From assembly GCF_013032855.1 (NCBI RefSeq), contig NZ_WQDA01000002.1:558001-622000 (forward strand): a stretch of DNA of 64,000 bases, read 5' to 3'. The notes under the pieces are model-generated. The model ran no database searches and was not told where the DNA came from. It worked only from the letters and a program-made list of their open reading frames with translations. This document shows positions 1 to 64,000 of this stretch, in pieces. Position 1 is the stretch's first letter. Each line of letters starts with the position of its first letter. This stretch comes from Ruegeria arenilitoris (lineage in GTDB: Bacteria > Pseudomonadota > Alphaproteobacteria > Rhodobacterales > Rhodobacteraceae). Position numbers and translations under genes: made by a program.

Positions 1-675
1 CTCCATCATGGGCGTGACGCCTCCGGCCACCCCCCAGACGACAAAGATGCCCACCGCCAACAAAGCGAACAGTTTGACGACGGATTCCAACGCGATGGCG
101 GTCACCACGCCATGGTGCCGTTCATTGGCATCCAGGTTCCGGGTGCCGAACAGAATGGCAAACACGGCAAGACCCGCGGCCACCCAGAATACGCTGGCGC
201 CCTCGCGGTAAAGGCCCGAAGGGTCGGCTTCGGCGAAAATCGAGAACGACAGCGTTATCGACTGGAGTTGCAGCGCGATATAGGGTGTGCCCCCCAGCAC
301 GGCGAGGATCGTAACACAGATGGCCAAGGTGTTCGACTTGCCATAGCGCGATGAGATCAAGTCGGCGACCGAAGTCACCCTCTGGCTACGGCCCACACGC
401 ACTAGCTTGCGCAGCCCCCACCACCAGCTGATCATCACCAAGGTCGGCCCGAGGTAGATCGTCACGAATTCCAGACCGGACCGGGCCGCATTGCCAACCG
501 CGCCATAGAAGGTCCAGGCGGTGCAGTAGATCGACAAAGACAGCGTGTAGATCAACGGTGACCGCAGCCATTTGCCTCTCCCCGCGGCGGCCATTCGATC
601 GGCTGCAAACGCAACGCCGAACAAAAGCACGACGTAGCCCAGGCAAACAAGGATCAGGACGTTCAGCGTGGCCAT
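1..675 (-). CDS. SLC5-type sensor transporter, N-terminal part (CbrA/CrbS-like), runs off the left edge
   Basis: Reading the minus strand from the ATG at 675-673 gives 225 uninterrupted codons to base 1, so the gene is partial at its 3' end. The translation begins MATLNVLILVCLGYVVLLFG and shows repeated hydrophobic helices. It includes the stretch SLSIYCTAWTFYGAVGNAAR (about residues 46-65), typical of sodium/solute symporters fused to sensor kinases (CbrA, CrbS). Family members use an SLC5 transporter-like domain to sense or import a carboxylate or amino acid and phosphorylate a partner regulator. The kinase part would lie outside the window, so the kinase call is inference. The start overlaps the preceding small membrane-protein gene by 13 bases, implying translational coupling, and a receiver-only response regulator lies just upstream in the same unit. 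Confidence 0.8.
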   Translation of the reverse strand, partial: MATLNVLILVCLGYVVLLFGVAFAADRMAAAGRGKWLRSPLIYTLSLSIYCTAWTFYGAVGNAARSGLEFVTIYLGPTLVMISWWWGLRKLVRVGRSQRVTSVADLISSRYGKSNTLAICVTILAVLGGTPYIALQLQSITLSFSIFAEADPSGLYREGASVFWVAAGLAVFAILFGTRNLDANERHHGVVTAIALESVVKLFALLAVGIFVVWGVAGGVTPMME

Positions 676-983
676 TGCTCACTCTCTGCCGCGGACCCCT
701 CCGAGGACGACATCCGCCGGGCGGCAAAGCCGAACAGGAGGCTGACCACAATCAGGGCGGCCCAGCATGAAAAGACATAAAGAATGGCCGACGACAACGG
801 GACGCCAGAGTTTTCCGGCCCCGGATCCGGCCACAGCAGCGGGATGCAGATCAGACCCGCGCCGACAAAGGGCAGCATTCGGGCCGCATCGGCCAGCCTG
901 CGGCGGCGGTAACTCTGCCGTTCCAAAAACACCGACGGACGCGGGCCTGTCGGGCGGGCTGGCTCGTTTTCCGGTGTGGTCAT
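663..983 (-). CDS. small two-helix membrane protein, possible accessory subunit of the sensor transporter
   Basis: This 106-residue protein has a basic N-terminal region (ERQSYRRRR near residues 22-30) followed by two hydrophobic segments at about 36-52 and 64-86, and a hydrophilic tail. Its ATG overlaps the stop of the response regulator gene (ATGA) and its own stop lies inside the start region of the sensor transporter, so the three genes are tightly coupled. I do not recognise a named family. Its size and topology resemble the small DUF4212-type subunits that accompany sodium/solute symporters, but this likeness is general and not a sequence match. A role in assembling or tuning the neighbouring transporter is inference from position. 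Confidence 0.7.
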   Translation of the reverse strand: MTTPENEPARPTGPRPSVFLERQSYRRRRLADAARMLPFVGAGLICIPLLWPDPGPENSGVPLSSAILYVFSCWAALIVVSLLFGFAARRMSSSEGSAAESEQWPR

Positions 984-1360
984 GACTGTGACGCCTGCGC
1001 GTGCAAATCACGCACAGCCGTCAGCACTTCGGTATTCGAGAACGGTTTCGTCATGAACCGGCTGACGCCTGCCTTTTCAGCCATCTCGCGGTCTCGCGAC
1101 TGACCGCGAGCGGTCAGCATCAGAACAGGCAAGGCGCGCATCTCCTCGTGCTCGCGCAATTCGCGCAGAACATCCATACCGCTCTTGCCGGGCAGCATCA
1201 CATCCAGAATGACCAGATCAGGCTGCGCAGACAATATCGTTTGAACCGCGTTTTCACCTTCGGCATGGGTTTCGACCTGCCACCCTTCGCGGGTCAGCAG
1301 AAACCTGATTGCCTCCGTGATGTTCGGTTCATCCTCGATCAACAGAACCTTGCGGCTCAT
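980..1360 (-). CDS. receiver-only response regulator
   Basis: The 126-residue protein is a single CheY-like receiver domain. The acidic pair E9-D10, the phosphoacceptor D53 (in LVILDVMLPG), T83 and K105 (in MTKPF) are all present, so it should accept phosphate. No DNA-binding or enzymatic output domain follows. I chose the start MSRKVLLIEDE because the extra upstream residues of the longer frame do not look like a receiver. Its stop overlaps the start of the small membrane-protein gene, placing it in one operon with the SLC5-type sensor, its likely kinase. Output is probably by protein-protein contact, or by passing phosphate to a regulator encoded elsewhere. Expression may follow the ScfR-like gene 78 bases upstream. 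Confidence 0.9.
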   Translation of the reverse strand: MSRKVLLIEDEPNITEAIRFLLTREGWQVETHAEGENAVQTILSAQPDLVILDVMLPGKSGMDVLRELREHEEMRALPVLMLTARGQSRDREMAEKAGVSRFMTKPFSNTEVLTAVRDLHAQASQS

Positions 1361-1438
1361 ATGTTCACTTCCTCCCCAAGACCGGTCGCACCTCCAGCCA
1401 CCTGCCAAGTGCAGATTAATCGCTGTGTCAGGAAACTG

Positions 1439-2734
1439 TCAAAAACCTTCACTCAAAATCGACGGCTCCCGCCGCGAGTCGCACGGCTTTCGGGGACAGA
1501 TCCTGCAGCTCGTGCCGACCTGTAGCGGCAAGTCGGTGGCCACGCCGGGCTCTTCGACCGGCAGCACCAGCATCGCCGATCTGTACACAGGTTCCTGACC
1601 GAAGGCGCTGACGGGTTGAGGCCAGGCGATTGCAAAGCAGTCGAAATCCGCCGGCGTCCGGCCCAACAGGGTCACGCGTTTTCGGATCGGCACAAGGGGC
1701 CGGTTCAGCGCGCTGAAGACCGGCCACAAAGGACAGGCTTCGCCGTGGCGCGGCATTGCGAAACCGGGGACCGGCTTGAACAGCAAAATGCTTCCTGATG
1801 AATCGCATATGACCAAACCAGCCGGGCGCGGCATGACATCCTCGGGCAGAAACGCAAGCCGTCGCAGGACTGTCGGCACGTCAACAGAAAACCGCGCGGC
1901 AAGACGCAGAGGATCAACGCCTTCGACCTCCAGTGCCTCCGAAACCGCTTCCAGCGGCATGGCCCGGGCATCCGCCGCATAGGCGTCGAGCACCTGACGC
2001 GCGACAGATCTTGAGGCGGAAGAGGCCATCTCGGCCTGCGCTAGGGATACCGGGTCCTGTCCTGACTCAAGTTCCGGCAAATGAAACCCGCGCTTCTCCA
2101 GAAATGCCTCGACCTCCTCCATCGGCAACCCACGCCTTTCGCCGGTGTCCTCGCTTTCGTCCAGAAAGGCGACCAAAGCCTTTGAGCTTTCGGCCAGACG
2201 TTCGGCATCCTGGTGCAAGTTGCGGTGGAATCTGTCGCGCCACTCGGCCTCGATCTCGCCCGGTTCGGCCAGGATGGCGGCTGTCGACCGAATCGCTGCC
2301 GCTGCAGACAGGACTTCGTGCATGGATGCCGCAAGGTGCGGGTCATGGGTCAGCCGGTCTGACAGGGTTTCCACGGTACGTTCCAGCGAAACCACCCGAC
2401 GATGCATCTGTGCCAGTACAGCGGCCCAGCCGGGAAACCGGCCAGCGAATTCATCTAGCGCCTCAACCTCGGCCTTTTGGCCGACCGCATCCGCCGCCGC
2501 CTCACGAAGGGCCGCGATCAGCGTCGCCTCGACCCCCTGCGTCAAAACCGAAGGCTCAACGGACAAAGCCGAAGCGATATCGACCAGAAGTTTGCCCCCG
2601 ATGCGCCGCCGATTGTGCTCGATCAAGTTCAGATACGACGCCGAAATGCCGACCTGTCGCGCCAGCTGGGCCTGACGTAAGCCCGAGATTTGCCGCCTTT
2701 CGCGGATACGGCTGCCCGTCAATGAATCACGCAT
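1439..2734 (-). CDS. XRE-family regulator of the short-chain fatty acyl-CoA (ScfR/PccR/RamB) type
   Basis: The 431-residue protein has an N-terminal helix-turn-helix of the XRE type (about residues 8-62, with the recognition segment ISASYLNLIEHNRR). A long helical middle region follows, then a C-terminal ligand-binding domain of the DUF2083 kind. The tail carries the cysteine cluster C410-x2-C413-x4-C418, as is usual in this family. ScfR proteins such as RamB, MccR and Rhodobacter PccR sense acetyl-, propionyl- or methylmalonyl-type CoA esters and control assimilation of short-chain acids. The gene is first in a same-strand unit with a response regulator and an SLC5-type sensor. A perfect inverted repeat lies about 20 bases in front of its start, suggesting autoregulation. 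The exact ligand cannot be read from the sequence. Confidence 0.85.
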   Translation of the reverse strand: MRDSLTGSRIRERRQISGLRQAQLARQVGISASYLNLIEHNRRRIGGKLLVDIASALSVEPSVLTQGVEATLIAALREAAADAVGQKAEVEALDEFAGRFPGWAAVLAQMHRRVVSLERTVETLSDRLTHDPHLAASMHEVLSAAAAIRSTAAILAEPGEIEAEWRDRFHRNLHQDAERLAESSKALVAFLDESEDTGERRGLPMEEVEAFLEKRGFHLPELESGQDPVSLAQAEMASSASRSVARQVLDAYAADARAMPLEAVSEALEVEGVDPLRLAARFSVDVPTVLRRLAFLPEDVMPRPAGLVICDSSGSILLFKPVPGFAMPRHGEACPLWPVFSALNRPLVPIRKRVTLLGRTPADFDCFAIAWPQPVSAFGQEPVYRSAMLVLPVEEPGVATDLPLQVGTSCRICPRKPCDSRREPSILSEGF

Positions 2735-2754
2735 GGTGCCCCCGCCGAAACGTG

Positions 2755-2771
2755 TTCGAGTTACTCTCGAA
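2755..2771. promoter_or_regulatory. inverted repeat, candidate operator of the ScfR-like regulator
   Basis: The perfect hyphenated palindrome TTCGAG-TTACT-CTCGAA lies 21 bases upstream of the ATG of the XRE-type regulator gene and within the 220-bp region shared with the divergent PAS-LuxR gene. Allowing one bulged base, the pairing extends outward by three more pairs (CGT with ACG). Its position between start codon and likely promoter fits an autorepressor site. No binding data are available, and the sequence does not match the RamB consensus I know, so this is a prediction. Confidence 0.45.
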
Positions 2772-2954
2772 ACGATCCCGTATTTTCTGAATACTTCATG
2801 AATTTATATGGTTTACGCTGCCCTTTTCAAAGCAGTTTTACAACCTTGACAATGTCGTGGCTTTCGCCGGGCCCTGATCGCTTTCGGACGCCAAATCAAT
2901 CCTGCGCTGCAATGCCCTCTTCTATTCCGGCCGAATTGGCGGCACGATAGGCAA

Positions 2955-3491
2955 ATGAGTGATCCGGCCTTCGAATACGCACCTATCGGGCTTGTCGAGC
3001 TTGAAAACCGCATCATCCGGCGGTGCAATTTGCAGTTTGCCCGGACATTCGGGGGCAACGAATCCGACTACCGCAACCTGCCTTTGCTGCACCTGTACCC
3101 ATCCGTTGCCGATTGGGAGAGAATTGGCGCACGCAGTCTTCAGGTCATGCGGGACACCGGCTATTACACGGACGAGCGGGTCATGCGCCGCCGCAACGGC
3201 GACTTGTTCTGGTGTCGCGCCCGCGGCCGGTCGCTGACACCCGATGACCCATTCCGCCATGGAATCTGGAGCTTCTCCGACATTTCCGAGGAGCGCCCAC
3301 TGGTCGAATTGACCAAACGCGAACGTGAAGTCGCGATCCTGTCCTGTCGCGGCCTGTCGGCCAAGGAAATAGGTGTCGAACTGGGGCTCAGCTACCGGAC
3401 CATCGAAGCCTACCGCGCCCGGCTGCTCGAGAAATTCGGCGCGCGCAAGCTGCCGGAACTGGTCGCCAAACTGTCCGGCACGCCGCTCTGA
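2955..3491 (+). CDS. PAS-LuxR family transcriptional regulator
   Basis: The 178-residue protein joins an N-terminal PAS-like sensor domain (about residues 5-110, ending WSFSDISEER) to a C-terminal LuxR/GerE helix-turn-helix (about 115-172, LTKREREVAILSCRGLSAKE, then the recognition helix SYRTIEAYRARLLEK). Such single-component proteins usually sense a small ligand, a redox cue or a partner protein and bind DNA as dimers. No receiver aspartate or acyl-homoserine-lactone-binding domain is present. It is divergent from the ScfR-like gene and may share its control region. The start ATG follows a weak GATAGG-like ribosome site. Target genes cannot be told from the context. Confidence 0.85.
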   Translation: MSDPAFEYAPIGLVELENRIIRRCNLQFARTFGGNESDYRNLPLLHLYPSVADWERIGARSLQVMRDTGYYTDERVMRRRNGDLFWCRARGRSLTPDDPFRHGIWSFSDISEERPLVELTKREREVAILSCRGLSAKEIGVELGLSYRTIEAYRARLLEKFGARKLPELVAKLSGTPL

Positions 3492-3640
3492 CCGTCGTGG
3501 ACCCTGCCGATAAGGCAGAAACCGGGGCAGAACGGCCCCAGTCGGCGCTTTTCATGGCCGCGCGGTTGCCTTATAACGCAGCGTAATTGACCAGAGCCCG
3601 CGCAGACAGACGGGCCAAAGGGGAACCTTCGAGGACACTC

Positions 3641-4138
3641 ATGACAGACAACAGACACGAAGCGGATGTGACGTTCATCAAGGCACTGGCCGAACTCTTG
3701 CGCGAAAACGACTTGACCGAGTTGCAGGTGAAACGAGAATATGGCGAAGAAGACAGCCTGAACGTCCGGGTCAGCCGAGTGAGCCCGACCGCCGCGCCTG
3801 TGCAAGTTGCCGTTCCGGCACCCGCTGCCGCGCCGGCACCTGTCGCAGCCCCCGCTGCTGCCCCCGCCGAAGCACCCGCTGCCGTCGAGGACCCGGCGAG
3901 CCACCCCGGCGCGGTGACCTCGCCCATGGTTGGTACCGTATATATGCAGCCGGAACCCGGCGCGTCCCCGTTCATTGCCGTCGGCGCATCTGTTTCCGAA
4001 GGCGACACGCTGCTGATCGTCGAAGCGATGAAGACCATGAACCACATCCACGCCCCCAAATCCGGGACCGTCAAGCGGATCCTGGTCGGGGATGGCGACG
4101 CTGTCGAATTCGGCACTCCTCTGGTCATCATCGAGTAA
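3641..4138 (+). CDS. accB: biotin carboxyl carrier protein of acetyl-CoA carboxylase
   Basis: The 165-residue protein carries the biotin during the first step of fatty-acid synthesis. It has an N-terminal AccB-type region (residues 1-48), a flexible Ala/Pro linker (about 50-85) and a C-terminal biotinyl domain with EAMKTMNH, in which K131 is the biotinylated lysine. The insert between the domain's beta strands ([11 protein letters not shown]) is the thumb typical of BCCP. I chose the ATG at 3641 because GAGG at 3631-3634 is well placed and the protein then begins as family members do. Nine bases separate it from accC, so the two form an operon. Confidence 0.97.
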
Positions 4139-4147
4139 GGCGGGCCC

Positions 4148-5494
4148 ATGTTCGACAAGATCCTGATTGCCAACCGAGGCGAGATCGCCCTGCGTGTGAT
4201 CCGCGCCGCGCGCGAGATGGGGATTGCGACGGTTGCCGTGCACTCGACCGCCGACAGTGACGCCATGCACGTGCGCATGGCTGACGAGTCCGTATGTATC
4301 GGACCGGCACCCGGCCCCCAAAGCTATCTCTCGATGCCCGCGATCATCTCGGCCTGTGAAATCACCGGCGCCCAGGCGATCCACCCTGGCTATGGCTTTC
4401 TATCCGAAAATGCCGAGTTCGTTCAGATCGTCGAGGACCACGGCATCACGTTTATCGGCCCCACCGCCGAGCACATCCGAATCATGGGCGACAAGATCAC
4501 CGCCAAGGACACCATGAAAGATCTGGGCGTTCCCTGCGTACCGGGATCGGACGGTGGCGTTCCGGATCTTGAGGCCGCCAAGCGCATCGGTGAAGAGATC
4601 GGCTATCCGGTCATCATCAAGGCCACCGCCGGTGGCGGTGGACGCGGCATGAAAGTCGCGCAGACCGCGGCCGAAATGGAAAGCGCCTTCATGACCGCGC
4701 GGGCCGAGGGCAAAGCCGCGTTCGGCAATGACGAAGTCTATATCGAGAAATACCTGACCACGCCCCGCCATATCGAGATTCAGGTCTTCGGCGACGGCAA
4801 GGGCAATGCGGTCCATCTGGGCGAGCGCGACTGTTCGCTGCAGCGCCGTCACCAGAAAGTATTCGAAGAGGCCCCGGGCCCCTGCATCACTCCTGAGGAG
4901 CGCGCCCAAATCGGCAAGGTCTGCGCGGATGCGGTCGCCAAGATCAACTATATCGGCGCGGGTACGATCGAGTTCCTGTATGAAAATGGCGAGTTCTATT
5001 TCATTGAAATGAACACCCGCCTGCAGGTCGAACACCCGGTGACCGAAGGCATTTTCGGTGTCGACCTTGTTCGCGAGCAGATCCTTGTTGCGGCCGGAGA
5101 ACCGATGTCGTTCGGCCAGGACGATCTGAAGATCAATGGCCACGCGATCGAAGTGCGTATCAACGCCGAAAAGCTGCCGAACTTCGCGCCTTGCCCCGGC
5201 AAGATCACGGCGTATCACGCGCCGGGCGGCCTGGGTGTCCGGATGGATTCGGCGCTGTACAACGGGTATTCGATCCCACCCTACTACGACTCGTTGATCG
5301 GCAAGCTGATCGTGCACGGGCGCGACCGCCCCGAAGCGCTGGCACGGTTGAACCGGGCCTTGGGTGAGTTGATCGTGGACGGTGTGGACACGACGGTTCC
5401 ACTGTTTCACGCACTTCTGCAGGAACCCGACATCCACAGCGGCGATTACAACATCCACTGGCTGGAGCACTGGCTTGCGGAGAACATGGCCTAG
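4148..5494 (+). CDS. accC: acetyl-CoA carboxylase, biotin carboxylase subunit
   Basis: At 448 residues this is full length. It catalyses ATP- and bicarbonate-dependent carboxylation of biotin on AccB. The N-terminal biotin carboxylase domain starts [20 protein letters not shown]. The ATP-grasp domain contains the glycine-rich loop [11 protein letters not shown], the [15 protein letters not shown] segment and the [14 protein letters not shown] catalytic stretch, and the C-terminal domain holds the substrate-orienting region. The gene follows accB by nine bases, the usual bacterial arrangement. Aat follows 55 bases downstream on the same strand and may be co-transcribed. Nothing odd was seen. 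Confidence 0.98.
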
Positions 5495-5549
5495 TATCGA
5501 CCAAGCCGCGAGAGCACGCGCTCTCGGGCTTGTCGCCGCGGTGTGAGCC

Positions 5550-6182
5550 ATGGGCCTGACGCCTGACCTGCTGTTGCACGGCTATTCCATCGGCATCTTC
5601 CCGATGGCCGAACACAGGAACGACCCGGATCTTTTCTGGGTCGATCCAAAGCTGCGGGGTGTATTCCCGTTGGACGGGTTTCACATCTCCCGCAGCCTTG
5701 CGCGACGCATCCGGAACTGCGGGTTCTCCGTGACCATAAACCGGGATTTTGCAGCCGTCGTGGACGGATGCGCGGACCGGGCGGACACCTGGATCAATGA
5801 CGAACTGCGCAGACTCTATGCCCAACTGCACCACTCGGGCCGCGCCCATTCACTTGAGGTTTGGGAGGGCGAGGAGCTTGTCGGTGGCGTCTATGGAGTT
5901 GCCTTGGGTGCGGCATTTTTCGGGGAAAGCATGTTTTCGCGCCGTACCGATGCGTCAAAAATTGCGCTCGCCTATCTGGTCGACCTATTGCGCCAGACAG
6001 GTTTTCAACTGTTCGACACACAATTTCTGACGGCACATTTGGCTTCGTTGGGGGCGATCGAAATCCCCAGACAGCAATACCGCCAACTTCTGGATCAGGC
6101 CACTGCTGCCAGCGCAGATTTCACCGCCGAGGTGTGTCAGACCCCTCAGGGGGTGATACAACGGATTACCCAGACATCGTAG
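5550..6182 (+). CDS. aat: leucyl/phenylalanyl-tRNA--protein transferase
   Basis: The 210-residue protein begins MGLTPDLLLHGYSIGIFPMA and contains the WVDPKLRGVFPLDGFHISRS and WINDELRRLYAQLHHSGRAHSLEVWE blocks of the Aat family, including the later GGVYGVALGAAFFGESMFSR core. It moves Leu or Phe from aminoacyl-tRNA to proteins with N-terminal Arg or Lys, creating N-degrons for ClpAP-type proteolysis. Its 3' end overlaps the convergent DUF2155 gene by 37 bases. A link to clpX and clpP a few kilobases away is functional rather than operonic. Confidence 0.97.
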   Translation: MGLTPDLLLHGYSIGIFPMAEHRNDPDLFWVDPKLRGVFPLDGFHISRSLARRIRNCGFSVTINRDFAAVVDGCADRADTWINDELRRLYAQLHHSGRAHSLEVWEGEELVGGVYGVALGAAFFGESMFSRRTDASKIALAYLVDLLRQTGFQLFDTQFLTAHLASLGAIEIPRQQYRQLLDQATAASADFTAEVCQTPQGVIQRITQTS

Positions 6183-6505
6183 CGCGAGTGATCCAGGGCG
6201 TTGAGCGCCGGGGACGTGGCGATCATCCAGCCGTCGAACAGCTGGTCGGCCTTTCCCTTTTCCCAAATCGTAAGATAGGCAAACGCGTCACCGGTCGGGT
6301 TTTCAGACGGATACCGGCAATCACCCAAGGCGACATCCAAGCCGAAAACTTCGACCGTATCACCGGTCGGCACCTGCACGTCCACCGTCTGACCGCTGAC
6401 CTTGTCCAGCCCGCGCAGCATGGCCCCCGGTCCCGAGGAAACCTTCTGCTGCGCGCCGGCCGTCGTCGCGGCCAACAGCAGCGCCATCAGGGCGGCACGC
6501 ATCAT
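6146..6505 (-). CDS. DUF2155 domain-containing exported protein
   Basis: The 119-residue protein has a cleavable Sec signal (MMRAALMALLLAATTAGA, residues 1-18). A compact beta-rich domain of the DUF2155 family follows, with GAMLRGLDKVSGQTVDVQVP and the CRYPSENPTGDAFAYLTIWE block. Two cysteines (in DCRYP and VIRCITP) could form a disulfide. The family is common in alphaproteobacteria and has no established function. It lies at the end of the NDUFA12-mlaD unit, overlapping the mlaD stop by four bases, so it is probably co-expressed and may serve the cell envelope. The 37-base overlap with aat is convergent. Confidence 0.9.
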   Translation of the reverse strand: MMRAALMALLLAATTAGAQQKVSSGPGAMLRGLDKVSGQTVDVQVPTGDTVEVFGLDVALGDCRYPSENPTGDAFAYLTIWEKGKADQLFDGWMIATSPALNALDHSRYDVWVIRCITP

Positions 6506-6954
6506 TCGCTGCCATCCCCGGCCACAAACTTGACCAGCAACGAGATCAGGCTGACGGCTCCTTGCGTGTCTTCAATCTGATCGCCCGGCTCAAAATAGAA
6601 CGGAGAGCCGCCGGGCATGACCTCGACGAAGTTGCCCCCCAGAAGGCCTTCGGACGAGATCACGATCGCGCTGTCATCCGGAATCTGGATGTTTTCGGCA
6701 ACCGAAATCGTCGTATCGGCACGGTAGGTTTCAGGGTTCAACTCGACATCGGTCACGGTGCCGATCTTTACACCCGCGAGGCGCACATCCGTGCCCACCG
6801 CCACACCCTCAAGCGACCGAAAGGACGCCTCAAGGTGATAGCCCCCGTTTTCGCGCGACCAGCCCGTGGACTGGCTGGCATACACGCCAAACGCCAATGC
6901 ACTGGCCAGCACGACACCGCCGACAAGAACTTCGGTCATGTTGTGGGTCGACAT
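6502..6954 (-). CDS. mlaD: MlaD-type MCE-domain phospholipid transport protein
   Basis: The 150-residue protein has an N-terminal membrane anchor (about residues 6-27, EVLVGGVVLASALAFGVYAS). A single MCE domain follows (about 38-118), with RSLEGVAVGTDVRLAGVKIG and the SSEGLLGGNFVEVMPGG block. It belongs to the periplasmic substrate-binding component of the Mla system that keeps the outer membrane asymmetric. I chose the ATG at 6954 because the protein then begins with a short cytoplasmic segment and anchor; MTEVLV five codons later is an alternative. No mlaE or mlaF lies beside it, and the partners must be elsewhere. It sits between NDUFA12 and DUF2155. Confidence 0.93.
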   Translation of the reverse strand: MSTHNMTEVLVGGVVLASALAFGVYASQSTGWSRENGGYHLEASFRSLEGVAVGTDVRLAGVKIGTVTDVELNPETYRADTTISVAENIQIPDDSAIVISSEGLLGGNFVEVMPGGSPFYFEPGDQIEDTQGAVSLISLLVKFVAGDGSE

Positions 6955-6965
6955 GTGGATCTCGC

Positions 6966-7349
6966 TTATTCCGGGCTCCAGGCTTCGTAGTCCTTGCGCT
7001 CGATCGGATCGGGACGGCGCAGGGACCCCGCTGGCACATAGGCCATCGCGGTGCCCGTCAGATTTTCCTGATGCGGCTTTTCCCACGCCTTGTGTGGCAG
7101 TGGCTTGTCGGTCGGAGGCTCATCCCAGGTGCGGTGCAACCAGCCGTGCCATTCCGGGTCGATCCGGCTAGCCTCGGCCTCTCCATTGAAAATTACCCAC
7201 CGTTTGCTGTCATCGGCGTTGCGATAAAACACGTTGCCCTGATCGTCCTCGCTCACCTTGATACCTTTGCGCGCAGTGTAAATCTGCGTGTTCAGAGTGG
7301 CCCCGTTCCACCAGGTCACGGCCCGCAAAAGAGTGTTCAGGATTCCCAT
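6966..7349 (-). CDS. NADH:ubiquinone oxidoreductase accessory subunit, NDUFA12 family
   Basis: The 127-residue protein begins [20 protein letters not shown] and contains the family-defining stretches [33 protein letters not shown] and [23 protein letters not shown]12 (B17.2) is a supernumerary subunit of complex I shared by mitochondria and alphaproteobacteria. It sits on the matrix or cytoplasmic arm near NuoI and helps assembly and stability. The gene is far from any nuo operon in this window, as is normal for this subunit. The mlaD start lies 11 bases downstream, so the two are likely co-transcribed. Confidence 0.95.
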
Positions 7350-7428
7350 CGGCTGCCTCCGGCATTTCTGTCCATGCAGATATGGACCAAAGCCGAGCAG
7401 AGGTCCAGAGCCACAAAGAGCGCACCCA

Positions 7429-7791
7429 TTACTTGGGCAAGAATGCGGTGACCTCGATTTCGATTCGGTATTTTGGATCAATCAACCCGCATTCGATCAT
7501 CGTCGCAACAGGCGGGTTGGCACCGAACGTCTCAGCCAGGACCGGCCAGCACGCTTCAAATTCGCGGCGATCGGGCAGCATGTAAGTCACGCGCACCACG
7601 TCGGCAAAAGAGGCGCCCGCCTCTGCCAAAGCGTTGCCTATGATCGTCAGCGCCGAGCGGCATTGGTCGACGACGCCTTCGCCCTGCCCGACCGTTCCGG
7701 CAACATGGACCCAGCCACCCGCGACAGCGGCCCGGCAGTAGCCGACCTTTGCTTCGAACTCACCCCCCGAGGAAATACGTTGGATCGTCAT
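7429..7791 (-). CDS. RidA family protein
   Basis: The 120-residue protein has the Rid/YjgF fold motifs: an N-terminal [20 protein letters not shown], the central [40 protein letters not shown] and the C-terminal [19 protein letters not shown]. RidA proteins hydrolyse reactive enamine/imine intermediates made by PLP enzymes. The arginine that in true RidA binds the substrate carboxylate (as in CxxRxE) is not present; the end reads RIEIEVTA. It therefore probably belongs to a Rid subgroup with another substrate. It lies 79 bases upstream of the NDUFA12 gene and just beyond the clpX terminator. Confidence 0.88.
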
Positions 7792-7805
7792 GGCACCCTC
7801 ATATG

Positions 7806-7832
7806 AAAACGGCGCGGACTATGCCGCGCCGT
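7806..7832 (-). terminator. intrinsic terminator of clpX
   Basis: On the minus strand a perfect 9-bp stem (ACGGCGCGG at 7809-7817 pairing with CCGCGCCGT at 7824-7832) closes a six-base loop. It is followed by TTTT (7809-7806). It lies about 25 bases beyond the clpX stop and just before the RidA start, so it separates the clpX transcript from the RidA-NDUFA12-mlaD unit. Confidence 0.8.
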
Positions 7833-7855
7833 ATCTGCATTAAATTTCAAACAGT

Positions 7856-9124
7856 TCAGCCGGCAGATGCCGATTCCGGCGCAGCATCCGCATAGATGAT
7901 CAGCGGCTGCGCTTCCGACGTCACGGCCTCTTCGTTCACGACCACTTTGGTCACGTTTTTCATGCCCGGCAGTTCGAACATCGTATCCAATAGAATGTCT
8001 TCCAGGATGGAACGCAGGCCGCGGGCACCAGTCTTGCGTTCGATCGCCTTTTTGGCAATCGCGGCAAGCGCGTCGTCGGTAAAGTCCAGTTCGACGTTCT
8101 CCAGTTCGAACAAACGCTGATACTGCTTGACCAGCGCGTTCTTGGGCTTGGTCAGGATAGTGACAAGCGCGTCCTCATCCAGGTCCTCAAGCGTTGCCAG
8201 CACCGGCAGACGTCCAACGAATTCCGGAATCAACCCGAATTTCAGCAGATCCTCGGGCTCGAGATCCTGAAAGATCTCGCCCACACCGCGTTCGTCATTG
8301 TCGCGCACATCGGCGCCAAATCCCATAGCCGAGCCCTTGCCGCGCTGCGCGATGATCTTGTCCAGACCTGCAAAAGCGCCGCCGCAGATGAACAGGATGT
8401 TGGTGGTGTCCACCTGCAGGAATTCCTGCTGTGGGTGCTTGCGCCCGCCCTGCGGCGGAACGCTGGCCACGGTGCCTTCCATCAGCTTCAGCAGGGCCTG
8501 CTGCACACCCTCGCCCGACACGTCGCGGGTGATCGAGGGGTTTTCGGATTTACGGGTGATCTTGTCGACCTCGTCGATATAGACGATGCCGCGCTGCGCG
8601 CGTTCGACATTGTATTCGCTGGCCTGCAGCAACTTGAGGATGATGTTCTCGACATCCTCGCCCACATAACCGGCTTCGGTCAGTGTGGTCGCGTCTGCCA
8701 TGGTGAACGGCACGTCCAGAATCCGCGCCAGCGTCTGCGCCAGCAAGGTTTTGCCGCAACCGGTGGGACCAATCAGCAGAATGTTCGACTTGGCCAGCTC
8801 GATGTCACCACCGGCCTTCTGCGCGTGGTTCAGACGTTTGTAGTGGTTGTGCACCGCAACCGACAGGACACGCTTGGCCCGAGCCTGACCGATGACATAG
8901 TCGTCCAGCACCTCGCAGATATCTTTGGGGGTGGGCACACCGTCCGAGGATTTCAGCCCGCTGGCTTTGGTTTCCTCACGGATGATGTCCATGCACAGTT
9001 CGACGCATTCATCACAGATGAACACGGTCGGTCCAGCAATAAGCTTACGCACCTCATGCTGGCTTTTTCCACAGAAGCTGCAGTAGAGCGTGTTCTTGCT
9101 GTCGCCGCCTGAATTCGTCGCCAT
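7856..9124 (-). CDS. clpX: ATP-dependent Clp protease ATP-binding subunit ClpX
   Basis: At 422 residues the protein is full length. It unfolds substrates and feeds them to ClpP. The N-terminal zinc-binding domain has C15, C18, C37 and C40. The AAA+ module carries Walker A GPTGCGKT, Walker [12 protein letters not shown] and the sensor and arginine-finger regions, and the IGF-type ClpP-contacting loop region falls around residues 260-280. In alphaproteobacteria ClpXP drives regulated turnover of cell-cycle factors such as CtrA. GcrA, another factor of that circuit, is encoded at 40.3 kb. The gene lies 136 bases downstream of clpP on the same strand, with its own terminator. Confidence 0.98.
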
Positions 9125-9230
9125 GTTCTACCTTTCGGGCTCCATCCCTGCGGCCCGGATCCGGACCGCGCTTGCCGCCTGTCCGTGCAGCTTAGGCCAG
9201 CACCGGGGCAGCTACAATGTCAAAATCGCA

Positions 9231-9252
9231 CCCCGCACCCGTGGGTGCGGGG
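9231..9252 (-). terminator. stem-loop between clpP and clpX, possible partial terminator
   Basis: A perfect 9-bp GC-rich stem (CCCCGCACC at 9231-9239 with GGTGCGGGG at 9244-9252, loop CGTG) lies nine bases beyond the clpP stop. On the minus strand the T-run TTTT follows only after five other bases, so termination may be incomplete. That would allow some read-through from clpP into clpX. Confidence 0.55.
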
Positions 9253-9260
9253 TTTCCGCA

Positions 9261-9893
9261 TCACGCTTCGGTCGGTTCGGATTTGGAGCGGCTTTCGACA
9301 ATCTCGTCGATATGGCCCCACTCTTTTGCTTCTTCCGGGCTCATGAAATTGTCACGGTCCAAAGCCTTTTCAATGGCCTTTTTCGACTGTCCGGTATGCT
9401 TGGCATAGATATCGTACAAACGATCCTTCAGCTTCTGCGTTTCGGCCGCGTGAATCATGATGTCGCTGGCTTGACCCTGGTAACCGCCGCTGGGCTGGTG
9501 CACCATGATGCGGCTGTTCGGCAGCGAGAAGCGCATCCCCTTCTCTCCACCCGCCAGCAGGACCGACCCCATCGAGGCCGCCTGGCCGATCACCAATGTC
9601 GAACATTTTGGCTTGATGTACTGCATTGTGTCGTAGATCGACAGACCGCTGGTCACGACACCGCCGGGCGAGTTGATGTAGATCGAGATTTCCTTGTTGG
9701 GATTCTCGGCTTCCAGATGCAGAAGCTGCGCTACGATCAGGTGGCTCATCCCGTCATGGATCGGGCCATTGATGAAGATGATCCGCTCCTTCAGCAGGCG
9801 AGAGAAGATGTCATAGGCCCTTTCGCCGCGGCTGGTCTGCTCAACGACCATCGGGACGAGCGTATTCATGTAGGTGTCAACTGGATCGAACAT
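9261..9893 (-). CDS. clpP: ATP-dependent Clp protease proteolytic subunit ClpP
   Basis: The protein is 210 residues from [20 protein letters not shown]. The serine protease triad is S107 (GQAASMG), H132 (MVHQP) and D181 (DRDNF). The chamber-forming handle region and the N-terminal axial loop region are present. I chose the ATG at 9893 because it gives the usual family length and is preceded by a GGCAGG-like ribosome site; a start 12 codons upstream (9929) is also open. clpX follows on the same strand. ClpP assembles as a double heptamer in the cytoplasm and acts with ClpX and ClpA. Confidence 0.97.
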
Positions 9894-10246
9894 TCGGAAC
9901 CTGCCTGCTTTGGTGTGAACCGGGACCATACCCGATGAGAAGTTACATGAGTCTTAGTGTTGCCTTCGGGGGCCTGCAAGGGGCAGCGGACACGCGACGC
10001 CGATTGAGAAATACGGATCAGTCCGCATCGTCGGGATCCCGCAAAACAGAGCGAACGACCGCGCAGAACGCAAATACCCGGCTGTTTTTTGGCCTCGCCG
10101 CCATTCACAGCGCTTTCATCACGCCATTTTGATCCATGCATATGGAAATATCTGATCATTCTATATAGAGACCCAATTCGCTCAGGCGAAACTAACAAAG
10201 GGAACACCTGCCCCACACTCACCAAGGGGCCAACAAGGACAAGAAG
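9894..10246. other. intergenic region between clpP and the ArsR-type regulator
   Basis: This 353-bp region separates the divergent clpP and BigR/SqrR-like genes. I see no supportable gene. The part near 10130-10185 is notably AT-rich (AAATATCTGATCATTCTATATAG at 10143-10166 with flanks) and is a likely promoter/operator for the ArsR-type gene. The ribosome site AAGGAC lies just before its ATG. I could not pick a convincing heat-shock promoter for clpP by eye. Confidence 0.5.
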
Positions 10247-10582
10247 ATGGCACTTCCCCAACTTTCCGAAGACATCTCGCGCGACGACATGGACCGGATG
10301 GCCGCTAACGCAACCCGCGCTTCGAATTTTCTGAAAGCGATCAGCCACGAGGGCCGGTTGATGATCCTCTGTCATTTGGTATCCGGCGAAAAATCGGTGA
10401 CCGAACTCGAGTCACTGCTGTCCGCCCGACAGGCCGCCGTTTCACAGCAACTGTCGCGGCTGCGCCTTGAGGGGCTGGTCACGCCCCGGCGCGAAGGCAA
10501 GGCGATCTACTATCGCCTTGCAGACGACCGACCTCGCAAAATGCTGGAAACGGTGTACGAGTTGTTCTGCGACGAGGAATAA
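10247..10582 (+). CDS. ArsR/SmtB-family repressor of the BigR/SqrR persulfide-sensor type
   Basis: The 111-residue winged-helix protein has the ArsR core (ISHEGRLMILCHLVSGEKSV, then recognition helix RQAAVSQQLSRLRLEGLV and wing PRREGKAIYYRL). It lacks the metal-binding ELCVCDL-type box. It has exactly two cysteines, C42 (LMILCHL) and C108 (ELFCDEE). These match the dithiol of BigR (C42/C108) and SqrR (C41/C107), which forms a tetrasulfide bridge on exposure to persulfides and releases DNA. I infer a reactive-sulfur-responsive repressor rather than a metal sensor. No sulfide:quinone reductase or persulfide dioxygenase gene lies beside it. A strong terminator follows immediately, so it is monocistronic here. 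Confidence 0.85.
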   Translation: MALPQLSEDISRDDMDRMAANATRASNFLKAISHEGRLMILCHLVSGEKSVTELESLLSARQAAVSQQLSRLRLEGLVTPRREGKAIYYRLADDRPRKMLETVYELFCDEE

Positions 10583-10604
10583 GTCAGAACACCCATTGAA
10601 TGGC

Positions 10605-10636
10605 GAAGGGCGCAACAGATCGTTGCGCCCTTCTTT
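10605..10636 (+). terminator. intrinsic terminator between the ArsR-type gene and znuA
   Basis: A perfect 12-bp stem (GAAGGGCGCAAC at 10605-10616 with GTTGCGCCCTTC at 10622-10633, loop AGATC) starts 23 bases after the stop of the ArsR-type gene and is followed by TTTG. It ends a few bases from the convergent znuA stop (10639), so it could also act on znuA transcripts from the other side, although the T-run on that side is lacking. Confidence 0.8.
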
Positions 10637-10638
10637 GT

Positions 10639-11700
10639 TCACGAATTGCCGCTGCAGGCCTGGAAACTTGCGGCCATTGCGCGCAACAGGTCCGGATACA
10701 GGGTCGGACCCGGCTCGAGCGCAACCCCGATCGGGTCAAGCACGATGATTTGTGCATCCACCCCCTCGGTCGCGGCAGAGATCAGGCGAGTGTCAAATTG
10801 CGGCTCGGAAAAAGCGCAATCAATGCCCTCTTCTTCAATCCGGGCCTTGAGCTCGGCCAGACGAGCCGGTCCGGGTGCGGCCGCGTCGCCCAAGCTCACG
10901 GTGCCCGACGATGCCAGATCGAACCGGTGTTCGAAATACTGGTAGGCGTCGTGAAAGGTGACAAACCGCGGTTCTGACTGCGCCAGATCCGCCCGGATCT
11001 CGGCCTCCAAAGCACTCAGGCCTTCAACTGCCTTGTCCGCATTGGCTTGGTACCGCGCAGCGTTATCCGGGTCCTTCTCTGACAGAGTTTCGGCAATTGC
11101 CTGCACCCAGACGCGCGCGTTTTCCGGGTCCAGCCAGGCATGCGGGTCTACACCGTCGTGGTCATGCCCGTGGTCATGGTCATGTGCATCGTGATCGGCG
11201 TGCTCTTCATGTTTCTCATGTTCATCGTGATCCGCATGGTCGTCGTGACCTGCATGATCCTCGTGGTCATCGTGGTCCGCATGGTCATCATGGTCCGAAT
11301 GATCATCGTGATCGTCGTGGTCTGCATGCTCCTCTTCGCCCTCATGATGATTGGCCAAGTCGCGGAAGTCGTGCCGCACGGTCCCCGCTACCTCCAGCAA
11401 CTCAACCTGCGTCGCTCCCTCGGAAAGGGCGCCGAGTGGTCCCGTCATCCACGGGGTCAGTTCCGGGCCTACCCAAAAAACCACGTCCGCAGATTGCAAC
11501 GCGCGCGCCTCGGACGGGCGCATGGCGTGGTCATGAGGTGAGGCTCCGGGCGGGATGATCAGGGAAGGCTCGGCAACACCGTCCATGACTTGGGCAACCA
11601 ACGCGTGAACCGGTGCGATATCGACGGCAACATTGGGCGCATCGGCCGCCGCCTTTCCGGCCAGCACGACGCCGGCCAGCAACAAGAATTTTCGGGACAT
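10639..11700 (-). CDS. znuA: zinc ABC transporter substrate-binding protein ZnuA
   Basis: The 353-residue periplasmic protein has a signal peptide (about residues 1-20) and the cluster A-I metal-binding fold. An unusually long His/Asp loop lies at roughly residues 117-187, built of DHDDH-type repeats. Metal-ligand histidines occur in PPGASPHDHAM, DPHAWLDPENA and FVTFHDAYQYFEHRF. It binds Zn2+ and hands it to ZnuB. The gene is divergent from zur-znuC-znuB across a 91-bp region with two Zur-type boxes, so it should be repressed when zinc is plentiful. It converges with the ArsR-type gene over a shared terminator region. Confidence 0.97.
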   Translation of the reverse strand: MSRKFLLLAGVVLAGKAAADAPNVAVDIAPVHALVAQVMDGVAEPSLIIPPGASPHDHAMRPSEARALQSADVVFWVGPELTPWMTGPLGALSEGATQVELLEVAGTVRHDFRDLANHHEGEEEHADHDDHDDHSDHDDHADHDDHEDHAGHDDHADHDEHEKHEEHADHDAHDHDHGHDHDGVDPHAWLDPENARVWVQAIAETLSEKDPDNAARYQANADKAVEGLSALEAEIRADLAQSEPRFVTFHDAYQYFEHRFDLASSGTVSLGDAAAPGPARLAELKARIEEEGIDCAFSEPQFDTRLISAATEGVDAQIIVLDPIGVALEPGPTLYPDLLRAMAASFQACSGNS

Positions 11701-11714
11701 GTCACCTCCTCGAA

Positions 11715-11769
11715 TGATATGTTATTACATTGCTGGTCGGCTTGATATTGCCCACGTTATAACATATCA
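11715..11769. promoter_or_regulatory. two Zur boxes controlling znuA and zur-znuCB
   Basis: Two near-identical 14-base elements of the form TGATATGTTATWAC face each other. One is on the plus strand at 11715-11728, close to the znuA start. The other is on the minus strand at 11756-11769, close to the zur start. Each is built around the ATGTTAT-type half-site known for alphaproteobacterial Zur/Fur operators (GTTATAAC at 11756-11763 is a perfect palindrome). The arrangement gives each divergent promoter its own box and predicts co-repression by Zn-bound Zur, including autoregulation. Confidence 0.8.
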
Positions 11770-11791
11770 AGCCAAAAATTTCGGAGCGCAC

Positions 11792-12271
11792 ATGAGCACA
11801 GTAGGCTTCAGGCACCACAATCATAACCACTGCATGAAAACCGCGCTGAGCAAGGCCGAGGAAAAATGCGCCAACCAGAAGCTTCAGTTCACGCCGGTGC
11901 GCCGCCGCGTGTTGGAGATCTTGTTGGAGCAGCACAAGGCAATGGGAGCTTATGACATTCTGGCTGTTCTATCCGCCGAAGGCATGGGGTCGCAGCCCCC
12001 GGTGGCTTATCGTGCGCTGGACTTTCTGGTGCAGCATGGGTTCGTGCACCGTATCGAGCAGATGAACGCCTATGCGGCCTGCGCCCACCCCACGCACGAC
12101 CACGTGCCTGCGTTTCTGATTTGCCGGGCGTGCAAGGCCGTGGCCGAAACCGAAACCGAGCTGACCCAGGGCCGGCTTGGTGCTGCCGCCGACACATCAG
12201 GTTTCACCATTGAAAGGATCGTGGTCGAGGCCGAAGGTCTTTGCCCGGACTGCATTGGAACGCAGCCATGA
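11792..12271 (+). CDS. zur: Fur-family zinc uptake regulator Zur
   Basis: The 159-residue protein has a Fur winged helix (about residues 31-90, with RRRVLEILLEQHKAMGAYDI) and a C-terminal dimerisation domain. The structural zinc site is C111-x2-C114 with C151-x2-C154, and the sensing ligands are probably C97, H99, H102 and H104 (CAHPTHDH). An N-terminal HHNHNHC stretch (residues 8-14) adds further possible metal ligands. I chose the ATG at 11792 because GGAG sits at 11783-11786. The stop overlaps the znuC start (ATGA), so zur, znuC and znuB are one operon, divergent from znuA and predicted to be autoregulated. Confidence 0.96.
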   Translation: MSTVGFRHHNHNHCMKTALSKAEEKCANQKLQFTPVRRRVLEILLEQHKAMGAYDILAVLSAEGMGSQPPVAYRALDFLVQHGFVHRIEQMNAYAACAHPTHDHVPAFLICRACKAVAETETELTQGRLGAAADTSGFTIERIVVEAEGLCPDCIGTQP

Positions 12272-13011
12272 CGACCCCTCTCATTTCCCTAAACAACCTA
12301 TCCGTTCGCTTGGATGGAAGGCTCATTCTGGACAACGTATCCGCCCAGATCGCCGCTGGTGAAATCGTCACCATTGTCGGCCCGAACGGTTCGGGAAAAT
12401 CGACGCTGCTGCGCGCCATGATCGGAGCTGTTCCCGCGGCTCAGGGCACTGTTCGGCGCGCTCCGGGTTTGCGGATCGGCTACGTCCCCCAGAAACTCGC
12501 GCTGGACGCCGCCCTGCCGATGACCGTGCAACGATTCCTTGGGCTGCCGAAACGGGTTTCGGCCAGCAAGGCCAAAACCGCGCTTGAACTGGCCGGCGTG
12601 CCGGACTTGCGTGACAGACAGATGACCCGACTATCCGGCGGTCAGTTTCAACGGGTCCTTCTGGCCCGCGCATTGCTGGAAGAGCCTCAGGTGCTGCTGC
12701 TGGACGAAGCAACCCAGGGGCTTGATCAGCCCGGCGCAGCTGCCTTCTATGAGCGCATTGAACAGGTTCGCACGGACCTCGGCTGCGCCATAGTCATGGT
12801 CAGCCATGACTTGCACGTCGTCATGGCCGCGTCCGACCGGGTTCTGTGCCTGAACGGGCATGTCTGCTGTGAAGGGGCACCCCAAATGGTCGCGGACGCG
12901 CCCGAATATCGGGCGTTGTTCGGCAGCGGAACGCGGGGCACGATGGCCTTGTACCAACACAAGCACAGTCATACCCACGATCACAATCACGCGCAGGATA
13001 CGTCACACTGA
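12268..13011 (+). CDS. znuC: zinc ABC transporter ATP-binding protein ZnuC
   Basis: The 247-residue ATPase has Walker A GPNGSGKST (residues 38-46), the signature LSGGQFQR, Walker B VLLLDEATQ and the switch histidine in MVSHDLHVV. It drives Zn2+ import with ZnuB and ZnuA. The last residues are histidine-rich (HKHSHTHDHNHAQDTSH), unusual for a nucleotide-binding subunit, and suggest local zinc binding or feedback sensing on the cytoplasmic side. The start overlaps the zur stop by four bases, and the stop shares its last base with the first base of znuB. Confidence 0.97.
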   Translation: MTTPLISLNNLSVRLDGRLILDNVSAQIAAGEIVTIVGPNGSGKSTLLRAMIGAVPAAQGTVRRAPGLRIGYVPQKLALDAALPMTVQRFLGLPKRVSASKAKTALELAGVPDLRDRQMTRLSGGQFQRVLLARALLEEPQVLLLDEATQGLDQPGAAAFYERIEQVRTDLGCAIVMVSHDLHVVMAASDRVLCLNGHVCCEGAPQMVADAPEYRALFGSGTRGTMALYQHKHSHTHDHNHAQDTSH

Positions 13012-13805
13012 TGCTGGACGATTTCATGGTTCGCGCCGCCCTGGCAGGGCTCGGTGTTTCGATCGCCGCGGCGCCGCTGGGGTGCTTTGTCGTCTGGCGG
13101 CGCATGGCCTATCTCGGAGAGGCCACCGCACATGCCGCCGTATTGGGTGTGGCGCTGGCGCTCAGCTTTTCTCTGCCGCTGCTACCCGCAATCATTTCCG
13201 CTGCACTTGCCATGGGCTTGTCGGTCAGCCTGCTGCGCGGTCGCGGTTACGCCATGGACACGCTTCTGGGTGTGATTGCGCACACCGCACTGGCCGCCGG
13301 CTTGGTAACCGTGGCGTTGCTGTCCGATGTCCGACTCGACCTGAATGCTTTTTTGTTCGGCGATATCCTTGCCGTCACAAAGTCCGATCTGGCCACGATC
13401 TGGATCGGTGGCGCCACGATTCTGGCGCTGATGGTCTGGCGCTGGTCAGCCCTTTTGGTTTCGACGCTCAACCCGGACTTGGCTCAGGCATCCGGGATCG
13501 ATCCTAAACGAGAAGAACTATGGCTGACTCTGGCGATGGCACTGGCCGTTGCGGTCGCCATCAAAGTTGTCGGAATTCTTCTGATCGCAGCCCTGCTGGT
13601 CATTCCAGCGGCCGGAGCCCGCCCTTTGGCCCGCACCCCAGAAAGCATGGCTTTCACCGCTGCGATTATAGGCTCGACGGCGGCGTTGGGCGGGCTGGGC
13701 GGTGCATATTGGGCGGATACACCCGCCGGACCAAGCATCGTTTGCGCGGCCGCGTTGATCTTTGTCGCGACGGCCATCCTTGGCCCCATCTTCCGCAAAG
13801 GCTGA
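13011..13805 (+). CDS. znuB: zinc ABC transporter permease ZnuB
   Basis: The 264-residue membrane protein has seven to nine predicted helices and the ABC-3 permease pattern, including RMAYLGEATAHAAVLGVALA near the start, the coupling-helix region DPKREELW and the late AALLVIPAAGARPLARTP. It forms the channel for zinc in the ZnuABC importer. Its start touches the znuC stop, so translation is coupled. Zur control from the upstream box is expected. Confidence 0.97.
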   Translation: MLDDFMVRAALAGLGVSIAAAPLGCFVVWRRMAYLGEATAHAAVLGVALALSFSLPLLPAIISAALAMGLSVSLLRGRGYAMDTLLGVIAHTALAAGLVTVALLSDVRLDLNAFLFGDILAVTKSDLATIWIGGATILALMVWRWSALLVSTLNPDLAQASGIDPKREELWLTLAMALAVAVAIKVVGILLIAALLVIPAAGARPLARTPESMAFTAAIIGSTAALGGLGGAYWADTPAGPSIVCAAALIFVATAILGPIFRKG

Positions 13806-13849
13806 TCACCCAAAAAGGTTTGTCTGCGTTGCCTGAATGGTGCTACCGA

Positions 13850-13864
13850 TTGGTAGTCGACCAA
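13850..13864. promoter_or_regulatory. inverted repeat in front of the entericidin-like gene
   Basis: TTGGT-AGTCG-ACCAA is a perfect hyphenated palindrome lying just upstream of the AAGGAG ribosome site (13867-13872) of the entericidin-like gene. It could be a repressor operator or a small 5' UTR hairpin that limits ribosome access. Which of these applies cannot be told from the sequence. Confidence 0.35.
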
Positions 13865-13878
13865 CCAAGGAGATATCG

Positions 13879-14016
13879 ATGATCCGCACTATTCTGATCG
13901 GGCTGAGCCTTTTGGCCCTGACGGCTTGTGAAACCGCAAAAGGCGCGGGCAAAGACATCGAAAAAGCCGGCGACGCCATCCAGGGCGCGGCGACGGACGT
14001 TCAGGAAAGCCTCTGA
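13879..14016 (+). CDS. entericidin A/B-like small lipoprotein
   Basis: This 45-codon gene encodes a lipoprotein with an N-terminal signal (MIRTILIGLSLLALTAC) whose lipobox LTAC places the lipidated cysteine at residue 17. A short amphipathic, lysine-rich tail (ETAKGAGKDIEKAGDAIQGA...) is typical of the entericidin EcnA/EcnB family. A strong ribosome site AAGGAG precedes the ATG by six bases. Entericidins are small envelope lipoproteins linked in enterobacteria to stress-induced lysis. In alphaproteobacteria they are common and little studied. It stands alone between znuB and a long non-coding stretch. Confidence 0.85.
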   Translation: MIRTILIGLSLLALTACETAKGAGKDIEKAGDAIQGAATDVQESL

Positions 14017-14970
14017 CAACCGTCAGCATCTAGCGGACAGCGGCACCACGCCACCAACATATGGTTGAAAGTTCCGGGCGACCGGATTATTGTCCCTGCC
14101 ACAGGTGCATAGACGCGGTAATGCATTACTGACACGACTGCGGGGTTCTTGTGCAATTGCGCAAGAACCCCGTTCCCGTTCTTACGGGCGGTGAGTGGAA
14201 GCCTGTACGAAACCGAAATCGGCAAAAGGAAAAGGCGCCAGGTGCGCAGACGCGGTCTTTGCATGTGCCCTTGCGGACACCCCTGACGCCTTGCCGGGTC
14301 GACACGCCCGAGGGACGCCCCGATCCAGTTGCTTCAGCCCCCGAGGGGACCTCGCTGCCGCAAAGCACCTGATGGCGCTTTGCCGCCCGCTCTGGCCTTC
14401 TGAGAAGCTGACCGCTCAAGCCGGGCTTGCGCCCCTCCTGACTGGTCACCTACCGGTAAGCCCTTGCAACCCGACGAAAATCCTAAGATCTGCCTGCGGT
14501 GCCAGGACCCCCTGACCTTTGCGTCCCGCCTTGGATCGTGATGAACCTTGGCGATGTCTGAACCTTGGCACTCACCCTCACATCCGGCAAGAAAATAGCA
14601 CTGCAGCATGAAAATTAGCCGGGGATAAAGTGTTGATATCCGACTGGAAGACGATGTGGATAAGTCGGGAAATGATGAAATCGGGCTGGGTTGCACTGGG
14701 AAAAGCCGAAGGCCGATTTCTCTCCGCTCAATTGGGCGATTTCTGCGGGTGCGAAGGGAAAACCCCAGCCCTCATGGCCGACCTGACGTGACAGATACGG
14801 GCATATCGCTCGAATCGACATCAAAAAGTCGCCACACGCAACGGTGAACGAACGTGCAGCCCACGAATTGAGAAGCGTTCCGACCCGGACGAGGCAACCT
14901 ACTACTCTCCGTCTCCCGCAAAATCGGGCAACGGCAACTACCCCCTACAACCGCCTGGGCCGGAAACGCT
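14017..14970. other. long gap of about 950 bp without a supportable gene
   Basis: Both strands were read. Open frames here (for example 14334-14696 on the minus strand) are rich in Arg, Ser, Gly and Gln, lack recognisable motifs and have no good ribosome site, so I do not call them. The region contains a long inverted repeat (14141-14172) and one consensus-like DnaA box, TGTGGATAA, at 14655-14663. The base composition is more mixed than in the flanking genes. It could hold a structured non-coding RNA, decayed genes or an insertion scar. I found no signature of tRNA, tmRNA, RNase P RNA or SRP RNA. Confidence 0.5.
14141..14172. repeat. 32-bp inverted repeat
   Basis: CGGGGTTCTTG (14141-14151) is followed after ten bases by its exact reverse complement CAAGAACCCCG (14162-14172). 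The central bases GCAATTGC are themselves palindromic, so nearly the whole 32 bp is self-complementary. No T-run follows on either side, so it is not a standard terminator. It could be an RNA hairpin, a binding site or a mobile-element end. Confidence 0.7.
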
Positions 14971-15423
14971 TCAGTTCACCTGTCGTTCCAGAACCGTGCT
15001 GTAGGTGGTTCCAGTGCGCAGGCTACGGAAATCCGCATAGATCTTGCCGTCCTCGTACCGCGCATCGATCAGCGCGTTGACGCCCGAGGTCGGATCAGCA
15101 GCGGTTTCGACAATGCCGATCTTGCCCGAGCCATCCTGGCTGATCGAGCCGGTGGCCTCGTACATCGTCCAGTCATCCATGGCGTTGCGCCGCCACATGC
15201 TAGGCCCCCAGAACACGTTTTCGTGCTGCGCCTGGATCTCGAGCACCCATTCCGAGGTGTTGAACCGCGGCGCGGTGGCGGTGTTGGCGTTCGAGGGCGA
15301 CACCGTTGTCTGGCTGGCCGTCCACGTGCCGCGCAGGTCGGGCATGGCATCGGCGAGGGCGGCAGAGCCCATGGTCAATGTCGCGGCCACGGCGGCGGCG
15401 CTGGCGGTCATGTATCTGGTCAT
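14971..15423 (-). CDS. secreted protein of unknown function
   Basis: The 150-residue protein starts with a clear Sec signal (MTRYMTASAAAVAATLTMGS, cleavage likely after ALA near residue 24). About 125 residues rich in Thr, Ser and aromatic residues follow, alternating in a way that suggests a beta-barrel or lipocalin-like fold (LRGTWTASQTTVSP, EWVLEIQAQHENVFWGPSMW, GSISQDGSGKIGIVE, DGKIYADFRSLRTG). It has no cysteine in the mature part and no recognised catalytic motif. I do not recognise a named family. Location should be the periplasm or outside the cell. It stands alone, with the gene-poor stretch downstream. Confidence 0.75.
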   Translation of the reverse strand: MTRYMTASAAAVAATLTMGSAALADAMPDLRGTWTASQTTVSPSNANTATAPRFNTSEWVLEIQAQHENVFWGPSMWRRNAMDDWTMYEATGSISQDGSGKIGIVETAADPTSGVNALIDARYEDGKIYADFRSLRTGTTYSTVLERQVN

Positions 15424-15546
15424 GGGCTCTCTCCCTGTGATCGGCGGGCCTTGCTGGCCTGCTGAACAGATTGGGAGGGCGCGCGGCCGTTACAACTTAC
15501 CTAAGGGAAACTTCATGAAGGGTTCATGCGGCGCTCACCGACGGGC

Positions 15547-15861
15547 TCAGGCCCATGCCAGCGCAGTGCCCGCGATGACAAGGGCGATGCCCAGTCCCTC
15601 GCGGTAGGAAAAGGACTCGCCGAACAGGAAGAACGAGGCGATGGCGATCAGCACGACCTCGGCCCCCAGAATGCCGGTGTAGATGATGCCCAGCCGTTCG
15701 TCGCGCAGCGCGGCGAGTTCCAGCGTGGCGGCGGCCAGCAAAGTGGCGACGATCAGCAACCCCAGCCCAAGGCCGGGGAGTTTCCACCAGAACTTCATCG
15801 AGATCATGGCCACGGAATAGAGACCCGCTGATCCAAGCGCGATGATGGGGATCATGGACAT
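15547..15861 (-). CDS. four-helix membrane protein of the DMT/SMR superfamily
   Basis: The 104-residue protein has four hydrophobic segments (near residues 5-22, 30-50, 60-79 and 84-103). It resembles small multidrug resistance or half-EamA proteins, with an ELAALRDERLGIIYTGILGA loop and a C-terminal YREGLGIALVIAGTALAW helix. EmrE-type proteins work as dimers to export cations, but the key N-terminal membrane glutamate of EmrE is not evident, so the substrate is unknown. I chose the ATG at 15861 because GGAGG is correctly spaced upstream; an internal ATG at 15855 is the alternative. A cluster of palindromes lies about 100 bp upstream. Confidence 0.75.
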   Translation of the reverse strand: MSMIPIIALGSAGLYSVAMISMKFWWKLPGLGLGLLIVATLLAAATLELAALRDERLGIIYTGILGAEVVLIAIASFFLFGESFSYREGLGIALVIAGTALAWA

Positions 15862-15960
15862 ATAGGCCTCCGCCGCTGGTTTCCGTTGGGTCAACCTTAG
15901 CAGGTGCGGGTCGGCGGGGCTGTGAAGTGGGTTACATTGCGGAGAGGCCCCTCTCGGAAG

Positions 15961-16049
15961 CGGTCCGGCGGACCGTTTCAGGGCCGAACGGGCGAAGCCC
16001 CGGGGCGCAAACGCGCCGCCCGTTTTGCCGGAGGCAAACCTTCGGTTTG
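15961..16049. repeat. cluster of overlapping palindromes, REP-like element
   Basis: Within 89 bp there are five self-complementary units. They are CGGTCC/GGACCG (15961-15975), AACGGGCG (15987-15994) with CGCCCGTT (16017-16024), nested GGCGC/GCGCC (16004-16017), TTTGCC/GGCAAA (16024-16038), and CAAACC/GGTTTG (16035-16049). The last two share bases and could form alternative hairpins. It lies between the SMR-like gene and the GIY-YIG gene and has no T-tails. Such clusters resemble intergenic repetitive palindromes. Whether it recurs in the genome cannot be seen from this window. Confidence 0.6.
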
Positions 16050-16153
16050 ACAAGTATGGGTCATGCCGGGAACTTGATCCGAGGTTAAAGCGGGCCGACG
16101 GCGCCGCCGGTCGTAAACAACACCACTAGGGCAACAAGCTATTCCATCGGGTT

Positions 16154-16747
16154 TTAGGATTGTGAGGGTGGTCCGTATGTCCGGTCATAGCGAGCCTGAA
16201 TCAACTCTCCGTCTTTGTGAAAAGCGCCTGAGGCAGGCAGCTCAGGAAAACGCCGACGAATAATAATTCGTGCTTGGCTTAGAGACATTAATTCACCGCG
16301 GTAGCTGACCGTTCTGCCATCAACAATGGTGACAAACTCGCCGGTTTCACCAGCGAAAAACTTGTCGCCGACAGAGTACCCCATTTCCAACCAATTTTGG
16401 ACTGGGCGTCGAAATGCGGCCTGGTTTGCCAATTCAAGCTTATTCTGTACCTCATGCGTTATGTCGCGCAGGCCAAAAGATCTCAGAACCTCAGTCGCTC
16501 TTTCTGCCGAGACTTTGAAAAACTCTCTTGATGGATTTACACGAGCGCTCGAAAATTTGGCGTGCATTTTGGATTCGATTTCGATCGCGTCCCGGACCTC
16601 CCATGCCGCTTCACATCTAAAAGGTTCCGGAACACCAGTGGAAAACAGTTCTGCCATTCGCGAAATCGGGTCGTCTCTCCTAGTCAGGCCAATTTTCACC
16701 AAACCTGGCATTGACGGGTTTGTCAGCACATAGACAATTTCTGCCAT
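16154..16747 (-). CDS. GIY-YIG (T5orf172-type) protein with a RAMA-like C-terminal region
   Basis: The 197-residue protein begins MAEIVYVLTNPSMPGLVKIG, the two short beta strands of the GIY-YIG nuclease superfamily as found in the T5orf172 (DUF1766) branch. An ESKMHAKF motif and the R-x-F-F segment (PSREFFKVS) follow. The C-terminal part (about residues 122-172: GYSVGDKFFAGETGEFVTIV, then DGRTVSYRGE and LSQARIIIRRR) looks like a RAMA-type domain, a putative modified-DNA-binding module. That is my pattern match, not a search result. Codon use is visibly more AT-rich than in the neighbours, suggesting lateral transfer. It stands alone near a palindrome cluster. A DNA-processing or defence role is inference. 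Confidence 0.75.
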   Translation of the reverse strand: MAEIVYVLTNPSMPGLVKIGLTRRDDPISRMAELFSTGVPEPFRCEAAWEVRDAIEIESKMHAKFSSARVNPSREFFKVSAERATEVLRSFGLRDITHEVQNKLELANQAAFRRPVQNWLEMGYSVGDKFFAGETGEFVTIVDGRTVSYRGELMSLSQARIIIRRRFPELPASGAFHKDGELIQARYDRTYGPPSQS

Positions 16748-16854
16748 ATTTAACCTATGGTTTAAATCGGGACTTTCCTTCAACCGTCGCCAGCTTGATA
16801 CAGTAGGTTTCGGGTCAATAGCAGCCTCGCGGTGTGGTCACGCGCATGGCTGGA

Positions 16855-18654
<1,800 letters not shown>

Positions 18655-18993
18655 AGCGTCGGGATATGGTTCGAAATCGGGCGCTGGTCAAGGTGAGACA
18701 GCACGGCGGACGCCCCCTATTTCAGCGTTATGAGGCCACGACGCTGCGGATGGCTTCGTTCCAAGCCCTCAGCTGCATTCAGGCGACCGTACGTAGACAG
18801 AACTCGGCCGTGTTGCACCGTCCAAAACGGGGTTCGAAGGGCATGCCACGGCCGACCATAGTGCCAACCGCGGCACTTTCGACTCAGGTACGGAGTTTCT
18901 GAAAGCAAATTGTTGAACGGCAGGAAAACTTGGACGATACTGCGCCGCAAGCCGAGAGGGACACAAGACTCCTCCGGGCAGGCAAAACGAGGC
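18655..18993. other. intergenic region upstream of lepA and a small secreted-protein gene
   Basis: This 339-bp stretch lies between the divergent lepA gene and the small exported protein gene at 18994. I see no supportable coding region, RNA gene or clear repeat. It presumably holds both promoters. No convincing -35/-10 pair could be chosen by eye. Confidence 0.45.
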
Positions 18994-19311
18994 ATGAGCA
19001 TGAAACAGTTCCTCATTATCGCGCTATGCGCCACGTCGCTGACCACTTTGGCCCCGGCCACGACCGAAGCGGCGCAGATCAAACGTGCATGTTTGGCGTC
19101 CGACCGTTCGGCTGCGACACGCGATAGATGCAAGTGCATCCAGCGGGTGGCCGATCAGGCTTTGACCAACAAAGACCAGAAAACCGTGGCCAAATGGTTC
19201 ACGGACCCGCATCAGGCCCAAGAGCTGAAGATGTCGAAATCCGCCCGCGATGACGCGCTGTGGGAGCGGTATCAGAACTTTGGCCGCATGGCACAGGCGA
19301 TCTGCAGCTGA
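18994..19311 (+). CDS. small secreted cysteine-containing protein, unknown function
   Basis: The 105-residue protein has a Sec signal (MSMKQFLIIALCATSLTTLA, cleavage near AATTEAAQ). The mature region carries four cysteines (KRACLAS, DRCKCIQRV and the terminal AICS) and many Lys, Gln and Asp residues. The CKC pair plus flanking cysteines suggests a disulfide-stabilised helical protein in the periplasm. I do not recognise a characterised family. ATG codons at 18994 and 19000 are both possible starts. A 7-bp hairpin (19342-19363) lies between its stop and the LysR gene. Confidence 0.75.
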   Translation: MSMKQFLIIALCATSLTTLAPATTEAAQIKRACLASDRSAATRDRCKCIQRVADQALTNKDQKTVAKWFTDPHQAQELKMSKSARDDALWERYQNFGRMAQAICS

Positions 19312-19378
19312 CGCTGACCGCGATCCTTGACCTGACCCGCCCTGCGCCTCAGTAATGGCGCAGTGAAAGGGAAATCAT

Positions 19379-20341
19379 ATGGTGACGAAAGGGTTGACCC
19401 TGCGCGGTCTCGAAGTGTTCGAGGCCTTGGCGCGGACCGGTTCGGTGGCACAGGCTGCCGAGATTACCGGACTCAGCCAGCCATCGGTCAGCCAGCAGTT
19501 GCGCAATCTCGAGAATGCTCTGGGCACGGACCTGGTGGATCACGGGCGCAGACCCATGCGCCTGACCCAAGCCGGGCGCAGCTTTCTGGCACGGGCCGAG
19601 TCCGTTCTGGCCGAGTTGCAGATGGCCCAAAGCGAGCTGTCTGTCATGGACCTGGGTCATCTGAGCACGCTTTCGATCGGCCTGATCGACGATTTCGACA
19701 ATGACCTGACCCCGCGTCTTGCCACGTTGCTGGCCGACAGCCTGACCCGTTCCAAGTTCAAACTCATAACCCTCCCCAGCCTCGAAATCTTTGAGGCGCT
19801 GGCTTCGCAACGTCTGCATCTGGCGGTTTCGGCCCATAGCGGCGAGGTGCTGGAAGGCGTGGTGGAGTACCCTTTGGTACAGGATCCTTTCATTCTGGTC
19901 GCGCCGAAGGGCGGTGTGGCCAATGGGAGCGTAGAGGCCGCTTTGCAGACCCTGCCCTTTCTGCGCTATGCGCGGGAACAGTTGATCAGCCGGCAAATCG
20001 AAAGCCACCTGGCGCGGCAACAGCTTCAGTTCGAAGAGCGGTTCGAGATCGGGTCGCACTTGGCCCTGATGGCGATGGTCGCGCGCGGCCTTGGCTGGGC
20101 AATCACCACGCCGTTGGGATACATGCGGGCAGCCCGCTTCCACGAAGGCATGGATGTCTACCCGGCTCCGTTCGGAGAGTTCTCGCGCACTATTTCCCTC
20201 TTCACGCGGTCTGACTGGTCAGATCAGGTTCCGCGCGAAGTCGCGGGCATGACGCGCCGTTTGATGCAAAGCCAGATGATCGAACCAGCCCTTTCCCGCC
20301 TGCCCTGGTTGTCCGGACAGTTGAAGGTGATCGGCGGCTAG
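19379..20341 (+). CDS. LysR-family transcriptional regulator
   Basis: The 320-residue protein has an N-terminal LysR helix-turn-helix (residues 8-66, with GSVAQAAEITGLSQPSVSQQ and the typical RLTQAGRSFLARAE linker). A periplasmic-binding-protein-like effector domain follows, with SIGLIDDFDNDLTPRLATLL and LGWAITTPLGYM. It should bind a T-N11-A-type site and respond to a small ligand that I cannot identify. Its usual divergent target is missing, since upstream lies the same-strand secreted-protein gene. The stop overlaps the convergent tyrosine phosphatase gene by four bases. Confidence 0.92.
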   Translation: MVTKGLTLRGLEVFEALARTGSVAQAAEITGLSQPSVSQQLRNLENALGTDLVDHGRRPMRLTQAGRSFLARAESVLAELQMAQSELSVMDLGHLSTLSIGLIDDFDNDLTPRLATLLADSLTRSKFKLITLPSLEIFEALASQRLHLAVSAHSGEVLEGVVEYPLVQDPFILVAPKGGVANGSVEAALQTLPFLRYAREQLISRQIESHLARQQLQFEERFEIGSHLALMAMVARGLGWAITTPLGYMRAARFHEGMDVYPAPFGEFSRTISLFTRSDWSDQVPREVAGMTRRLMQSQMIEPALSRLPWLSGQLKVIGG

Positions 20342-20781
20342 CCGTCCAGATATGCCACCAAACCATCCACGGCGGCTTCGATGAGGTCCAGCGCCCCGTC
20401 GAAATCACGGGTATAGTAGGGGTCGGGCACATGATCGGCGCCGGTGTGGGGCGCAAATTCGGTCAGCATGCGTACAGGTGTAGGATTATCGGCCGGGCGC
20501 AAAGCCTCGATCTTGGCGAGATTTTCGCTGTCCATACCGATGATCAGGTCAAACCTGTCGAAATCAGACACCGCAAACTGGCGCGCGCGCAGATCGCTCA
20601 GCTCCAGCCCTCGGTTGCGAGCCGCGTGTTGCATCGGCGCATAGGGTGGATCCCCGAAATGCCAGTCGGACGTTCCGGCACTGTCGCAGGCATGATGAGG
20701 CGCCCTGACACGAAAAACGCCTTCGGCAGCAGGGGAACGGCAGATGTTGCCGAGGCAGACAAACAGGATACGCTGTGACAT
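20338..20781 (-). CDS. low-molecular-weight protein-tyrosine phosphatase
   Basis: The 147-residue protein carries the P-loop C9-LGNIC-R15-S near its N-terminus (MSQRILFVCLGNICRSPAAE) and the general-acid loop DPYYTRDFDG near residue 120. Both are required for catalysis on phosphotyrosine via a cysteinyl-phosphate intermediate. No tyrosine kinase or exopolysaccharide genes lie beside it, so the substrate is unknown. It is divergent from the sirtuin gene (27-bp spacing) and converges on the LysR gene with a four-base overlap. Confidence 0.95.
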   Translation of the reverse strand: MSQRILFVCLGNICRSPAAEGVFRVRAPHHACDSAGTSDWHFGDPPYAPMQHAARNRGLELSDLRARQFAVSDFDRFDLIIGMDSENLAKIEALRPADNPTPVRMLTEFAPHTGADHVPDPYYTRDFDGALDLIEAAVDGLVAYLDG

Positions 20782-20808
20782 GGCTCGGGTTTAACGTGTG
20801 GAGGGCGA

Positions 20809-21504
20809 ATGGAAAAGATCGTGATTTTGACCGGAGCCGGGATTTCGGCGGAAAGCGGATTGGGCACCTTTCGCGATGAAGGCGGATTGTGGGCACAGCA
20901 CCGGATCGAAGACGTGGCGACACCCGAAGGTTTTGCCCGAAACCCTGCCCTTGTTCATGGCTTCTACAACGCGCGCCGGGTGCAGGCGGGTGGCGCCGAC
21001 CCAAATGCAGCTCACACAGCACTGGCCCGGCTTCAGCGCGACTGGCCGGGAGAAGTGGTGATCGTAACGCAGAACGTGGACAGCCTGCACGAAGCCGGAG
21101 GTGCGACCAGGGTTATCCACATGCACGGCATCCTGTCCGGCGCGCTTTGCGCCTCTTGCGGGCATCGCTGGACTGCGCCAGCGGAATTGTCCGTGGGCGA
21201 ACCGTGCCCCGCCTGCCGCGCGGCAACCGCCCGACCCGACATCGTGTGGTTCGGCGAAATGCCTTACCACATGGATCAGATTTACGACCATCTGGCACAG
21301 GCCGGGATATTCGCCGCCATCGGAACCTCTGGCCAAGTCTACCCGGCTGCGGCCTTCGTGCACGAAGCCATAGCTGCGGGCGCACGGACGGTCGAATTGA
21401 ACCTCGAGCCTTCGGTTGGTGCATCCAGCTTCGATCAGACGCTGCTTGGCCCCGCCACCCAGATCGTGCCACGCTGGGTCGATGACTTGCTGGGCCGCAG
21501 GTGA
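20809..21504 (+). CDS. cobB: NAD-dependent protein deacylase, sirtuin class III (CobB type)
   Basis: The 231-residue protein has the NAD-binding motif GAGISAESGLGTFRDEGGLW, TQNVDSLHEAGG, the catalytic H106 in HMHG and a Zn site C114-x2-C117 with C133-x2-C136. Residues Y53 and R56 (GFYNARR) are the pair that lets class III sirtuins such as E. coli CobB and human SIRT5 accept succinyl- and malonyl-lysine, so desuccinylase activity is likely as well as deacetylation. It acts in the cytoplasm on metabolic enzymes. It is monocistronic and divergent from the tyrosine phosphatase gene. Confidence 0.95.
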   Translation: MEKIVILTGAGISAESGLGTFRDEGGLWAQHRIEDVATPEGFARNPALVHGFYNARRVQAGGADPNAAHTALARLQRDWPGEVVIVTQNVDSLHEAGGATRVIHMHGILSGALCASCGHRWTAPAELSVGEPCPACRAATARPDIVWFGEMPYHMDQIYDHLAQAGIFAAIGTSGQVYPAAAFVHEAIAAGARTVELNLEPSVGASSFDQTLLGPATQIVPRWVDDLLGRR

Positions 21505-21556
21505 CTCGGGTCATCCCGCTGGTCTAAGCTAAAGGAACCTGAACCAGGAGAAACAG

Positions 21557-22165
21557 ATGACCGAGCCTGAAGCCCCCCGTGGCGAAATCGTTGACGACGA
21601 AGGCATCGACAGCCGCGAAGCGCTGGGCGACACCCTTGCGGATCTGTGGTGGACGTTCCTGCTGCGCGGATTGCTTGCGGGGGCCGTTGGCATCGCCGCG
21701 CTGTTCTGGCCAACCGGCAGCATCGCACTGCTGCTGCGGCTGGTAGGGGTGCTGCTGATCCTCGATGGCGGCCTGACCCTGCTTGGCTTCGGGCGGCGGG
21801 GACTGATCGGAGGCGCGGGTATCGGGGCGGTCTTGATTGGGCTGGTCCTTTTGATCTGGCCAGAAGGCACAGCACGTCTGACGTTCTTCCTGCTGGGCGC
21901 CTGGGCACTGATCATCGGGATCGGCTCGCTGATTTCGCTGGGCCAGATGCATCAGCTTGACCCAGAACGCGCGACCGTTCGGAACTCGGGCATCGTGGCC
22001 CTTATCATCGGGCTGGTGCTGATCTTCTGGCCCGGAAGCGGCGTCGTCGCACTGGGCTGGGCAATCGCGTTCTCCGCCTTGGCCTTTGCCGGCGTCATGC
22101 TATTCATGGCCGCGCGTTTCAAACGGGCCGGAGAACGGGTTTCGATGCGCGTGGTCAACAAGTGA
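21557..22165 (+). CDS. HdeD/DUF308 family membrane protein
   Basis: The 202-residue protein has an acidic N-terminal tail (residues 1-30) and about six hydrophobic helices. These contain the repeating DUF308 pattern of short helices ending in FWP (ALFWPTGSIALLLRLVGVLL, LLIWPEGTARLTFFLLGAW, LIFWPGSGVVALGWAIAF). Three such units are visible, consistent with internal duplication. HdeD of E. coli helps acid resistance at high cell density; in this organism the role is unknown. A ribosome site GGAG lies just before the ATG. It converges with the PCuAC gene across a stem-loop. Confidence 0.88.
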   Translation: MTEPEAPRGEIVDDEGIDSREALGDTLADLWWTFLLRGLLAGAVGIAALFWPTGSIALLLRLVGVLLILDGGLTLLGFGRRGLIGGAGIGAVLIGLVLLIWPEGTARLTFFLLGAWALIIGIGSLISLGQMHQLDPERATVRNSGIVALIIGLVLIFWPGSGVVALGWAIAFSALAFAGVMLFMAARFKRAGERVSMRVVNK

Positions 22166-22197
22166 AGAACAATGCTCATCGGCAGGTGAAACGCGAA

Positions 22198-22221
22198 CAG
22201 GCCGGGGCTTGACCCGGCCTG
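22198..22221. terminator. stem-loop between convergent DUF308 and PCuAC genes
   Basis: A perfect 9-bp stem (CAGGCCGGG at 22198-22206 with CCCGGCCTG at 22213-22221) closes the loop GCTTGA between two convergent genes. There is no T-run on either side, so it would be a weak intrinsic terminator or a transcript-end protecting hairpin. Confidence 0.45.
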
Positions 22222-22266
22222 ACGCATGGATGACGGCCGCATCGCGGCCCGAAGACAGGCGTGCTG

Positions 22267-22740
22267 TCAGTTCGAGTGCTTCATTTGCCCGTGGCCGTCT
22301 TTCCGTTCCAGGTCCACGGGAATCTCGACAATGACCTCACCGGCCTGCTCAAAAACCAAAGTGACGGGTATGGTTGCGCCCTGCTCAAACGGCTGTTTGA
22401 GCCCCATGAACATCACATGGTCTCCGCCCCGCTGCAGCATATGCGCCTCGCCGGCGGGGATCGCAAAACCCTCCTCGACTTCCATCATCTTGGCCACGCC
22501 GTTGTCGTCGATCTTGTGCGTATGCAGCTCGACCCGTGCTGCGATATCGGATTTGACAGCGACGAGTTGATCATCGGTGTCGCCTGAATTGCGGATCATC
22601 ATGAAGGCCGCACCAGCCTTGGCATTGGCCCCCGAGGATCGGGCATAGGCATCCTCGACCGAGATCACACTTTCCGCATGGGCGGCGGTGGACATGATTG
22701 CAGCGACGAAAATAGCGGGCAGGATTGATTTGAAGGGCAT
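22267..22740 (-). CDS. periplasmic copper chaperone PCu(A)C
   Basis: The 157-residue protein has a Sec signal (MPFKSILPAIFVAAIMSTAA, ending HA near residue 22) and the PCuAC domain. The copper-binding pattern is visible as VELHTHKIDDNGVAKMMEVE, then AGEAHMLQRGGDHVMFMGL, with Met and His ligands. A His/Met-containing tail (DGHGQMKHSN) may add affinity. PCuAC proteins deliver Cu(I) to the CuA site of cytochrome c oxidase together with Sco. The gene follows a DUF2946-like gene by 43 bases, a frequent pairing in copper-handling loci. Confidence 0.93.
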   Translation of the reverse strand: MPFKSILPAIFVAAIMSTAAHAESVISVEDAYARSSGANAKAGAAFMMIRNSGDTDDQLVAVKSDIAARVELHTHKIDDNGVAKMMEVEEGFAIPAGEAHMLQRGGDHVMFMGLKQPFEQGATIPVTLVFEQAGEVIVEIPVDLERKDGHGQMKHSN

Positions 22741-22783
22741 CTCGCCTCTCCTTTTTGACTGTCTGATTGTGTTGCGAACGGTT

Positions 22784-23134
22784 TCAGACAGGGGCCGGCG
22801 GCGCGCGCGCCGGTCGCTGCGGGATCGGAGCCGCAACAAGGCTGTCGGAACGCAGCGGTATGTCAGACTTTGCCCGCTCGGGCCCTTTCGGTGCCGGCAA
22901 AGGGGTATCCAGAACCGCACCCAGCAAGTTGAGCGCATAGTCGGGACAGAAATGAGGTGGTTTGGTGGGCTGGCCGTGCTCGTCCATATAGACAACCACA
23001 GGACCGTTCCCGGTGCAAAGCACCATTTGACCGACCGCCGCATTCAATCCCCGTGACGCCGCAAAACCCTGGCCTGTCAGAACCAGCATCAGCGACAGTA
23101 GCAACGGCAACACGAGGCGATAGGATCGGGTCAT
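22784..23134 (-). CDS. DUF2946-like exported protein, copper-locus companion
   Basis: The 116-residue protein has an N-terminal signal or anchor (MTRSYRLVLPLLLSLMLVLT). The short domain that follows has two cysteines, MVLCTGNGPVVVYMDEHG and PPHFCPDYALNLLG, resembling the DUF2946 family found beside copper genes. The C-terminal third is Pro/Ala-rich and probably unstructured. It lies 43 bases upstream of the PCuAC gene on the same strand, so a role in copper delivery to the respiratory chain is likely, by context. The family assignment is moderate. Confidence 0.7.
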   Translation of the reverse strand: MTRSYRLVLPLLLSLMLVLTGQGFAASRGLNAAVGQMVLCTGNGPVVVYMDEHGQPTKPPHFCPDYALNLLGAVLDTPLPAPKGPERAKSDIPLRSDSLVAAPIPQRPARAPPAPV

Positions 23135-23213
23135 CTTGGCAGAGGTTTAGGCCCGATCGGAAACGGACTTCAAGTGCCTTCGTGAACGCTGAGACAGTTT
23201 GGCGCGAACCAAG

Positions 23214-23241
23214 AAAAAGGGCCGGCCTGACTGGCCGGCCC
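23214..23241 (-). terminator. intrinsic terminator behind the 47-codon gene
   Basis: On the minus strand a perfect 9-bp stem (GGGCCGGCC at 23219-23227 with GGCCGGCCC at 23233-23241, five-base loop) is followed directly by TTTTT (23218-23214). It begins 25 bases beyond the stop of the small gene at 23266-23409 and has no other obvious upstream gene to serve on that strand. Confidence 0.8.
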
Positions 23242-23265
23242 CTGAATTTGTCTTGATCGAGACCT

Positions 23266-23409
23266 TCAAAGAATTCCGCGATCATCCGGACCGGTGTTGA
23301 GACCGGTATGCAGCCGGTTCACCCGCCGCTGCATCCGCGCACAGCTGGAAAATGAGCCAACCAGAAGAGTCGAAAGGAAGGAAATAATAATTGAAGTATT
23401 CGCAGACAT
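23266..23409 (-). CDS. 47-residue small membrane or lipoprotein-like peptide
   Basis: The minus strand encodes MSANTSIIISFLSTLLVGSF followed by SSCARMQRRVNRLHTG and LNTGPDDRGIL. It has a hydrophobic N-terminal segment (residues 6-20), a cysteine at 23 in a weak lipobox-like context (FSSC) and a basic then acidic tail. A ribosome site GGAG lies about eight bases before the ATG. A strong intrinsic terminator 25 bases past the stop indicates that a transcript ends here. I do not recognise a family. It could be a small inner-membrane peptide, a lipoprotein or a toxin-like peptide. Coding status is an inference from start, length and terminator. Confidence 0.5.
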   Translation of the reverse strand: MSANTSIIISFLSTLLVGSFSSCARMQRRVNRLHTGLNTGPDDRGIL

Positions 23410-23589
23410 TACCACACTCCGCCGTAGAATAACCGCATACATAAAACAGATTCAAAACCCTGTATGTGAACAATGTCACGTAGTCGCGCCCTTCTGCCTT
23501 CCGCACCGACGCCGCGTGCGGCACGCGCCCAACGGCAAAGTGATCCGGACGGTCTGGTTTGGGCGGAAATTCAGGCGTAGATCGTGGTC

Positions 23590-24075
23590 ATGCCACTCAA
23601 AGCGCACACAGAAATCCAGTTCCTCAGGCTGCCGCAGATTGAGCCGGCTGAAATCGCACGGCACATGTCTGATCCCCGCGTCGCTCGGCATCTGCCTTTG
23701 CTGACGGGGCCCTGGGACATCGCGATGGCGCGGGCCTTCATAGACGCAAAAGAGGCCTGCTGGGAATGCGACGGGCTTGGGCACTGGGCGATCACGTCCG
23801 GCGGTTGCTATGTCGGCTGGGGCGGCTTCCAGCGTGAAGGCAGGGAATGGGATTTCGGCCTGGTCCTGACGGCGGATGCCTTCGGTCTGGGCACGCGCAT
23901 CACCCGCAAGGCCATCGCATTCGCCCGAGCCGATGAACGCATTCCATATGTCACTTTTCTGCTTCCACCGTCCCGCCGCAATCTCTCTGCGCTACGGCGT
24001 ATCGGCGCGCATTATGTCGGTCCGGAAACCTATTCCGGCGCGCAGTTCCTGAAATACAGGCTTGAGACTGGTTGA
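23590..24075 (+). CDS. GNAT-family N-acetyltransferase
   Basis: The 161-residue protein fits the RimJ/RimL-like GNAT branch. It starts with a two-strand region, has GGCYVGWGGFQREGREWDFG in the central sheet, an acetyl-CoA-binding loop read as AFGLGTRITRKAIAFARAD (in place of the classical Q/RxxGxG/A) and a closing NLSALRRIGAHYVGPE. The substrate is unknown. A GTG at 23584 and an ATG at 23590 are both possible starts, and no strong ribosome site favours either. It is divergent from the small 47-codon gene and converges on rpmB. Confidence 0.82.
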   Translation: MPLKAHTEIQFLRLPQIEPAEIARHMSDPRVARHLPLLTGPWDIAMARAFIDAKEACWECDGLGHWAITSGGCYVGWGGFQREGREWDFGLVLTADAFGLGTRITRKAIAFARADERIPYVTFLLPPSRRNLSALRRIGAHYVGPETYSGAQFLKYRLETG

Positions 24076-24092
24076 AGATCCAAAGACAAACG

Positions 24093-24122
24093 AAAAGCCC
24101 CTGCACCAACGGGTACAGGGGC
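24093..24122 (-). terminator. intrinsic terminator of rpmB
   Basis: On the minus strand a 7-bp stem (GCCCCTG at 24097-24103 with CAGGGGC at 24116-24122) with a 12-base loop is followed by TTTT (24096-24093). It starts 23 bases after the rpmB stop. Confidence 0.75.
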
Positions 24123-24144
24123 CACGAAACAGTCTTTGGGAAAA

Positions 24145-24432
24145 TCAGGCCGAGGCTTGCGCCTTGGCGATTTCCTTTTTCACTTTCAGCGCGTTGGCGG
24201 ACAGCTCTTCGTCCTTGGCTTTTGCCAGGAACGCGTCCAGACCACCACGGTGATCGACCGAGCGCAGCGCGGCGGCCGAGATGCGCAGCTTGACGCCACG
24301 ACCCAGGGTTTCCGACTGCAGGGTCACGTCGTTCAGGTTGGGCAGAAAACGACGACGAGTTCTGTTTTTGGCGTGGCTGACATTGTTGCCAGTCATCGGG
24401 CCTTTTCCGGTCAGTTCGCAACGGCGCGACAT
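24145..24432 (-). CDS. rpmB: 50S ribosomal protein L28
   Basis: The 95-residue protein begins [20 protein letters not shown] and continues [18 protein letters not shown], the standard L28 signature, with a basic C-terminal helix ([20 protein letters not shown]). It is a component of the large ribosomal subunit near the tRNA exit region. The ATG at 24432 follows an AGGAAGAAACC ribosome site. A plausible sigma-70 promoter lies about 95 bases upstream and an intrinsic terminator closes the unit, so it is monocistronic. Confidence 0.98.
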
Positions 24433-24525
24433 GGTTTCTTCCTTTGTTTCTGGAGGCCGGGCATCAATCCGCAGCCAAATCACAAGGGGCACAACCCGAA
24501 GTCGCGCCCGAAAACTGGTTGGATG

Positions 24526-24554
24526 CGTTTAGTGGGAATCGCCGGAAGGGTCAA
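24526..24554 (-). promoter_or_regulatory. predicted sigma-70 promoter of rpmB
   Basis: On the minus strand TTGACC (24554-24549) and TAAACG (24531-24526) are separated by exactly 17 bases. The -35 box is near-perfect and the -10 box is weak but acceptable. The predicted transcript would have a leader of about 90 bases before the rpmB start at 24432. Confidence 0.45.
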
Positions 24555-24603
24555 GACAGCAGCTGCGAAATCTTTCCTTGCCAATAAATGGCCCTGAAAC
24601 GGC

Positions 24604-25740
24604 TCAGGCATCAACAAGCAAAGGCCTGTGATTTTTGAGGTGACGAGCAATCAGACGGGTCTGTTGTTGGCTTATCGGGATCAACCTAGCGGGTTCGGAT
24701 TCGTGGGTCTCATCAGCCAGTTCCGGAAAAATCGCAAGGATTTCAATCCTTGCCGCGGGTCCCAGAGATTTCAGCGCCTCAGGGCCGGTATACAGGCTTT
24801 CGGTCGGCGCGGATTCGGCAAACAGGATCTCGTGCCGGTCGAACAGCAGATGGAAGTACTCGATGCTGTCGACCGTACAATCTACGAAGATCCCCGGCAG
24901 CGCCGTCAGCTTGATCGCGGGAATCAGAACTTGATACTGACCGAACATGCGTTGCGCGATGCGAGAACCGACCATCATGCGGTGCTGGCGGGAAACCATC
25001 AGGTCCCGCGTGGGCAGCCCTGCCCCCAAAGCCCCGGCGCAAATACGGACGGGGCGCAGTTTCGGATTGGCCCTCAGATCAACCGCATCAAACCTGCGCC
25101 GACCGATCCAGCGGATGGATTGGTTGCCGCTCTCGGCCGTACAGATCAGGTCACCGGTGCGCAGGTCTTGCACCTGTACCGGGCCGCGGTCAGTCAGAAT
25201 GCTCGTGCCAGCGGTAAAACACGGAACGCCGGATCCGTTTTCAAATGCGGAATAGGTGACCGTGATGCCCGACGGCAGGGTGAAACTGCCGCTGGTCAAC
25301 GAATAGCTGGTGCCGGCAGACACGGTGAATGTCCCGAATAAGCTGTCGTTAACCACAGTTCCTGCAGGCAGATTCAGCGTGTCGGTACCACTGCCACCGC
25401 GCACATCGCCGGACACGCTGGTGCTGCGGAAGTTCAGAACATCATTTCCGCCGCCCAGGCGGATATTGCCAATGACCGAGCCTTGCAGCGTGACCGTGTC
25501 GTCGTCTGATCCGGCCCTTACCTGACCGCCGATCGTGCTGCCGATCACCGTGATCGTATCGATCCCGGCATTTCCACGGACACTGCCAGAGATGGTACTG
25601 TTGGTGACAGTGATGATGTCGTTGCCTCCGCGCGCGCGGATATCATCAATCGGCGTACCCTGAGGGGTGCCATTCAGCGTACCGTTGTCATTGGTGACAT
25701 CGATATCGTCGTCGCCGTTTGTCCCAAAGATATCGGGCAT
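24604..25740 (-). CDS. Hint-domain protein with an N-terminal 20-residue beta-repeat region
   Basis: The 378-residue protein opens with MPDIFGTNGDDDID and then has four consecutive repeats of 19-20 residues (41-60, 61-80, 81-99, 100-119). Their pattern is D-x-I-T-V...S-x-I-x-G-x-V-R-x-G, likely a calcium-binding, RTX-like beta-solenoid. A Hint (hedgehog/intein) domain begins at C174 (VPCFTAGTSILTDRGPVQVQ), with the later RQHRMMV block carrying a histidine typical of the autoprocessing site. Roseobacters have many such Hint proteins, thought to be secreted (type I route) and self-cleaving or cross-linking. No signal peptide is seen and no secretion genes are adjacent. I chose the ATG at 25740 because the preceding residues look unrelated. 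Confidence 0.85.
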   Translation of the reverse strand: MPDIFGTNGDDDIDVTNDNGTLNGTPQGTPIDDIRARGGNDIITVTNSTISGSVRGNAGIDTITVIGSTIGGQVRAGSDDDTVTLQGSVIGNIRLGGGNDVLNFRSTSVSGDVRGGSGTDTLNLPAGTVVNDSLFGTFTVSAGTSYSLTSGSFTLPSGITVTYSAFENGSGVPCFTAGTSILTDRGPVQVQDLRTGDLICTAESGNQSIRWIGRRRFDAVDLRANPKLRPVRICAGALGAGLPTRDLMVSRQHRMMVGSRIAQRMFGQYQVLIPAIKLTALPGIFVDCTVDSIEYFHLLFDRHEILFAESAPTESLYTGPEALKSLGPAARIEILAIFPELADETHESEPARLIPISQQQTRLIARHLKNHRPLLVDA

Positions 25741-25896
25741 AAGAGGCGGGTCCTGTCTCTCCGCTTGGTCACGGCAAGTCAGCTGCGCTCCGGTTTTTCT
25801 ATGTGCTGGGCGCCACAACCAAGGATTTCACCTGCACTCAGGCTACAGAACTCCTCGGCGTTGCGCCAAGTTTTCCTGTCCGCGCGGGCAATGGTG

Positions 25897-26874
25897 TTAC
25901 CCGGATGCAAGAGTCCTCAGCATCCGCTCGGCCGCCACCGAGGGGCTGAGTTGCCCCGACCCGACCTCGGCGCCCAGCCGATCCATCTCGGACCGGGCCA
26001 GCGGGGTCTCCAGCTTGGCGAGCAGCGCGTGGCGCACCTCCTGGTCGAACCAGTAGCGGGCCTGTTCGGCGCGGTTGGCCTCCCAATGGCCGTTCTTTTT
26101 GCGCCAATCGGCCAGGGCCTGCATCTCGGCCCAGGCCTGGTCCAGGCCGTGTTCCTCGACCGCCGAGACTGTCATCGCCTTGGGAAAGCCCTCGGGGTCC
26201 TGCGGGCGTTTGCGCAGCAGGCGCAGCGCCCCGGCGTAGTCGGCGCAGGTGCGGGTGGCGGTGGCTTTCAGGTCGCCGTCGGCCTTGTTGATCAGGATGA
26301 GGTCGGCCATTTCCATGATGCCGCGCTTGACGCCCTGCAATTCGTCCCCGCCGGCCGGAGCCAGCAACAGCAGGAACAGGTCGGACATTTCCGATACAAC
26401 GGTTTCCGACTGGCCCACGCCCACGGTTTCGATCAGCACCACGTCGAACCCGGCCGCCTCGCACAGGGCAATGGCCTCGCGGGTGCGGCGGGCGACGCCG
26501 CCCAGATGGCTCTGGCTGGGCGAGGGGCGGATGAAGGCGTTCGGCTCTCGGCTGAGGCGTTCCATCCGGGTCTTGTCGCCCAGGATCGAGCCGCCCGAGC
26601 GGGCCGAGCTGGGATCGACCGCCAGAACCGCCACCCGCAGCCTCTGCCCGATCAGCATCATGCCGAAGCTTTCGATGAAGGTGGATTTGCCCACCCCCGG
26701 CGTTCCCGACAGGCCGATGCGCAGCGCCTGCCGCCCGACGCCCGAAAGCGCCTCGAGCAGCTGCGCCGTCTGGACGCGGTGATCGGCGCGGGTGCTTTCG
26801 ACAAGGGTGATCGCGCGAGCCAGCGCCCGGCGATCGCCTTTGAGAATCCTGTCGGCAAGCTCGGCTGTGGTCAT
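25897..26874 (-). CDS. meaB: methylmalonyl-CoA mutase-associated GTPase MeaB
   Basis: The 325-residue G3E-type GTPase has Walker A GTPGVGKS (residues 57-64), a Mg-binding DPSSARSGGSILGDKTRM block, ETVGVGQSE and NKADGD (base recognition). The C-terminal dimerisation helix region is present. MeaB protects and reloads adenosylcobalamin in methylmalonyl-CoA mutase, needed for propionate and ethylmalonyl-CoA pathway flux. The mutase gene itself is not in the window. An ScfR-like regulator of acyl-CoA metabolism is encoded at 1.4-2.7 kb, but not next to it. Confidence 0.97.
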   Translation of the reverse strand: MTTAELADRILKGDRRALARAITLVESTRADHRVQTAQLLEALSGVGRQALRIGLSGTPGVGKSTFIESFGMMLIGQRLRVAVLAVDPSSARSGGSILGDKTRMERLSREPNAFIRPSPSQSHLGGVARRTREAIALCEAAGFDVVLIETVGVGQSETVVSEMSDLFLLLLAPAGGDELQGVKRGIMEMADLILINKADGDLKATATRTCADYAGALRLLRKRPQDPEGFPKAMTVSAVEEHGLDQAWAEMQALADWRKKNGHWEANRAEQARYWFDQEVRHALLAKLETPLARSEMDRLGAEVGSGQLSPSVAAERMLRTLASG

Positions 26875-27000
26875 GGGCGGGGTCCTTCGTCGAAATCTGC
26901 CCTAGATGACGGGGATGGGCCGGGTTTGTCCAGTACCGCCGCGCGCGGGATTTGACGCAGGCGTTCTGGACCTTGGCCGCGGCTTTGGCGATAAGGCGGC

Positions 27001-29451
27001 ATGACCCGTCTACCGATCGACAATGCCCTGCCCGACCTGATCGCCGCGCTGCGCGCGGGCGGCCGCGCAGTGCTGCAGGCTCCGCCCGGGGCCGGCAAGA
27101 CCACGCGCGTGCCGCTGGCTATGCGCGACGCCGGCCTGTGCGACGGGCGGATCGTGATGCTGGAACCGCGGCGGCTGGCCGCCCGCGCCGCTGCCGAACG
27201 CATGGCCGAGACACTGGGCGAACGTGCGGGCGAGACCGTCGGCTATCGCGTGCGGGGCGAGGCGAAGGTATCGAAAGCCACCCGGATCGAGGTGGTGACC
27301 GAAGGCATCCTGACCCGGATGCTGCAATCCGAACCCGACCTGCCCGGCGTTGGGGCGGTGATCTTCGACGAATTCCACGAACGCTCTCTGAACGCCGATC
27401 TGGGGCTGGCCCTGTGCCTTGAGGTCGCCGGCGCGCTGCGCGACGACCTGATCCTGCTGGCGATGTCGGCCACGCTGGATGCCGATCCGGTGGCGCGGTT
27501 GATGGACGCGCCGTTGGTGACATCCGAGGGGCGCAGTTTTCCGGTTCAGACCCGCTGGCTGGACCGCCCGCTGGGCCCGCAGGCGCGGCGGCTGGACGCG
27601 TTGGTCGATCTGGTGGTTCAGGCCGAGCGCGAGACCCGTACCACCGGCGGCGGCATTCTGGTGTTCCTGCCGGGCGAGGGCGAGATCCGCCGGGCCGAGG
27701 CCGCGCTGGCCGGCCGGCTGCCCGGCGATTGCGCGATCCGGCCGCTGTTCGGCGCCCTGCCCTTCGCCGCCCAGCGCGCCGCCCTTGCGCCGGCCGAGGC
27801 CGGGCGCAAGGTGGTGCTGGCCACCGCGATCGCCGAGACCTCGCTGACCATTCCGGACATCCGGGTGGTGGTGGACATGGGCCAGGCCCGCCGCACACGG
27901 TTCGATCCGGGCTCGGGCATGTCGCGGCTGGTGACCGAGCGCGTCACCCGCGCCGAGGCGACCCAGCGCGCCGGCCGCGCGGGCCGCGTGGCCGAAGGGC
28001 TGTGCTATCGCCTGTGGTCGAAGGGTGAGGAAGGCGCCTTGCCCGCCTTTCCACCCGCCGAGATCGAGGCCGCCGACCTGACCGGCCTTGCGCTGGAACT
28101 GGCCCTGTGGGGGGCCGAGCCGCAGGATCTGGCCTTTCTGACACCACCGCCCGAGGGGGCGCTGGCCGAGGCGCGCGCGCTGATGCGGATGCTGGGCGCG
28201 CTGGACGGCAAGGGCCGGATCACCGACCATGGCCGCGCGTTGGCTGGCTTGCCGCTGCATCCGCGGCTGGGGCACATGCTGGTCACGGCCGGTGCGCAGG
28301 CCGCCCCGCTTGCCGCGCTGATGGCCGAGCGCGACCCGTTGAAGGGCGCGCCGGTGGACCTGTCGCTGCGGCTCGAGGCGCTGCGCGATCCGCGCGCCTA
28401 TCAGCGCAACCGGGTCTGGCCCGCCAATCCCGGCGTTCTGGACCGAATCCGGTCCGAGGCGAAACGGCTGCGCGGCCAGATCAAGACCGAAGGCGGCCCG
28501 CTGAGCCCGGCGGCGATGGCCGCGTTGGCCTATCCCGACCGGGTCGGACAGCGGCGAAAGGGCGACGCGCCGCGCTATGTGCTGTCGGGCGGCAAGGGTG
28601 TGGTGATGGACCCCGGCGACCCGCTGGCCGCGGCGCCGTATCTGGTGGCCATCGACACCGACGGCAACCCGCGCGAGGCCCGGCTGCGCATGGCCGCGCA
28701 GATCTCAGAGGCCGAGATACGCGCGTTGTTCGCCGACCAGATCGAATGGGTCGAGACCTGCGCCTGGTCGAAACGGGACCGTCGGGTGGTGGCCCGGCGG
28801 CAGGAACGGTTCGGGGCGCTGGTGCTGGATGACCGCATCTGGAAGGACGTGCCCGACGAGTCCGTGGCCCGCGCGATGCTGGACGGCGTGCGCGATCTGG
28901 GCCTGCGGCTGGAGGGCAAGGACGCGCGACTGGCCGCGCGGGTCGAGCTGGTGCGGGCGGCGGGTGTCGACCTGCCCGATTTCTCGGAAAACGGGCTGAT
29001 GGACACGCTTGAGGACTGGCTGCTGCCGATGCTGACCGGCGTGCGCAGTGCCGAGGATCGGAAGCGGTTCGACCTGCTGCCCGCCCTTCAGGCGCGGCTG
29101 AGTTGGGACCAGATGCAGGAACTGGACCGACGCGCGCCCCCGGCCTTCGTCACGCCGCTGGGGCGCAAGGTTCCGATCGACTATGGCAAGGCGGTGCCCG
29201 AGATCGCGGTTCGCCTGCAGGAGATGTTCGGGGTCACCCAGCACCCTATTGTGGGCGGCGAGCCGCTGAAGATCACCCTTCTGTCCCCCGCGCAACGCCC
29301 GATCCAGATCACCCGCGACCTGCCGGGGTTCTGGGCCGGGTCCTATGCCGATGTGCGCAAGGACATGCGCGCGCAATACCCCAAGCACCCCTGGCCCGAG
29401 GACCCGACCCAGGCCGACCCGACCCTGCGGGCCAAACGCAGGGGTGCTTGA
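27001..29451 (+). CDS. hrpB: ATP-dependent RNA helicase HrpB
   Basis: The 816-residue DEAH-type helicase has motif I APPGAGKTTRVPLAM, motif II IFDEFHERSL, motif III MSATLDADPV, motif VI TQRAGRAGRVAEG and a C-terminal HrpB domain. Its length agrees with the family. HrpB helicases act on RNA or ribonucleoprotein in the cytoplasm, and the exact role is uncertain. The ATG is preceded by AAGG. The NUDIX gene 71 bases downstream on the same strand may be co-transcribed. Base composition here is very GC-rich, giving long antisense frames that are not genes. Confidence 0.96.
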   Translation: MTRLPIDNALPDLIAALRAGGRAVLQAPPGAGKTTRVPLAMRDAGLCDGRIVMLEPRRLAARAAAERMAETLGERAGETVGYRVRGEAKVSKATRIEVVTEGILTRMLQSEPDLPGVGAVIFDEFHERSLNADLGLALCLEVAGALRDDLILLAMSATLDADPVARLMDAPLVTSEGRSFPVQTRWLDRPLGPQARRLDALVDLVVQAERETRTTGGGILVFLPGEGEIRRAEAALAGRLPGDCAIRPLFGALPFAAQRAALAPAEAGRKVVLATAIAETSLTIPDIRVVVDMGQARRTRFDPGSGMSRLVTERVTRAEATQRAGRAGRVAEGLCYRLWSKGEEGALPAFPPAEIEAADLTGLALELALWGAEPQDLAFLTPPPEGALAEARALMRMLGALDGKGRITDHGRALAGLPLHPRLGHMLVTAGAQAAPLAALMAERDPLKGAPVDLSLRLEALRDPRAYQRNRVWPANPGVLDRIRSEAKRLRGQIKTEGGPLSPAAMAALAYPDRVGQRRKGDAPRYVLSGGKGVVMDPGDPLAAAPYLVAIDTDGNPREARLRMAAQISEAEIRALFADQIEWVETCAWSKRDRRVVARRQERFGALVLDDRIWKDVPDESVARAMLDGVRDLGLRLEGKDARLAARVELVRAAGVDLPDFSENGLMDTLEDWLLPMLTGVRSAEDRKRFDLLPALQARLSWDQMQELDRRAPPAFVTPLGRKVPIDYGKAVPEIAVRLQEMFGVTQHPIVGGEPLKITLLSPAQRPIQITRDLPGFWAGSYADVRKDMRAQYPKHPWPEDPTQADPTLRAKRRGA

Positions 29452-29522
29452 ATACCGTCTGTCAGATTGATATCTCTCGCCGTCTGGAAGGCAGAACAAC
29501 AAAAAAACGGCAGGCACCCGCA

Positions 29523-29978
29523 ATGACATGGCTGCACAAATTCTGGGAGGGGGTTCTGAAACCCCTGTTTCAGCGTCCGCGCCTCGTGCAGTTCGCGGCG
29601 CTGTGTACCCGTGGCGATGACCCCGATACGCAGGTGCTGCTGGTTACCAGCCGCGACACCGGGCGGTGGATCATCCCCAAGGGCTGGCCGATTGACGGGC
29701 TGAACGGGGCCCAAGCCGCAGCGCAGGAGGCCTGGGAAGAGGCCGGCGTGCGCACCGCCGAGGTCGATCCAGAGCCGGTCGGCAGCTACTGCTACGGCAA
29801 GGTCCGCAAAAGTGGCGTGATCGATCCGGTCTGCACCACGGTCTATCGGCTGCGGGTCACCGAACTGGCCGATGAATTTCCCGAAATGCACGAACGCACC
29901 CGCGAGTGGGTCTCGCCGCAAGAGGCGTCCGAACGGGTCCATGAACCAGAGCTGAAAAAGCTGCTGTTGCGGATCTAA
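29523..29978 (+). CDS. NUDIX hydrolase of the diphosphoinositol-phosphatase-like branch
   Basis: The 151-residue protein has the DIPP-like core RDTGRWIIPKGWPIDGLNGA followed by QAAAQEAWEEAGV. The Nudix box is altered: the REUxEE position reads QEAWEE and the earlier conserved Glu is absent, though the EE pair binding metal is kept. It has no signal peptide. The substrate could be a nucleoside or inositol-type diphosphate. A paralogue with the same unusual box is encoded at 62061-62570. The gene follows hrpB and ends with a four-base overlap with the convergent PanE-like gene. Confidence 0.88.
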   Translation: MTWLHKFWEGVLKPLFQRPRLVQFAALCTRGDDPDTQVLLVTSRDTGRWIIPKGWPIDGLNGAQAAAQEAWEEAGVRTAEVDPEPVGSYCYGKVRKSGVIDPVCTTVYRLRVTELADEFPEMHERTREWVSPQEASERVHEPELKKLLLRI

Positions 29979-30970
29979 CCGCCGGCACCGCTCAGCCCGG
30001 CACGGATCTGATCGGGGGTCAGCGGACCCGTCTCGCCCCGCGTGATCAGCGCTGCCAACCGGTCGCAGATCGGGGTCGGCGTGCCGGTTTCGCGGCCCAG
30101 GCGAATGATCTCACCCTGCAGGCTGTCAATTTCGGTCGGACGACCGGCATCCAGATCATAGGCCATCGAGGTGCGCGCGGCGGGGTCGATCGTCAGCATC
30201 CGCGCCGCGATGCGCGAAAACAGCGGCGTGGGCAGGCGCAGGATATGCGGCGTCATCCAGGCCGGCAGCGGCGTGGTCGAGGCCACGGGATGCCCGGAGG
30301 CGGCCAGAACCGCCAGCGCCTCGGCCATCTGATCGGCCATCAGGCGGCGCCAGTCGCGGTTCAATAGCTGTTCGCGCAGGGTCAGGCCCGACAGCGCGTT
30401 CAGAGCATTGTTGAGGTTGATGACCAGCTTGCCCCATTGCACCGCCTCGATCCCGTCGGTTTCGGTGACGGGCAGATCGGGCGAGGACAAGCGGCGGGCC
30501 AGCGCGCCGGGGCCGGACTGGATCACGATGTCGCCGGATGTCGCGCGATGCCAGGTGGCCGGACCGGCAGGCACCACGTTGAACGGCACCATCCCGGCGC
30601 GTACGTCCCGCCCAGGCAGCGCGGTGCGCAGGGTGCGCGCGTTTTCCATACCGTTCTGCCACGAAATGACCGGGGCCGCGGCCGGGGCGAGCGCGGCGAT
30701 CAGGCGGGCCATCTCGGCGGTGGCGCCGGTTTTCACCGTGACCAGAACCAGATCGGCGTCGGACAGGCAGGCAGGGTCATCGGACAGGGTCAGACGGTCG
30801 GCGGGGATCGTTTTGCGCAGGCCCGAATAGTCGGTCGCGGTCAGCCCGTTCTGCCGGATCGGGTCCAGCACCCGCGCCCGGCCCAGCAGCGTGACGTGGT
30901 GGCCGGCATAGGCCAGCAGCCCCCCGCAATAGCATCCGATGCTGCCCGCGCCCGCGATCACCAGTTTCAT
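29975..30970 (-). CDS. ketopantoate reductase family protein (PanE/ApbA-like)
   Basis: The 331-residue protein has an N-terminal Rossmann fold with GAGSIGCYCGGLLA for NADPH, the NGMENA block and a C-terminal helical ApbA domain with KLVINLNNALNALSG. True PanE reduces 2-dehydropantoate to pantoate for coenzyme A synthesis. Many paralogues of this fold act on other 2-oxo acids, and no pantothenate genes lie here, so the substrate is uncertain. The start follows GAAGGGGACGGC. Pirin is next upstream on the same strand, 78 bases away. Confidence 0.88.
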   Translation of the reverse strand: MKLVIAGAGSIGCYCGGLLAYAGHHVTLLGRARVLDPIRQNGLTATDYSGLRKTIPADRLTLSDDPACLSDADLVLVTVKTGATAEMARLIAALAPAAAPVISWQNGMENARTLRTALPGRDVRAGMVPFNVVPAGPATWHRATSGDIVIQSGPGALARRLSSPDLPVTETDGIEAVQWGKLVINLNNALNALSGLTLREQLLNRDWRRLMADQMAEALAVLAASGHPVASTTPLPAWMTPHILRLPTPLFSRIAARMLTIDPAARTSMAYDLDAGRPTEIDSLQGEIIRLGRETGTPTPICDRLAALITRGETGPLTPDQIRAGLSGAGG

Positions 30971-31048
30971 GCCGTCCCCTTCCCGTTTGCCGTCAAGGAT
31001 CGCCGGGATCGCGCGGGCGGGCAAGCCGGGCGGGCGCTGACGTCGCGT

Positions 31049-32011
31049 TCAGCGCGCGCGCCGGGGTTTGGTGCGTTCCAGTTCGGGAGTGATCGGAATG
31101 AAATCGTCTTCGTCCCCCGGCGGCAGGTGGAAGGCGCCGTTGGCCCAATCGGCGGATTTCCATTCGCGGATCGCCGTTTCGATCTTGTCCTTCGAAGACG
31201 AGACGAAGTTCCACCAGATATACCGATCCTCATTCATCGTGGCCCCGCCCAGCAGCATCAGCCGCGCCCCCGCCGGCCCGGCAGTCACCGACAGGCGGTC
31301 ACCTGGGCGGAAGACCATCATGCGGCCTTCCTCGAACCGGTCACCCGCGATCTCGACCGAGCCCTGGGTGACGTAGACGCCCCGATCCTCATGATCGTCG
31401 GGCAGCGGAAACGCGGCGCCGGGATCCAGTTGCACGTCCAGATAGAAGATTTCAGACAGCATCGTGACCGGGCTGGTTTCCCCATAGGCCGAGCCGAGGA
31501 TCAGCCGGGCGCTGACACCGGCATCCTGGATATGCGGCAACGCGCCCTGCTTGTGATGTTCGAAATCGGGGGCCATGTCTTCGTGCGCTTCGGGCAGCGC
31601 GATCCAGGTCTGGATGCCGAACAGGCTGTGCCGCTTGGCGCGGGTTTCGGCGCTGGTGCGTTCGGAATGGGTGACGCCGCGGCCCGCGACCATCCAGTTG
31701 ACCTCGCCGGGATAGATCATCTGATGGGTGCCAAGGCTGTCGCGATGTTCAAACTCGCCCTGGTACAGGTAGGTGACCGTGCCCAGCCCGATATGCGGAT
31801 GCGGGCGTACGTCGATGCCGCCATCGGTGATGAACTCGGCCGGTCCCATCTGATCGAAGAAGATAAAGGGCCCCACCAACTGACGCTTGACCGAGGGCAG
31901 CGCGCGGCGCACCTCGAACCCGCCCAGATCGCGGGCGCGCGGGATGATCAGGGTCTCCAGCGCCGAACCTTCGCTGACGCATTCGGGGCTGTGGGTGGGG
32001 TTCCAGCTCAT
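31049..32011 (-). CDS. pirin family protein
   Basis: The 320-residue bicupin begins MSWNPTHSPECVSEGSALET. It carries the pirin metal site in DVRPHPHIGLGTVTYLYQGE and FEHRDSLGTHQ, with a further histidine in GRGVTHSER. The C-terminal cupin contains VYVTQGSVEIAGDRFEEG. Pirins bind iron and in bacteria act as quercetinases or as regulators of pyruvate metabolism; which applies is unknown. The ATG at 32011 is supported by GGAG six bases upstream. It is preceded on the same strand by the PhyH-type dioxygenase gene (102-bp gap). Confidence 0.92.
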   Translation of the reverse strand: MSWNPTHSPECVSEGSALETLIIPRARDLGGFEVRRALPSVKRQLVGPFIFFDQMGPAEFITDGGIDVRPHPHIGLGTVTYLYQGEFEHRDSLGTHQMIYPGEVNWMVAGRGVTHSERTSAETRAKRHSLFGIQTWIALPEAHEDMAPDFEHHKQGALPHIQDAGVSARLILGSAYGETSPVTMLSEIFYLDVQLDPGAAFPLPDDHEDRGVYVTQGSVEIAGDRFEEGRMMVFRPGDRLSVTAGPAGARLMLLGGATMNEDRYIWWNFVSSSKDKIETAIREWKSADWANGAFHLPPGDEDDFIPITPELERTKPRRAR

Positions 32012-32113
32012 GTCGGTCTCCAATCCGGTGCGGCAGGATGTTCACCCTTGCCAATCTAGCGCAAAATACCAGCGGACAAAGTGCATCTACGCACAGACAA
32101 GCTGCGCCCCGGA

Positions 32114-32956
32114 TCAGTCCTGTGCGCGGGGCCAGAGTTGCGGAAAAAACGGGCCGGCGATCCGGTCGCCCTCGGCATAGCCGGCGGCCTCAAACTGCGC
32201 CCGCTCCTCCTTGGCCCAATCGCCGCGATACCGGATCACCCCGTCCGGCCCGGTCATGCGCAGGGTGAAGCGGCGCACGGTTTCCGTGGGCGTGACCGAG
32301 GACAGCCCCCCGTGCAGCGTGCGCATGTCGAAATAGATGCAATCGCCCAGATCCAGGTCCCATTGCAGCAGGTCATAAGCGCCGGGATCGGCATTCACGT
32401 CCGGTGGCGGGTGATAGGTGCGGCCTGCAACCTGCGTGGGTTCATAGCTGGGGTGCCCGTCGGCGAAACGCACCCGCATGAACAGCTTGTCCCACAGGTG
32501 CGAGCCGCGCACGAAGGCGATCCCGTTGTCCTTACTGACCGGTTCAAGCGGCAGCCACAGCACGCACATCGAGCCTTCGAAATCGAAATAGGACAGGTCC
32601 TGATGGAATGGCGGGCGCGAGGTCGATCCGGCCTCGCGCAGGAACCAGTTGTCCATCACCAGATTGATCGGCACGGCGCCCAGCAACTCGGACGCGATTG
32701 ACGCACAGGGCGAGTTGCGGACGAATTCCTCGAACTGGGGGATCTTGCTCCAGGCCCAGTAATCCTCGAGATAGGCGGGCGCGTCCGGGTCCTTGGTGTG
32801 GCGGGTGAAGTTCTCGGTCGGGGTCTGCAGATCGGCGTCGATGCCCGCGCGCAGCAACTCCAGCCAGTCCGCGCTGAATTTCTGGCGCAGCACCACCGCG
32901 CCATCGCGGCGGAAGGCGGTGATTTCATCCTTGGTCAGCAGGTTGGCATCTGTCAT
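32114..32956 (-). CDS. phytanoyl-CoA dioxygenase (PhyH) family protein
   Basis: The 280-residue protein has the non-haem iron facial triad H118-x-D120 (RPPFHQDLSYF) and H215 (MRTLHGGLSS), with an arginine soon after (TVRRFTLR) to bind 2-oxoglutarate. It is therefore an active-looking Fe(II)/2-oxoglutarate hydroxylase. Substrates in this family range from phytanoyl-CoA to ectoine and small natural products, and no context gene narrows it here. It sits upstream of pirin and PanE-like genes on the same strand, but with gaps of 78-102 bases, so an operon is possible and not certain. Confidence 0.9.
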   Translation of the reverse strand: MTDANLLTKDEITAFRRDGAVVLRQKFSADWLELLRAGIDADLQTPTENFTRHTKDPDAPAYLEDYWAWSKIPQFEEFVRNSPCASIASELLGAVPINLVMDNWFLREAGSTSRPPFHQDLSYFDFEGSMCVLWLPLEPVSKDNGIAFVRGSHLWDKLFMRVRFADGHPSYEPTQVAGRTYHPPPDVNADPGAYDLLQWDLDLGDCIYFDMRTLHGGLSSVTPTETVRRFTLRMTGPDGVIRYRGDWAKEERAQFEAAGYAEGDRIAGPFFPQLWPRAQD

Positions 32957-33161
32957 CGGCTTCCCCCTTGGTGACGCAAGGAAAAGGATCGCACCCGAAT
33001 GGCGCAGGCGTCAAAGGTTATTGCCGTCTCGGTCCATTCCACGCGCTTTTGTCTGCAGGTCGGCCGGATTTTGCCCGGAACGCTCGGAATGAGTCGTGAT
33101 CGTGCTATTCTTCCACTGTGGCGGTTGGAACAGCTGCCGGGTCAGCACAGGAGAGGTTTCG

Positions 33162-33650
33162 ATGCCCGGAGATTCACTGAACCGAAGAACCATGCTAGTG
33201 GCCGGCACGGCGTTGGTTGCCACGGCCGGCAGCGGGCTGATTCTGCCTGCGCGGGCCAGTGGGTTGGCGCCGACCCCGTCGATGCGAGGCGGATCGAACA
33301 ACTACCGCCCGGGCGCGCCGATCGTCGACCGGATCGGCGGCGGCGGCTTCTGGATGACCGGCACCGTTCGGCAGGCCGGCGACGGCGCACCCCTGCCAGG
33401 TCAGCGCATCCAGATCTGGGCGCATACCACAGAAGGCCACGAGCGCGACCCGCAAAGCCACGGTGCCACCCTGACCGATGCGAACGGAGAATTCCGGCTG
33501 GAGATGCCGCAGATCGTGCCGGCCTTTGGTCAGCCGCATGGACATCTGGCCTATGACAGCGGCGAATTCGAGACCGTCTTCCTGCGCCCGATCATGTCCA
33601 GTGCGCGCGACAAGACCCTCGCCGCGCATTTCGTTCTGCAACCGGTCTGA
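33162..33650 (+). CDS. Tat-exported protein with an intradiol-dioxygenase-like (transthyretin-like) fold
   Basis: The 162-residue protein has a twin-arginine signal (NRRTMLVAGTALVATAGSG, R8-R9), so it is exported folded. The mature region resembles the beta-sandwich of intradiol dioxygenases (GAPLPGQRIQIWAHTTEGHE, ATLTDANGEFRLEMPQIVPA, then QPHGHLAYDSGEFETVFLRP). The two iron-ligand tyrosines of true catechol dioxygenases are not in their usual places (GHER replaces the G-x-Y region), though a HGH cluster is present. It may be non-catalytic or bind another metal or cofactor. GGAGAGG precedes the ATG. The stop is six bases from a di-haem membrane protein gene, so the two work together by inference. 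Confidence 0.75.
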   Translation: MPGDSLNRRTMLVAGTALVATAGSGLILPARASGLAPTPSMRGGSNNYRPGAPIVDRIGGGGFWMTGTVRQAGDGAPLPGQRIQIWAHTTEGHERDPQSHGATLTDANGEFRLEMPQIVPAFGQPHGHLAYDSGEFETVFLRPIMSSARDKTLAAHFVLQPV

Positions 33651-33656
33651 ACCACG

Positions 33657-34262
33657 GTGCCGCGCCCGGGCGTCCTTGCGGTCTGGCTGGCGTTGATCGC
33701 GGCCGTTGCGGTGCCCGTGGTGGTGGCGGGGTTCAGCCCGTATCTGGCCTGGCGCAGCCCGATCTACATCGCTGCGGGCTTTGCCGGAGTCATCGGGTTG
33801 GGATTGCTGCTGGTACAGCCGCTGCTGGCCGCGCGCATGTTGCCGGGGCTGACCGCGATGAACAGCCGAATGGTGCACCGCTGGGTCGGCATCGCCCTGA
33901 TCGCCATGATTGCCCTGCATGTGGGCGGGTTGTGGATCACCAGCCCCCCGGACGTGGTGGATGCCCTGCTGTTCCGGTCCCCCACCCCGTTCTCGGCTTG
34001 GGGCGTGGCGGCCATGTGGGCAGCGTTCGCCGCCGTTGTGTTGGCCGCGTTGCGCAGCCGGCTGGGATGGCGGTTCCGCCTTTGGCGGTTGGCCCATGCC
34101 AGTCTTGCGCTTGTGACCATCCTAGGCACGGTCGTTCATGCCCTGCTGATCGAGGGCGCAATGGAAACCGTCACCAAGGCCACATTGTGCGGGCTTGTAT
34201 TATTCGCCTGCGTCCGAGCGTTGATCAGATTGCAGGTCTGGGACGTGAAACCGCGGGGTTAA
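33657..34262 (+). CDS. ferric-reductase-like transmembrane haem b protein
   Basis: The 201-residue protein has about six membrane helices and two histidine pairs, H74/H88 (MVHRWVGIALIAMIALH) and H147/H161 (LAHASLALVTILGTVVH). Each pair is separated by 13 residues, the classical bis-haem spacing of ferric reductase and NOX-type transmembrane domains. It has no FAD- or NAD-binding domain, so it resembles YedZ/MsrQ-type electron carriers. It starts at GTG 33657, six bases after the preceding Tat-protein stop, implying a two-gene module in which electrons pass across the membrane to the exported partner. That function is inference. Confidence 0.82.
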   Translation: MPRPGVLAVWLALIAAVAVPVVVAGFSPYLAWRSPIYIAAGFAGVIGLGLLLVQPLLAARMLPGLTAMNSRMVHRWVGIALIAMIALHVGGLWITSPPDVVDALLFRSPTPFSAWGVAAMWAAFAAVVLAALRSRLGWRFRLWRLAHASLALVTILGTVVHALLIEGAMETVTKATLCGLVLFACVRALIRLQVWDVKPRG

Positions 34263-34276
34263 GCGACGGGCGCACG

Positions 34277-34621
34277 TCAGGTCGCCAGGCGCTTGGCATA
34301 GGTTGCGCGGTTCATCTCTACATCCCGTACGGTAATGTTGCCGACCTTCGGCGCCGCGGCGGCCAGAACATCCAGAATGATCGCGTTCAGCTCGGCTCGC
34401 GTCCGTTCATCCCGTCCCTGCATCAGCAACAGAGAGGCATGGATGAAGGTCTGCGGCTCGGTCCCGATGAAGGAATATGGGATCGGCATCGCGCGGATTT
34501 TGAGCGTTGGTGCGTCAAACTCCTCATGCGCGGCGAGGACCCTATAGAGTTCTTCGCATATGGCTTGAAAATCATGCGATTGCTCAAGTCCGGCTGAAAA
34601 TTCCAAGACGACGTGCGGCAT
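34277..34621 (-). CDS. 5-carboxymethyl-2-hydroxymuconate isomerase (CHMI) family protein
   Basis: The 114-residue protein begins MPHVVLEFSAG, where P2 becomes the N-terminal catalytic proline of the tautomerase superfamily after Met removal. It has the CHMI-like block AMPIPYSFIGTEPQTFIHAS. HpaF-type enzymes isomerise 5-carboxymethyl-2-hydroxymuconate in homoprotocatechuate degradation. The rest of the pathway is absent here, so the substrate could differ. It follows argF on the same strand by about 57 bases and converges on the ferric-reductase-like gene with a 14-bp gap. An imperfect inverted repeat, TGGGAGCC/GGCTCCCA (34621-34659), spans its start. Confidence 0.85.
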   Translation of the reverse strand: MPHVVLEFSAGLEQSHDFQAICEELYRVLAAHEEFDAPTLKIRAMPIPYSFIGTEPQTFIHASLLLMQGRDERTRAELNAIILDVLAAAAPKVGNITVRDVEMNRATYAKRLAT

Positions 34622-34678
34622 GGGAGCCTCCAAGAACGAAAGAGAACCAGTGGCTCCCATTGAATGTCTGAGGGGGCT

Positions 34679-35605
34679 TCAGACCCCCAAACACCAGCGC
34701 ATTACCGCCTTCTGCGCATGCAGGCGGTTTTCGGCCTCGTCAAAGATCACCGAGTTCGGCCCATCCATCACCTCGGAGGTCGCTTCCTCCTCGCGGTGGG
34801 CGGGCAGGCAGTGCATGAACAGGGCGTCGGGTTTGGCATGGGACATGAGCTCCGCGTTGACCTGATAGGGCCGCAGCAGGTTGTGCCGGCGTTCCTTCGC
34901 GGATTGGGAATCGTGCATCGAAACCCAGGTGTCGGCCACAACCAGATCAGCGCCATCGACGGCCTTGTACGGGTCGCGTTCGATCACCACCTTCGAGCCC
35001 TTCTGGCGGGCGAAACCCATGAACTCTTCCTCGGGATCGAACTGGGCGGGGCCGGTGAAGGTCAGGTCAAAGCCGAACTGGCCCGCCGCGTGCAGGAACG
35101 AGGCGCAGACATTGTTGCCGTCACCCGTCCAGACCACCTTTTTCCCGTCGATGGGGCCGCGGTGTTCTTCATAGGTCAGCACGTCGGCCATGATCTGGCA
35201 GGGATGGGTGCGGTCGGTCAGGCCGTTGATCACCGGCACGTCCGAGTATTCGGCCATCTCGGTCAGGATGGTTTCGTCAAAGGTGCGGATCATGATCATG
35301 TCGACATAGCGCGACAGCACGCGGGCGGTGTCGGCAATGGTCTCGCCATGGCCCAGCTGCATGTCCTTGCCCGACAGCACCATGGTCTGACCGCCCATCT
35401 GGCGTACGCCCACATCGAAAGAAACGCGGGTCCGGGTCGAAGGTTTTTCGAAGATCAGCGCCACCATGCGGCCGGCCAGCGGCTGTTCGTCGTCGGGCGC
35501 GGCCTTGGGACGGCCCAACCGGGCCTGCTTCATCGCGCCGGCCTGGTCGATCATCGACCGCAGCGCGGCGGCGTCGGTTTTGTGGATATCAAGGAAATGG
35601 TTCAT
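34679..35605 (-). CDS. argF: ornithine carbamoyltransferase
   Basis: The 308-residue enzyme makes citrulline from ornithine and carbamoyl phosphate. Hallmarks are the carbamoyl-phosphate site [12 protein letters not shown], the HPCQ motif, VADTWVSM in the ornithine loop and [11 protein letters not shown] chose [11 protein letters not shown] as start because it matches the family N-terminus; an in-frame start six codons earlier exists. It follows argD by 74 bases on the same strand, with a GC-rich hairpin in the gap, so it is one arginine-biosynthesis operon. Confidence 0.97.
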
Positions 35606-35631
35606 GTCGGTTCGCTTTTTCACTGTCGGTT

Positions 35632-35653
35632 GCCGGGGGGCACCGCCCCCGGC
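35632..35653. repeat. GC-rich hairpin in the argD-argF gap
   Basis: GCCGGGGG (35632-35639) and CCCCCGGC (35646-35653) form an 8-bp stem with a six-base loop between argD and argF. There is no T-run, so it is unlikely to stop transcription fully. It may adjust the argD/argF transcript ratio or be a dispersed intergenic palindrome. Confidence 0.5.
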
Positions 35654-35679
35654 GTATTCGGGAATAGGGGGCGTCAGGC

Positions 35680-36861
35680 CTAGGCGAGTTGGCCTTGAAC
35701 CTGCCGGGCGGCTTTCTCGAGGCGGATCTGGGCCTGGGCAATGTCATCCTCGGTCAGGGTCAGCGGCGGCAGCAGGCGGATCACGTTGTCGGCCGCGGGC
35801 ACGGTGATGACTTCGTTTTCATAACCGGCCGCGACAACATCGGTGTTGGGCGCTTTGCATTTCAGGCCCAGCATCAGGCCGGATCCGCGGACCTCTTCGA
35901 ACACGTCGGGGTGATCGGCGACTAGGCCCTCGAGCTTTTGGCGTAGCAGACCCGCCTTTCGGTTGACGCCGTCCAGGAAGGCCGGGGTTGCCACGTGGTC
36001 CAGAACCGCGCAGCCCACCGCGCAGCCCAGCGGGTTGCCGCCATAGGTCGACCCATGGGTGCCCGCGGTCATGCCGCTGGCGGCCGCTTCGGTAGCCAGC
36101 ACCGCACCTAACGGGAAGCCGCCACCGATACCCTTGGCCGCCATCATGATGTCGGGCGTGATGCCCGCCCATTCATGGGCAAAGAGTTTCCCGGTCCGGC
36201 CGACGCCGCACTGCACCTCGTCGAGGATCAGCAGCAAGCCGTTGTCGTCGCAGATCTGGCGCAGGGCCTTGAGCTCGACATCGGGGACGGGGCGGATGCC
36301 GCCCTCGCCCTGGATCGGCTCGATCATGATCGCGGCGGTCTTGTCGCTGATCGCGTTGGTCACACCGTCCAGATCGCCGAAGGCGACATGCACGAACCCC
36401 GGCAGCAGCGGGCCGAACCCCTTGGTCATTTTCTCGGACCCGGCAGCGGCGATGCCCGCTGAAGAACGCCCATGGAAAGACCCATCAAACGTGATGATCT
36501 CCACCCGCTCGGGTTGCCCCTGATCGTAGAAGTATTTGCGGGCCATCTTGACCGCCAACTCGCATGACTCGGTGCCCGAATTGGTGAAAAACACCGTGTC
36601 GGCAAAGGTCAGATCCACCAGCTTGTCGGCCAGCGCCTGCTGCTGCGGAATATGGTACAGGTTCGACACGTGCCACAGCGCGTGCGCCTGGTCGGTCAGG
36701 GCATTGACCAGTGCCGGGTGGGCATGGCCCAGCGCATTCACCGCGATCCCCGCGCCCAGATCAAGGAAACGTCGGCCGTCCGCCTCGGTCAGCCAGGCGC
36801 CTTCGCCCTTCACGAAGGTCAGCGGAGCACGATTGTAGGTCGGCAGAACGGACGGGATCAT
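35680..36861 (-). CDS. argD: acetylornithine aminotransferase
   Basis: The 393-residue fold-type I PLP enzyme begins [20 protein letters not shown]. It has the class III motif [20 protein letters not shown] with the PLP lysine in [15 protein letters not shown]. It converts N-acetylglutamate semialdehyde to N-acetylornithine, with glutamate as amino donor, and may also serve in lysine synthesis. A longer open frame upstream exists, but this start matches the family. argF follows. The promoter should lie in the 306-bp region shared with the divergent EamA gene. Confidence 0.96.
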
Positions 36862-37167
36862 CGGATCATCCTTTTTGGAAAACTTGAACCCAGTGACTGA
36901 AACACTGAGACCGGGTTCGTCAACAGATTTGGTGAGAGATGCGCGGATTTGGTTCGCGCGCGCAGGATCAAACGGGCCGGTTACGCAATGATGCGTCGAC
37001 GTCGGAGCGGCAGGATATGCACGAGTTTGATCATGGGCGCCGGTATAGCGGGGCCAGCCCAGTGTGGAAAGGCAAAATGTATCCGCCCATGGATTTTTTG
37101 CAGGCGCGGGTCGAGCGCCTTGCAATTCGGGCTTGTCATTTCTCTTACCCTGGCGCACCGATGGCCC
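36862..37167. other. divergent intergenic region between argD and an EamA transporter gene
   Basis: These 306 bp lie between argD (minus) and a DMT transporter gene (plus). Open frames continue into the transporter frame but carry no motif before MFSPQAHNP, so I treat them as non-coding. No clear ARG box, repeat or RNA was recognised. Confidence 0.4.
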
Positions 37168-38052
37168 ATGTTCTCACCACAAGCCCACAACCCTGCCCTG
37201 GCAGCCGTACTTATCTTCTGCGCCAGCGCTTTCATCGCGGGCACGACATTGCTGGCCAAAGCACTGGGCACCGAGACACTGGGCCCGCCCCTGCACCCGA
37301 TGCAGATCAGCCATGGCCGGTTCCTGTTCGCATTTGTGGTCATCGTGGCAGCGGTTGGCGTTCTGCGTCCCCAACTACGGCGTCCCCACTGGGGCCTGCA
37401 TGTCGGACGCACCAGCTTCGGGTGGACTGGCATTACTCTGATGTTCGCGTCGGTCGCCTATATCCCCATAGCCGATGCCACGGCGATATCGTTTCTGAAC
37501 CCTGTTTTCGCGATGGTTCTGGCCATTCCTCTGCTGAAAGAGACCGTGGGGCCTTGGCGCTGGTTGGCGGCGGCGGTGGCTTTGACGGGGGCCATCATCC
37601 TGCTGCGCCCGACCCCCGACAGCTTTCAACCCGCGGCTCTGCTGGCCTTGGCGGCGGCGGCAGTGATCGGGATGGAACTGATCTTCATCAAAAAGCTGTC
37701 TGGCCGCGAGAGCCCCATCCAGATCCTGCTCATCAACAATGCCATGGGCTTGACGATTGCCAGCATCGCGGTCGCAACCGTCTGGCAGCCACCATCGCCC
37801 GCTCAGTGGGCGGCTTTGGCCGGCATTGGTTTTCTGATGGCTTGCGCGCAGGCCTGCTTCGTCAATGGAATGGCCCGGGCAGATGCCTCGTTCGTAGCGC
37901 CAATCAGCTATGCAACGCTGATATTCGCCGCGCTTTATGACTTTGCGGTGTTCCGGGTCGTTCCGGATTGGGTCAGTTTGCTGGGCTCAGGGGTCATTCT
38001 GACCGGAGCGCTGATCCTTGTCTGGCGCGAGGCGCGAGCCAGACGCCGCTAG
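37168..38052 (+). CDS. EamA/DMT-superfamily transporter
   Basis: The 294-residue protein has about ten membrane helices in two EamA repeats (the first ending near residue 140, the second near 285), with the typical DATAISFLNPVFAMVLAIPL and FVAPISYATLIFAALYDFAV segments. These proteins export metabolites or drugs in exchange for cations, and the substrate is not predictable. The upstream in-frame extension of about 73 codons is not supported by hydropathy or motif, so I start at MFSPQAHNP. A MFS gene follows 107 bases downstream on the same strand. Confidence 0.88.
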   Translation: MFSPQAHNPALAAVLIFCASAFIAGTTLLAKALGTETLGPPLHPMQISHGRFLFAFVVIVAAVGVLRPQLRRPHWGLHVGRTSFGWTGITLMFASVAYIPIADATAISFLNPVFAMVLAIPLLKETVGPWRWLAAAVALTGAIILLRPTPDSFQPAALLALAAAAVIGMELIFIKKLSGRESPIQILLINNAMGLTIASIAVATVWQPPSPAQWAALAGIGFLMACAQACFVNGMARADASFVAPISYATLIFAALYDFAVFRVVPDWVSLLGSGVILTGALILVWREARARRR

Positions 38053-38159
38053 AATTTTTTTCTACGGCCTTGTCCGCAGGCGACCCCGATGTCGCAAACT
38101 CTCATGAAACCGACACCGCATGACGCACCCTGAATGCCGTTGGTTAGAGAGATTGCCCG

Positions 38160-39395
38160 ATGCACGAACGCCGAATCCCGGAATGGGTCCGTCATGCGCC
38201 CGCGCCCTCCGTTCGCAAGTTCGGCATACTTGCCGGGTTCGAGGCCGTGGTTCGCGGCATCCTGATTTCCGTATTCCCCTTGGTGATGTACCGGGCCATG
38301 GGCGACGCCGGGTTCGTCTCGCTCGTTTACTTTCTGGTCGGCCTCGTTTCGTTATTGGCCGGACTGATGGTGCCGTTCCTGATCCGCTATGTCCCCCGCC
38401 GATGGGCCTACACAGCCGGCTGCGTTATGTTCATCACCGGCGCTCTGCTGGCCATCGACGGCAGCCCCGAGGCCGTGATCGGCGCGCTTGCGCTGAACAC
38501 CGTTGCCGCGGTGGTTACTTTCATCTGCTTCAACGCCTACGTTTTGGACTACATCAGCAAGATCGAGCTCGGCCGCTGCGAAACAAGCCGGATGTTCTAC
38601 AGCGCGCTGGGTTGGACAGCGGGGCCGATGGCAGGCGTGATGCTGATGGAATTATGGGCGCCGGCCCCTTTCATCATCAGCGCGACCGCCGCCACCGGGA
38701 TGCTGATCATGTTCTGGGCCATGCGTCTGGGCAACGGCAAACTGATTACCAAGGCCAGGAGGGCAACGAAAAATCCGCTGTCTTTTCTACCACGGTTCTT
38801 TGCCCAACCACGGCTGGTGGCCGGGTATCTGTTTGCCATGATCCGGTCCTGTGGCTGGTGGATCTATGTGGTCTACCTTCCGATTTTCGCCATCGAAAAC
38901 GGGTTGGGTGAGCAATTGGGCGGCACGCTTTTATCAGCCACGAACGCCATGCTGTTTGCTGCCCCCCTGATTCTGCGCTGGGTCCAGAACCGGTCTCTGC
39001 GCAGCGCCGTACGAACGGGCTTTGCCGCCTGCGCCACATGTTTTCTGTTGGCTGCAATTCTCTCGGGCTGGCCGGTGGCATCGGTCGTCGCACTGGTCAT
39101 GGGGTCAATCTGGTTGATCGTGCTGGACATTTGTGCCGGTCTGCCATTCTTGATGGCGGTGAAGCCGTCCGAGCGGACAGAGATGTCCGCAATCTATTCC
39201 AGCTATCGCGACGTTTCGGGAATTCTGACACCGGGCGTTGCCGCCTTGGTGTTGCTGGCGACACCGGTGGCTGGTGTTTTTGCAGCAGGTGGGTTTGCAC
39301 TGCTGGGCGCCTGGTCCGTGGCCGCGCGACTGCATCCGCGGCTGGGACGCCCCCGCGTGCCGCTACAGCCCGGTTCGTTGTCCGAAGCCGCCTAG
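38160..39395 (+). CDS. MFS-type transporter
   Basis: The 411-residue protein has about twelve hydrophobic helices with a central cytoplasmic loop near residue 200 (GNGKLITKARRATKNPLSFL). The short R/K loops between helices 2 and 3 (LIRYVPRRWAY) resemble the MFS motif A only loosely. Substrate unknown. The last four bases overlap the convergent ABC-2 permease stop. It follows the EamA gene on the same strand. Confidence 0.82.
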   Translation: MHERRIPEWVRHAPAPSVRKFGILAGFEAVVRGILISVFPLVMYRAMGDAGFVSLVYFLVGLVSLLAGLMVPFLIRYVPRRWAYTAGCVMFITGALLAIDGSPEAVIGALALNTVAAVVTFICFNAYVLDYISKIELGRCETSRMFYSALGWTAGPMAGVMLMELWAPAPFIISATAATGMLIMFWAMRLGNGKLITKARRATKNPLSFLPRFFAQPRLVAGYLFAMIRSCGWWIYVVYLPIFAIENGLGEQLGGTLLSATNAMLFAAPLILRWVQNRSLRSAVRTGFAACATCFLLAAILSGWPVASVVALVMGSIWLIVLDICAGLPFLMAVKPSERTEMSAIYSSYRDVSGILTPGVAALVLLATPVAGVFAAGGFALLGAWSVAARLHPRLGRPRVPLQPGSLSEAA

Positions 39396-40195
39396 GCCTT
39401 CAAACGGTAACCGGTCCGCAGCATTTGCCAGATGACGGCGCAGATCAGCAGGGTGGACAGCAAACAGACGGCCATCCCCAACATCGGGTTGCTGTCCGAC
39501 ACTCCGATCATGCCATATCGCAATCCGTCGATCAGGTAGAAAACGGGGTTCACGTGGCTGATCCTGTTCAGCAACGGCGGCAACGCGTCGACCGAGTAGA
39601 AGGTGCCGGACAGAAACGCCAACGGAGTAACGATGAAGTTGGTGATGGCGGCCATCTGATCGAACTTGTTGGCGAAGACCCCTGCCAGTAGGCCCAGCGC
39701 GCCCATGAACGCACCCCCAAGAATGACGAAAACCAAGGCCAGCGCGGGATGCTGCGGCATCAGCCCCAAGCCAAGCGCCAGCGCAGCGGCCAGCATCAAC
39801 GCGATCAGCACACCCCGTGCGATGCCGCCCGCCAGATAGCCCAGCAAAATCTCGAGCGGGGACAGCGGCGGCATCAGGGTATCGACGATGTTGCCCTGCA
39901 CTTTCGAGATCACCATCGAGGACGAAGTGTTGGCAAAGGCGTTCTGAATCACTGTCATCATCATGATCCCGGGCGCCAGGAATGTCAGGAAGGGCACGCC
40001 CATGACATCCGGCCGCCCCGGGCCGACGGCGATGTTGAAGATCAGCAGGAACAGCCCCGCTGTGACCAGAGGCGCCAGCAGGGTCTGCGTCCAGACCGCC
40101 AGGAAGCGCAGGGTTTCGCGCTGGGCCAGTGTCCACAACCCCATCCAGTTGACCGCTCCGAAACGGCGCATGTCCTGATCCGCGAGATTCTGCAT
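39392..40195 (-). CDS. ABC-2 type transporter permease
   Basis: The 267-residue protein has six hydrophobic helices. The amphipathic N-terminal WMGLWTLAQRETLRFLAVWT precedes the first, and TFLAPGIMMMTVIQNAF lies in the middle; both are typical of ABC-2 permeases such as YadH-type exporters and polysaccharide exporters. The gene for the ATPase is not adjacent on either side, which is unusual, since the two are normally paired. The ATG at 40195 is preferred over a TTG four codons earlier. It is divergent from gcrA. Confidence 0.85.
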   Translation of the reverse strand: MQNLADQDMRRFGAVNWMGLWTLAQRETLRFLAVWTQTLLAPLVTAGLFLLIFNIAVGPGRPDVMGVPFLTFLAPGIMMMTVIQNAFANTSSSMVISKVQGNIVDTLMPPLSPLEILLGYLAGGIARGVLIALMLAAALALGLGLMPQHPALALVFVILGGAFMGALGLLAGVFANKFDQMAAITNFIVTPLAFLSGTFYSVDALPPLLNRISHVNPVFYLIDGLRYGMIGVSDSNPMLGMAVCLLSTLLICAVIWQMLRTGYRLKA

Positions 40196-40321
40196 TCCTG
40201 CCCCCAATCTGATTCGATGACCGCTTGTAACTCGGCCCGCAGTGATTAGAATAGGGCGCTGAGACGAATTCCGAAGGCGGCCCGTGACCGAGGCCGCTTT
40301 CCCGCTTTTGAAAGGCTACCC

Positions 40322-40900
40322 ATGTCCTGGACAGACGAGCGCGTTGAACTGCTCAAGAAAATGTGGGGCGAAGGCCAGTCGGCCAGCCAGATCGCCAAGG
40401 AACTGGGCGGGGTCACCCGCAATGCGGTGATCGGCAAGGTCCATCGCCTGGGCCTGTCGAACCGGACCGCCGGCGCCGCACCGGCCAAGGCCGAGCCCAA
40501 GGAAAAACCGGCCCCCGCACCCAAGGCCGAGGCCAAGCCCAAACCCGCCCCCAAGACCGAACCGGCCCGCCCTGCAGCAGCCGCGCCGGCCGCCGAGGCA
40601 AAGCCGGCCACGCCGCCGCGCCGCCAGATCATTCCGGCCGGCCAGCCGCTGCCGCCGCAGCCTTCGGCCAATGAAATCAGCCCCGAGGCACTGGCCAAGG
40701 TCAACGAGGTCGAGAAGAAGGCCAAGAAGCTGACCCTGATGGAACTGACCGAAAAGACCTGCAAATGGCCCGTGGGCGATCCGGCCACGGATGATTTCTG
40801 GTTCTGCGGTCTGCCGGCCGAGCCGGGCAAACCCTATTGCGAGGCACATGTGGGCGTCGCCTTCCAACCCATGAGCTCGCGCCGCGACCGGCGGCGCTGA
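40322..40900 (+). CDS. gcrA: GcrA cell-cycle regulator
   Basis: The 192-residue protein begins MSWTDERVELLKKMWGEGQS with the GcrA helix-turn-helix (residues 1-45: SQIAKELGGVTRNAVIGKVH). A Lys/Pro/Ala-rich linker follows (about 50-125), then a C-terminal domain (MELTEKTCKWPVGDPATDDF and FCGLPAEPGKPYCEAHVG) that binds sigma-70 domain 2. GcrA acts with the methyltransferase CcrM at GANTC sites to control cell-cycle genes in alphaproteobacteria. The NUDIX gene starts six bases after its stop and is probably co-transcribed. Confidence 0.97.
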   Translation: MSWTDERVELLKKMWGEGQSASQIAKELGGVTRNAVIGKVHRLGLSNRTAGAAPAKAEPKEKPAPAPKAEAKPKPAPKTEPARPAAAAPAAEAKPATPPRRQIIPAGQPLPPQPSANEISPEALAKVNEVEKKAKKLTLMELTEKTCKWPVGDPATDDFWFCGLPAEPGKPYCEAHVGVAFQPMSSRRDRRR

Positions 40901-40905
40901 GGCCC

Positions 40906-41550
40906 ATGCGCCAGGATCCGACAGCGATGGAGGATACCTGGCTGGCCCGGGCCAAACGGCTTTTGGCGCTGGCCGAAACCGGCCAGCATTTCACCACCGA
41001 TCCGTTCGACCGCGAACGTTATGACGAGATCGCCGGAATGGCCCACGCGATGCTGGCCGACCTGGGTCGGGTGCCTTTGTCACAGATCGAAATGGCGATG
41101 CCTGCCCACTCGGGCGGATACTCAACACCCAGCATCGACATCCGCGCCGCCGTAATTCGCAACGGCGGTATCCTGCTGGTACGGGAACGCAGCGACGGGT
41201 TGTGGGCGATGCCTGGCGGTTTTGCCGATATCGGCAGCTCTCCGTCGGAGAACATCGAACGCGAAGTCTTGGAGGAAGCCGGTCTGCGTGTCGCGGCGCA
41301 GACACTCTATGCCGTACGCCACAAGGCACGGCATCCCTACCCGGCAGATCCACGGGATTTCTACAAACTGTTCTTCCTGTGTAGCCCTTTCGATGCCGCC
41401 ACCCCGATACCGGGCCCCGAAACCAGCGAAGCGGCGTTTTTCGCCCCGGATGCGTTGCCGGACCTGTCCCTGACACGCAATCTGGAAAAAGACATCCACG
41501 ATGCGTTTCAAGCGAACGGCAAGTCATCCAGCCCGGCGATGTTTGACTGA
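40906..41550 (+). CDS. NUDIX hydrolase with N-terminal helical domain
   Basis: The 214-residue protein has an N-terminal domain of about 75 residues (WLARAKRLLALAETGQHFTT and DRERYDEIAGMAHAMLADLG), the extension found in a class of NUDIX enzymes. A NUDIX core follows, with the canonical box GGFADIGSSPSENIEREVLE, then EAG. The REVxEEAG part is intact, so catalytic. The substrate may be ADP-ribose, but this is only by resemblance. GAGG upstream of the ATG at 40906 overlaps the gcrA tail, so translation may be coupled. This is the only one of the three NUDIX genes here with a standard box. Confidence 0.9.
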   Translation: MRQDPTAMEDTWLARAKRLLALAETGQHFTTDPFDRERYDEIAGMAHAMLADLGRVPLSQIEMAMPAHSGGYSTPSIDIRAAVIRNGGILLVRERSDGLWAMPGGFADIGSSPSENIEREVLEEAGLRVAAQTLYAVRHKARHPYPADPRDFYKLFFLCSPFDAATPIPGPETSEAAFFAPDALPDLSLTRNLEKDIHDAFQANGKSSSPAMFD

Positions 41551-41553
41551 CCG

Positions 41554-42633
41554 TTACTGCGCCGGGTGCGAATGTGGTCCTGCCGGCAGGTGCACCCATT
41601 TGGGCAGTTCGTCGGGCGAAACCGAGACATGCAGGCGTTCGGACGGGTCCTGACCTACGGTGCGATGCTTGCGCAGCAGGAAGATCTTGCCCCACCCCCG
41701 CCACGTCCCGACCGACGGTGCATGGGGATCAGTGGGAAAGCGGGTGCGCCAATCTTCTGGCAGCGGCAGACCATGCAACTCGGCCTTGTCGAGCATCCAC
41801 ACCAGCGAAATGTTGGCCAGCGGACGCGCGGGCTCGAACCCGCTGAGTTGCCCCCCGACGTCACCATGCGTGCCGCGGAACCAGACCTGTTCGCAGTGGC
41901 CGCGGAAATCCGGCGCGGTCGCCCAAAGAACTGGCGTGAAGACCTCTCGCGTTTCATCCAACGCCAGCGCATGATACCCGTGCCGGGTGGACGGCCCGAG
42001 GTGGTGGTTGTGAAATGAATGCCGCTCTTCGGCCATGCGCCACAGCAGCGGCAGGCGCAGTCCCAATGCCTTGACCGTGTCCCAGACGCCGATCATCTCA
42101 ATTTCGACGCCGTCGTGGCAGAAATTCCGGCGAAAGTCCTGCGCGGCCTGCCCGCCCGGGTTGCACTCATAATGCCGGTAGGCCTGCTTGATGTTGCGCT
42201 CGGTCGCATGCTCGGCCTGCAGCAGCCCGATCATATCGATGACGCCGGCAAGGCTGCGCACACCATAGGCGCCGCGGGAATAGCCGATGAAGTAGATCCG
42301 ATCGCCGGGCTTGTACCGCGAGGCAAGATAGCCGTAGGCCCTGCGGATCTGGCGATTGATCCCCCGCCCCATCATCACGTCCAGCGTGGACTTCCAGCTC
42401 TCCCATTGCACGCCCGCTTCATAGAAGACCGAGACCTGATTGCCCATTTCACGGCACAGCCGAAAGGTCTGGCCGGCATGGGTCTCGAAGCCGGGCTCCA
42501 GGGTAGACATCGTTCCGTCCAGGATGATGACATGACTGATGGGTTCGCGGTGTCGCGTTTCGGCAGAATGCTCGGACCGCAGGGGGCGGCCGAGCCATCC
42601 AAGTATCTTCTTACCGAACCGCGACAGTACCAT
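41554..42633 (-). CDS. DUF2235 (Tle1-like) alpha/beta hydrolase
   Basis: The 359-residue protein has a short N-terminal region then HVIILDGTMSTLEPGF. The nucleophile elbow GYSRG contains S119, VWDTVKALG carries the likely Asp and GTHGDVGG the likely His, matching the DUF2235 triad seen in Tle1-type phospholipases. No signal peptide, VgrG or T6SS gene is present, so a secretion role is not implied. The start overlaps the end of the CoxL-like gene by 23 bases on the same strand, implying co-transcription. Possible substrates are phospholipids or other esters. Confidence 0.85.
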   Translation of the reverse strand: MVLSRFGKKILGWLGRPLRSEHSAETRHREPISHVIILDGTMSTLEPGFETHAGQTFRLCREMGNQVSVFYEAGVQWESWKSTLDVMMGRGINRQIRRAYGYLASRYKPGDRIYFIGYSRGAYGVRSLAGVIDMIGLLQAEHATERNIKQAYRHYECNPGGQAAQDFRRNFCHDGVEIEMIGVWDTVKALGLRLPLLWRMAEERHSFHNHHLGPSTRHGYHALALDETREVFTPVLWATAPDFRGHCEQVWFRGTHGDVGGQLSGFEPARPLANISLVWMLDKAELHGLPLPEDWRTRFPTDPHAPSVGTWRGWGKIFLLRKHRTVGQDPSERLHVSVSPDELPKWVHLPAGPHSHPAQ

Positions 42634-44902
42634 TCGACAACAATTCCCAAACCTTGACCGGAGTGAACGGCATGTCCGCCTGCCGCACCCCATGATCCCA
42701 GAGCGCATCCTGCACCGCATTTGCAACCGCGGCCAATGCGCCAACGGTGCCTGCCTCGCCGCATCCTTTCATTCCCATGGGGTTGGCGGTCGACGGAACC
42801 GGCGCCGAGGTAAACCTAATCATGGGTATGTCAGCGGCGCGCGGCAAGGCGTAATCCATGAACGTTGCCGTGAGCAACTGCCCCTCACCATCATGCACCA
42901 CGTGCTCGCACAGCGCCTGGCCGATACCCTGAGCCACCCCGCCATGCACCTGCCCTTCGGCCAGCATGGGGTTGATGAGATTGCCGAAATCATCGACGAC
43001 CGTATAGCGGTCGACCGTCGTCGTGCCGGTTTCCGGGTCGATCACGATCTCGGCAACATGGGCGCCGTTGGGATAGCTGCGCGCCTCAAGCCGCGTGCGG
43101 GCCTCGTGCTGCAGCAGGTCGGTGCGGCCATCCGCGCGGGCCATCTCGGCCGCTTCGATCAGCGTGGGCGTCAGGTTCGACCCCGGCGCGCGAAAGGTTT
43201 CATGGTCGAAGGTCACATTACTTTCCTCGACCCCCATTTTATCCGCCAGATAGGGCGTGAATGCGGCAATCATCTGGTCAATCGTGACCAGCGTCGCCGC
43301 GCTTTGGACCGTGACCGAGCGCGACCCGCCGGTGCCTCCGCCCTGCGCCATGCGGTCGCTGTCGCCCTGCACGACCCGGATTCGGTCGGCCGGAATCCCC
43401 GTCTGATCCGACAGGAACTGGGCATAGACCGTCTCATGCCCCTGCCCGTTCGATTGCGTCCCGACATAAAGATTCACGGTTCCGTCCTGACAGAATTCGA
43501 CTTTTGCGCCTTCGGAAGGGTCACCCAGAATGCTTTCGATATAGTAACAAAGCCCCTGCCCCCGGATCAGGCCGCGTTCGGCGTCGGCGGCCTTGCGCGC
43601 GGCGAAACCATCGGTCTGTTCGGCGGCGCGGGACAGGACCATTCCGAAATCGCCCACGTCATAGGTTTCACCGGTGGCCGAGACATAGGGAAAGTTGTCG
43701 GGTCGGATGAAGTTGCGGCGGCGCAGCTCCCACGGGTCGACGCCCAGTTCCCGCGCGGCGCGGTCCATCGCGCGTTCCAGCACATAGATCGCCTCGGGTC
43801 GGCCGGCACCGCGATAGGCATCGACCTGAGTGGTGTTGGTATAAAACCCCTCGACCCGCAGATAGGTTTTCTGCACGTCATAGACGCCGGGCAGCACGCA
43901 TTTGAACAGGTTGGTCTGGATCGCCTGACCGAAATGGCTGTTGTAGGCGCCCAGGTTGCAGCGGCTGTGGACCCGGTAGGCGGTGATCCGAAGATCCTCG
44001 TCAAAGGCCAGCTCGGCCAGCGAGGTCAGGTCGCGCCCGTGGTGGTCGGACAGCATCGCCTCGGTCCGGTCCGACATCCAGTGCACGGGCTGGCCCAGCT
44101 GCATCGCCGCCACCGCGACCGAGAAATACTCGGGATACGGCATCGCCTTCATGCCGAACCCGCCGCCCACATCGGGCGTGGTGACGTGGACGGCCTGCGG
44201 GTCCAGCCGCAGCTTGTCGGCCAGCTGCGCCTTCATCCCCCAGACACCCTGCCCGCCATAGCTGAAATGCAGCCGCCCGTCGGACCAGACCGCGTTGCAG
44301 CCGCGCGGCTCGATCGAGTTCACGATCACCCGGTTGTCGGCCACCTGCAGCGACACGACATGGGCGGCGGCGTCAAAGGCGTCCTGGGTCGCGGCCTCGT
44401 CGCCCACGGCCCAGTCAAAGGCGCGGTTGTCGGGCGCCTCGGGGTGCAGCGGCTCACCGCCCGGCGCAAGGTCCAGCTTGGCGGGGCGGTCGGCTGTGTC
44501 CATCCAGATCAGCTCGGCGGCGTCGCGGGCCTGCGCCAGCGTTTCGGCCACGACCATCGCCACCGGCTCGCCGACGAAGCGCACCCGGTCGCGGGCCAGC
44601 ATGTGGCGCGGGGGATTGGCGGCGCGGGTGCCGTCGCGGTTGACAAGGATCGTGGCGCTCAGCACCGGGTCGATCCCGGCGGCGATCAAGTCATCGATGG
44701 TCAGCACCAGCCGCACGCCGGGCGCGGCGCGGGCAGCGTTGAGGTCCAGCCCGGTGATGTCGCCATGCGCCACCGGGCTGCGAAAGAACACCGCGTGCAG
44801 CGCGCCGGGTGGCACCGTATCGTCCATGTAGCGCCCCTGCCCGGTCAGGAACCGCTGATCCTCGGTCCGGGTGACCGGTTGGCTCTTGCCGAACTTTTCC
44901 AT
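42611..44902 (-). CDS. xanthine dehydrogenase-family molybdopterin-binding subunit (CoxL form II-like)
   Basis: The 763-residue protein fits the molybdenum-binding large subunit of the xanthine oxidase family, with the N-terminal RFLTGQGRYMDD, the CoxL-type PDVGGGFGMK and the active-site loop AYRGAGR at residues 362-368. Form I CO dehydrogenase has AYRCSFR instead, so this is a form II protein with an unknown substrate and is not expected to oxidise CO. The small iron-sulfur and medium FAD subunits that normally flank it are absent. It is followed by a DUF2235 gene with overlapping start. Upstream lies divergent valS (145-bp gap). Confidence 0.9.
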   Translation of the reverse strand: MEKFGKSQPVTRTEDQRFLTGQGRYMDDTVPPGALHAVFFRSPVAHGDITGLDLNAARAAPGVRLVLTIDDLIAAGIDPVLSATILVNRDGTRAANPPRHMLARDRVRFVGEPVAMVVAETLAQARDAAELIWMDTADRPAKLDLAPGGEPLHPEAPDNRAFDWAVGDEAATQDAFDAAAHVVSLQVADNRVIVNSIEPRGCNAVWSDGRLHFSYGGQGVWGMKAQLADKLRLDPQAVHVTTPDVGGGFGMKAMPYPEYFSVAVAAMQLGQPVHWMSDRTEAMLSDHHGRDLTSLAELAFDEDLRITAYRVHSRCNLGAYNSHFGQAIQTNLFKCVLPGVYDVQKTYLRVEGFYTNTTQVDAYRGAGRPEAIYVLERAMDRAARELGVDPWELRRRNFIRPDNFPYVSATGETYDVGDFGMVLSRAAEQTDGFAARKAADAERGLIRGQGLCYYIESILGDPSEGAKVEFCQDGTVNLYVGTQSNGQGHETVYAQFLSDQTGIPADRIRVVQGDSDRMAQGGGTGGSRSVTVQSAATLVTIDQMIAAFTPYLADKMGVEESNVTFDHETFRAPGSNLTPTLIEAAEMARADGRTDLLQHEARTRLEARSYPNGAHVAEIVIDPETGTTTVDRYTVVDDFGNLINPMLAEGQVHGGVAQGIGQALCEHVVHDGEGQLLTATFMDYALPRAADIPMIRFTSAPVPSTANPMGMKGCGEAGTVGALAAVANAVQDALWDHGVRQADMPFTPVKVWELLSNGTVAVR

Positions 44903-45047
44903 GACGCGCCCCTTTCACTGCCTCAGACCGCGACCCTAGCTTTGATGCGACGGATGTCCAGTGCGCGGGGTGCTTGGCCCTTTCCCTTCCCTCCGCCATT
45001 CGCTATTGCAGGCGCTGACCCAAGATCGATGACGCAGGACGCACCCG

Positions 45048-48000
45048 ATGGCGATGGACAAGACATTCAACGCGGCCGAGGCCGAGGCCCGGATCTACAA
45101 GGCCTGGGAACAGGCCGGAGCCTTTAAGGCAGGCGCGAACAAGTCGCGCGACGAAAGCTTTTGCATCATGATCCCGCCGCCGAACGTGACCGGTGCGCTG
45201 CATGTGGGCCATGCGTTCAACAACACCCTGCAGGACATCCTGATCCGCTGGCACCGGATGCGCGGGTTCGACACGTTGTGGCAGCCTGGGCAGGACCATG
45301 CCGGCATCGCCACGCAGATGCAGGTCGAGAAGATGCTCGCCGCCACGCAACAACCCAGCCGGAACGAACTGGGCCGTGAGAAGTTTCTCGAGAAGGTCTG
45401 GGAGTGGAAGGGCGAATACGGCGGCACCATCATCGAGCAGCTGAAACGCCTCGGCTCTTCGTGCGACTGGTCGCGCAACGCCTTCACCATGGCCGGCGCG
45501 GCCGGCGACCCGCGCACGGGCCACGAAAACAGCCCCAACTTCCATGACGCGGTCATCAAGGTCTTTGTCGACATGTACGACAAGGGCCTGATCTACCGCG
45601 GCAAGCGGCTGGTCAACTGGGACCCGCATTTCGAGACCGCGATCTCGGACCTCGAGGTCGAGAATATCGAGGTCGCCGGCCATATGTGGCACTTCAAGTA
45701 CCCGCTGGCCGGGGGCGAGACCTACACCTACGTCGAAAAGGACGAGGACGGGAACATCGTTCTTGAGGAAGAGCGCGACTATATCTCGATCGCCACGACC
45801 CGCCCCGAGACCATGCTGGGCGACGGCGCGGTTGCGGTGCACCCGTCGGACGAACGCTATGCGCCCATCGTCGGCAAGCTGTGCGAAATCCCTGTGGGCC
45901 CGAAAGAGCATCGCCGCCAGATCCCGATCATCACCGACGAATACCCCGACCCGAATTTCGGCTCGGGCGCGGTGAAAATCACCGGCGCGCATGACTTCAA
46001 CGACTATCAGGTGGCCAAGCGCGGCAAGATCCCGATGTACCGCCTGATGGACACGCGCGGCCACATGCGGGCCGACGGCGCGCCCTACGCGGACGAAGCC
46101 GCCAAGGCCCAGGAATATGCCCGCGGGCGCGAATTCACCGAGAACGAGATCGACGCGATCAACCTGGTGCCCGACCATCTGCGCGGCCTCGACCGTTTCG
46201 AGGCGCGCGCCAAGGTGGTCGAAGAGATCACCGCCGAAGGCCTGGCCGTGATGACCCGCGCGGATGATCCGCGCCTGGGATCGACCGCGCTGAAACCCGA
46301 TGCCGAGGGCGCCGACGCGCTGGTGCCGCTGGTCGAGAGCAAACCGATCATGCAGCCCTTCGGCGACCGCTCGAAGGTGGTGATCGAGCCGATGCTGACC
46401 GACCAGTGGTTCGTCGAGACGTCAAAGATCGTGGGCCCCGCGCTGGACGCGGTGCGCGACGGCCGGGTCAAGATCATCCCGGAATCGGGCGAAAAGACCT
46501 ATTACCACTGGCTCGAGAACATCGAACCCTGGTGCATCAGCCGCCAGCTGTGGTGGGGACACCAGATACCGGTTTGGTATGGGCTGGACCTGTCGGCCGA
46601 GGATTTCAAGGATGACGAAAACGACGGCGAGCTGGACCTGGTCGAACTGGGCCGGCTGCTGAACGAAGGCGGCATGCTGCACCGGGGCGCGGTCATGGAG
46701 TGCGCCGCCAGCTTCGAGGACGTCACCGGGAAATTCCTGGATGACAATGCCGACATTCCCAGCCCGCTCAGCCACGCCACGGTGATCGAGGTGGCCGACA
46801 AGCACGAGGCGATCCACCGGTTCGCCGAAAGCCTGGCGCAATACGCGATCGACCGCGATCCGACCAAGCTGGTCTATCCGGTCTGGCGTGACCCGGATGT
46901 GCTGGACACCTGGTTCTCGTCCGGCCTGTGGCCCATCGGCACGCTGGGCTGGCCCGAACAAACCGAGGAGTTGCAGCGCTACTTCCCCACCGATGTCCTG
47001 ATCACCGGGTTCGACATCCTGTTCTTCTGGGTCGCCCGGATGATGATGATGCAGCTAGCCGTGGTGAACGAAATCCCGTTCCACACCGTCTATCTGCACC
47101 AGCTCGTCCGCGACGAGAAGGGCAAGAAGATGTCCAAGACCACCGGCAACGTCATCGACCCGCTGGAAATCGTGGACGAGTTCGGCGCCGACGCGCTGCG
47201 CTTTACCAACGCCTCGATGGCGGCGATCGGCGGCGTGCTGAAACTGTCGCGCGAGCGGATCACCGGTTATCGTAACTTTGGCACCAAGCTGTGGAACGCC
47301 GTCCGCTTTGCCGAGATGAACGAGGTCTTCACCGACGCCGTCCCGCAACTGGACGTGGCCGACCTGCAGCCCAAGGCCGCCGTGAACCGCTGGATCATCG
47401 GCGAAACCGCCCGCGTGCGGGAAGAGGTCGACGCGGCGCTGGAGAGCTATCGCTTCAATGACGCGGCCAATGCGCTTTATGCCTTTGTCTGGGGCAAGGT
47501 CTGTGACTGGTACGTGGAACTGTCCAAACCGCTGCTGCAGGGCGACGATGCCGAGGCCCAGGCCGAGACCCGCGCCACCATGCGCTGGGTTCTGGATCAG
47601 TGCCTGGTCCTGCTGCACCCGATCATGCCCTTCATCACCGAAGAGCTGTGGGGCCTGACCGGCACCCGTGCCAAGATGCTGGTGCATGCCGACTGGCCCA
47701 GCTATGCCGCCGCCGATCTGGTCGATGCCGACGCGGATCGCGAGATGAACTGGGTGATCTCGGTGATCGAGAACACCCGCTCGGCCCGCGCCCAGATGCG
47801 CGTTCCGGCGGGCCTGTACGTGCCGATGCTGGTGACCGAGATCGACGCCCACGGCCAGGCCGCCTGGGACCGGAACGAGGCGCTGATCAAACGGCTGGCC
47901 CGGATCGACAGCCTGACCAAGGCCGACACGTTGCCCAAGGGCACGATCTCGATCGCGGCGCCCGGCGCGTCCTTTGGCCTGCCGCTGGCCGACATCATCG

Positions 48001-48209
48001 ACATCGGCGCCGAGAAGGAACGGCTGGAAAAAGCCAAGGGCAAACTGGCCAAGGAACTGGGCGGTCTGCGCGGGCGTCTCAACAACCCCAAATTCGTGGC
48101 CTCGGCCCCGGAAGAGGTGGTGGAAGAGGCCAAGGCCAACCTCGCCGCCCGCGAAGAGGAAGAGGCCCGCATAAACGAGGCGCTGGCCCGACTGGCCGAG
48201 ATCGCCTGA
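45048..48209 (+). CDS. valS: valyl-tRNA synthetase
   Basis: The 1053-residue class I synthetase begins [20 protein letters not shown] and has the HIGH-type signature HVGHAFNN and KMSKTTG, with a large editing (CP1) domain. The anticodon-binding region is followed by a C-terminal coiled coil ([20 protein letters not shown]). The length is normal. ATG codons at 45048 and 45054 are both possible starts. A perfect terminator lies just downstream. Confidence 0.98.
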
Positions 48210-48240
48210 TCCGTCAGCCCCTCGCATAAGCTTGACGAAA

Positions 48241-48270
48241 CCCCGCCGCGCACGCCCGGCGGGGTTTTTT
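48241..48270 (+). terminator. intrinsic terminator of valS
   Basis: An 8-bp stem (CCCCGCCG at 48241-48248 with CGGCGGGG at 48257-48264) is followed by TTTTTT (48265-48270). It starts 32 bases after the valS stop and ends before the BenE gene. It is one of the clearest terminators in the window. Confidence 0.93.
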
Positions 48271-48337
48271 GCACCCGGCCCTGTTCACCGGGCCAAACGG
48301 TTGCTAGCAATCTCGGGACCAATCCACCGAGGCCTCC

Positions 48338-49504
48338 ATGTCCAGACCCTTTCCGCCGATGCAGACCGTTTCTACCGGGCTGGTCGTGGCCGTAGTCGGC
48401 TTTTTCAGTTCCTTTCCGATTGTCCTGCAGGGGCTGGATGCCATGGGCGCCTCGGGGCCGCAGGCGGCATCGGGGCTGATGATGGCCGCCCTTGCCATGG
48501 GGCTGGCGGCGATCGTGCTCAGCCTGTGGTACCGCCAACCGATCAGCGTGGCCTGGTCCACGCCCGGTGCGGCGCTGCTGGCGGTTTCGGCCGCGCCGGC
48601 CGCGGGTTTCTCGGGTGCCATCGGCGCATTCCTGTTTGCGGGTGCGCTGACCGTGCTGGCCGGGATGTGGCACCCGCTGGGACGGTTGGCAGCGGCTATT
48701 CCCACCTCCTTGGCGCAGGCAATGCTGGGAGGGGTGCTGCTGCCGCTGTGCATCGTCCCGTTCCAGGCCGCGGTCGAGATCCCCTGGCAGGCCCTGCCGG
48801 TGATCCTGACCTGGTTCATCGCCGGACGTGTGCACAGACTGCTGGCGGTTCCCGCCGCCGTACTGGCCGCCGCGCTGGTCGTAGTTCTGTTCTCTGACGG
48901 ACCGTCGGTCCGCCCCGACCACCTGCTGGCTGCGCCGGTCTGGATCACGCCCACCTTCTCGGTGGCGTCGATGATCGGCATCGGGGTGCCGCTGTTCGTG
49001 GTCACGATGGCCACGCAGAACATCCCCGGCATCGCGGTCGTGCGCAGCTTTGGCTATGCCCCGGTCGCAGGGCGGCTGTTCTCGGCGGTGGGCGGGGCCA
49101 GCATCCTGTCGGCCCCCTTCGGCGCGCCGGCGACTTGCCTCGCGGCCATCACCGCCGCCATGTGCTCGAACGAGGACAGCCACCCCGACCGGGATCAGCG
49201 CTATTGGTCTGCGGTCATGGCCGGGGTGTTCTATTGCCTGTTCGGGGTATTCGCCGTGGCCATCACCGGGTTTGCCGCCCATGCCGATCCGATGCTGATG
49301 GGCACGTTGACCGGCGTGGCGCTGATCGGGGTCATGGCCAACGCCACCTTCGCCGCGCTCGAGGTTCCGGCCGAGCGCGAAGCCGCGATCCTGACCTTTG
49401 CCATCACCGCCTCGGGCATCACCGTGTTTGGCCTGGGCGCGGCGGTCTGGGGTCTGCTGGCAGGCGGCATCGCCTATGGGGTGACGACGCGCCTGCGGGG
49501 CTGA
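48338..49504 (+). CDS. BenE-type benzoate/H+ symporter family transporter
   Basis: The 388-residue protein has 11-12 hydrophobic helices and BenE-family features (MSRPFPPMQTVSTGLVVAVV, YRQPISVAWSTPGAALLAVS, VTMATQNIPGIAVVRSFGY, SAPFGAPATCLAAITAAMCS). In Acinetobacter BenE imports benzoate with protons, but wider homologues may move other aromatic acids or nucleobases. No benzoate catabolic gene is nearby. It is followed by a convergent crotonase gene. Confidence 0.9.
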   Translation: MSRPFPPMQTVSTGLVVAVVGFFSSFPIVLQGLDAMGASGPQAASGLMMAALAMGLAAIVLSLWYRQPISVAWSTPGAALLAVSAAPAAGFSGAIGAFLFAGALTVLAGMWHPLGRLAAAIPTSLAQAMLGGVLLPLCIVPFQAAVEIPWQALPVILTWFIAGRVHRLLAVPAAVLAAALVVVLFSDGPSVRPDHLLAAPVWITPTFSVASMIGIGVPLFVVTMATQNIPGIAVVRSFGYAPVAGRLFSAVGGASILSAPFGAPATCLAAITAAMCSNEDSHPDRDQRYWSAVMAGVFYCLFGVFAVAITGFAAHADPMLMGTLTGVALIGVMANATFAALEVPAEREAAILTFAITASGITVFGLGAAVWGLLAGGIAYGVTTRLRG

Positions 49505-49530
49505 GGCCCACCTGGCCGCGGCCCGCGAGT

Positions 49531-50313
49531 TTACTTGAACTCGGGCTTGCGGCCCTGCATCTGGGCCATCACCACTTCCATCTGGTCGGGTTTGCCGATC
49601 AGCTCGACCTGTTCGGCGGATTCGGCCAGCAGAACCTCGGCGCGCGACTTGGTTTCGGCCACCTCGATCAGGCGTTTCGCGGCGCGGATGGCCGAGGGGC
49701 TCCTGCCCGCAATATCCTCGGCCAGCGCGATGGCTTCGGTCAGCGGATCATCCGACAGGCTGGTGACCAACCCCCAGTCGGCGGCCTGGGCGGCACCGAT
49801 GGGCCGCGCGGTATAGGTCAGCAGGCGCAGCACGTCGGACCGTACCAGTTTCGGCAACAGGACCATGCCGCCCATGTCGGGGATGATGCCCCATTTCATC
49901 TCCATCACGGCCAGCTTGGCATCGGGATGGGCGATCCGGATATCGGCGCCCAGCGCGATCTGCAGGCCACCGCCATAGGCCACGCCCTGAATGGCGCAGA
50001 TCACCGGCACCGGCACGCGGCGCCAGATCAGCGCCAGTTCCTGCATCTCATTCGCGTCGTCATGGCTGCGGGTCATCAGCCACTCGGTCGGGTCCTTGTG
50101 CGCCATGGCCGCGAAACTGGCCATGTCGAGCCCAGCGCAGAAGCTTTTGCCCTCGCCCGACAGGACCACGGCCCGGGCGTCCGAGGCGGCGACCTCTTGC
50201 CCCGCTGCCAGGATCGCCTTGACCGTCGCATCATCCAGCGCGTTCATCTTGTCGCCGCGGGTCAGGGTGACATGGGCGATGTGGTTCCTGTATTCGACTG
50301 ATACGCGCGCCAT
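49531..50313 (-). CDS. crotonase-type enoyl-CoA hydratase/isomerase family protein
   Basis: The 260-residue protein begins MARVSVEYRNHIAHVTLTRG with the crotonase fold. The first oxyanion-hole region (GEGKSFCAGLDMASFAAMAH) and the second (AIQGVAYGGGLQIALGADIR) are present. A downstream block (EMKWGIIPDMGGMVLLPKLV) has Asp in place of the second catalytic glutamate of hydratases, so the reaction may differ from simple hydration. The C-terminus is family-like. The substrate is probably an acyl-CoA ester. It is divergent from the HisC-like gene. Confidence 0.9.
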   Translation of the reverse strand: MARVSVEYRNHIAHVTLTRGDKMNALDDATVKAILAAGQEVAASDARAVVLSGEGKSFCAGLDMASFAAMAHKDPTEWLMTRSHDDANEMQELALIWRRVPVPVICAIQGVAYGGGLQIALGADIRIAHPDAKLAVMEMKWGIIPDMGGMVLLPKLVRSDVLRLLTYTARPIGAAQAADWGLVTSLSDDPLTEAIALAEDIAGRSPSAIRAAKRLIEVAETKSRAEVLLAESAEQVELIGKPDQMEVVMAQMQGRKPEFK

Positions 50314-50457
50314 CTGGGCCTCCGGGTTTGATGTTCCGGGCAAACAATGCCCCGAAACCCGCAGCCGACGCCAGCCCGACGTGAGGGCAGACCGGTGCGG
50401 ACGCCCCGGCCTCATGCAAGGCTTGCCCCGGCCATGCCCTTGGGATTATCTGCGCCC

Positions 50458-51567
50458 ATGACCGGACCCAGATACACCCCGCTTGCACAATCCCTGCCCG
50501 CAACCGTGCCCTTCGTCGGCCCCGAGACGCAGGAGCGCCAGCGCGGCGCGCCCTTCGTGGCCCGGCTGGGCGCGAACGAGAACGTGTTCGGCCCCTCGCC
50601 CCGCGCGATCGAGGCGATGCGGCAGGCCGCTGACGGCATCTGGATGTATGGCGACCCCGAAAACCACGATCTGCGCCATGCACTGGCCGATCATCACGGG
50701 ATCAGCCCCGACAACATCGTGGTCGGAGAAGGCATCGACGGGCTTTTGGGCTATTTGGTGCGTCTGATGGTCGGTCCGGGCGATGCGGTCGTGACCTCGG
50801 ACGGGGCCTATCCCACCTTCAACTACCACGTCGCGGGCTATGGCGGGGCGATCCACAAGGTGCCTTATGCCAATGATCACGAAGACCTGGCCGCCCTGTT
50901 CGCCAAGGCGGCCGAGGTCGAGGCCAAGCTGGTCTATCTGGCCAATCCTGACAACCCGATGGGCAGCTGGCATCGCGGCGCTGACATCGTCGCGGCGATG
51001 GACGCCCTGCCGGACGGCTGTCTGCTGGTTTTGGACGAGGCTTACGTGGAATGCGCGCCCGATGGCACCGCCGCGCCGGTCACGGCGGATGATCCGCGCG
51101 TGATCCGGATGCGCACCTTTTCCAAGGTCTACGGCATGGCCGGCGCGCGGGTCGGCTATGCGATCGGAGCGCCCGAGTTGATCTCGGCCTTCAACAAGGT
51201 GCGCAACCATTTCGGCATGAACCGCATGGCGCAGGCCGGTGCGCTGGCCGCCCTGCACGATCAGGACTGGCTGGCGCAGGTACAGGCACGGATCGCCTCG
51301 GCCCGCGACCGGATCGGTGCGATTGCGCGTGACAACGGGTTGACCCCGCTGCCCTCGGCCACCAATTTCGTGGCGATCGACTGTGGGCGCGACGGAGCAT
51401 TTGCCAAGGCGGTGCTGGAGGTGCTGGTGGCGCAAGGGATCTTCGTGCGGATGCCATTTGCAGCCCCGCAGAACCGCTGCATCCGCGTCAGTTGCGGCAC
51501 CGAAGCCGAGCTGAACGCCTTTGCCGCCGCCCTGCCGCAGGCGCTGGCGGCAGCGCGCAACGCCTAG
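50458..51567 (+). CDS. pyridoxal phosphate-dependent aminotransferase (class I/II, HisC-like)
   Basis: The 369-residue enzyme is of the HisC-like branch. It has GANENVFGPSPRAIEAM at the substrate entry, VVGEGIDGLLGYLVRLM for the PLP phosphate, LVLDEAYVECAPDG and the PLP lysine in RTFSKVYGMAGARVGYAIG. HisC converts histidinol phosphate, but this gene is not in a his operon, so it may act on aromatic or other amino acids. The stop overlaps the convergent AGXT-like gene by four bases. A longer frame upstream was not used because the family begins at MTGPRYTPL. Confidence 0.9.
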   Translation: MTGPRYTPLAQSLPATVPFVGPETQERQRGAPFVARLGANENVFGPSPRAIEAMRQAADGIWMYGDPENHDLRHALADHHGISPDNIVVGEGIDGLLGYLVRLMVGPGDAVVTSDGAYPTFNYHVAGYGGAIHKVPYANDHEDLAALFAKAAEVEAKLVYLANPDNPMGSWHRGADIVAAMDALPDGCLLVLDEAYVECAPDGTAAPVTADDPRVIRMRTFSKVYGMAGARVGYAIGAPELISAFNKVRNHFGMNRMAQAGALAALHDQDWLAQVQARIASARDRIGAIARDNGLTPLPSATNFVAIDCGRDGAFAKAVLEVLVAQGIFVRMPFAAPQNRCIRVSCGTEAELNAFAAALPQALAAARNA

Positions 51568-52754
51568 CCCGCCAGAACCGCCGCCGCAGCCTCGAGCGCG
51601 CCGGACCCGCGCGGGATCTCCAACGCGGCCATGGCGGTTTCGATGCCGCCCAGCAGGCCCATGACCATGTGCCCGTTCAGATGGCCCATGTGGCCCAGCC
51701 GGAAACACGAGTCCTCGTCCGCCATGCCCAGCCCTATGCCAAGGGTAAGGCCCAGATGCCGCTCGGTATAGCTGCGCAGGGGCGTGCCGCGACCCTCGGT
51801 CAAGCGCAAGGCGGTGACGGCATGGCTGCGATGCGCACGATCGCAGACGTTCAGGTGCAGCGCCCCGCCTTCGGCCCAGACCTCGCAGGCAGCCCAGACG
51901 GCTTGTGCCAGCCGCGCATGGCGGGCCCAGACATGCTCAAGCCCCTCGGCATGGATCAGATCCAGGGCGGCGCGCAGACCATACAGGTGGTGCGTCGGCG
52001 CGGTGCCGCCGAAATACTGATAGAACCAGTCGGGCTCTGCTCGCGGCTGCCAGTCCCAATAGCCCGAAACCCGCGGCATCGCGGCCCGTTTGGCCTTGGC
52101 CCGGTCGTTGAAGAACACGAAGGACATGCCCGCCGGGGTCATCAGCCCCTTCTGGCAGGCGGTGACCATGACATCGACGCCCCAGTCATCCATCTCGAAC
52201 CGGTCGCAGCCCAGCGAGGCGATGCAGTCCGCCATCAGCAATGCCGGGTGGTTCAGATCGTCCAACAGCGCCCGCAGCGCCGGAATGTCGTTGCGGATCG
52301 AGCTTGACGTGTCCACATGCACCGCAAGAACCGCCTTGATCCGGTGGTCGGCATCAGCCCGCAGGGTCTGTGCAATCCGGTCCATGTACCACGGGTCGGA
52401 CGGACCGAAATCGATCAACTCGACCTTGACGCCCAGACGCTCGGCCATTTCCGCCCAGCCATGGGTGAACCGCCCCGAAGCCGGAGCCAGCACGGTTTCC
52501 CCCGGCGCCAGAACGTTGAATAGCGCCGCCTCCCACGCGCCGTGGCCGTTGGCGATGTAGATCGCCACCTCGTGCCGGGTACGGGCCACGCGGCGCAGGT
52601 CGGCCGTCAGGTCGGGCATCATCTCGACCAGTTCACCGGCATAGATATTGGGCGACGGGCGGTGCATCGCCTGCAGCACCGCGTCCGGAATCACGGAAGG
52701 GCCCGGAATGGCCAGATAATTTCGCCCTTGGGCGAAGGAAATACTGTCTGTCAT
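51564..52754 (-). CDS. alanine/serine-glyoxylate aminotransferase family protein
   Basis: The 396-residue fold-type I aminotransferase begins MTDSISFAQGRNYLAIPGPS and has the AGXT motif NIYAGELVEMMPDLTADLRR. The PLP lysine lies in VTACQKGLMTPAGMSFVFFND, and the small-domain block TERHLGLTLGIGLGMADEDS follows. Such enzymes transfer amino groups from alanine, serine or ureidoglycine to glyoxylate. No serine-cycle or purine catabolic cluster is adjacent, so the precise donor is uncertain. The stop overlaps the convergent HisC-like gene by four bases. Confidence 0.93.
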   Translation of the reverse strand: MTDSISFAQGRNYLAIPGPSVIPDAVLQAMHRPSPNIYAGELVEMMPDLTADLRRVARTRHEVAIYIANGHGAWEAALFNVLAPGETVLAPASGRFTHGWAEMAERLGVKVELIDFGPSDPWYMDRIAQTLRADADHRIKAVLAVHVDTSSSIRNDIPALRALLDDLNHPALLMADCIASLGCDRFEMDDWGVDVMVTACQKGLMTPAGMSFVFFNDRAKAKRAAMPRVSGYWDWQPRAEPDWFYQYFGGTAPTHHLYGLRAALDLIHAEGLEHVWARHARLAQAVWAACEVWAEGGALHLNVCDRAHRSHAVTALRLTEGRGTPLRSYTERHLGLTLGIGLGMADEDSCFRLGHMGHLNGHMVMGLLGGIETAMAALEIPRGSGALEAAAAVLAG

Positions 52755-52806
52755 GTGGATCAACCTGCCTGTAATGGCGCCCACCCTAGCGCCCGGCCCG
52801 GCAAGG

Positions 52807-53442
52807 TCAATCCATCAGGGCGGCCGCCTCACGCGCAAGGGCTTCGATCCCCGCCCAGTCGCCCTGCGCCACCATCTGTTTCGGCGCAACCCAGCTGCCG
52901 CCCGCGCAGATCACGTTGGGCAGGGACAGGTAGTCGCGCGCGTTGGCGGGCGACACGCCGCCCGTCGGGCAGAAGGTGATCTGCGGCAGCGGCGCGCCGA
53001 TCGCCTTGAGCGCAGGCGCCCCGCCCGAGGCTTCGGCCGGGAAGAACTTCAGCATGTCATAGCCCTGCTCGAGCAGGCGCATCGCCTCGGTCGCGGTGGC
53101 CGCGCCGGGCAGCAGCGGCAGGTCCTCGGCCTCGCAGGCGGCGATCAGGGCATCGGTGGCCCCGGGCGATACGCCGAACTGCGCGCCCGCCTCTTTTGCG
53201 GCGCGGACATCGTCGGGCGTGACCAGCGTGCCGGCCCCCACGACCCCGCCGGGCACCTGCGCCATGGCGCGGATCGCGTCCAGCGCCGCGGGCGTGCGCA
53301 AGGTCACCTCGAGCGCGGGCAGGCCACCGGCCACCAGTGCCTCGGCCAGCGGGCGGGCATGCGCGGCGTCATCGACGACCAGAACCGGGATGATGGGCGC
53401 CAATGCGCAGATCTCGCGGGTACGTTGGGTTTTTGCGGACAT
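52807..53442 (-). CDS. eda: 2-keto-3-deoxy-6-phosphogluconate (KDPG) aldolase
   Basis: The 211-residue TIM-barrel aldolase splits KDPG into pyruvate and glyceraldehyde 3-phosphate, the last step of the Entner-Doudoroff pathway. It has EVTLRTPAALDAIRAMAQVP and the Schiff-base lysine in MLKFFPAEASGG, followed by FCPTGGVSPANARDY. The ATG at 53442 is five bases after the edd stop, so it is the third gene of a zwf-edd-eda operon. Confidence 0.97.
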   Translation of the reverse strand: MSAKTQRTREICALAPIIPVLVVDDAAHARPLAEALVAGGLPALEVTLRTPAALDAIRAMAQVPGGVVGAGTLVTPDDVRAAKEAGAQFGVSPGATDALIAACEAEDLPLLPGAATATEAMRLLEQGYDMLKFFPAEASGGAPALKAIGAPLPQITFCPTGGVSPANARDYLSLPNVICAGGSWVAPKQMVAQGDWAGIEALAREAAALMD

Positions 53443-53446
53443 AGGC

Positions 53447-55252
53447 TCAGGCTCCGAAAATGCTGGCACCGGCATCGGCCGAGCCGACGGCGTTGCGGAA
53501 CGTGGTGAACAGGTCGCGGCCGACCCCGTATTGATGCGCCGAAAGATCGGCGGTGGCGACGGGGCGCTCCAGCACGCCGGGGGTCAGGATTTCAAGCTGG
53601 CCCCGCACCGCATCGACCCGCAGCAGGTCGCCATCGCGCAGCTTGGCGACCGGGCCACCATCCAGCGCCTCGGGGCAGACATGGATCGCCGCGGGCACTT
53701 TGCCCGAGGCCCCAGACATGCGGCCATCGGTCACCAGCGCCACCTTCTGCCCGCGCCCCTGCAGGATCGACAGGATCGGGGTCAGCGAGTGCAGTTCGGG
53801 CATACCATTGGCCTTGGGCCCCTGAAAGCGGACCACGACGATGACATCATCGGTGAACTCGCCCGCCTTGAACGCGGCCTTGACCTCGTCCTGGTCGTGG
53901 AAGACGCGAACCGGGGCCTCGACCACCTGGTGTTCGGGGGCCACGGCCGAGACCTTCATCACTCCGGTGCCCAGATTTCCGCTCAGGCGCGACAGGCCGC
54001 CGGTGGGCTGGAACGGGTCATTGGCCGGGCGCAGAATCTTTTCGTTCAGGCTGTGGCCTGCGCCGTCCTCCCAGATCAGCGCGCCATCGATCAGCTTGGG
54101 TTCTTGCGTGTAATGATGCAGCCCCTGCCCCGCCACGGTCAGCGTGTCGGGATGCAGCAGGCCTTCATCCAGCAACGTGCCGATGGTGTAGCCCAGTCCT
54201 CCCGCCGCATGGAAATGGTTCACGTCGGCCAGACCGTTGGGATAGACCCGCGCGACCAGGGGCACGACGCCCGAGATATCCGAGAAATCCTGCCAGTCCA
54301 GCACAATGCCCCCGGCACGGGCCATGGCGATCAGGTGGATCAGCAGGTTGGTCGACCCGCCCGTGGCCATCAGCCCCACGATACCGTTCACGAAAGCCCG
54401 TTCGTCGAGGATCTGGCACACCGGCGTGTAATTGTTGCCCAACGCACTGAGCGACAGGGCGCGGCGGGCGCCTTCCTCGGTCAACGCATCGCGCAGCGGC
54501 GTGTTGGGGTTGACGAAGCTGGAGCCCGGCAGGTGCAGGCCCATGAACTCCATCAACATCTGGTTGGTGTTGGCGGTGCCGTAGAATGTGCAGGTGCCCG
54601 GCCCATGATAGGCGGCCATCTCGGCGGCCATCAGCTCTTCGCGCGTGGCTTCGCCGGCGGCAAATTTCTGGCGCACCTTGGCCTTTTCGTCGTTGGGCAG
54701 GCCGCTGGTCATCGGGCCGGCGGGCAGGAACACCGCCGGCAGGTGGCCAAAGCTCTGCGCCGCGATCACCAGCCCCGGCACGATCTTGTCGCAGACCCCC
54801 AGAAACACCGCCGCGTCAAAGGTATTGTGGCTGAGCGCCACCGTCGCCGCCAGCGCGATCACGTCGCGCGAGAACAGCGACAGCTCCATCCCGGCCTCGC
54901 CTTGCGTGACCCCGTCGCACATGGCCGGAACCCCGCCCGCGACCTGCGCGGTGCCGCCCGCGGCACGGGCCGCGCGGCGGATCAGTTCGGGATAGCGCTC
55001 GAACGGCTGATGCGCCGACAGCATGTCGTTATAGGCGGTGACGATGCCGAGATTGCCCACGCTGGTCGTGGCCATCGTCTGCTGATCGGCCCCTGCCCCG
55101 GCATAGGCATGGGCCTGTCCGCTGCACGACAAGTGCGCGCGCGCCGGCCCTTCGGACCGGGCCTGCTCCATCCGCTGCAGATAGGTACGGCGGGGATCGG
55201 CGCTGCGCTCGATTATTCTTTGGGTGACGTCGATGATGACGTTGTGAACCAT
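53447..55252 (-). CDS. edd: phosphogluconate dehydratase
   Basis: At 601 residues the protein is full length. It converts 6-phosphogluconate to KDPG with a [4Fe-4S] cluster. Visible are the family features [20 protein letters not shown] and [14 protein letters not shown], with cysteines in the cluster region, and the C-terminal [20 protein letters not shown]. It starts at 55252, one base after the zwf stop (55254), and ends four bases before eda. Together with zwf and eda it makes the Entner-Doudoroff route the main glucose path. Confidence 0.98.
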
Positions 55253-55253
55253 C

Positions 55254-56699
55254 TCATCCTCCGATCTGGCGCCAGCGGCGCCCGTCGCGATGCATCAGCA
55301 TCAATGCGTCTTCCGGGCCGGAACTGCCCTGATCATAGCGCGAGGGACGGTCGCCGCGCTCTTCCCAGCCCTTGATGATGGGATCGACCCAGGCCCAGGC
55401 GGCCTCGACCTCGTCGCCGCGCATGAACAGGGTCTGGTCGCCGCGGATCACGTCCATCACCAGCCGCTCATAGGCGTCCTGCGCGCGCACATCGGCACCC
55501 AGCGCCTCGGCAAAGCTCATGTCCAGCGCCACGTCCGTCAGGCGGAAGCCGCCCGGGCCGGGATCCTTGATCGTGGTGCGCAGGGTGATGCCCTCGTCAG
55601 GCTGCAGGCGGATCACCAGAACGTTGCCGTGCAGCGGGCCGACATTGGGAAAGATCGTGTGCGGCGGGTCGCGGAAAAACACCGCGATTTCGGATTCCCG
55701 CGCGCGCAGACGCTTGCCCGTACGCAGATAGAACGGAACCCCCGACCAGCGCCAGTTGCCCACGCGCACCTTCAGCGCGATGTAGCTTTCGGTCAGGCTG
55801 TCGGGGTTGCCCACATGATCGACATAGCCGTCGCCGCCCTTGTCCGCCCGGTACTGGCCGCGGGCGATGTCGGTCGGGGCGACAGGTTCCAGTGCCTCGA
55901 TCACCTTGACCTTTTCACTGCGCACCGCGTTGGGCGAGAAGGTCGAGGGCGGCTCCATCGCAGTCAGGCACAAAAGTTGCACCAGGTGGTTCTGCACCAT
56001 GTCCCGCATCGCGCCGGACTGGTCGTAATAGGCACCACGTCCTTCGACCCCGACGGTTTCGGCCACGGTGATCTGGACATGATCCACATGGGTCGCGTTC
56101 CACAGCGGTTCGAAAAGCGAGTTGGCAAAGCGCAGCGCCATCAGGTTCTGCACCGTTTCCTTGCCCAGGTAATGGTCGATCCGATAGATCTGATGTTCTT
56201 CGAAACAGGCGCCGAGACCTTCGTTCAGCGCCTTGGCCGAGGCCAGATCATGGCCGAAAGGTTTCTCGACCACGATGCGGCTGTCGGGCGTGGCCAGCCC
56301 GTGATCATGCAGGCGCTGCGCGATGCCGGGAAACAGTTTCGGACCGACCGACAGGTAATAGGCGCGCACCACGTCAGGGCGCAGCGACTTGGCCAGCTTG
56401 TCCCAGCCGTTTTCGCCAAGCGCATCGACCGGCACGTATTCGACCCGGGCCAGAAACCGATCCAGCACGTCCTTTTTGAACGACGGCGCGAATTCCTTCA
56501 TCGACTTTCGCACCTGCGCGCGGAACCCGTCATTGTCCATATCCGACCGCGCGGTCCCGATGATGCGCGCATCTTCGGGCATCTGCCCCACTTCGAACCG
56601 ATGGTAGAGGCCCGGCAGGATCTTGCGCTGGGCCAGATCTCCGGTCGCGCCGAACAGGACCAGATCGAACGGATCTACCGGGATTACGCGTGAAACCAT
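55254..56699 (-). CDS. zwf: glucose-6-phosphate dehydrogenase
   Basis: The 481-residue protein begins [20 protein letters not shown], with a Rossmann [10 protein letters not shown] for NAD(P), the substrate site [13 protein letters not shown] and late [19 protein letters not shown]. It oxidises glucose 6-phosphate to the lactone, feeding edd. The start at 56699 is chosen because it gives the family N-terminus. It is the first gene of a zwf-edd-eda operon. A pgl gene for the lactonase step is not in this cluster or elsewhere in the window. Confidence 0.97.
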
Positions 56700-56801
56700 G
56701 GCTGGCTCCCTTCTTCGGACAATCCGGCGCGGTCTGCAGCCAGACACCCTGTTACCGCTAACATTCGTGGCTTGGATAGAAAGACCAAGCCCAAAAAGCA
56801 A

Positions 56802-56827
56802 GCCCGGATTTCGGAATCGGGCCTTTT
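56802..56827. terminator. terminator-like hairpin behind ptsP, in front of zwf
   Basis: GCCCG (56802-56806) pairs with CGGGC (56818-56822), with three more A/T pairs inside and one bulged base. On the plus strand TTTTTT follows (56824-56829). On the minus strand, where ptsP ends 24 bases before, a T5 run follows after a few bases. It should end the ptsP transcript ahead of zwf and may work in both directions. Confidence 0.65.
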
Positions 56828-56845
56828 TTCGCGGTCATCATGGCC

Positions 56846-59089
56846 TCAGCCGTTGTCGCGCAGATACTCCATGATCGCCGGGCGCACCGATTGTTCGCCG
56901 CGATGGCGGGCGTCGGCGATGATCTTGCGGACATCCTGCAGGTTGGACCGCAACAACAGGCTTTTGACCGGGCCGATCGAGGCCGGGCGCATCGACAGGG
57001 TGCGGATACCCATCGCCGCCAGGCACAGTGCCTCGATCGGGCGGCCGGCATCCTCGCCGCAGAAACTCAGCGGCGTGTCGGAAATTCCGCACCGTTCGAC
57101 GATGCGCTCGATCAGGCTGAGGAAGCTGACATTCAGCGTGTCATAGCGGCGGCGCACCAGCTCGTTTTCACGGTCGGCGGCGAAGAAGAACTGTTTCAGG
57201 TCGTTGCCGCCGATCGAGATGAAATCGACCTCGTCAAAGAACTTCTGGGGGGCGAAGGCCAATGATGGTGTTTCCAGCATCGCCCCAACTTCCAGCGTTT
57301 CCGGCAGCACATGACCCAAGCGCTTTTCGCGCTCCAGCGTCTTGTTCACTTCCCAACGGGCCTCGCGGTATTCGTCGGCCTGGGCGACAAACGGGAACAT
57401 GACCGTCAGAGGACGGCCATCCGCCGCGCGCAACAGGGCCTGCAGCTGCATCCGCATCACGCCGCGCTTGTCCAGGCCCACGCGAATGGCGCGCCAACCC
57501 AGCGCCGGGTTGGGCTCGGCGACATGTTTCATGTAGGGCAGCACCTTGTCCGACCCGATATCCAGCGTGCGGAATACCACGCGCTTGCCATCGGCCGAAT
57601 CCAGAACGCGCTTGTACTGCGCCACCAGTTCCGACCGTTTGGGCATCTGGTTGCGGATCAGGAACTGCAATTCGGTGCGGAACAGGCCTACGCCCTCGGC
57701 CCCGGACGTCTTGAGCGACGGCAAGTCGGCCATCAGGCCGGCATTCATCACCAGATTGATCCGCTCGCCATCCTTTGTCACGGTCGGGGTTTCGCGGATC
57801 GAGGCATAGCGTTTCTGCGCCTCGGCCTGCATGGCCATCTTGTCGCGGAAGGCGCTGACGACGGTATCCTCGGGGCGCAGATGCACGACGCCCTCATCCC
57901 CGTCGACCAGAATATGGTCGCCGTTCAAAGCCTCGGTCGTGATCCGGCCCACATGTACCACCAGCGGGATGGCCAGAGCGCGGGCGACGATGGTGGCATG
58001 ACTACCGACCGAGCCCTCCTCGAGCACGACACCTTTCAGCGAACGGCCATATTCCAGCAGGTCACCCGGGCCGATATTCCTCGCCACCAGGATCGGATCG
58101 GGCGGCAGTTCTTTACCGTTCGACCCGCCCTGCCCTGTCAGAATGCGCAGCAGACGGTTGGACAGATCGTCCAGATCCGCCAGACGCTCGCGCAGATAAG
58201 GGTCGGTGACCTGGCTCATCCGGGCGCGGGCCTGCGACTGCTCCTTTTCCACCGCCGCCTCGGCGCTGAGACCGCGGGCGATGTCCTCTTCCATCCGGCG
58301 CATCCAGCCCTTGGAATTGGCGAACATCCGGTAGGCTTCCAGAACCTGCAGCTGTTCCGTGTCGCCGCCCCGCGAGATTTCAAGCATCTTGTCGACGCCC
58401 ACGCGCAGCTCTTCGACCGCCTCGTTCAGCCGCTCCAGCTCGCGATGTGGATCGTCGGCGATCGGGTTGGTGACGACGACACGCGGCTCATGCAGCCAGA
58501 CATGCCCCTCGGCCGAGCCCTCCTGTGCCGGGCCACCGCGCAGCAATATGGATTGCTGATGCAGTGGTGAAAGGGCGGCACCTTCGCCCACAAACGCACC
58601 CAATTCGGCCATTTCCGCAAGGACCATTGCCACGACTTCAAGCGCATAGACCTCATCCGCGGAAAACTCGCGTTGAGCGCGGGACTGGACCACAAGAACC
58701 CCAAGCTTCTGCCCCAGCCGCTGAATGGGCACGCCCAGGAACGACGAAAAACGCTCCTCGCCTGTTTCCGGCATGTACCGGAAACCTTTCTCGGAGGGCG
58801 CATCGGCGGCGTTGACGACCTTGCCGAACTTGGCCACCCGGCCAACGAGACCTTCCCCCAGACGCATGCGGGTCTGGTGTACGGCCTCGGGGGCAAGACC
58901 TTCGGTGGCACACAGCTCCAGGGTTTCGTCGTCGCGGAACAGATAGATCGAGCACACCTCGCACCGCATGCTGTCGGCGATCAGGTGAGTGATCCGGTCA
59001 AGACGCTCCTGACCGGCAGCCTCGCTTGCCATCTCCTCGCGCAGCCGCCCCAGCAGCTTGCGGGATTCTGTTTCCATTCCGTCTGCCAT
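56846..59089 (-). CDS. ptsP: phosphoenolpyruvate-protein phosphotransferase PtsP (PTS-Ntr enzyme I)
   Basis: The 747-residue protein has an N-terminal GAF domain (about residues 20-165) that in enzyme I-Ntr senses glutamine or other cues. Enzyme I domains follow, with the active-site histidine in GSVGSHATIVARALAIPLVV, the PEP-binding region IGSDKVLPYM and C-terminal blocks FISIGGNDLKQFFFAADREN and SFCGEDAGRPIEAL. It phosphorylates NPr and so links nitrogen and carbon status to transport and stringent control. It lies 46 bases downstream of lysC on the same strand, the usual alphaproteobacterial arrangement. Confidence 0.96.
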   Translation of the reverse strand: MADGMETESRKLLGRLREEMASEAAGQERLDRITHLIADSMRCEVCSIYLFRDDETLELCATEGLAPEAVHQTRMRLGEGLVGRVAKFGKVVNAADAPSEKGFRYMPETGEERFSSFLGVPIQRLGQKLGVLVVQSRAQREFSADEVYALEVVAMVLAEMAELGAFVGEGAALSPLHQQSILLRGGPAQEGSAEGHVWLHEPRVVVTNPIADDPHRELERLNEAVEELRVGVDKMLEISRGGDTEQLQVLEAYRMFANSKGWMRRMEEDIARGLSAEAAVEKEQSQARARMSQVTDPYLRERLADLDDLSNRLLRILTGQGGSNGKELPPDPILVARNIGPGDLLEYGRSLKGVVLEEGSVGSHATIVARALAIPLVVHVGRITTEALNGDHILVDGDEGVVHLRPEDTVVSAFRDKMAMQAEAQKRYASIRETPTVTKDGERINLVMNAGLMADLPSLKTSGAEGVGLFRTELQFLIRNQMPKRSELVAQYKRVLDSADGKRVVFRTLDIGSDKVLPYMKHVAEPNPALGWRAIRVGLDKRGVMRMQLQALLRAADGRPLTVMFPFVAQADEYREARWEVNKTLEREKRLGHVLPETLEVGAMLETPSLAFAPQKFFDEVDFISIGGNDLKQFFFAADRENELVRRRYDTLNVSFLSLIERIVERCGISDTPLSFCGEDAGRPIEALCLAAMGIRTLSMRPASIGPVKSLLLRSNLQDVRKIIADARHRGEQSVRPAIMEYLRDNG

Positions 59090-59135
59090 CGCCCGATCTA
59101 CTCTGCGGTGTCAGGCGGGACCTTGGCCGAGATGC

Positions 59136-60374
59136 TCAGGCCGCCTTTTCCAGTTCAAAGGCATCATGCAGCGCCTGAACGGCAAGTTCCATGTATTTCC
59201 GGTCGACGAGGACGGAAATTTTGATCTCGGAGGTTGTAATGACCTTGATGTTGATCCCCTCATCCGAGAGTACCTTGAACATCTTGGCCGCCACGCCCGA
59301 CTGCGAGCGCATGCCGATGCCCACCACCGAAACCTTGGCCACATCGGTGTCGGCGACCAGCTCGGCATAGTTCAACTCGCCACGCTCCTTGACTGCCAAC
59401 AGCGCCTTTTCGGCGCGCGCCACCTGGTTGGTGGGGCAGGAAAAGGTCATGTCCGTGCGCCCCTCGTCCGAGATGTTCTGCACGATCATGTCGACGTTGA
59501 TCCCCTCATCGCTGAGCGCGTTGAAGATGATCGCGGCGATGCCGGGGCGGTCGGCGACCGACACGACGGTCATCTTGGCCTCGTCCCGCGAATAGGCCAC
59601 ACCCGAGACTACATTGGATTCCATGATTTCCTCCTCGTCGACGACCAGGGTTCCGGCCTCGTCGGACTGTTCCTCGAAGCTTGAGAGAACACGCAGTTTC
59701 ACCTTGTACCGCATCGCCAGCTCGACCGAGCGGGTCTGCAGCACCTTGGCCCCCAACGAGGCCAGTTCGAGCATTTCCTCGAACGAGATCTTGTCCAGCT
59801 TGCGCGCCTTCTCGCAGATGCGCGGATCGGTGGTATAGACGCCGTCCACATCCGTGTAGATGTCGCAGCGTTCGGCGTCGAAGGCGGCGGCAAAAGCCAC
59901 GGCAGTGGTGTCCGAACCGCCCCGGCCCAACGTGGTGATCCGCCCCTCGGGGCTGAGACCCTGAAAGCCTGCCACCACCGCGACCTTCATGCCCTCGCCG
60001 AACTTCTGGTTGATGTTGTCGGTCGGAATATCAAGGATCCGCGCCGCCGAATGGGCGCCATCGGTCAGCAGCGGCACCTGCCAGCCCTGCCAGCTGCGGG
60101 CGGGGATCTCCATTTCCTGCAGCGTCAGCGCCATCAGACCGGCGGTGACATTCTCGCCCGAGGATACCACGGCATCATATTCGCGCGCGTCATACAGCGG
60201 CGAGATCTCGTCGACCCAGCCCACCAATTCGTTGGTCTTGCCCGACATGGCCGACACGATGACGATGACGTCATAGCCCTTGGCCACTTCGACGCCGATG
60301 CGCTTGGCAGCGCGGCGGATGCGGTCGAGGTTGGCGACGGATGTGCCGCCGAATTTCATCACGAGTACGGGCAT
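59136..60374 (-). CDS. lysC: aspartate kinase
   Basis: The 412-residue protein begins MPVLVMKFGGTSVANLDRIR with the nucleotide-binding KFGGTS motif and GRGGSDTTAVAFAAAFDAER. It ends with two ACT domains (about residues 260-400: SRDEAKMTVVSVADRPGIAA and VSVVGIGMRSQSGVAAKMFK) for lysine/threonine feedback inhibition. It phosphorylates aspartate, the first step to Lys, Thr and Met. ptsP follows on the same strand. The start is set at the conserved MPVLVMKFGG rather than the longer open frame. Confidence 0.97.
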   Translation of the reverse strand: MPVLVMKFGGTSVANLDRIRRAAKRIGVEVAKGYDVIVIVSAMSGKTNELVGWVDEISPLYDAREYDAVVSSGENVTAGLMALTLQEMEIPARSWQGWQVPLLTDGAHSAARILDIPTDNINQKFGEGMKVAVVAGFQGLSPEGRITTLGRGGSDTTAVAFAAAFDAERCDIYTDVDGVYTTDPRICEKARKLDKISFEEMLELASLGAKVLQTRSVELAMRYKVKLRVLSSFEEQSDEAGTLVVDEEEIMESNVVSGVAYSRDEAKMTVVSVADRPGIAAIIFNALSDEGINVDMIVQNISDEGRTDMTFSCPTNQVARAEKALLAVKERGELNYAELVADTDVAKVSVVGIGMRSQSGVAAKMFKVLSDEGINIKVITTSEIKISVLVDRKYMELAVQALHDAFELEKAA

Positions 60375-60540
60375 GGGGGCAAATGTCTCCGCGCCTTGGA
60401 TTTCCGGTCCCGAGCGTCTTATGCGAGGCAACACACAAGAGCAAGGGCACATAGAACGGCAGGACACTGCAGCGCAACGCTTTACAAGGACCGGCAGCAA
60501 TGTCAGCGTATCGTCAAGGATTTAAACCGTGAGGAATACC

Positions 60541-60897
60541 ATGCTGCGTTTTGTTTTCGCCTGTGCTCTGATGTCCAGCCCGGCTCTGGCCCAGGTGGCT
60601 TCACTGTCCGGAACGGACGGCCAGAACGCGTTGGGAACGGTCCCCTGCGCCGCGTTGGCGGGTCAGCCATTGAAAAATTGCCCTGCCGAGTTGCGGCGCA
60701 AGGATGATGGCACTGCAACCCTGGCGGTTCAGTTGGATACTGGGGAAGTACGCCGCATCTATTTCACCGATGGAAAGCCGGATTCCAGCAGCTCGACGTC
60801 GAAGATCACTTCGGAAACGCGGGGCGAAATTCTGGTGATCTTCATCGATCCCGGTGAAGTCTACGAGATCCCCAAGGCAGCGCTGGCCGCTCAGTAA
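60541..60897 (+). CDS. small secreted protein of unknown function
   Basis: The 118-residue protein has a signal peptide (MLRFVFACALMSSPALA, cleavage near residue 17, before QVASLSG). A small domain follows with two cysteines (TVPCAALAGQPLKNCPAELR), probably a disulfide, and beta strands (GTATLAVQLDTGEVRRIYFT, RGEILVIFIDPGEVYEIPKA). I do not recognise the family. GAGG is correctly spaced before the ATG at 60541, and this supports that start over an upstream GTG. It overlaps the convergent SDR gene by seven bases. Confidence 0.8.
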   Translation: MLRFVFACALMSSPALAQVASLSGTDGQNALGTVPCAALAGQPLKNCPAELRRKDDGTATLAVQLDTGEVRRIYFTDGKPDSSSSTSKITSETRGEILVIFIDPGEVYEIPKAALAAQ

Positions 60898-61529
60898 GGA
60901 TGTGCCTGCCCGTCCCAGGTTTCAAAGCAGCCGGTGGAGTCCAAACTCAGCGCATCGAAACGCTCGGTCAACCCGGCAACGGCCTGTGACACGGTAATGT
61001 CGGCGGCCTGACCGCCCATGTCCGTCTGCACCCATCCCGGGTGATAAATGCCGACGGCGATGCCATCGTCCTTGATATCCACCGCCAGGTTGCGCCCAAG
61101 GTTCAGCACAGCCGCCTTGGAGGCCCGATAGATATAGCTGCCCCCGGGCGCCCGCGTGTGCGAGGCCATCTGCGACGAGATGATCGCGATCTTGCCGCGC
61201 GCCGCACGCAAATTGGGCAACAAGGCCTGAATGGTCAGAAACACCCCGGTGACGTTGGCCGCAAAGGTCTGGTCCCACATCTCGGCCGGGTAGCCGTCGA
61301 TTGTCTGGCCTTTGTCCAGATAGACACCTGCGTTGCAGATCAACAGATCTACAGGCTGGCCATCCAACTTGCGCGCCATCTGCGCCTGTTGTGCCGGGTC
61401 GGTAACGTCCAAACGAATATCGGCGGAATCGTCCCGTGTGGTGCCGGTGACAGTATCGCCGCGGCCACGATAGAATTCAGCAAGGGCGCGCCCAATGCCG
61501 CGATTGGCGCCGGTGATAACAAGATGCAC
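60891..61529 (-). CDS. short-chain dehydrogenase/reductase (SDR)
   Basis: The 212-residue classical-type SDR has the cofactor motif TGANRGIGRALAEF, NAG at ICNAGVYLD, catalytic Ser in IAIISSQMAS, and YRASK with the catalytic Tyr and Lys. The enzyme is short for the family. Substrate unknown. It follows the DUF1178 gene by three bases on the opposite side of its start, so these two same-strand genes are adjacent but transcribed with SDR first. Confidence 0.9.
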   Translation of the reverse strand: MHLVITGANRGIGRALAEFYRGRGDTVTGTTRDDSADIRLDVTDPAQQAQMARKLDGQPVDLLICNAGVYLDKGQTIDGYPAEMWDQTFAANVTGVFLTIQALLPNLRAARGKIAIISSQMASHTRAPGGSYIYRASKAAVLNLGRNLAVDIKDDGIAVGIYHPGWVQTDMGGQAADITVSQAVAGLTERFDALSLDSTGCFETWDGQAHPY

Positions 61530-61532
61530 GGT

Positions 61533-61988
61533 TCAGTTCGTCTTTCGGCTTGGAATGAACGGCAGAGGGGCCACCGGAACCCCATCTTCGATCAGGGCCT
61601 TGGCCTCTTCCGGCTTGGCCTCGCCATAGATGGCGCGCTCCGGGGCCTCGCCCAGATGTATCTTGCGGGCCTCGCGCGCAAATTCGCGGCCGACATAATC
61701 GGAATTCGCCTCGACCTTGGCGCGCAGGGCGTTGAGAACGCGCTCTATCTCGGCCTTGGTCGGTTGGTGCTGGGCTTCGGGTCGATCACTGTTCTCCGCG
61801 CGCGGCATTTCAGCAGATGAGCGCGCAGACTGGACCCGCGGCGTCATGATCGCCTTTTCGACCTGGGTGCTGCCGCAAGTCGCGCAAGAGACCATTCCAG
61901 CCTTGGACAGCTTGTCGTAAGCGTCCGCAGACTGGAACCAACTGTCAAACGCGTGACCATTGCAGCATTTCAGTGAATATTGAATCAT
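61533..61988 (-). CDS. DUF1178 family protein
   Basis: The 151-residue protein begins MIQYSLKCCNGHAFDSWFQS, then has the C-x2-C pair in VSCATCGSTQVEKAIMTPRV. Both features are typical of DUF1178, a proteobacterial family with a predicted zinc-ribbon-like N-terminus. A charged middle region and a conserved C-terminal block (NSDYVGREFAREARKIHLGE, EEAKALIEDGVPVAPLPFIP) follow. Its function is unknown. The start at 61988 fits the family better than one nine codons upstream. It lies just upstream of the SDR gene on the same strand. Confidence 0.93.
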   Translation of the reverse strand: MIQYSLKCCNGHAFDSWFQSADAYDKLSKAGMVSCATCGSTQVEKAIMTPRVQSARSSAEMPRAENSDRPEAQHQPTKAEIERVLNALRAKVEANSDYVGREFAREARKIHLGEAPERAIYGEAKPEEAKALIEDGVPVAPLPFIPSRKTN

Positions 61989-62060
61989 CTGTCGCCCAAA
62001 ATGTCGGTGGGCCAATAGATACTGACAGACATGGCAATATCAAGTCTTTACAGAGGCGGT

Positions 62061-62570
62061 TCAATGAGGATTGAGCGCATTTGACCGCAACAGCCCGGAA
62101 AGCCCGCCGATCGAAACCGCTTGTGCTGCTTTTTCCGGCAGCATCCATCTACGCCGCCGTTCTGCGACTTCGGGGAACCGATCCGCCGTCTTGGTAACAA
62201 GCAACGGGTAGACATCAACGACGCATGTCACCCGCCCCAGATCCCGGTGGTGTTTGTCGAAAGAGAACTGCCCGATACTGCGCGTCTCACAACGGCCTGT
62301 CACACCGGCCTCTTCCCAGGCCTCCTGCGCTGCGGTCTCAGCCCCGCTAAGGCCGTCGATCATGCGGCCTTTGGGGATGATCCACCGCCCCGACCCCCGG
62401 GTCGTGATCAACAATATCTCAGGCACCCCGCGCCGAAGCCGGTAGCATAGAGCCGCAGACTGCGGCAGAACCGGAAATGCCCCGGTTTCGGACAAAATAT
62501 CTGGTGACAGCCCTGCGTTTTTCACGCTGCCCCGCCTCTTGTTTTGTTCTTCTTGCCTGTTTTCGGCCAC
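62061..62570 (-). CDS. NUDIX hydrolase of the diphosphoinositol-phosphatase-like branch, paralogue
   Basis: The 169-residue protein has RGSGRWIIPKGRMIDGLSGA and ETAAQEAWEEAGV, the same DIPP-like core as the gene at 29523-29978. QEA again stands in place of the REA of the usual Nudix box, but here the E of GAETAA is retained. It has a charged 30-residue N-terminal extension. Some members of this branch act on diadenosine polyphosphates or nucleotide sugars. It is likely monocistronic, between DUF1178 and EcsC genes. Confidence 0.88.
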   Translation of the reverse strand: MAENRQEEQNKRRGSVKNAGLSPDILSETGAFPVLPQSAALCYRLRRGVPEILLITTRGSGRWIIPKGRMIDGLSGAETAAQEAWEEAGVTGRCETRSIGQFSFDKHHRDLGRVTCVVDVYPLLVTKTADRFPEVAERRRRWMLPEKAAQAVSIGGLSGLLRSNALNPH

Positions 62571-62638
62571 TTATCTTGCGGACCGATTAGGTGCAGGATA
62601 CCACATCCTGCGGTTCTGTCCAATTTTGAAACTGTGGG

Positions 62639-63388
62639 TCAGACCAACATGCGACGTTGCAGACGCTGCACAAGCTCGTCATGCGGAATATCGGCATCGA
62701 TCGCCAGACGCCGCAGGCCAAAATGCACACGGGCAATCTGCTGATAGTACCGGGCGTAGAGGTAGTTCGCGCCGCCTCCGGCCAAAGCTCCCAGTACCGG
62801 AACGGTCTGTGCCGCCAGTTTCTGCCCCAAAACGACCGACAATCTCGGCGCGACGGCGGCAATGATCTTTTGCAGAGCGGGGCCCGTCACGGTCAGTCGG
62901 ACCGAAAAGAACCCCATGTCTGCGCCGTCGTCATGCGCCAAGGGACCTGCCGCCGACAAAACGCGGATGCAATCGAACTGCACGTTCCTTGCCGAGGGGT
63001 CAAAACCTTCACGCGATGCGGCCCCTTGGATTGCGCGCAACAACATGGCCGTGGTCGCCGGAAGCTCGATCAACGCCGTCGTCAGGCCGCCAGCCCCACC
63101 CGCGGCGCCCATCGTGGTCGAGATGGCGGTATTGACCCACGGCTTCTGGTCGGGAACCGCGCGGCGCGATCCGTCAGCGGCACGGACTGCAAGCCACAAG
63201 GCCTGCTCGGTTGCACCGATCAGCCCATCGCGCACCGAACCGGGCAGCTGCTCCACCAGCGACTCGGCCGATCCACCCAGACGATTGAGCAACCGGATGC
63301 CGCTGCCGCCCGCACTGCGGTAGTGGCTTGCCAGCCGGTCCAACTCGGCATCGGGGTCAATTTCTCCGACGAGAACGACGTCATTCAT
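62639..63388 (-). CDS. EcsC family protein
   Basis: The 249-residue protein fits the EcsC family, with TTMGAAGGAGGLTTALIELP (a Gly-rich hydrophobic stretch), ATTAMLLRAIQGAASREGFD, and the C-terminal PVLGALAGGGANYLYARYYQ helix. EcsC in Bacillus accompanies an ABC transporter, while in proteobacteria it occurs alone and has no known function. It could be membrane associated. The GNAT gene is next upstream, 54 bases away on the same strand. Confidence 0.9.
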   Translation of the reverse strand: MNDVVLVGEIDPDAELDRLASHYRSAGGSGIRLLNRLGGSAESLVEQLPGSVRDGLIGATEQALWLAVRAADGSRRAVPDQKPWVNTAISTTMGAAGGAGGLTTALIELPATTAMLLRAIQGAASREGFDPSARNVQFDCIRVLSAAGPLAHDDGADMGFFSVRLTVTGPALQKIIAAVAPRLSVVLGQKLAAQTVPVLGALAGGGANYLYARYYQQIARVHFGLRRLAIDADIPHDELVQRLQRRMLV

Positions 63389-63442
63389 TCGGTGTCCTCC
63401 TGACCCTGAAACATTGGCATTTCACAACGCCGTTTCAATAGA

Positions 63443-63937
63443 TCAGCGCGTCCAGCGGGTCACCAAACCACTCACTCCGAGCCATGCGCCGGGGGTCAAA
63501 TCCAGCCCGAGAACCCGATCCGGGTTGGTTGGCGGCGGCATCTCTACCCCCTCGAGCCGGGCAAACCCAAAGCGTGAATAATAGGGCGCATCACCAACCA
63601 GCATGACCCGGTCCCACCCTTTGGCCCGCCCGGCTTCGATACCTTCGTGGATCAGAAAACCACCCAACCCTTCCCCCTGGTGGGTCGGGTGAACCGCAAC
63701 GGGCCCCAGCAAGAGCGCATCGTGTGCGCCAACATGAACCGGCCAAAATCGGATGGCCCCAGCCAAGATGCCCTGCCCGTCACGGGCAACCATCGACAGG
63801 CCTGATACCGGCGGAACATCGTCGCGCAAGCGGTAGGACGACAGCGCCTCGCGCCCCGGCGCAAAGCACAGGTCGTAGAGGGCTTCGACTTCCCACCAAT
63901 CCTCTGGCTCTTCCGGCCTGATCCCGAACTGCTGCAC
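63443..63937 (-). CDS. GNAT-family N-acetyltransferase
   Basis: The 164-residue protein has a GNAT core with the acetyl-CoA loop LLLGPVAVHPTHQGEGLGGF (Q-x-x-G-x-G form) and GWDRVMLVGDAPYYSRFGFA, typical of the YhbS-like group. The C-terminal segment (EMPPPTNPDRVLGLDLTPGA) is also family-like. Substrate unknown. It is likely co-transcribed with EcsC downstream. The last 63 bases of the window beyond its start hold no feature that I can support. Confidence 0.88.
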   Translation of the reverse strand: MQQFGIRPEEPEDWWEVEALYDLCFAPGREALSSYRLRDDVPPVSGLSMVARDGQGILAGAIRFWPVHVGAHDALLLGPVAVHPTHQGEGLGGFLIHEGIEAGRAKGWDRVMLVGDAPYYSRFGFARLEGVEMPPPTNPDRVLGLDLTPGAWLGVSGLVTRWTR

Positions 63938-64000
63938 CGCGGCCCTCTTTTCGACTCTGGAAATCGCCCTAGCACTTCGCTAGGCCTTGAGCAAACGCTT

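Follow-up and report, generated by a model that had tools for sequence, protein, structure and literature searches.

The locus and its two genes

The window, that is, the whole stretch of 64,000 nucleotides of Ruegeria arenilitoris DNA that was analysed, carries two genes on the + strand with six bases between them, as seen both in the open reading frames and in a reading of the sequence. The first, denoted here gene A (33162..33650, + strand), encodes a 162-residue protein with a Tat-type signal and, apparently, the fold of the intradiol dioxygenases. The second, gene B (33657..34262, + strand), encodes a 201-residue, six-helix ferric-reductase-domain (FRD) protein with two predicted haem sites and without a flavin or NAD domain. 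Gene A runs from an ATG at 33162 to a TGA at 33648-33650 and gene B starts with a GTG at 33657, which confirms the six-base gap given in the earlier note on this DNA. A ribosome-binding site, GGAGAG (33150..33155, + strand), stands ahead of the ATG of gene A, and a likely promoter (33084..33111, + strand) is formed by TCGGAA (33084-33089), a spacer of 16 bases and TATTCT (33106-33111), with a TGC directly 5' of the latter that makes it an extended -10 element. A longer version of gene A starting at a GTG at 33096 was disfavoured, since this codon precedes the likely transcription start. The genes on either side (PhyH-like and pirin upstream, CHMI downstream) run on the opposite strand and, therefore, A and B probably form a transcription unit of their own. 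The pirin-family and PhyH-family genes (31049-32023 and 32114-32956, respectively, - strand) lie directly upstream of the pair.

Protein B, a six-helix membrane haem protein

Protein B belongs to the ferric reductase superfamily, as it matched the Pfam model Ferric_reduct (PF01794) with 36.6 bits, above the cut-off of 28. Its AlphaFold model (mean pLDDT 93.7) displays six long helices and no extra domain, in agreement with the proposal of the earlier note that a flavin domain is missing. Four histidines at predicted haem-ligand positions are found in two helices: H74 (33876-33878) and H88 (33918-33920) in helix 3 (33876..33920, + strand), and H147 (34095-34097) and H161 (34137-34139) in helix 5 (34095..34139, + strand). 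Thirteen residues separate the members of each couple, a spacing that had been noticed before. H74 and H88 were each present in 137 of 138 distinct sequences and H147 and H161 each in 135 of 138, the remaining one and three, respectively, lying outside the aligned piece. B is predicted to bind two haems. The segment TSPPDVVDALLFRSPTPFSA (residues 95-114; 33939..33998, + strand) is predicted to be a periplasmic loop and a likely place of contact with A, and residues 96-110 have a mean column conservation of 0.89. With the sidedness of the loops inferred from the Arg-rich ones and from FRD topology, the periplasmic loops scored 0.82, 0.89 and 0.94, the cytoplasmic loops 0.76 and 0.72, and the whole protein 0.71, a modest excess that fits the docking of A at the periplasmic face.

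The nearest folds retrieved with Foldseek for the B model were those of the NOX5 transmembrane domain, SpNOX, STEAP1, STEAP2 and cytochrome b561, with weak E-values (0.021 at best, and none reaching 0.001). The four-histidine haem layout is shared with NOX, as presented in PMC3591440, but B lacks a cytoplasmic FAD/NADPH domain. It also differs from YedZ, for which that source describes three haem histidines, whereas all four are kept in B. Within the alphaproteobacteria, membrane ferric reductases such as FrcB and FsrB of Bradyrhizobium japonicum represent another possible kin. For FrcB, a four-helix bundle is described, for both proteins a large periplasmic domain, and FsrB is placed in COG3182 (PMC8891985, PMC13038864 and PMC10760861). 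With its six helices and in the absence of a large periplasmic domain, B is set apart from both by these descriptions; its identification as FrcB was dropped on account of the four helices described for the latter.

Protein A: export signal and fold

The N-terminus of protein A, MPGDSLNRRTMLV, together with a cleavage-like A-R-A motif recognized by eye, delimits a Tat signal region (33162..33257, + strand) with the twin arginines R8 and R9, followed by a hydrophobic stretch (also by eye) and cleaved probably after A30-R31-A32. Both arginines are invariant in the 50 aligned relatives (50/50), and residues 1-35 evolve fast, with a mean distance of 0.526 compared to 0.164 for residues 36-162. Hence, judging from its sequence, A appears to be exported through the Tat system, as the earlier note had claimed.

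The family to which A belongs was less evident, because searches of Pfam, NCBIfam and the PDB by sequence yielded sub-threshold matches only. The best Pfam match was CarboxypepD_reg (22.1 bits, cut-off 32.3), Dioxygenase_C (PF00775) reached 18.8 bits for a cut-off of 27.3, so that A falls outside that family by this measure, and a weak match to DUF4198 gave 17.8 bits for a cut-off of 34. Among the 50 relatives, matches at E 0.01 or better were found to CarboxypepD_reg in 47, to Dioxygenase_C in 39 and to DUF4198 in 27, all of them below cut-off. The AlphaFold model of A is of moderate quality (pLDDT 71.5, pTM 0.64; range over five models 38.6-71.5). When it was compared with the PDB by means of Foldseek, the 41 best matches were intradiol dioxygenases (best E 4.5e-7), as were 49 of the 50 listed, the remaining one being a lipoxygenase; several of these rows are chains of one protein, and the query TM-scores range from 0.36 to 0.59. 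In addition, the alignment by hhalign of the 50 A relatives (set A1) with 16 intradiol-family proteins from related genomes (set A3) had a probability of 84.5% and an E-value of 7e-6. A thus appears, from the model and the profile comparison, to have the intradiol-dioxygenase beta fold, and the dioxygenase-like fold suspected in the earlier note is upheld.

A predicted tyrosine-free metal site

The iron ligands of protocatechuate 3,4-dioxygenase are Y408, Y447, H460 and H462. Protein A shares with the intradiol dioxygenases (PF00775) the fold, the core sequence G.P..g.riqiW...G and the P-H-x-H motif, but it differs from them in lacking both ligand tyrosines, in agreement with what had been suspected, and in the addition of a histidine. 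One and the same map was obtained with each of three MAFFT modes, for which the input consisted of 10 of the 50 A1 proteins, three divergent A proteins and nine of the 16 intradiol ones. E94 (33441..33443, + strand) falls on the first tyrosine column, aligned with Y112 of the intradiol protein L169 in all three modes (3/3), and V119 (33516..33518, + strand) on the second, aligned with Y151; H126-G127-H128 (33537..33545, + strand) represents the retained His-x-His pair, aligned with H157 and H159, and is the HGH cluster singled out in the earlier note; and H100 (33459..33461, + strand), the predicted extra ligand, is aligned with a phenylalanine, F130. The His-x-His and V119 columns were confirmed by hhalign, which opened a gap between H93 and E94, so the placement of E94 on a tyrosine column rests on MAFFT and on an equal count from the conserved Trp. 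The invariant E94 at this column and the added H100 go beyond what had been noted earlier.

Among 141 distinct A sequences, E94 is invariant (141/141) and H128 is kept in every one (141/141), H100 in 140 (the exception is H100R in L092) and H126 in 140 (H126R in L069); position 119 is Val in 134 and Ile in 7, and no sequence has a tyrosine on either ligand column. By contrast, the two tyrosines and the two histidines never vary in nine intradiol proteins (set A4), this set being 9 of the 16 A3 proteins, with L184 and L185, among the seven omitted, lacking the second tyrosine and the full His-x-His. Two further residues of A, H88 and E91, are kept in 134 of the 141 sequences and were dropped as candidate ligands because a divergent subfamily of seven has Ala and Leu at these places. 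On these grounds, E94, H100, H126 and H128, picked from conservation and alignment, are predicted to cluster in space, and A is predicted to hold a tyrosine-free metal site made of three histidines and one glutamate.

As far as the alignment goes, A is not an ordinary intradiol dioxygenase, the ligands being lost. That it might still cleave rings, acting as an intradiol-type dioxygenase on exported or catecholic substrates with B as an accessory, would be in line with the retention of the fold and of His-x-His, and with the existence in the same genus of intradiol proteins with Tat-like signals (L169, L170, L176 and L183). The lack of tyrosines on the ligand columns in all 141 A sequences, against their invariance in the nine A4 proteins, makes this alternative very unlikely. 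These four proteins, which are part of set A4, carry the full set of intradiol ligands, and no match to B was found beside them in the short loci examined.

Distribution and conservation of the pair

The check proposed in the earlier note, namely the conservation of the pair, gave a positive answer. A strong match to A (E 3.5e-51 or better) was found in 48 of 198 genomes of the family and a strong match to B (E 3.7e-25 or better) also in 48 of 198, the two sets of genomes being identical (Fisher p 3.6e-47); as genomes share descent, neither these counts nor the p value reflect independent events. In total, A matched 50 family genomes, from which G086 and G093, weaker, were left out on E-value, and B matched 53, with the weaker G062, G181, G037, G047 and G026 left out in the same way. 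At the level of the class, A was found in 5 of 240 genomes and B in the same five. In one genome (G159), A and B are on different contigs, each near a contig start, and in G148 and G120 there is an in-frame stop within B.

B adjoins A in 137 of the 139 A-holding loci that were fetched, a number that includes places fetched twice and corresponds to 123 different A proteins and 121 different B proteins, and the gap between the genes is 1-25 bases in 129 of these 137. Of the two exceptions, L046 stops at a contig end and L105 is a second A copy in G184, where B is represented by a 38-residue match in a 66-residue open frame. The second A copy of G184 (L217, G184:C1:3217500-3219200) coexists with another that forms a full pair.

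Of 398 sampled genomes of the phylum, 23 gave a match, 20 of them strongly and all of these in the same class, the three remaining matches being weak (E 4.6e-4 to 7.3e-4) and outside it. Two of the latter, L140 and L142, were taken as chance because the open reading frames listed there run on the other strand, and the third, L141, looks like a catechol dioxygenase placed, as judged by eye, between muconate-cycloisomerase-like and LysR-like genes. A profile search of 249 genomes of the phylum gave nine matches, all inside the class, and the eight plasmid records found are all from alphaproteobacterial genera. The scan of genome contigs detected at least 553 relatives, of which the best 80 were used, so that more distant ones may exist; among the matches listed, the named relative closest to A is that of Silicibacter lacuscaerulensis ITI-1157 (99% identity).

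The two proteins evolve at different rates, with a mean distance of 0.164 for mature A (residues 36-162) versus 0.431 for B, although wear at their four-fold sites is about the same (0.590 and 0.620, respectively). As mature A changes little in spite of such wear, it is strongly constrained and not merely recently spread. The distance matrices of A and B have a correlation of 0.55 (permuted maximum 0.18), but with species relatedness uncontrolled this value was given no weight in the argument. A constraint of this magnitude could also be accounted for by protein contacts, as would be the case if A had no redox metal and served as a subunit for the assembly, capping or regulation of B. Metal-free subunits with the intradiol fold do exist, such as the alpha subunit of protocatechuate 3,4-dioxygenase, and the ligand geometry in A is a prediction, which leaves room for this explanation. 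However, the four candidate ligands persist in the divergent subfamily that loses the nearby H88 and E91, and we regard such a subunit role as quite unlikely.

Gene neighbours

When the 54 non-Ruegeria loci were clustered free of an overlap filter, and with the off-frame open reading frames over the pair disregarded in the ranking, A was found in 54/54 and B in 52/54, and no further gene was detected that is conserved together with A and B in these loci. The commonest additional cluster, of ABC-ATPase type, appears in 14 of the 54, on either strand and at varying distance, and the neighbours recurring at fixed positions in about 20 loci are almost entirely from Ruegeria. Given the lack of a conserved third gene outside Ruegeria, the pair moves as a two-gene unit.

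These data bear on the notion that the pair serves metal uptake, with B reducing ferric or cupric ions in the periplasm and A, an iron-binding helper, handing over or accepting the metal. Some MsrQ-like clusters include the ferrous transporter VIT1 (PMC8238504), and a Caulobacter PepSY/DUF2271/DUF4198 operon, reminiscent of the weak DUF4198 match of A, is linked to iron (PMC12004947); moreover, a copy of the pair on a Rhodovulum P5 plasmid is near genes for haem uptake and ExbB/ExbD/TonB. Nevertheless, no transporter or receptor gene conserved beside the pair was found in the 54 loci outside Ruegeria, and the very strong conservation of mature A also speaks against a role of this sort, which we consider unlikely. 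The plasmid copy (L144) also has genes for a cytochrome b/b6-domain protein and a c-type cytochrome in its vicinity.

Relationship to MsrPQ and to flavinylated partners

The earlier note had compared the pair with MsrPQ (YedYZ), and the likeness holds as an analogy: in both cases, a periplasmic protein is encoded beside a six-helix FRD haem protein without a flavin domain. It fails as an identity. MsrP is a molybdoenzyme, and A matches no MsrP model. B had no match in NCBIfam, the MsrQ equivalog model included, and the genome possesses a separate MsrPQ (L188, 1888-3409; NCBIfam NF003767 with 453 bits and NF003831 with 154 bits). Membership of A-B in MsrPQ was consequently rejected. In PMC3591440, YedY is likewise described as a molybdoenzyme.

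A combination of a membrane haem protein and an exported partner is also found in MsrQ-like flavinylated clusters and in PepSY/DUF2271/DUF4198 operons (PMC8238504 and PMC12004947), from which A-B differs by the absence of a conserved third gene and because ApbE is not required. By analogy with the FMN-carrying partners of MsrQ-like proteins, A could be flavinylated by ApbE at T103, within S-H-G-A-T, as the stretch S99-H100-G101-A102-T103 resembles the motif [S/T]GA[S/T] given in PMC8238504. Yet, this stretch carries an extra His with respect to the motif, reading SHGAT, or NHGSV in the divergent subfamily, and T103 is replaced by Val in seven of the 141 sequences. Furthermore, flavinylation is disfavoured by the finding of 17 among the 48 pair genomes with no match to ApbE, 15 of the 17 having a completeness of 90% or more, and ApbE does not occur more often in genomes with the pair than in those without it (odds ratio 1.09, p 0.86), which renders this explanation hardly credible.

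A proposed electron-fed periplasmic module

The observations can be integrated by assuming, with a probability of about 0.55, that A and B constitute a two-gene transmembrane redox module in which B feeds electrons to A, an intradiol-fold metal protein devoid of the ligand tyrosines. We infer that the pair carries out redox chemistry, and the metal in A, the geometry of its ligands, the direction of electron flow and the substrate are likewise presumed parts of this module. B would receive electrons at its cytoplasmic side or from quinol and pass them along two haems, first the inner (H74/H147) and then the outer one (H88/H161), and from there to A, docked at the conserved periplasmic loops. 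A would fold before its Tat export, probably with the metal already bound. In it, the tyrosines that hold Fe(III) would be replaced by a site composed of E94, H100, H126 and H128, and the loss of the tyrosinates should favour a reduced metal and weaken the preference for Fe(III). Unlike true intradiol enzymes, A would then need an outside source of electrons, namely B. Such a need for a donor, arising from the replacement of both tyrosinates, would explain the strict pairing with B. Thus fed, A could activate O2, with an organic substrate, or act as a reductase on a substrate in the periplasm, for which reactive oxygen species and ferric chelates are candidates.

A more specific proposal, put forward tentatively and at somewhat less than even odds, is that the intradiol scaffold became an electron-fed periplasmic metalloenzyme by exchanging both of its tyrosinates for Glu and His, so that a self-sufficient Fe(III) enzyme would have turned into a 3-His/1-Glu centre powered by a dedicated di-haem reductase in the membrane. 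If true, this would add a third kind of FRD partner to the molybdenum (MsrPQ) and flavin (ApbE) types, amount to an undescribed route for redox chemistry outside the inner membrane, and represent the rewiring of a catabolic iron fold as a membrane-powered reductase or oxygenase. According to PMC3591440, FRD proteins without a dehydrogenase are numerous and mostly of unknown function, YedZ being in 2013, to the knowledge of its authors, the only one characterised among 1,755 bacterial homologues. No description of the A-B pair was found in the open-licence PMC literature. A small, strict and well-conserved pair with predicted ligands makes one case of FRD function directly testable.

Sequences upstream of the pair in related loci

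The motif GGAA-N14-GCTA was present in 47 of 140 upstream regions, compared to a mean of 0.4 over 20 shuffles, although the 47 are not independent cases, as many are from Ruegeria and some places are represented twice; no motif was seen in the other upstream regions. At the position of the likely promoter of gene A (33084-33111), a probable promoter of the form TCGGAA-N16-TATcTT, with a fixed spacing of 14 bases from GGAA to GCTA, is common to Ruegeria and some other genera.

A palindrome, TCAC-N6-GTGA, was found in 28 of 129 upstream regions (mean 0.55 over 20 shuffles), about 80-150 bases upstream of gene A (for instance, in L030 and L071), and is absent from the window itself; it is possibly the site of a regulator. 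Its commonest form, TCACGAAACCGTGA, had exact matches in 19 of 198 genomes, versus 5 with the reversed control, with no clear common set of genes. In two genomes (L190 and L196), this exact form stands before genes that, as judged by eye, are desaturase-like.
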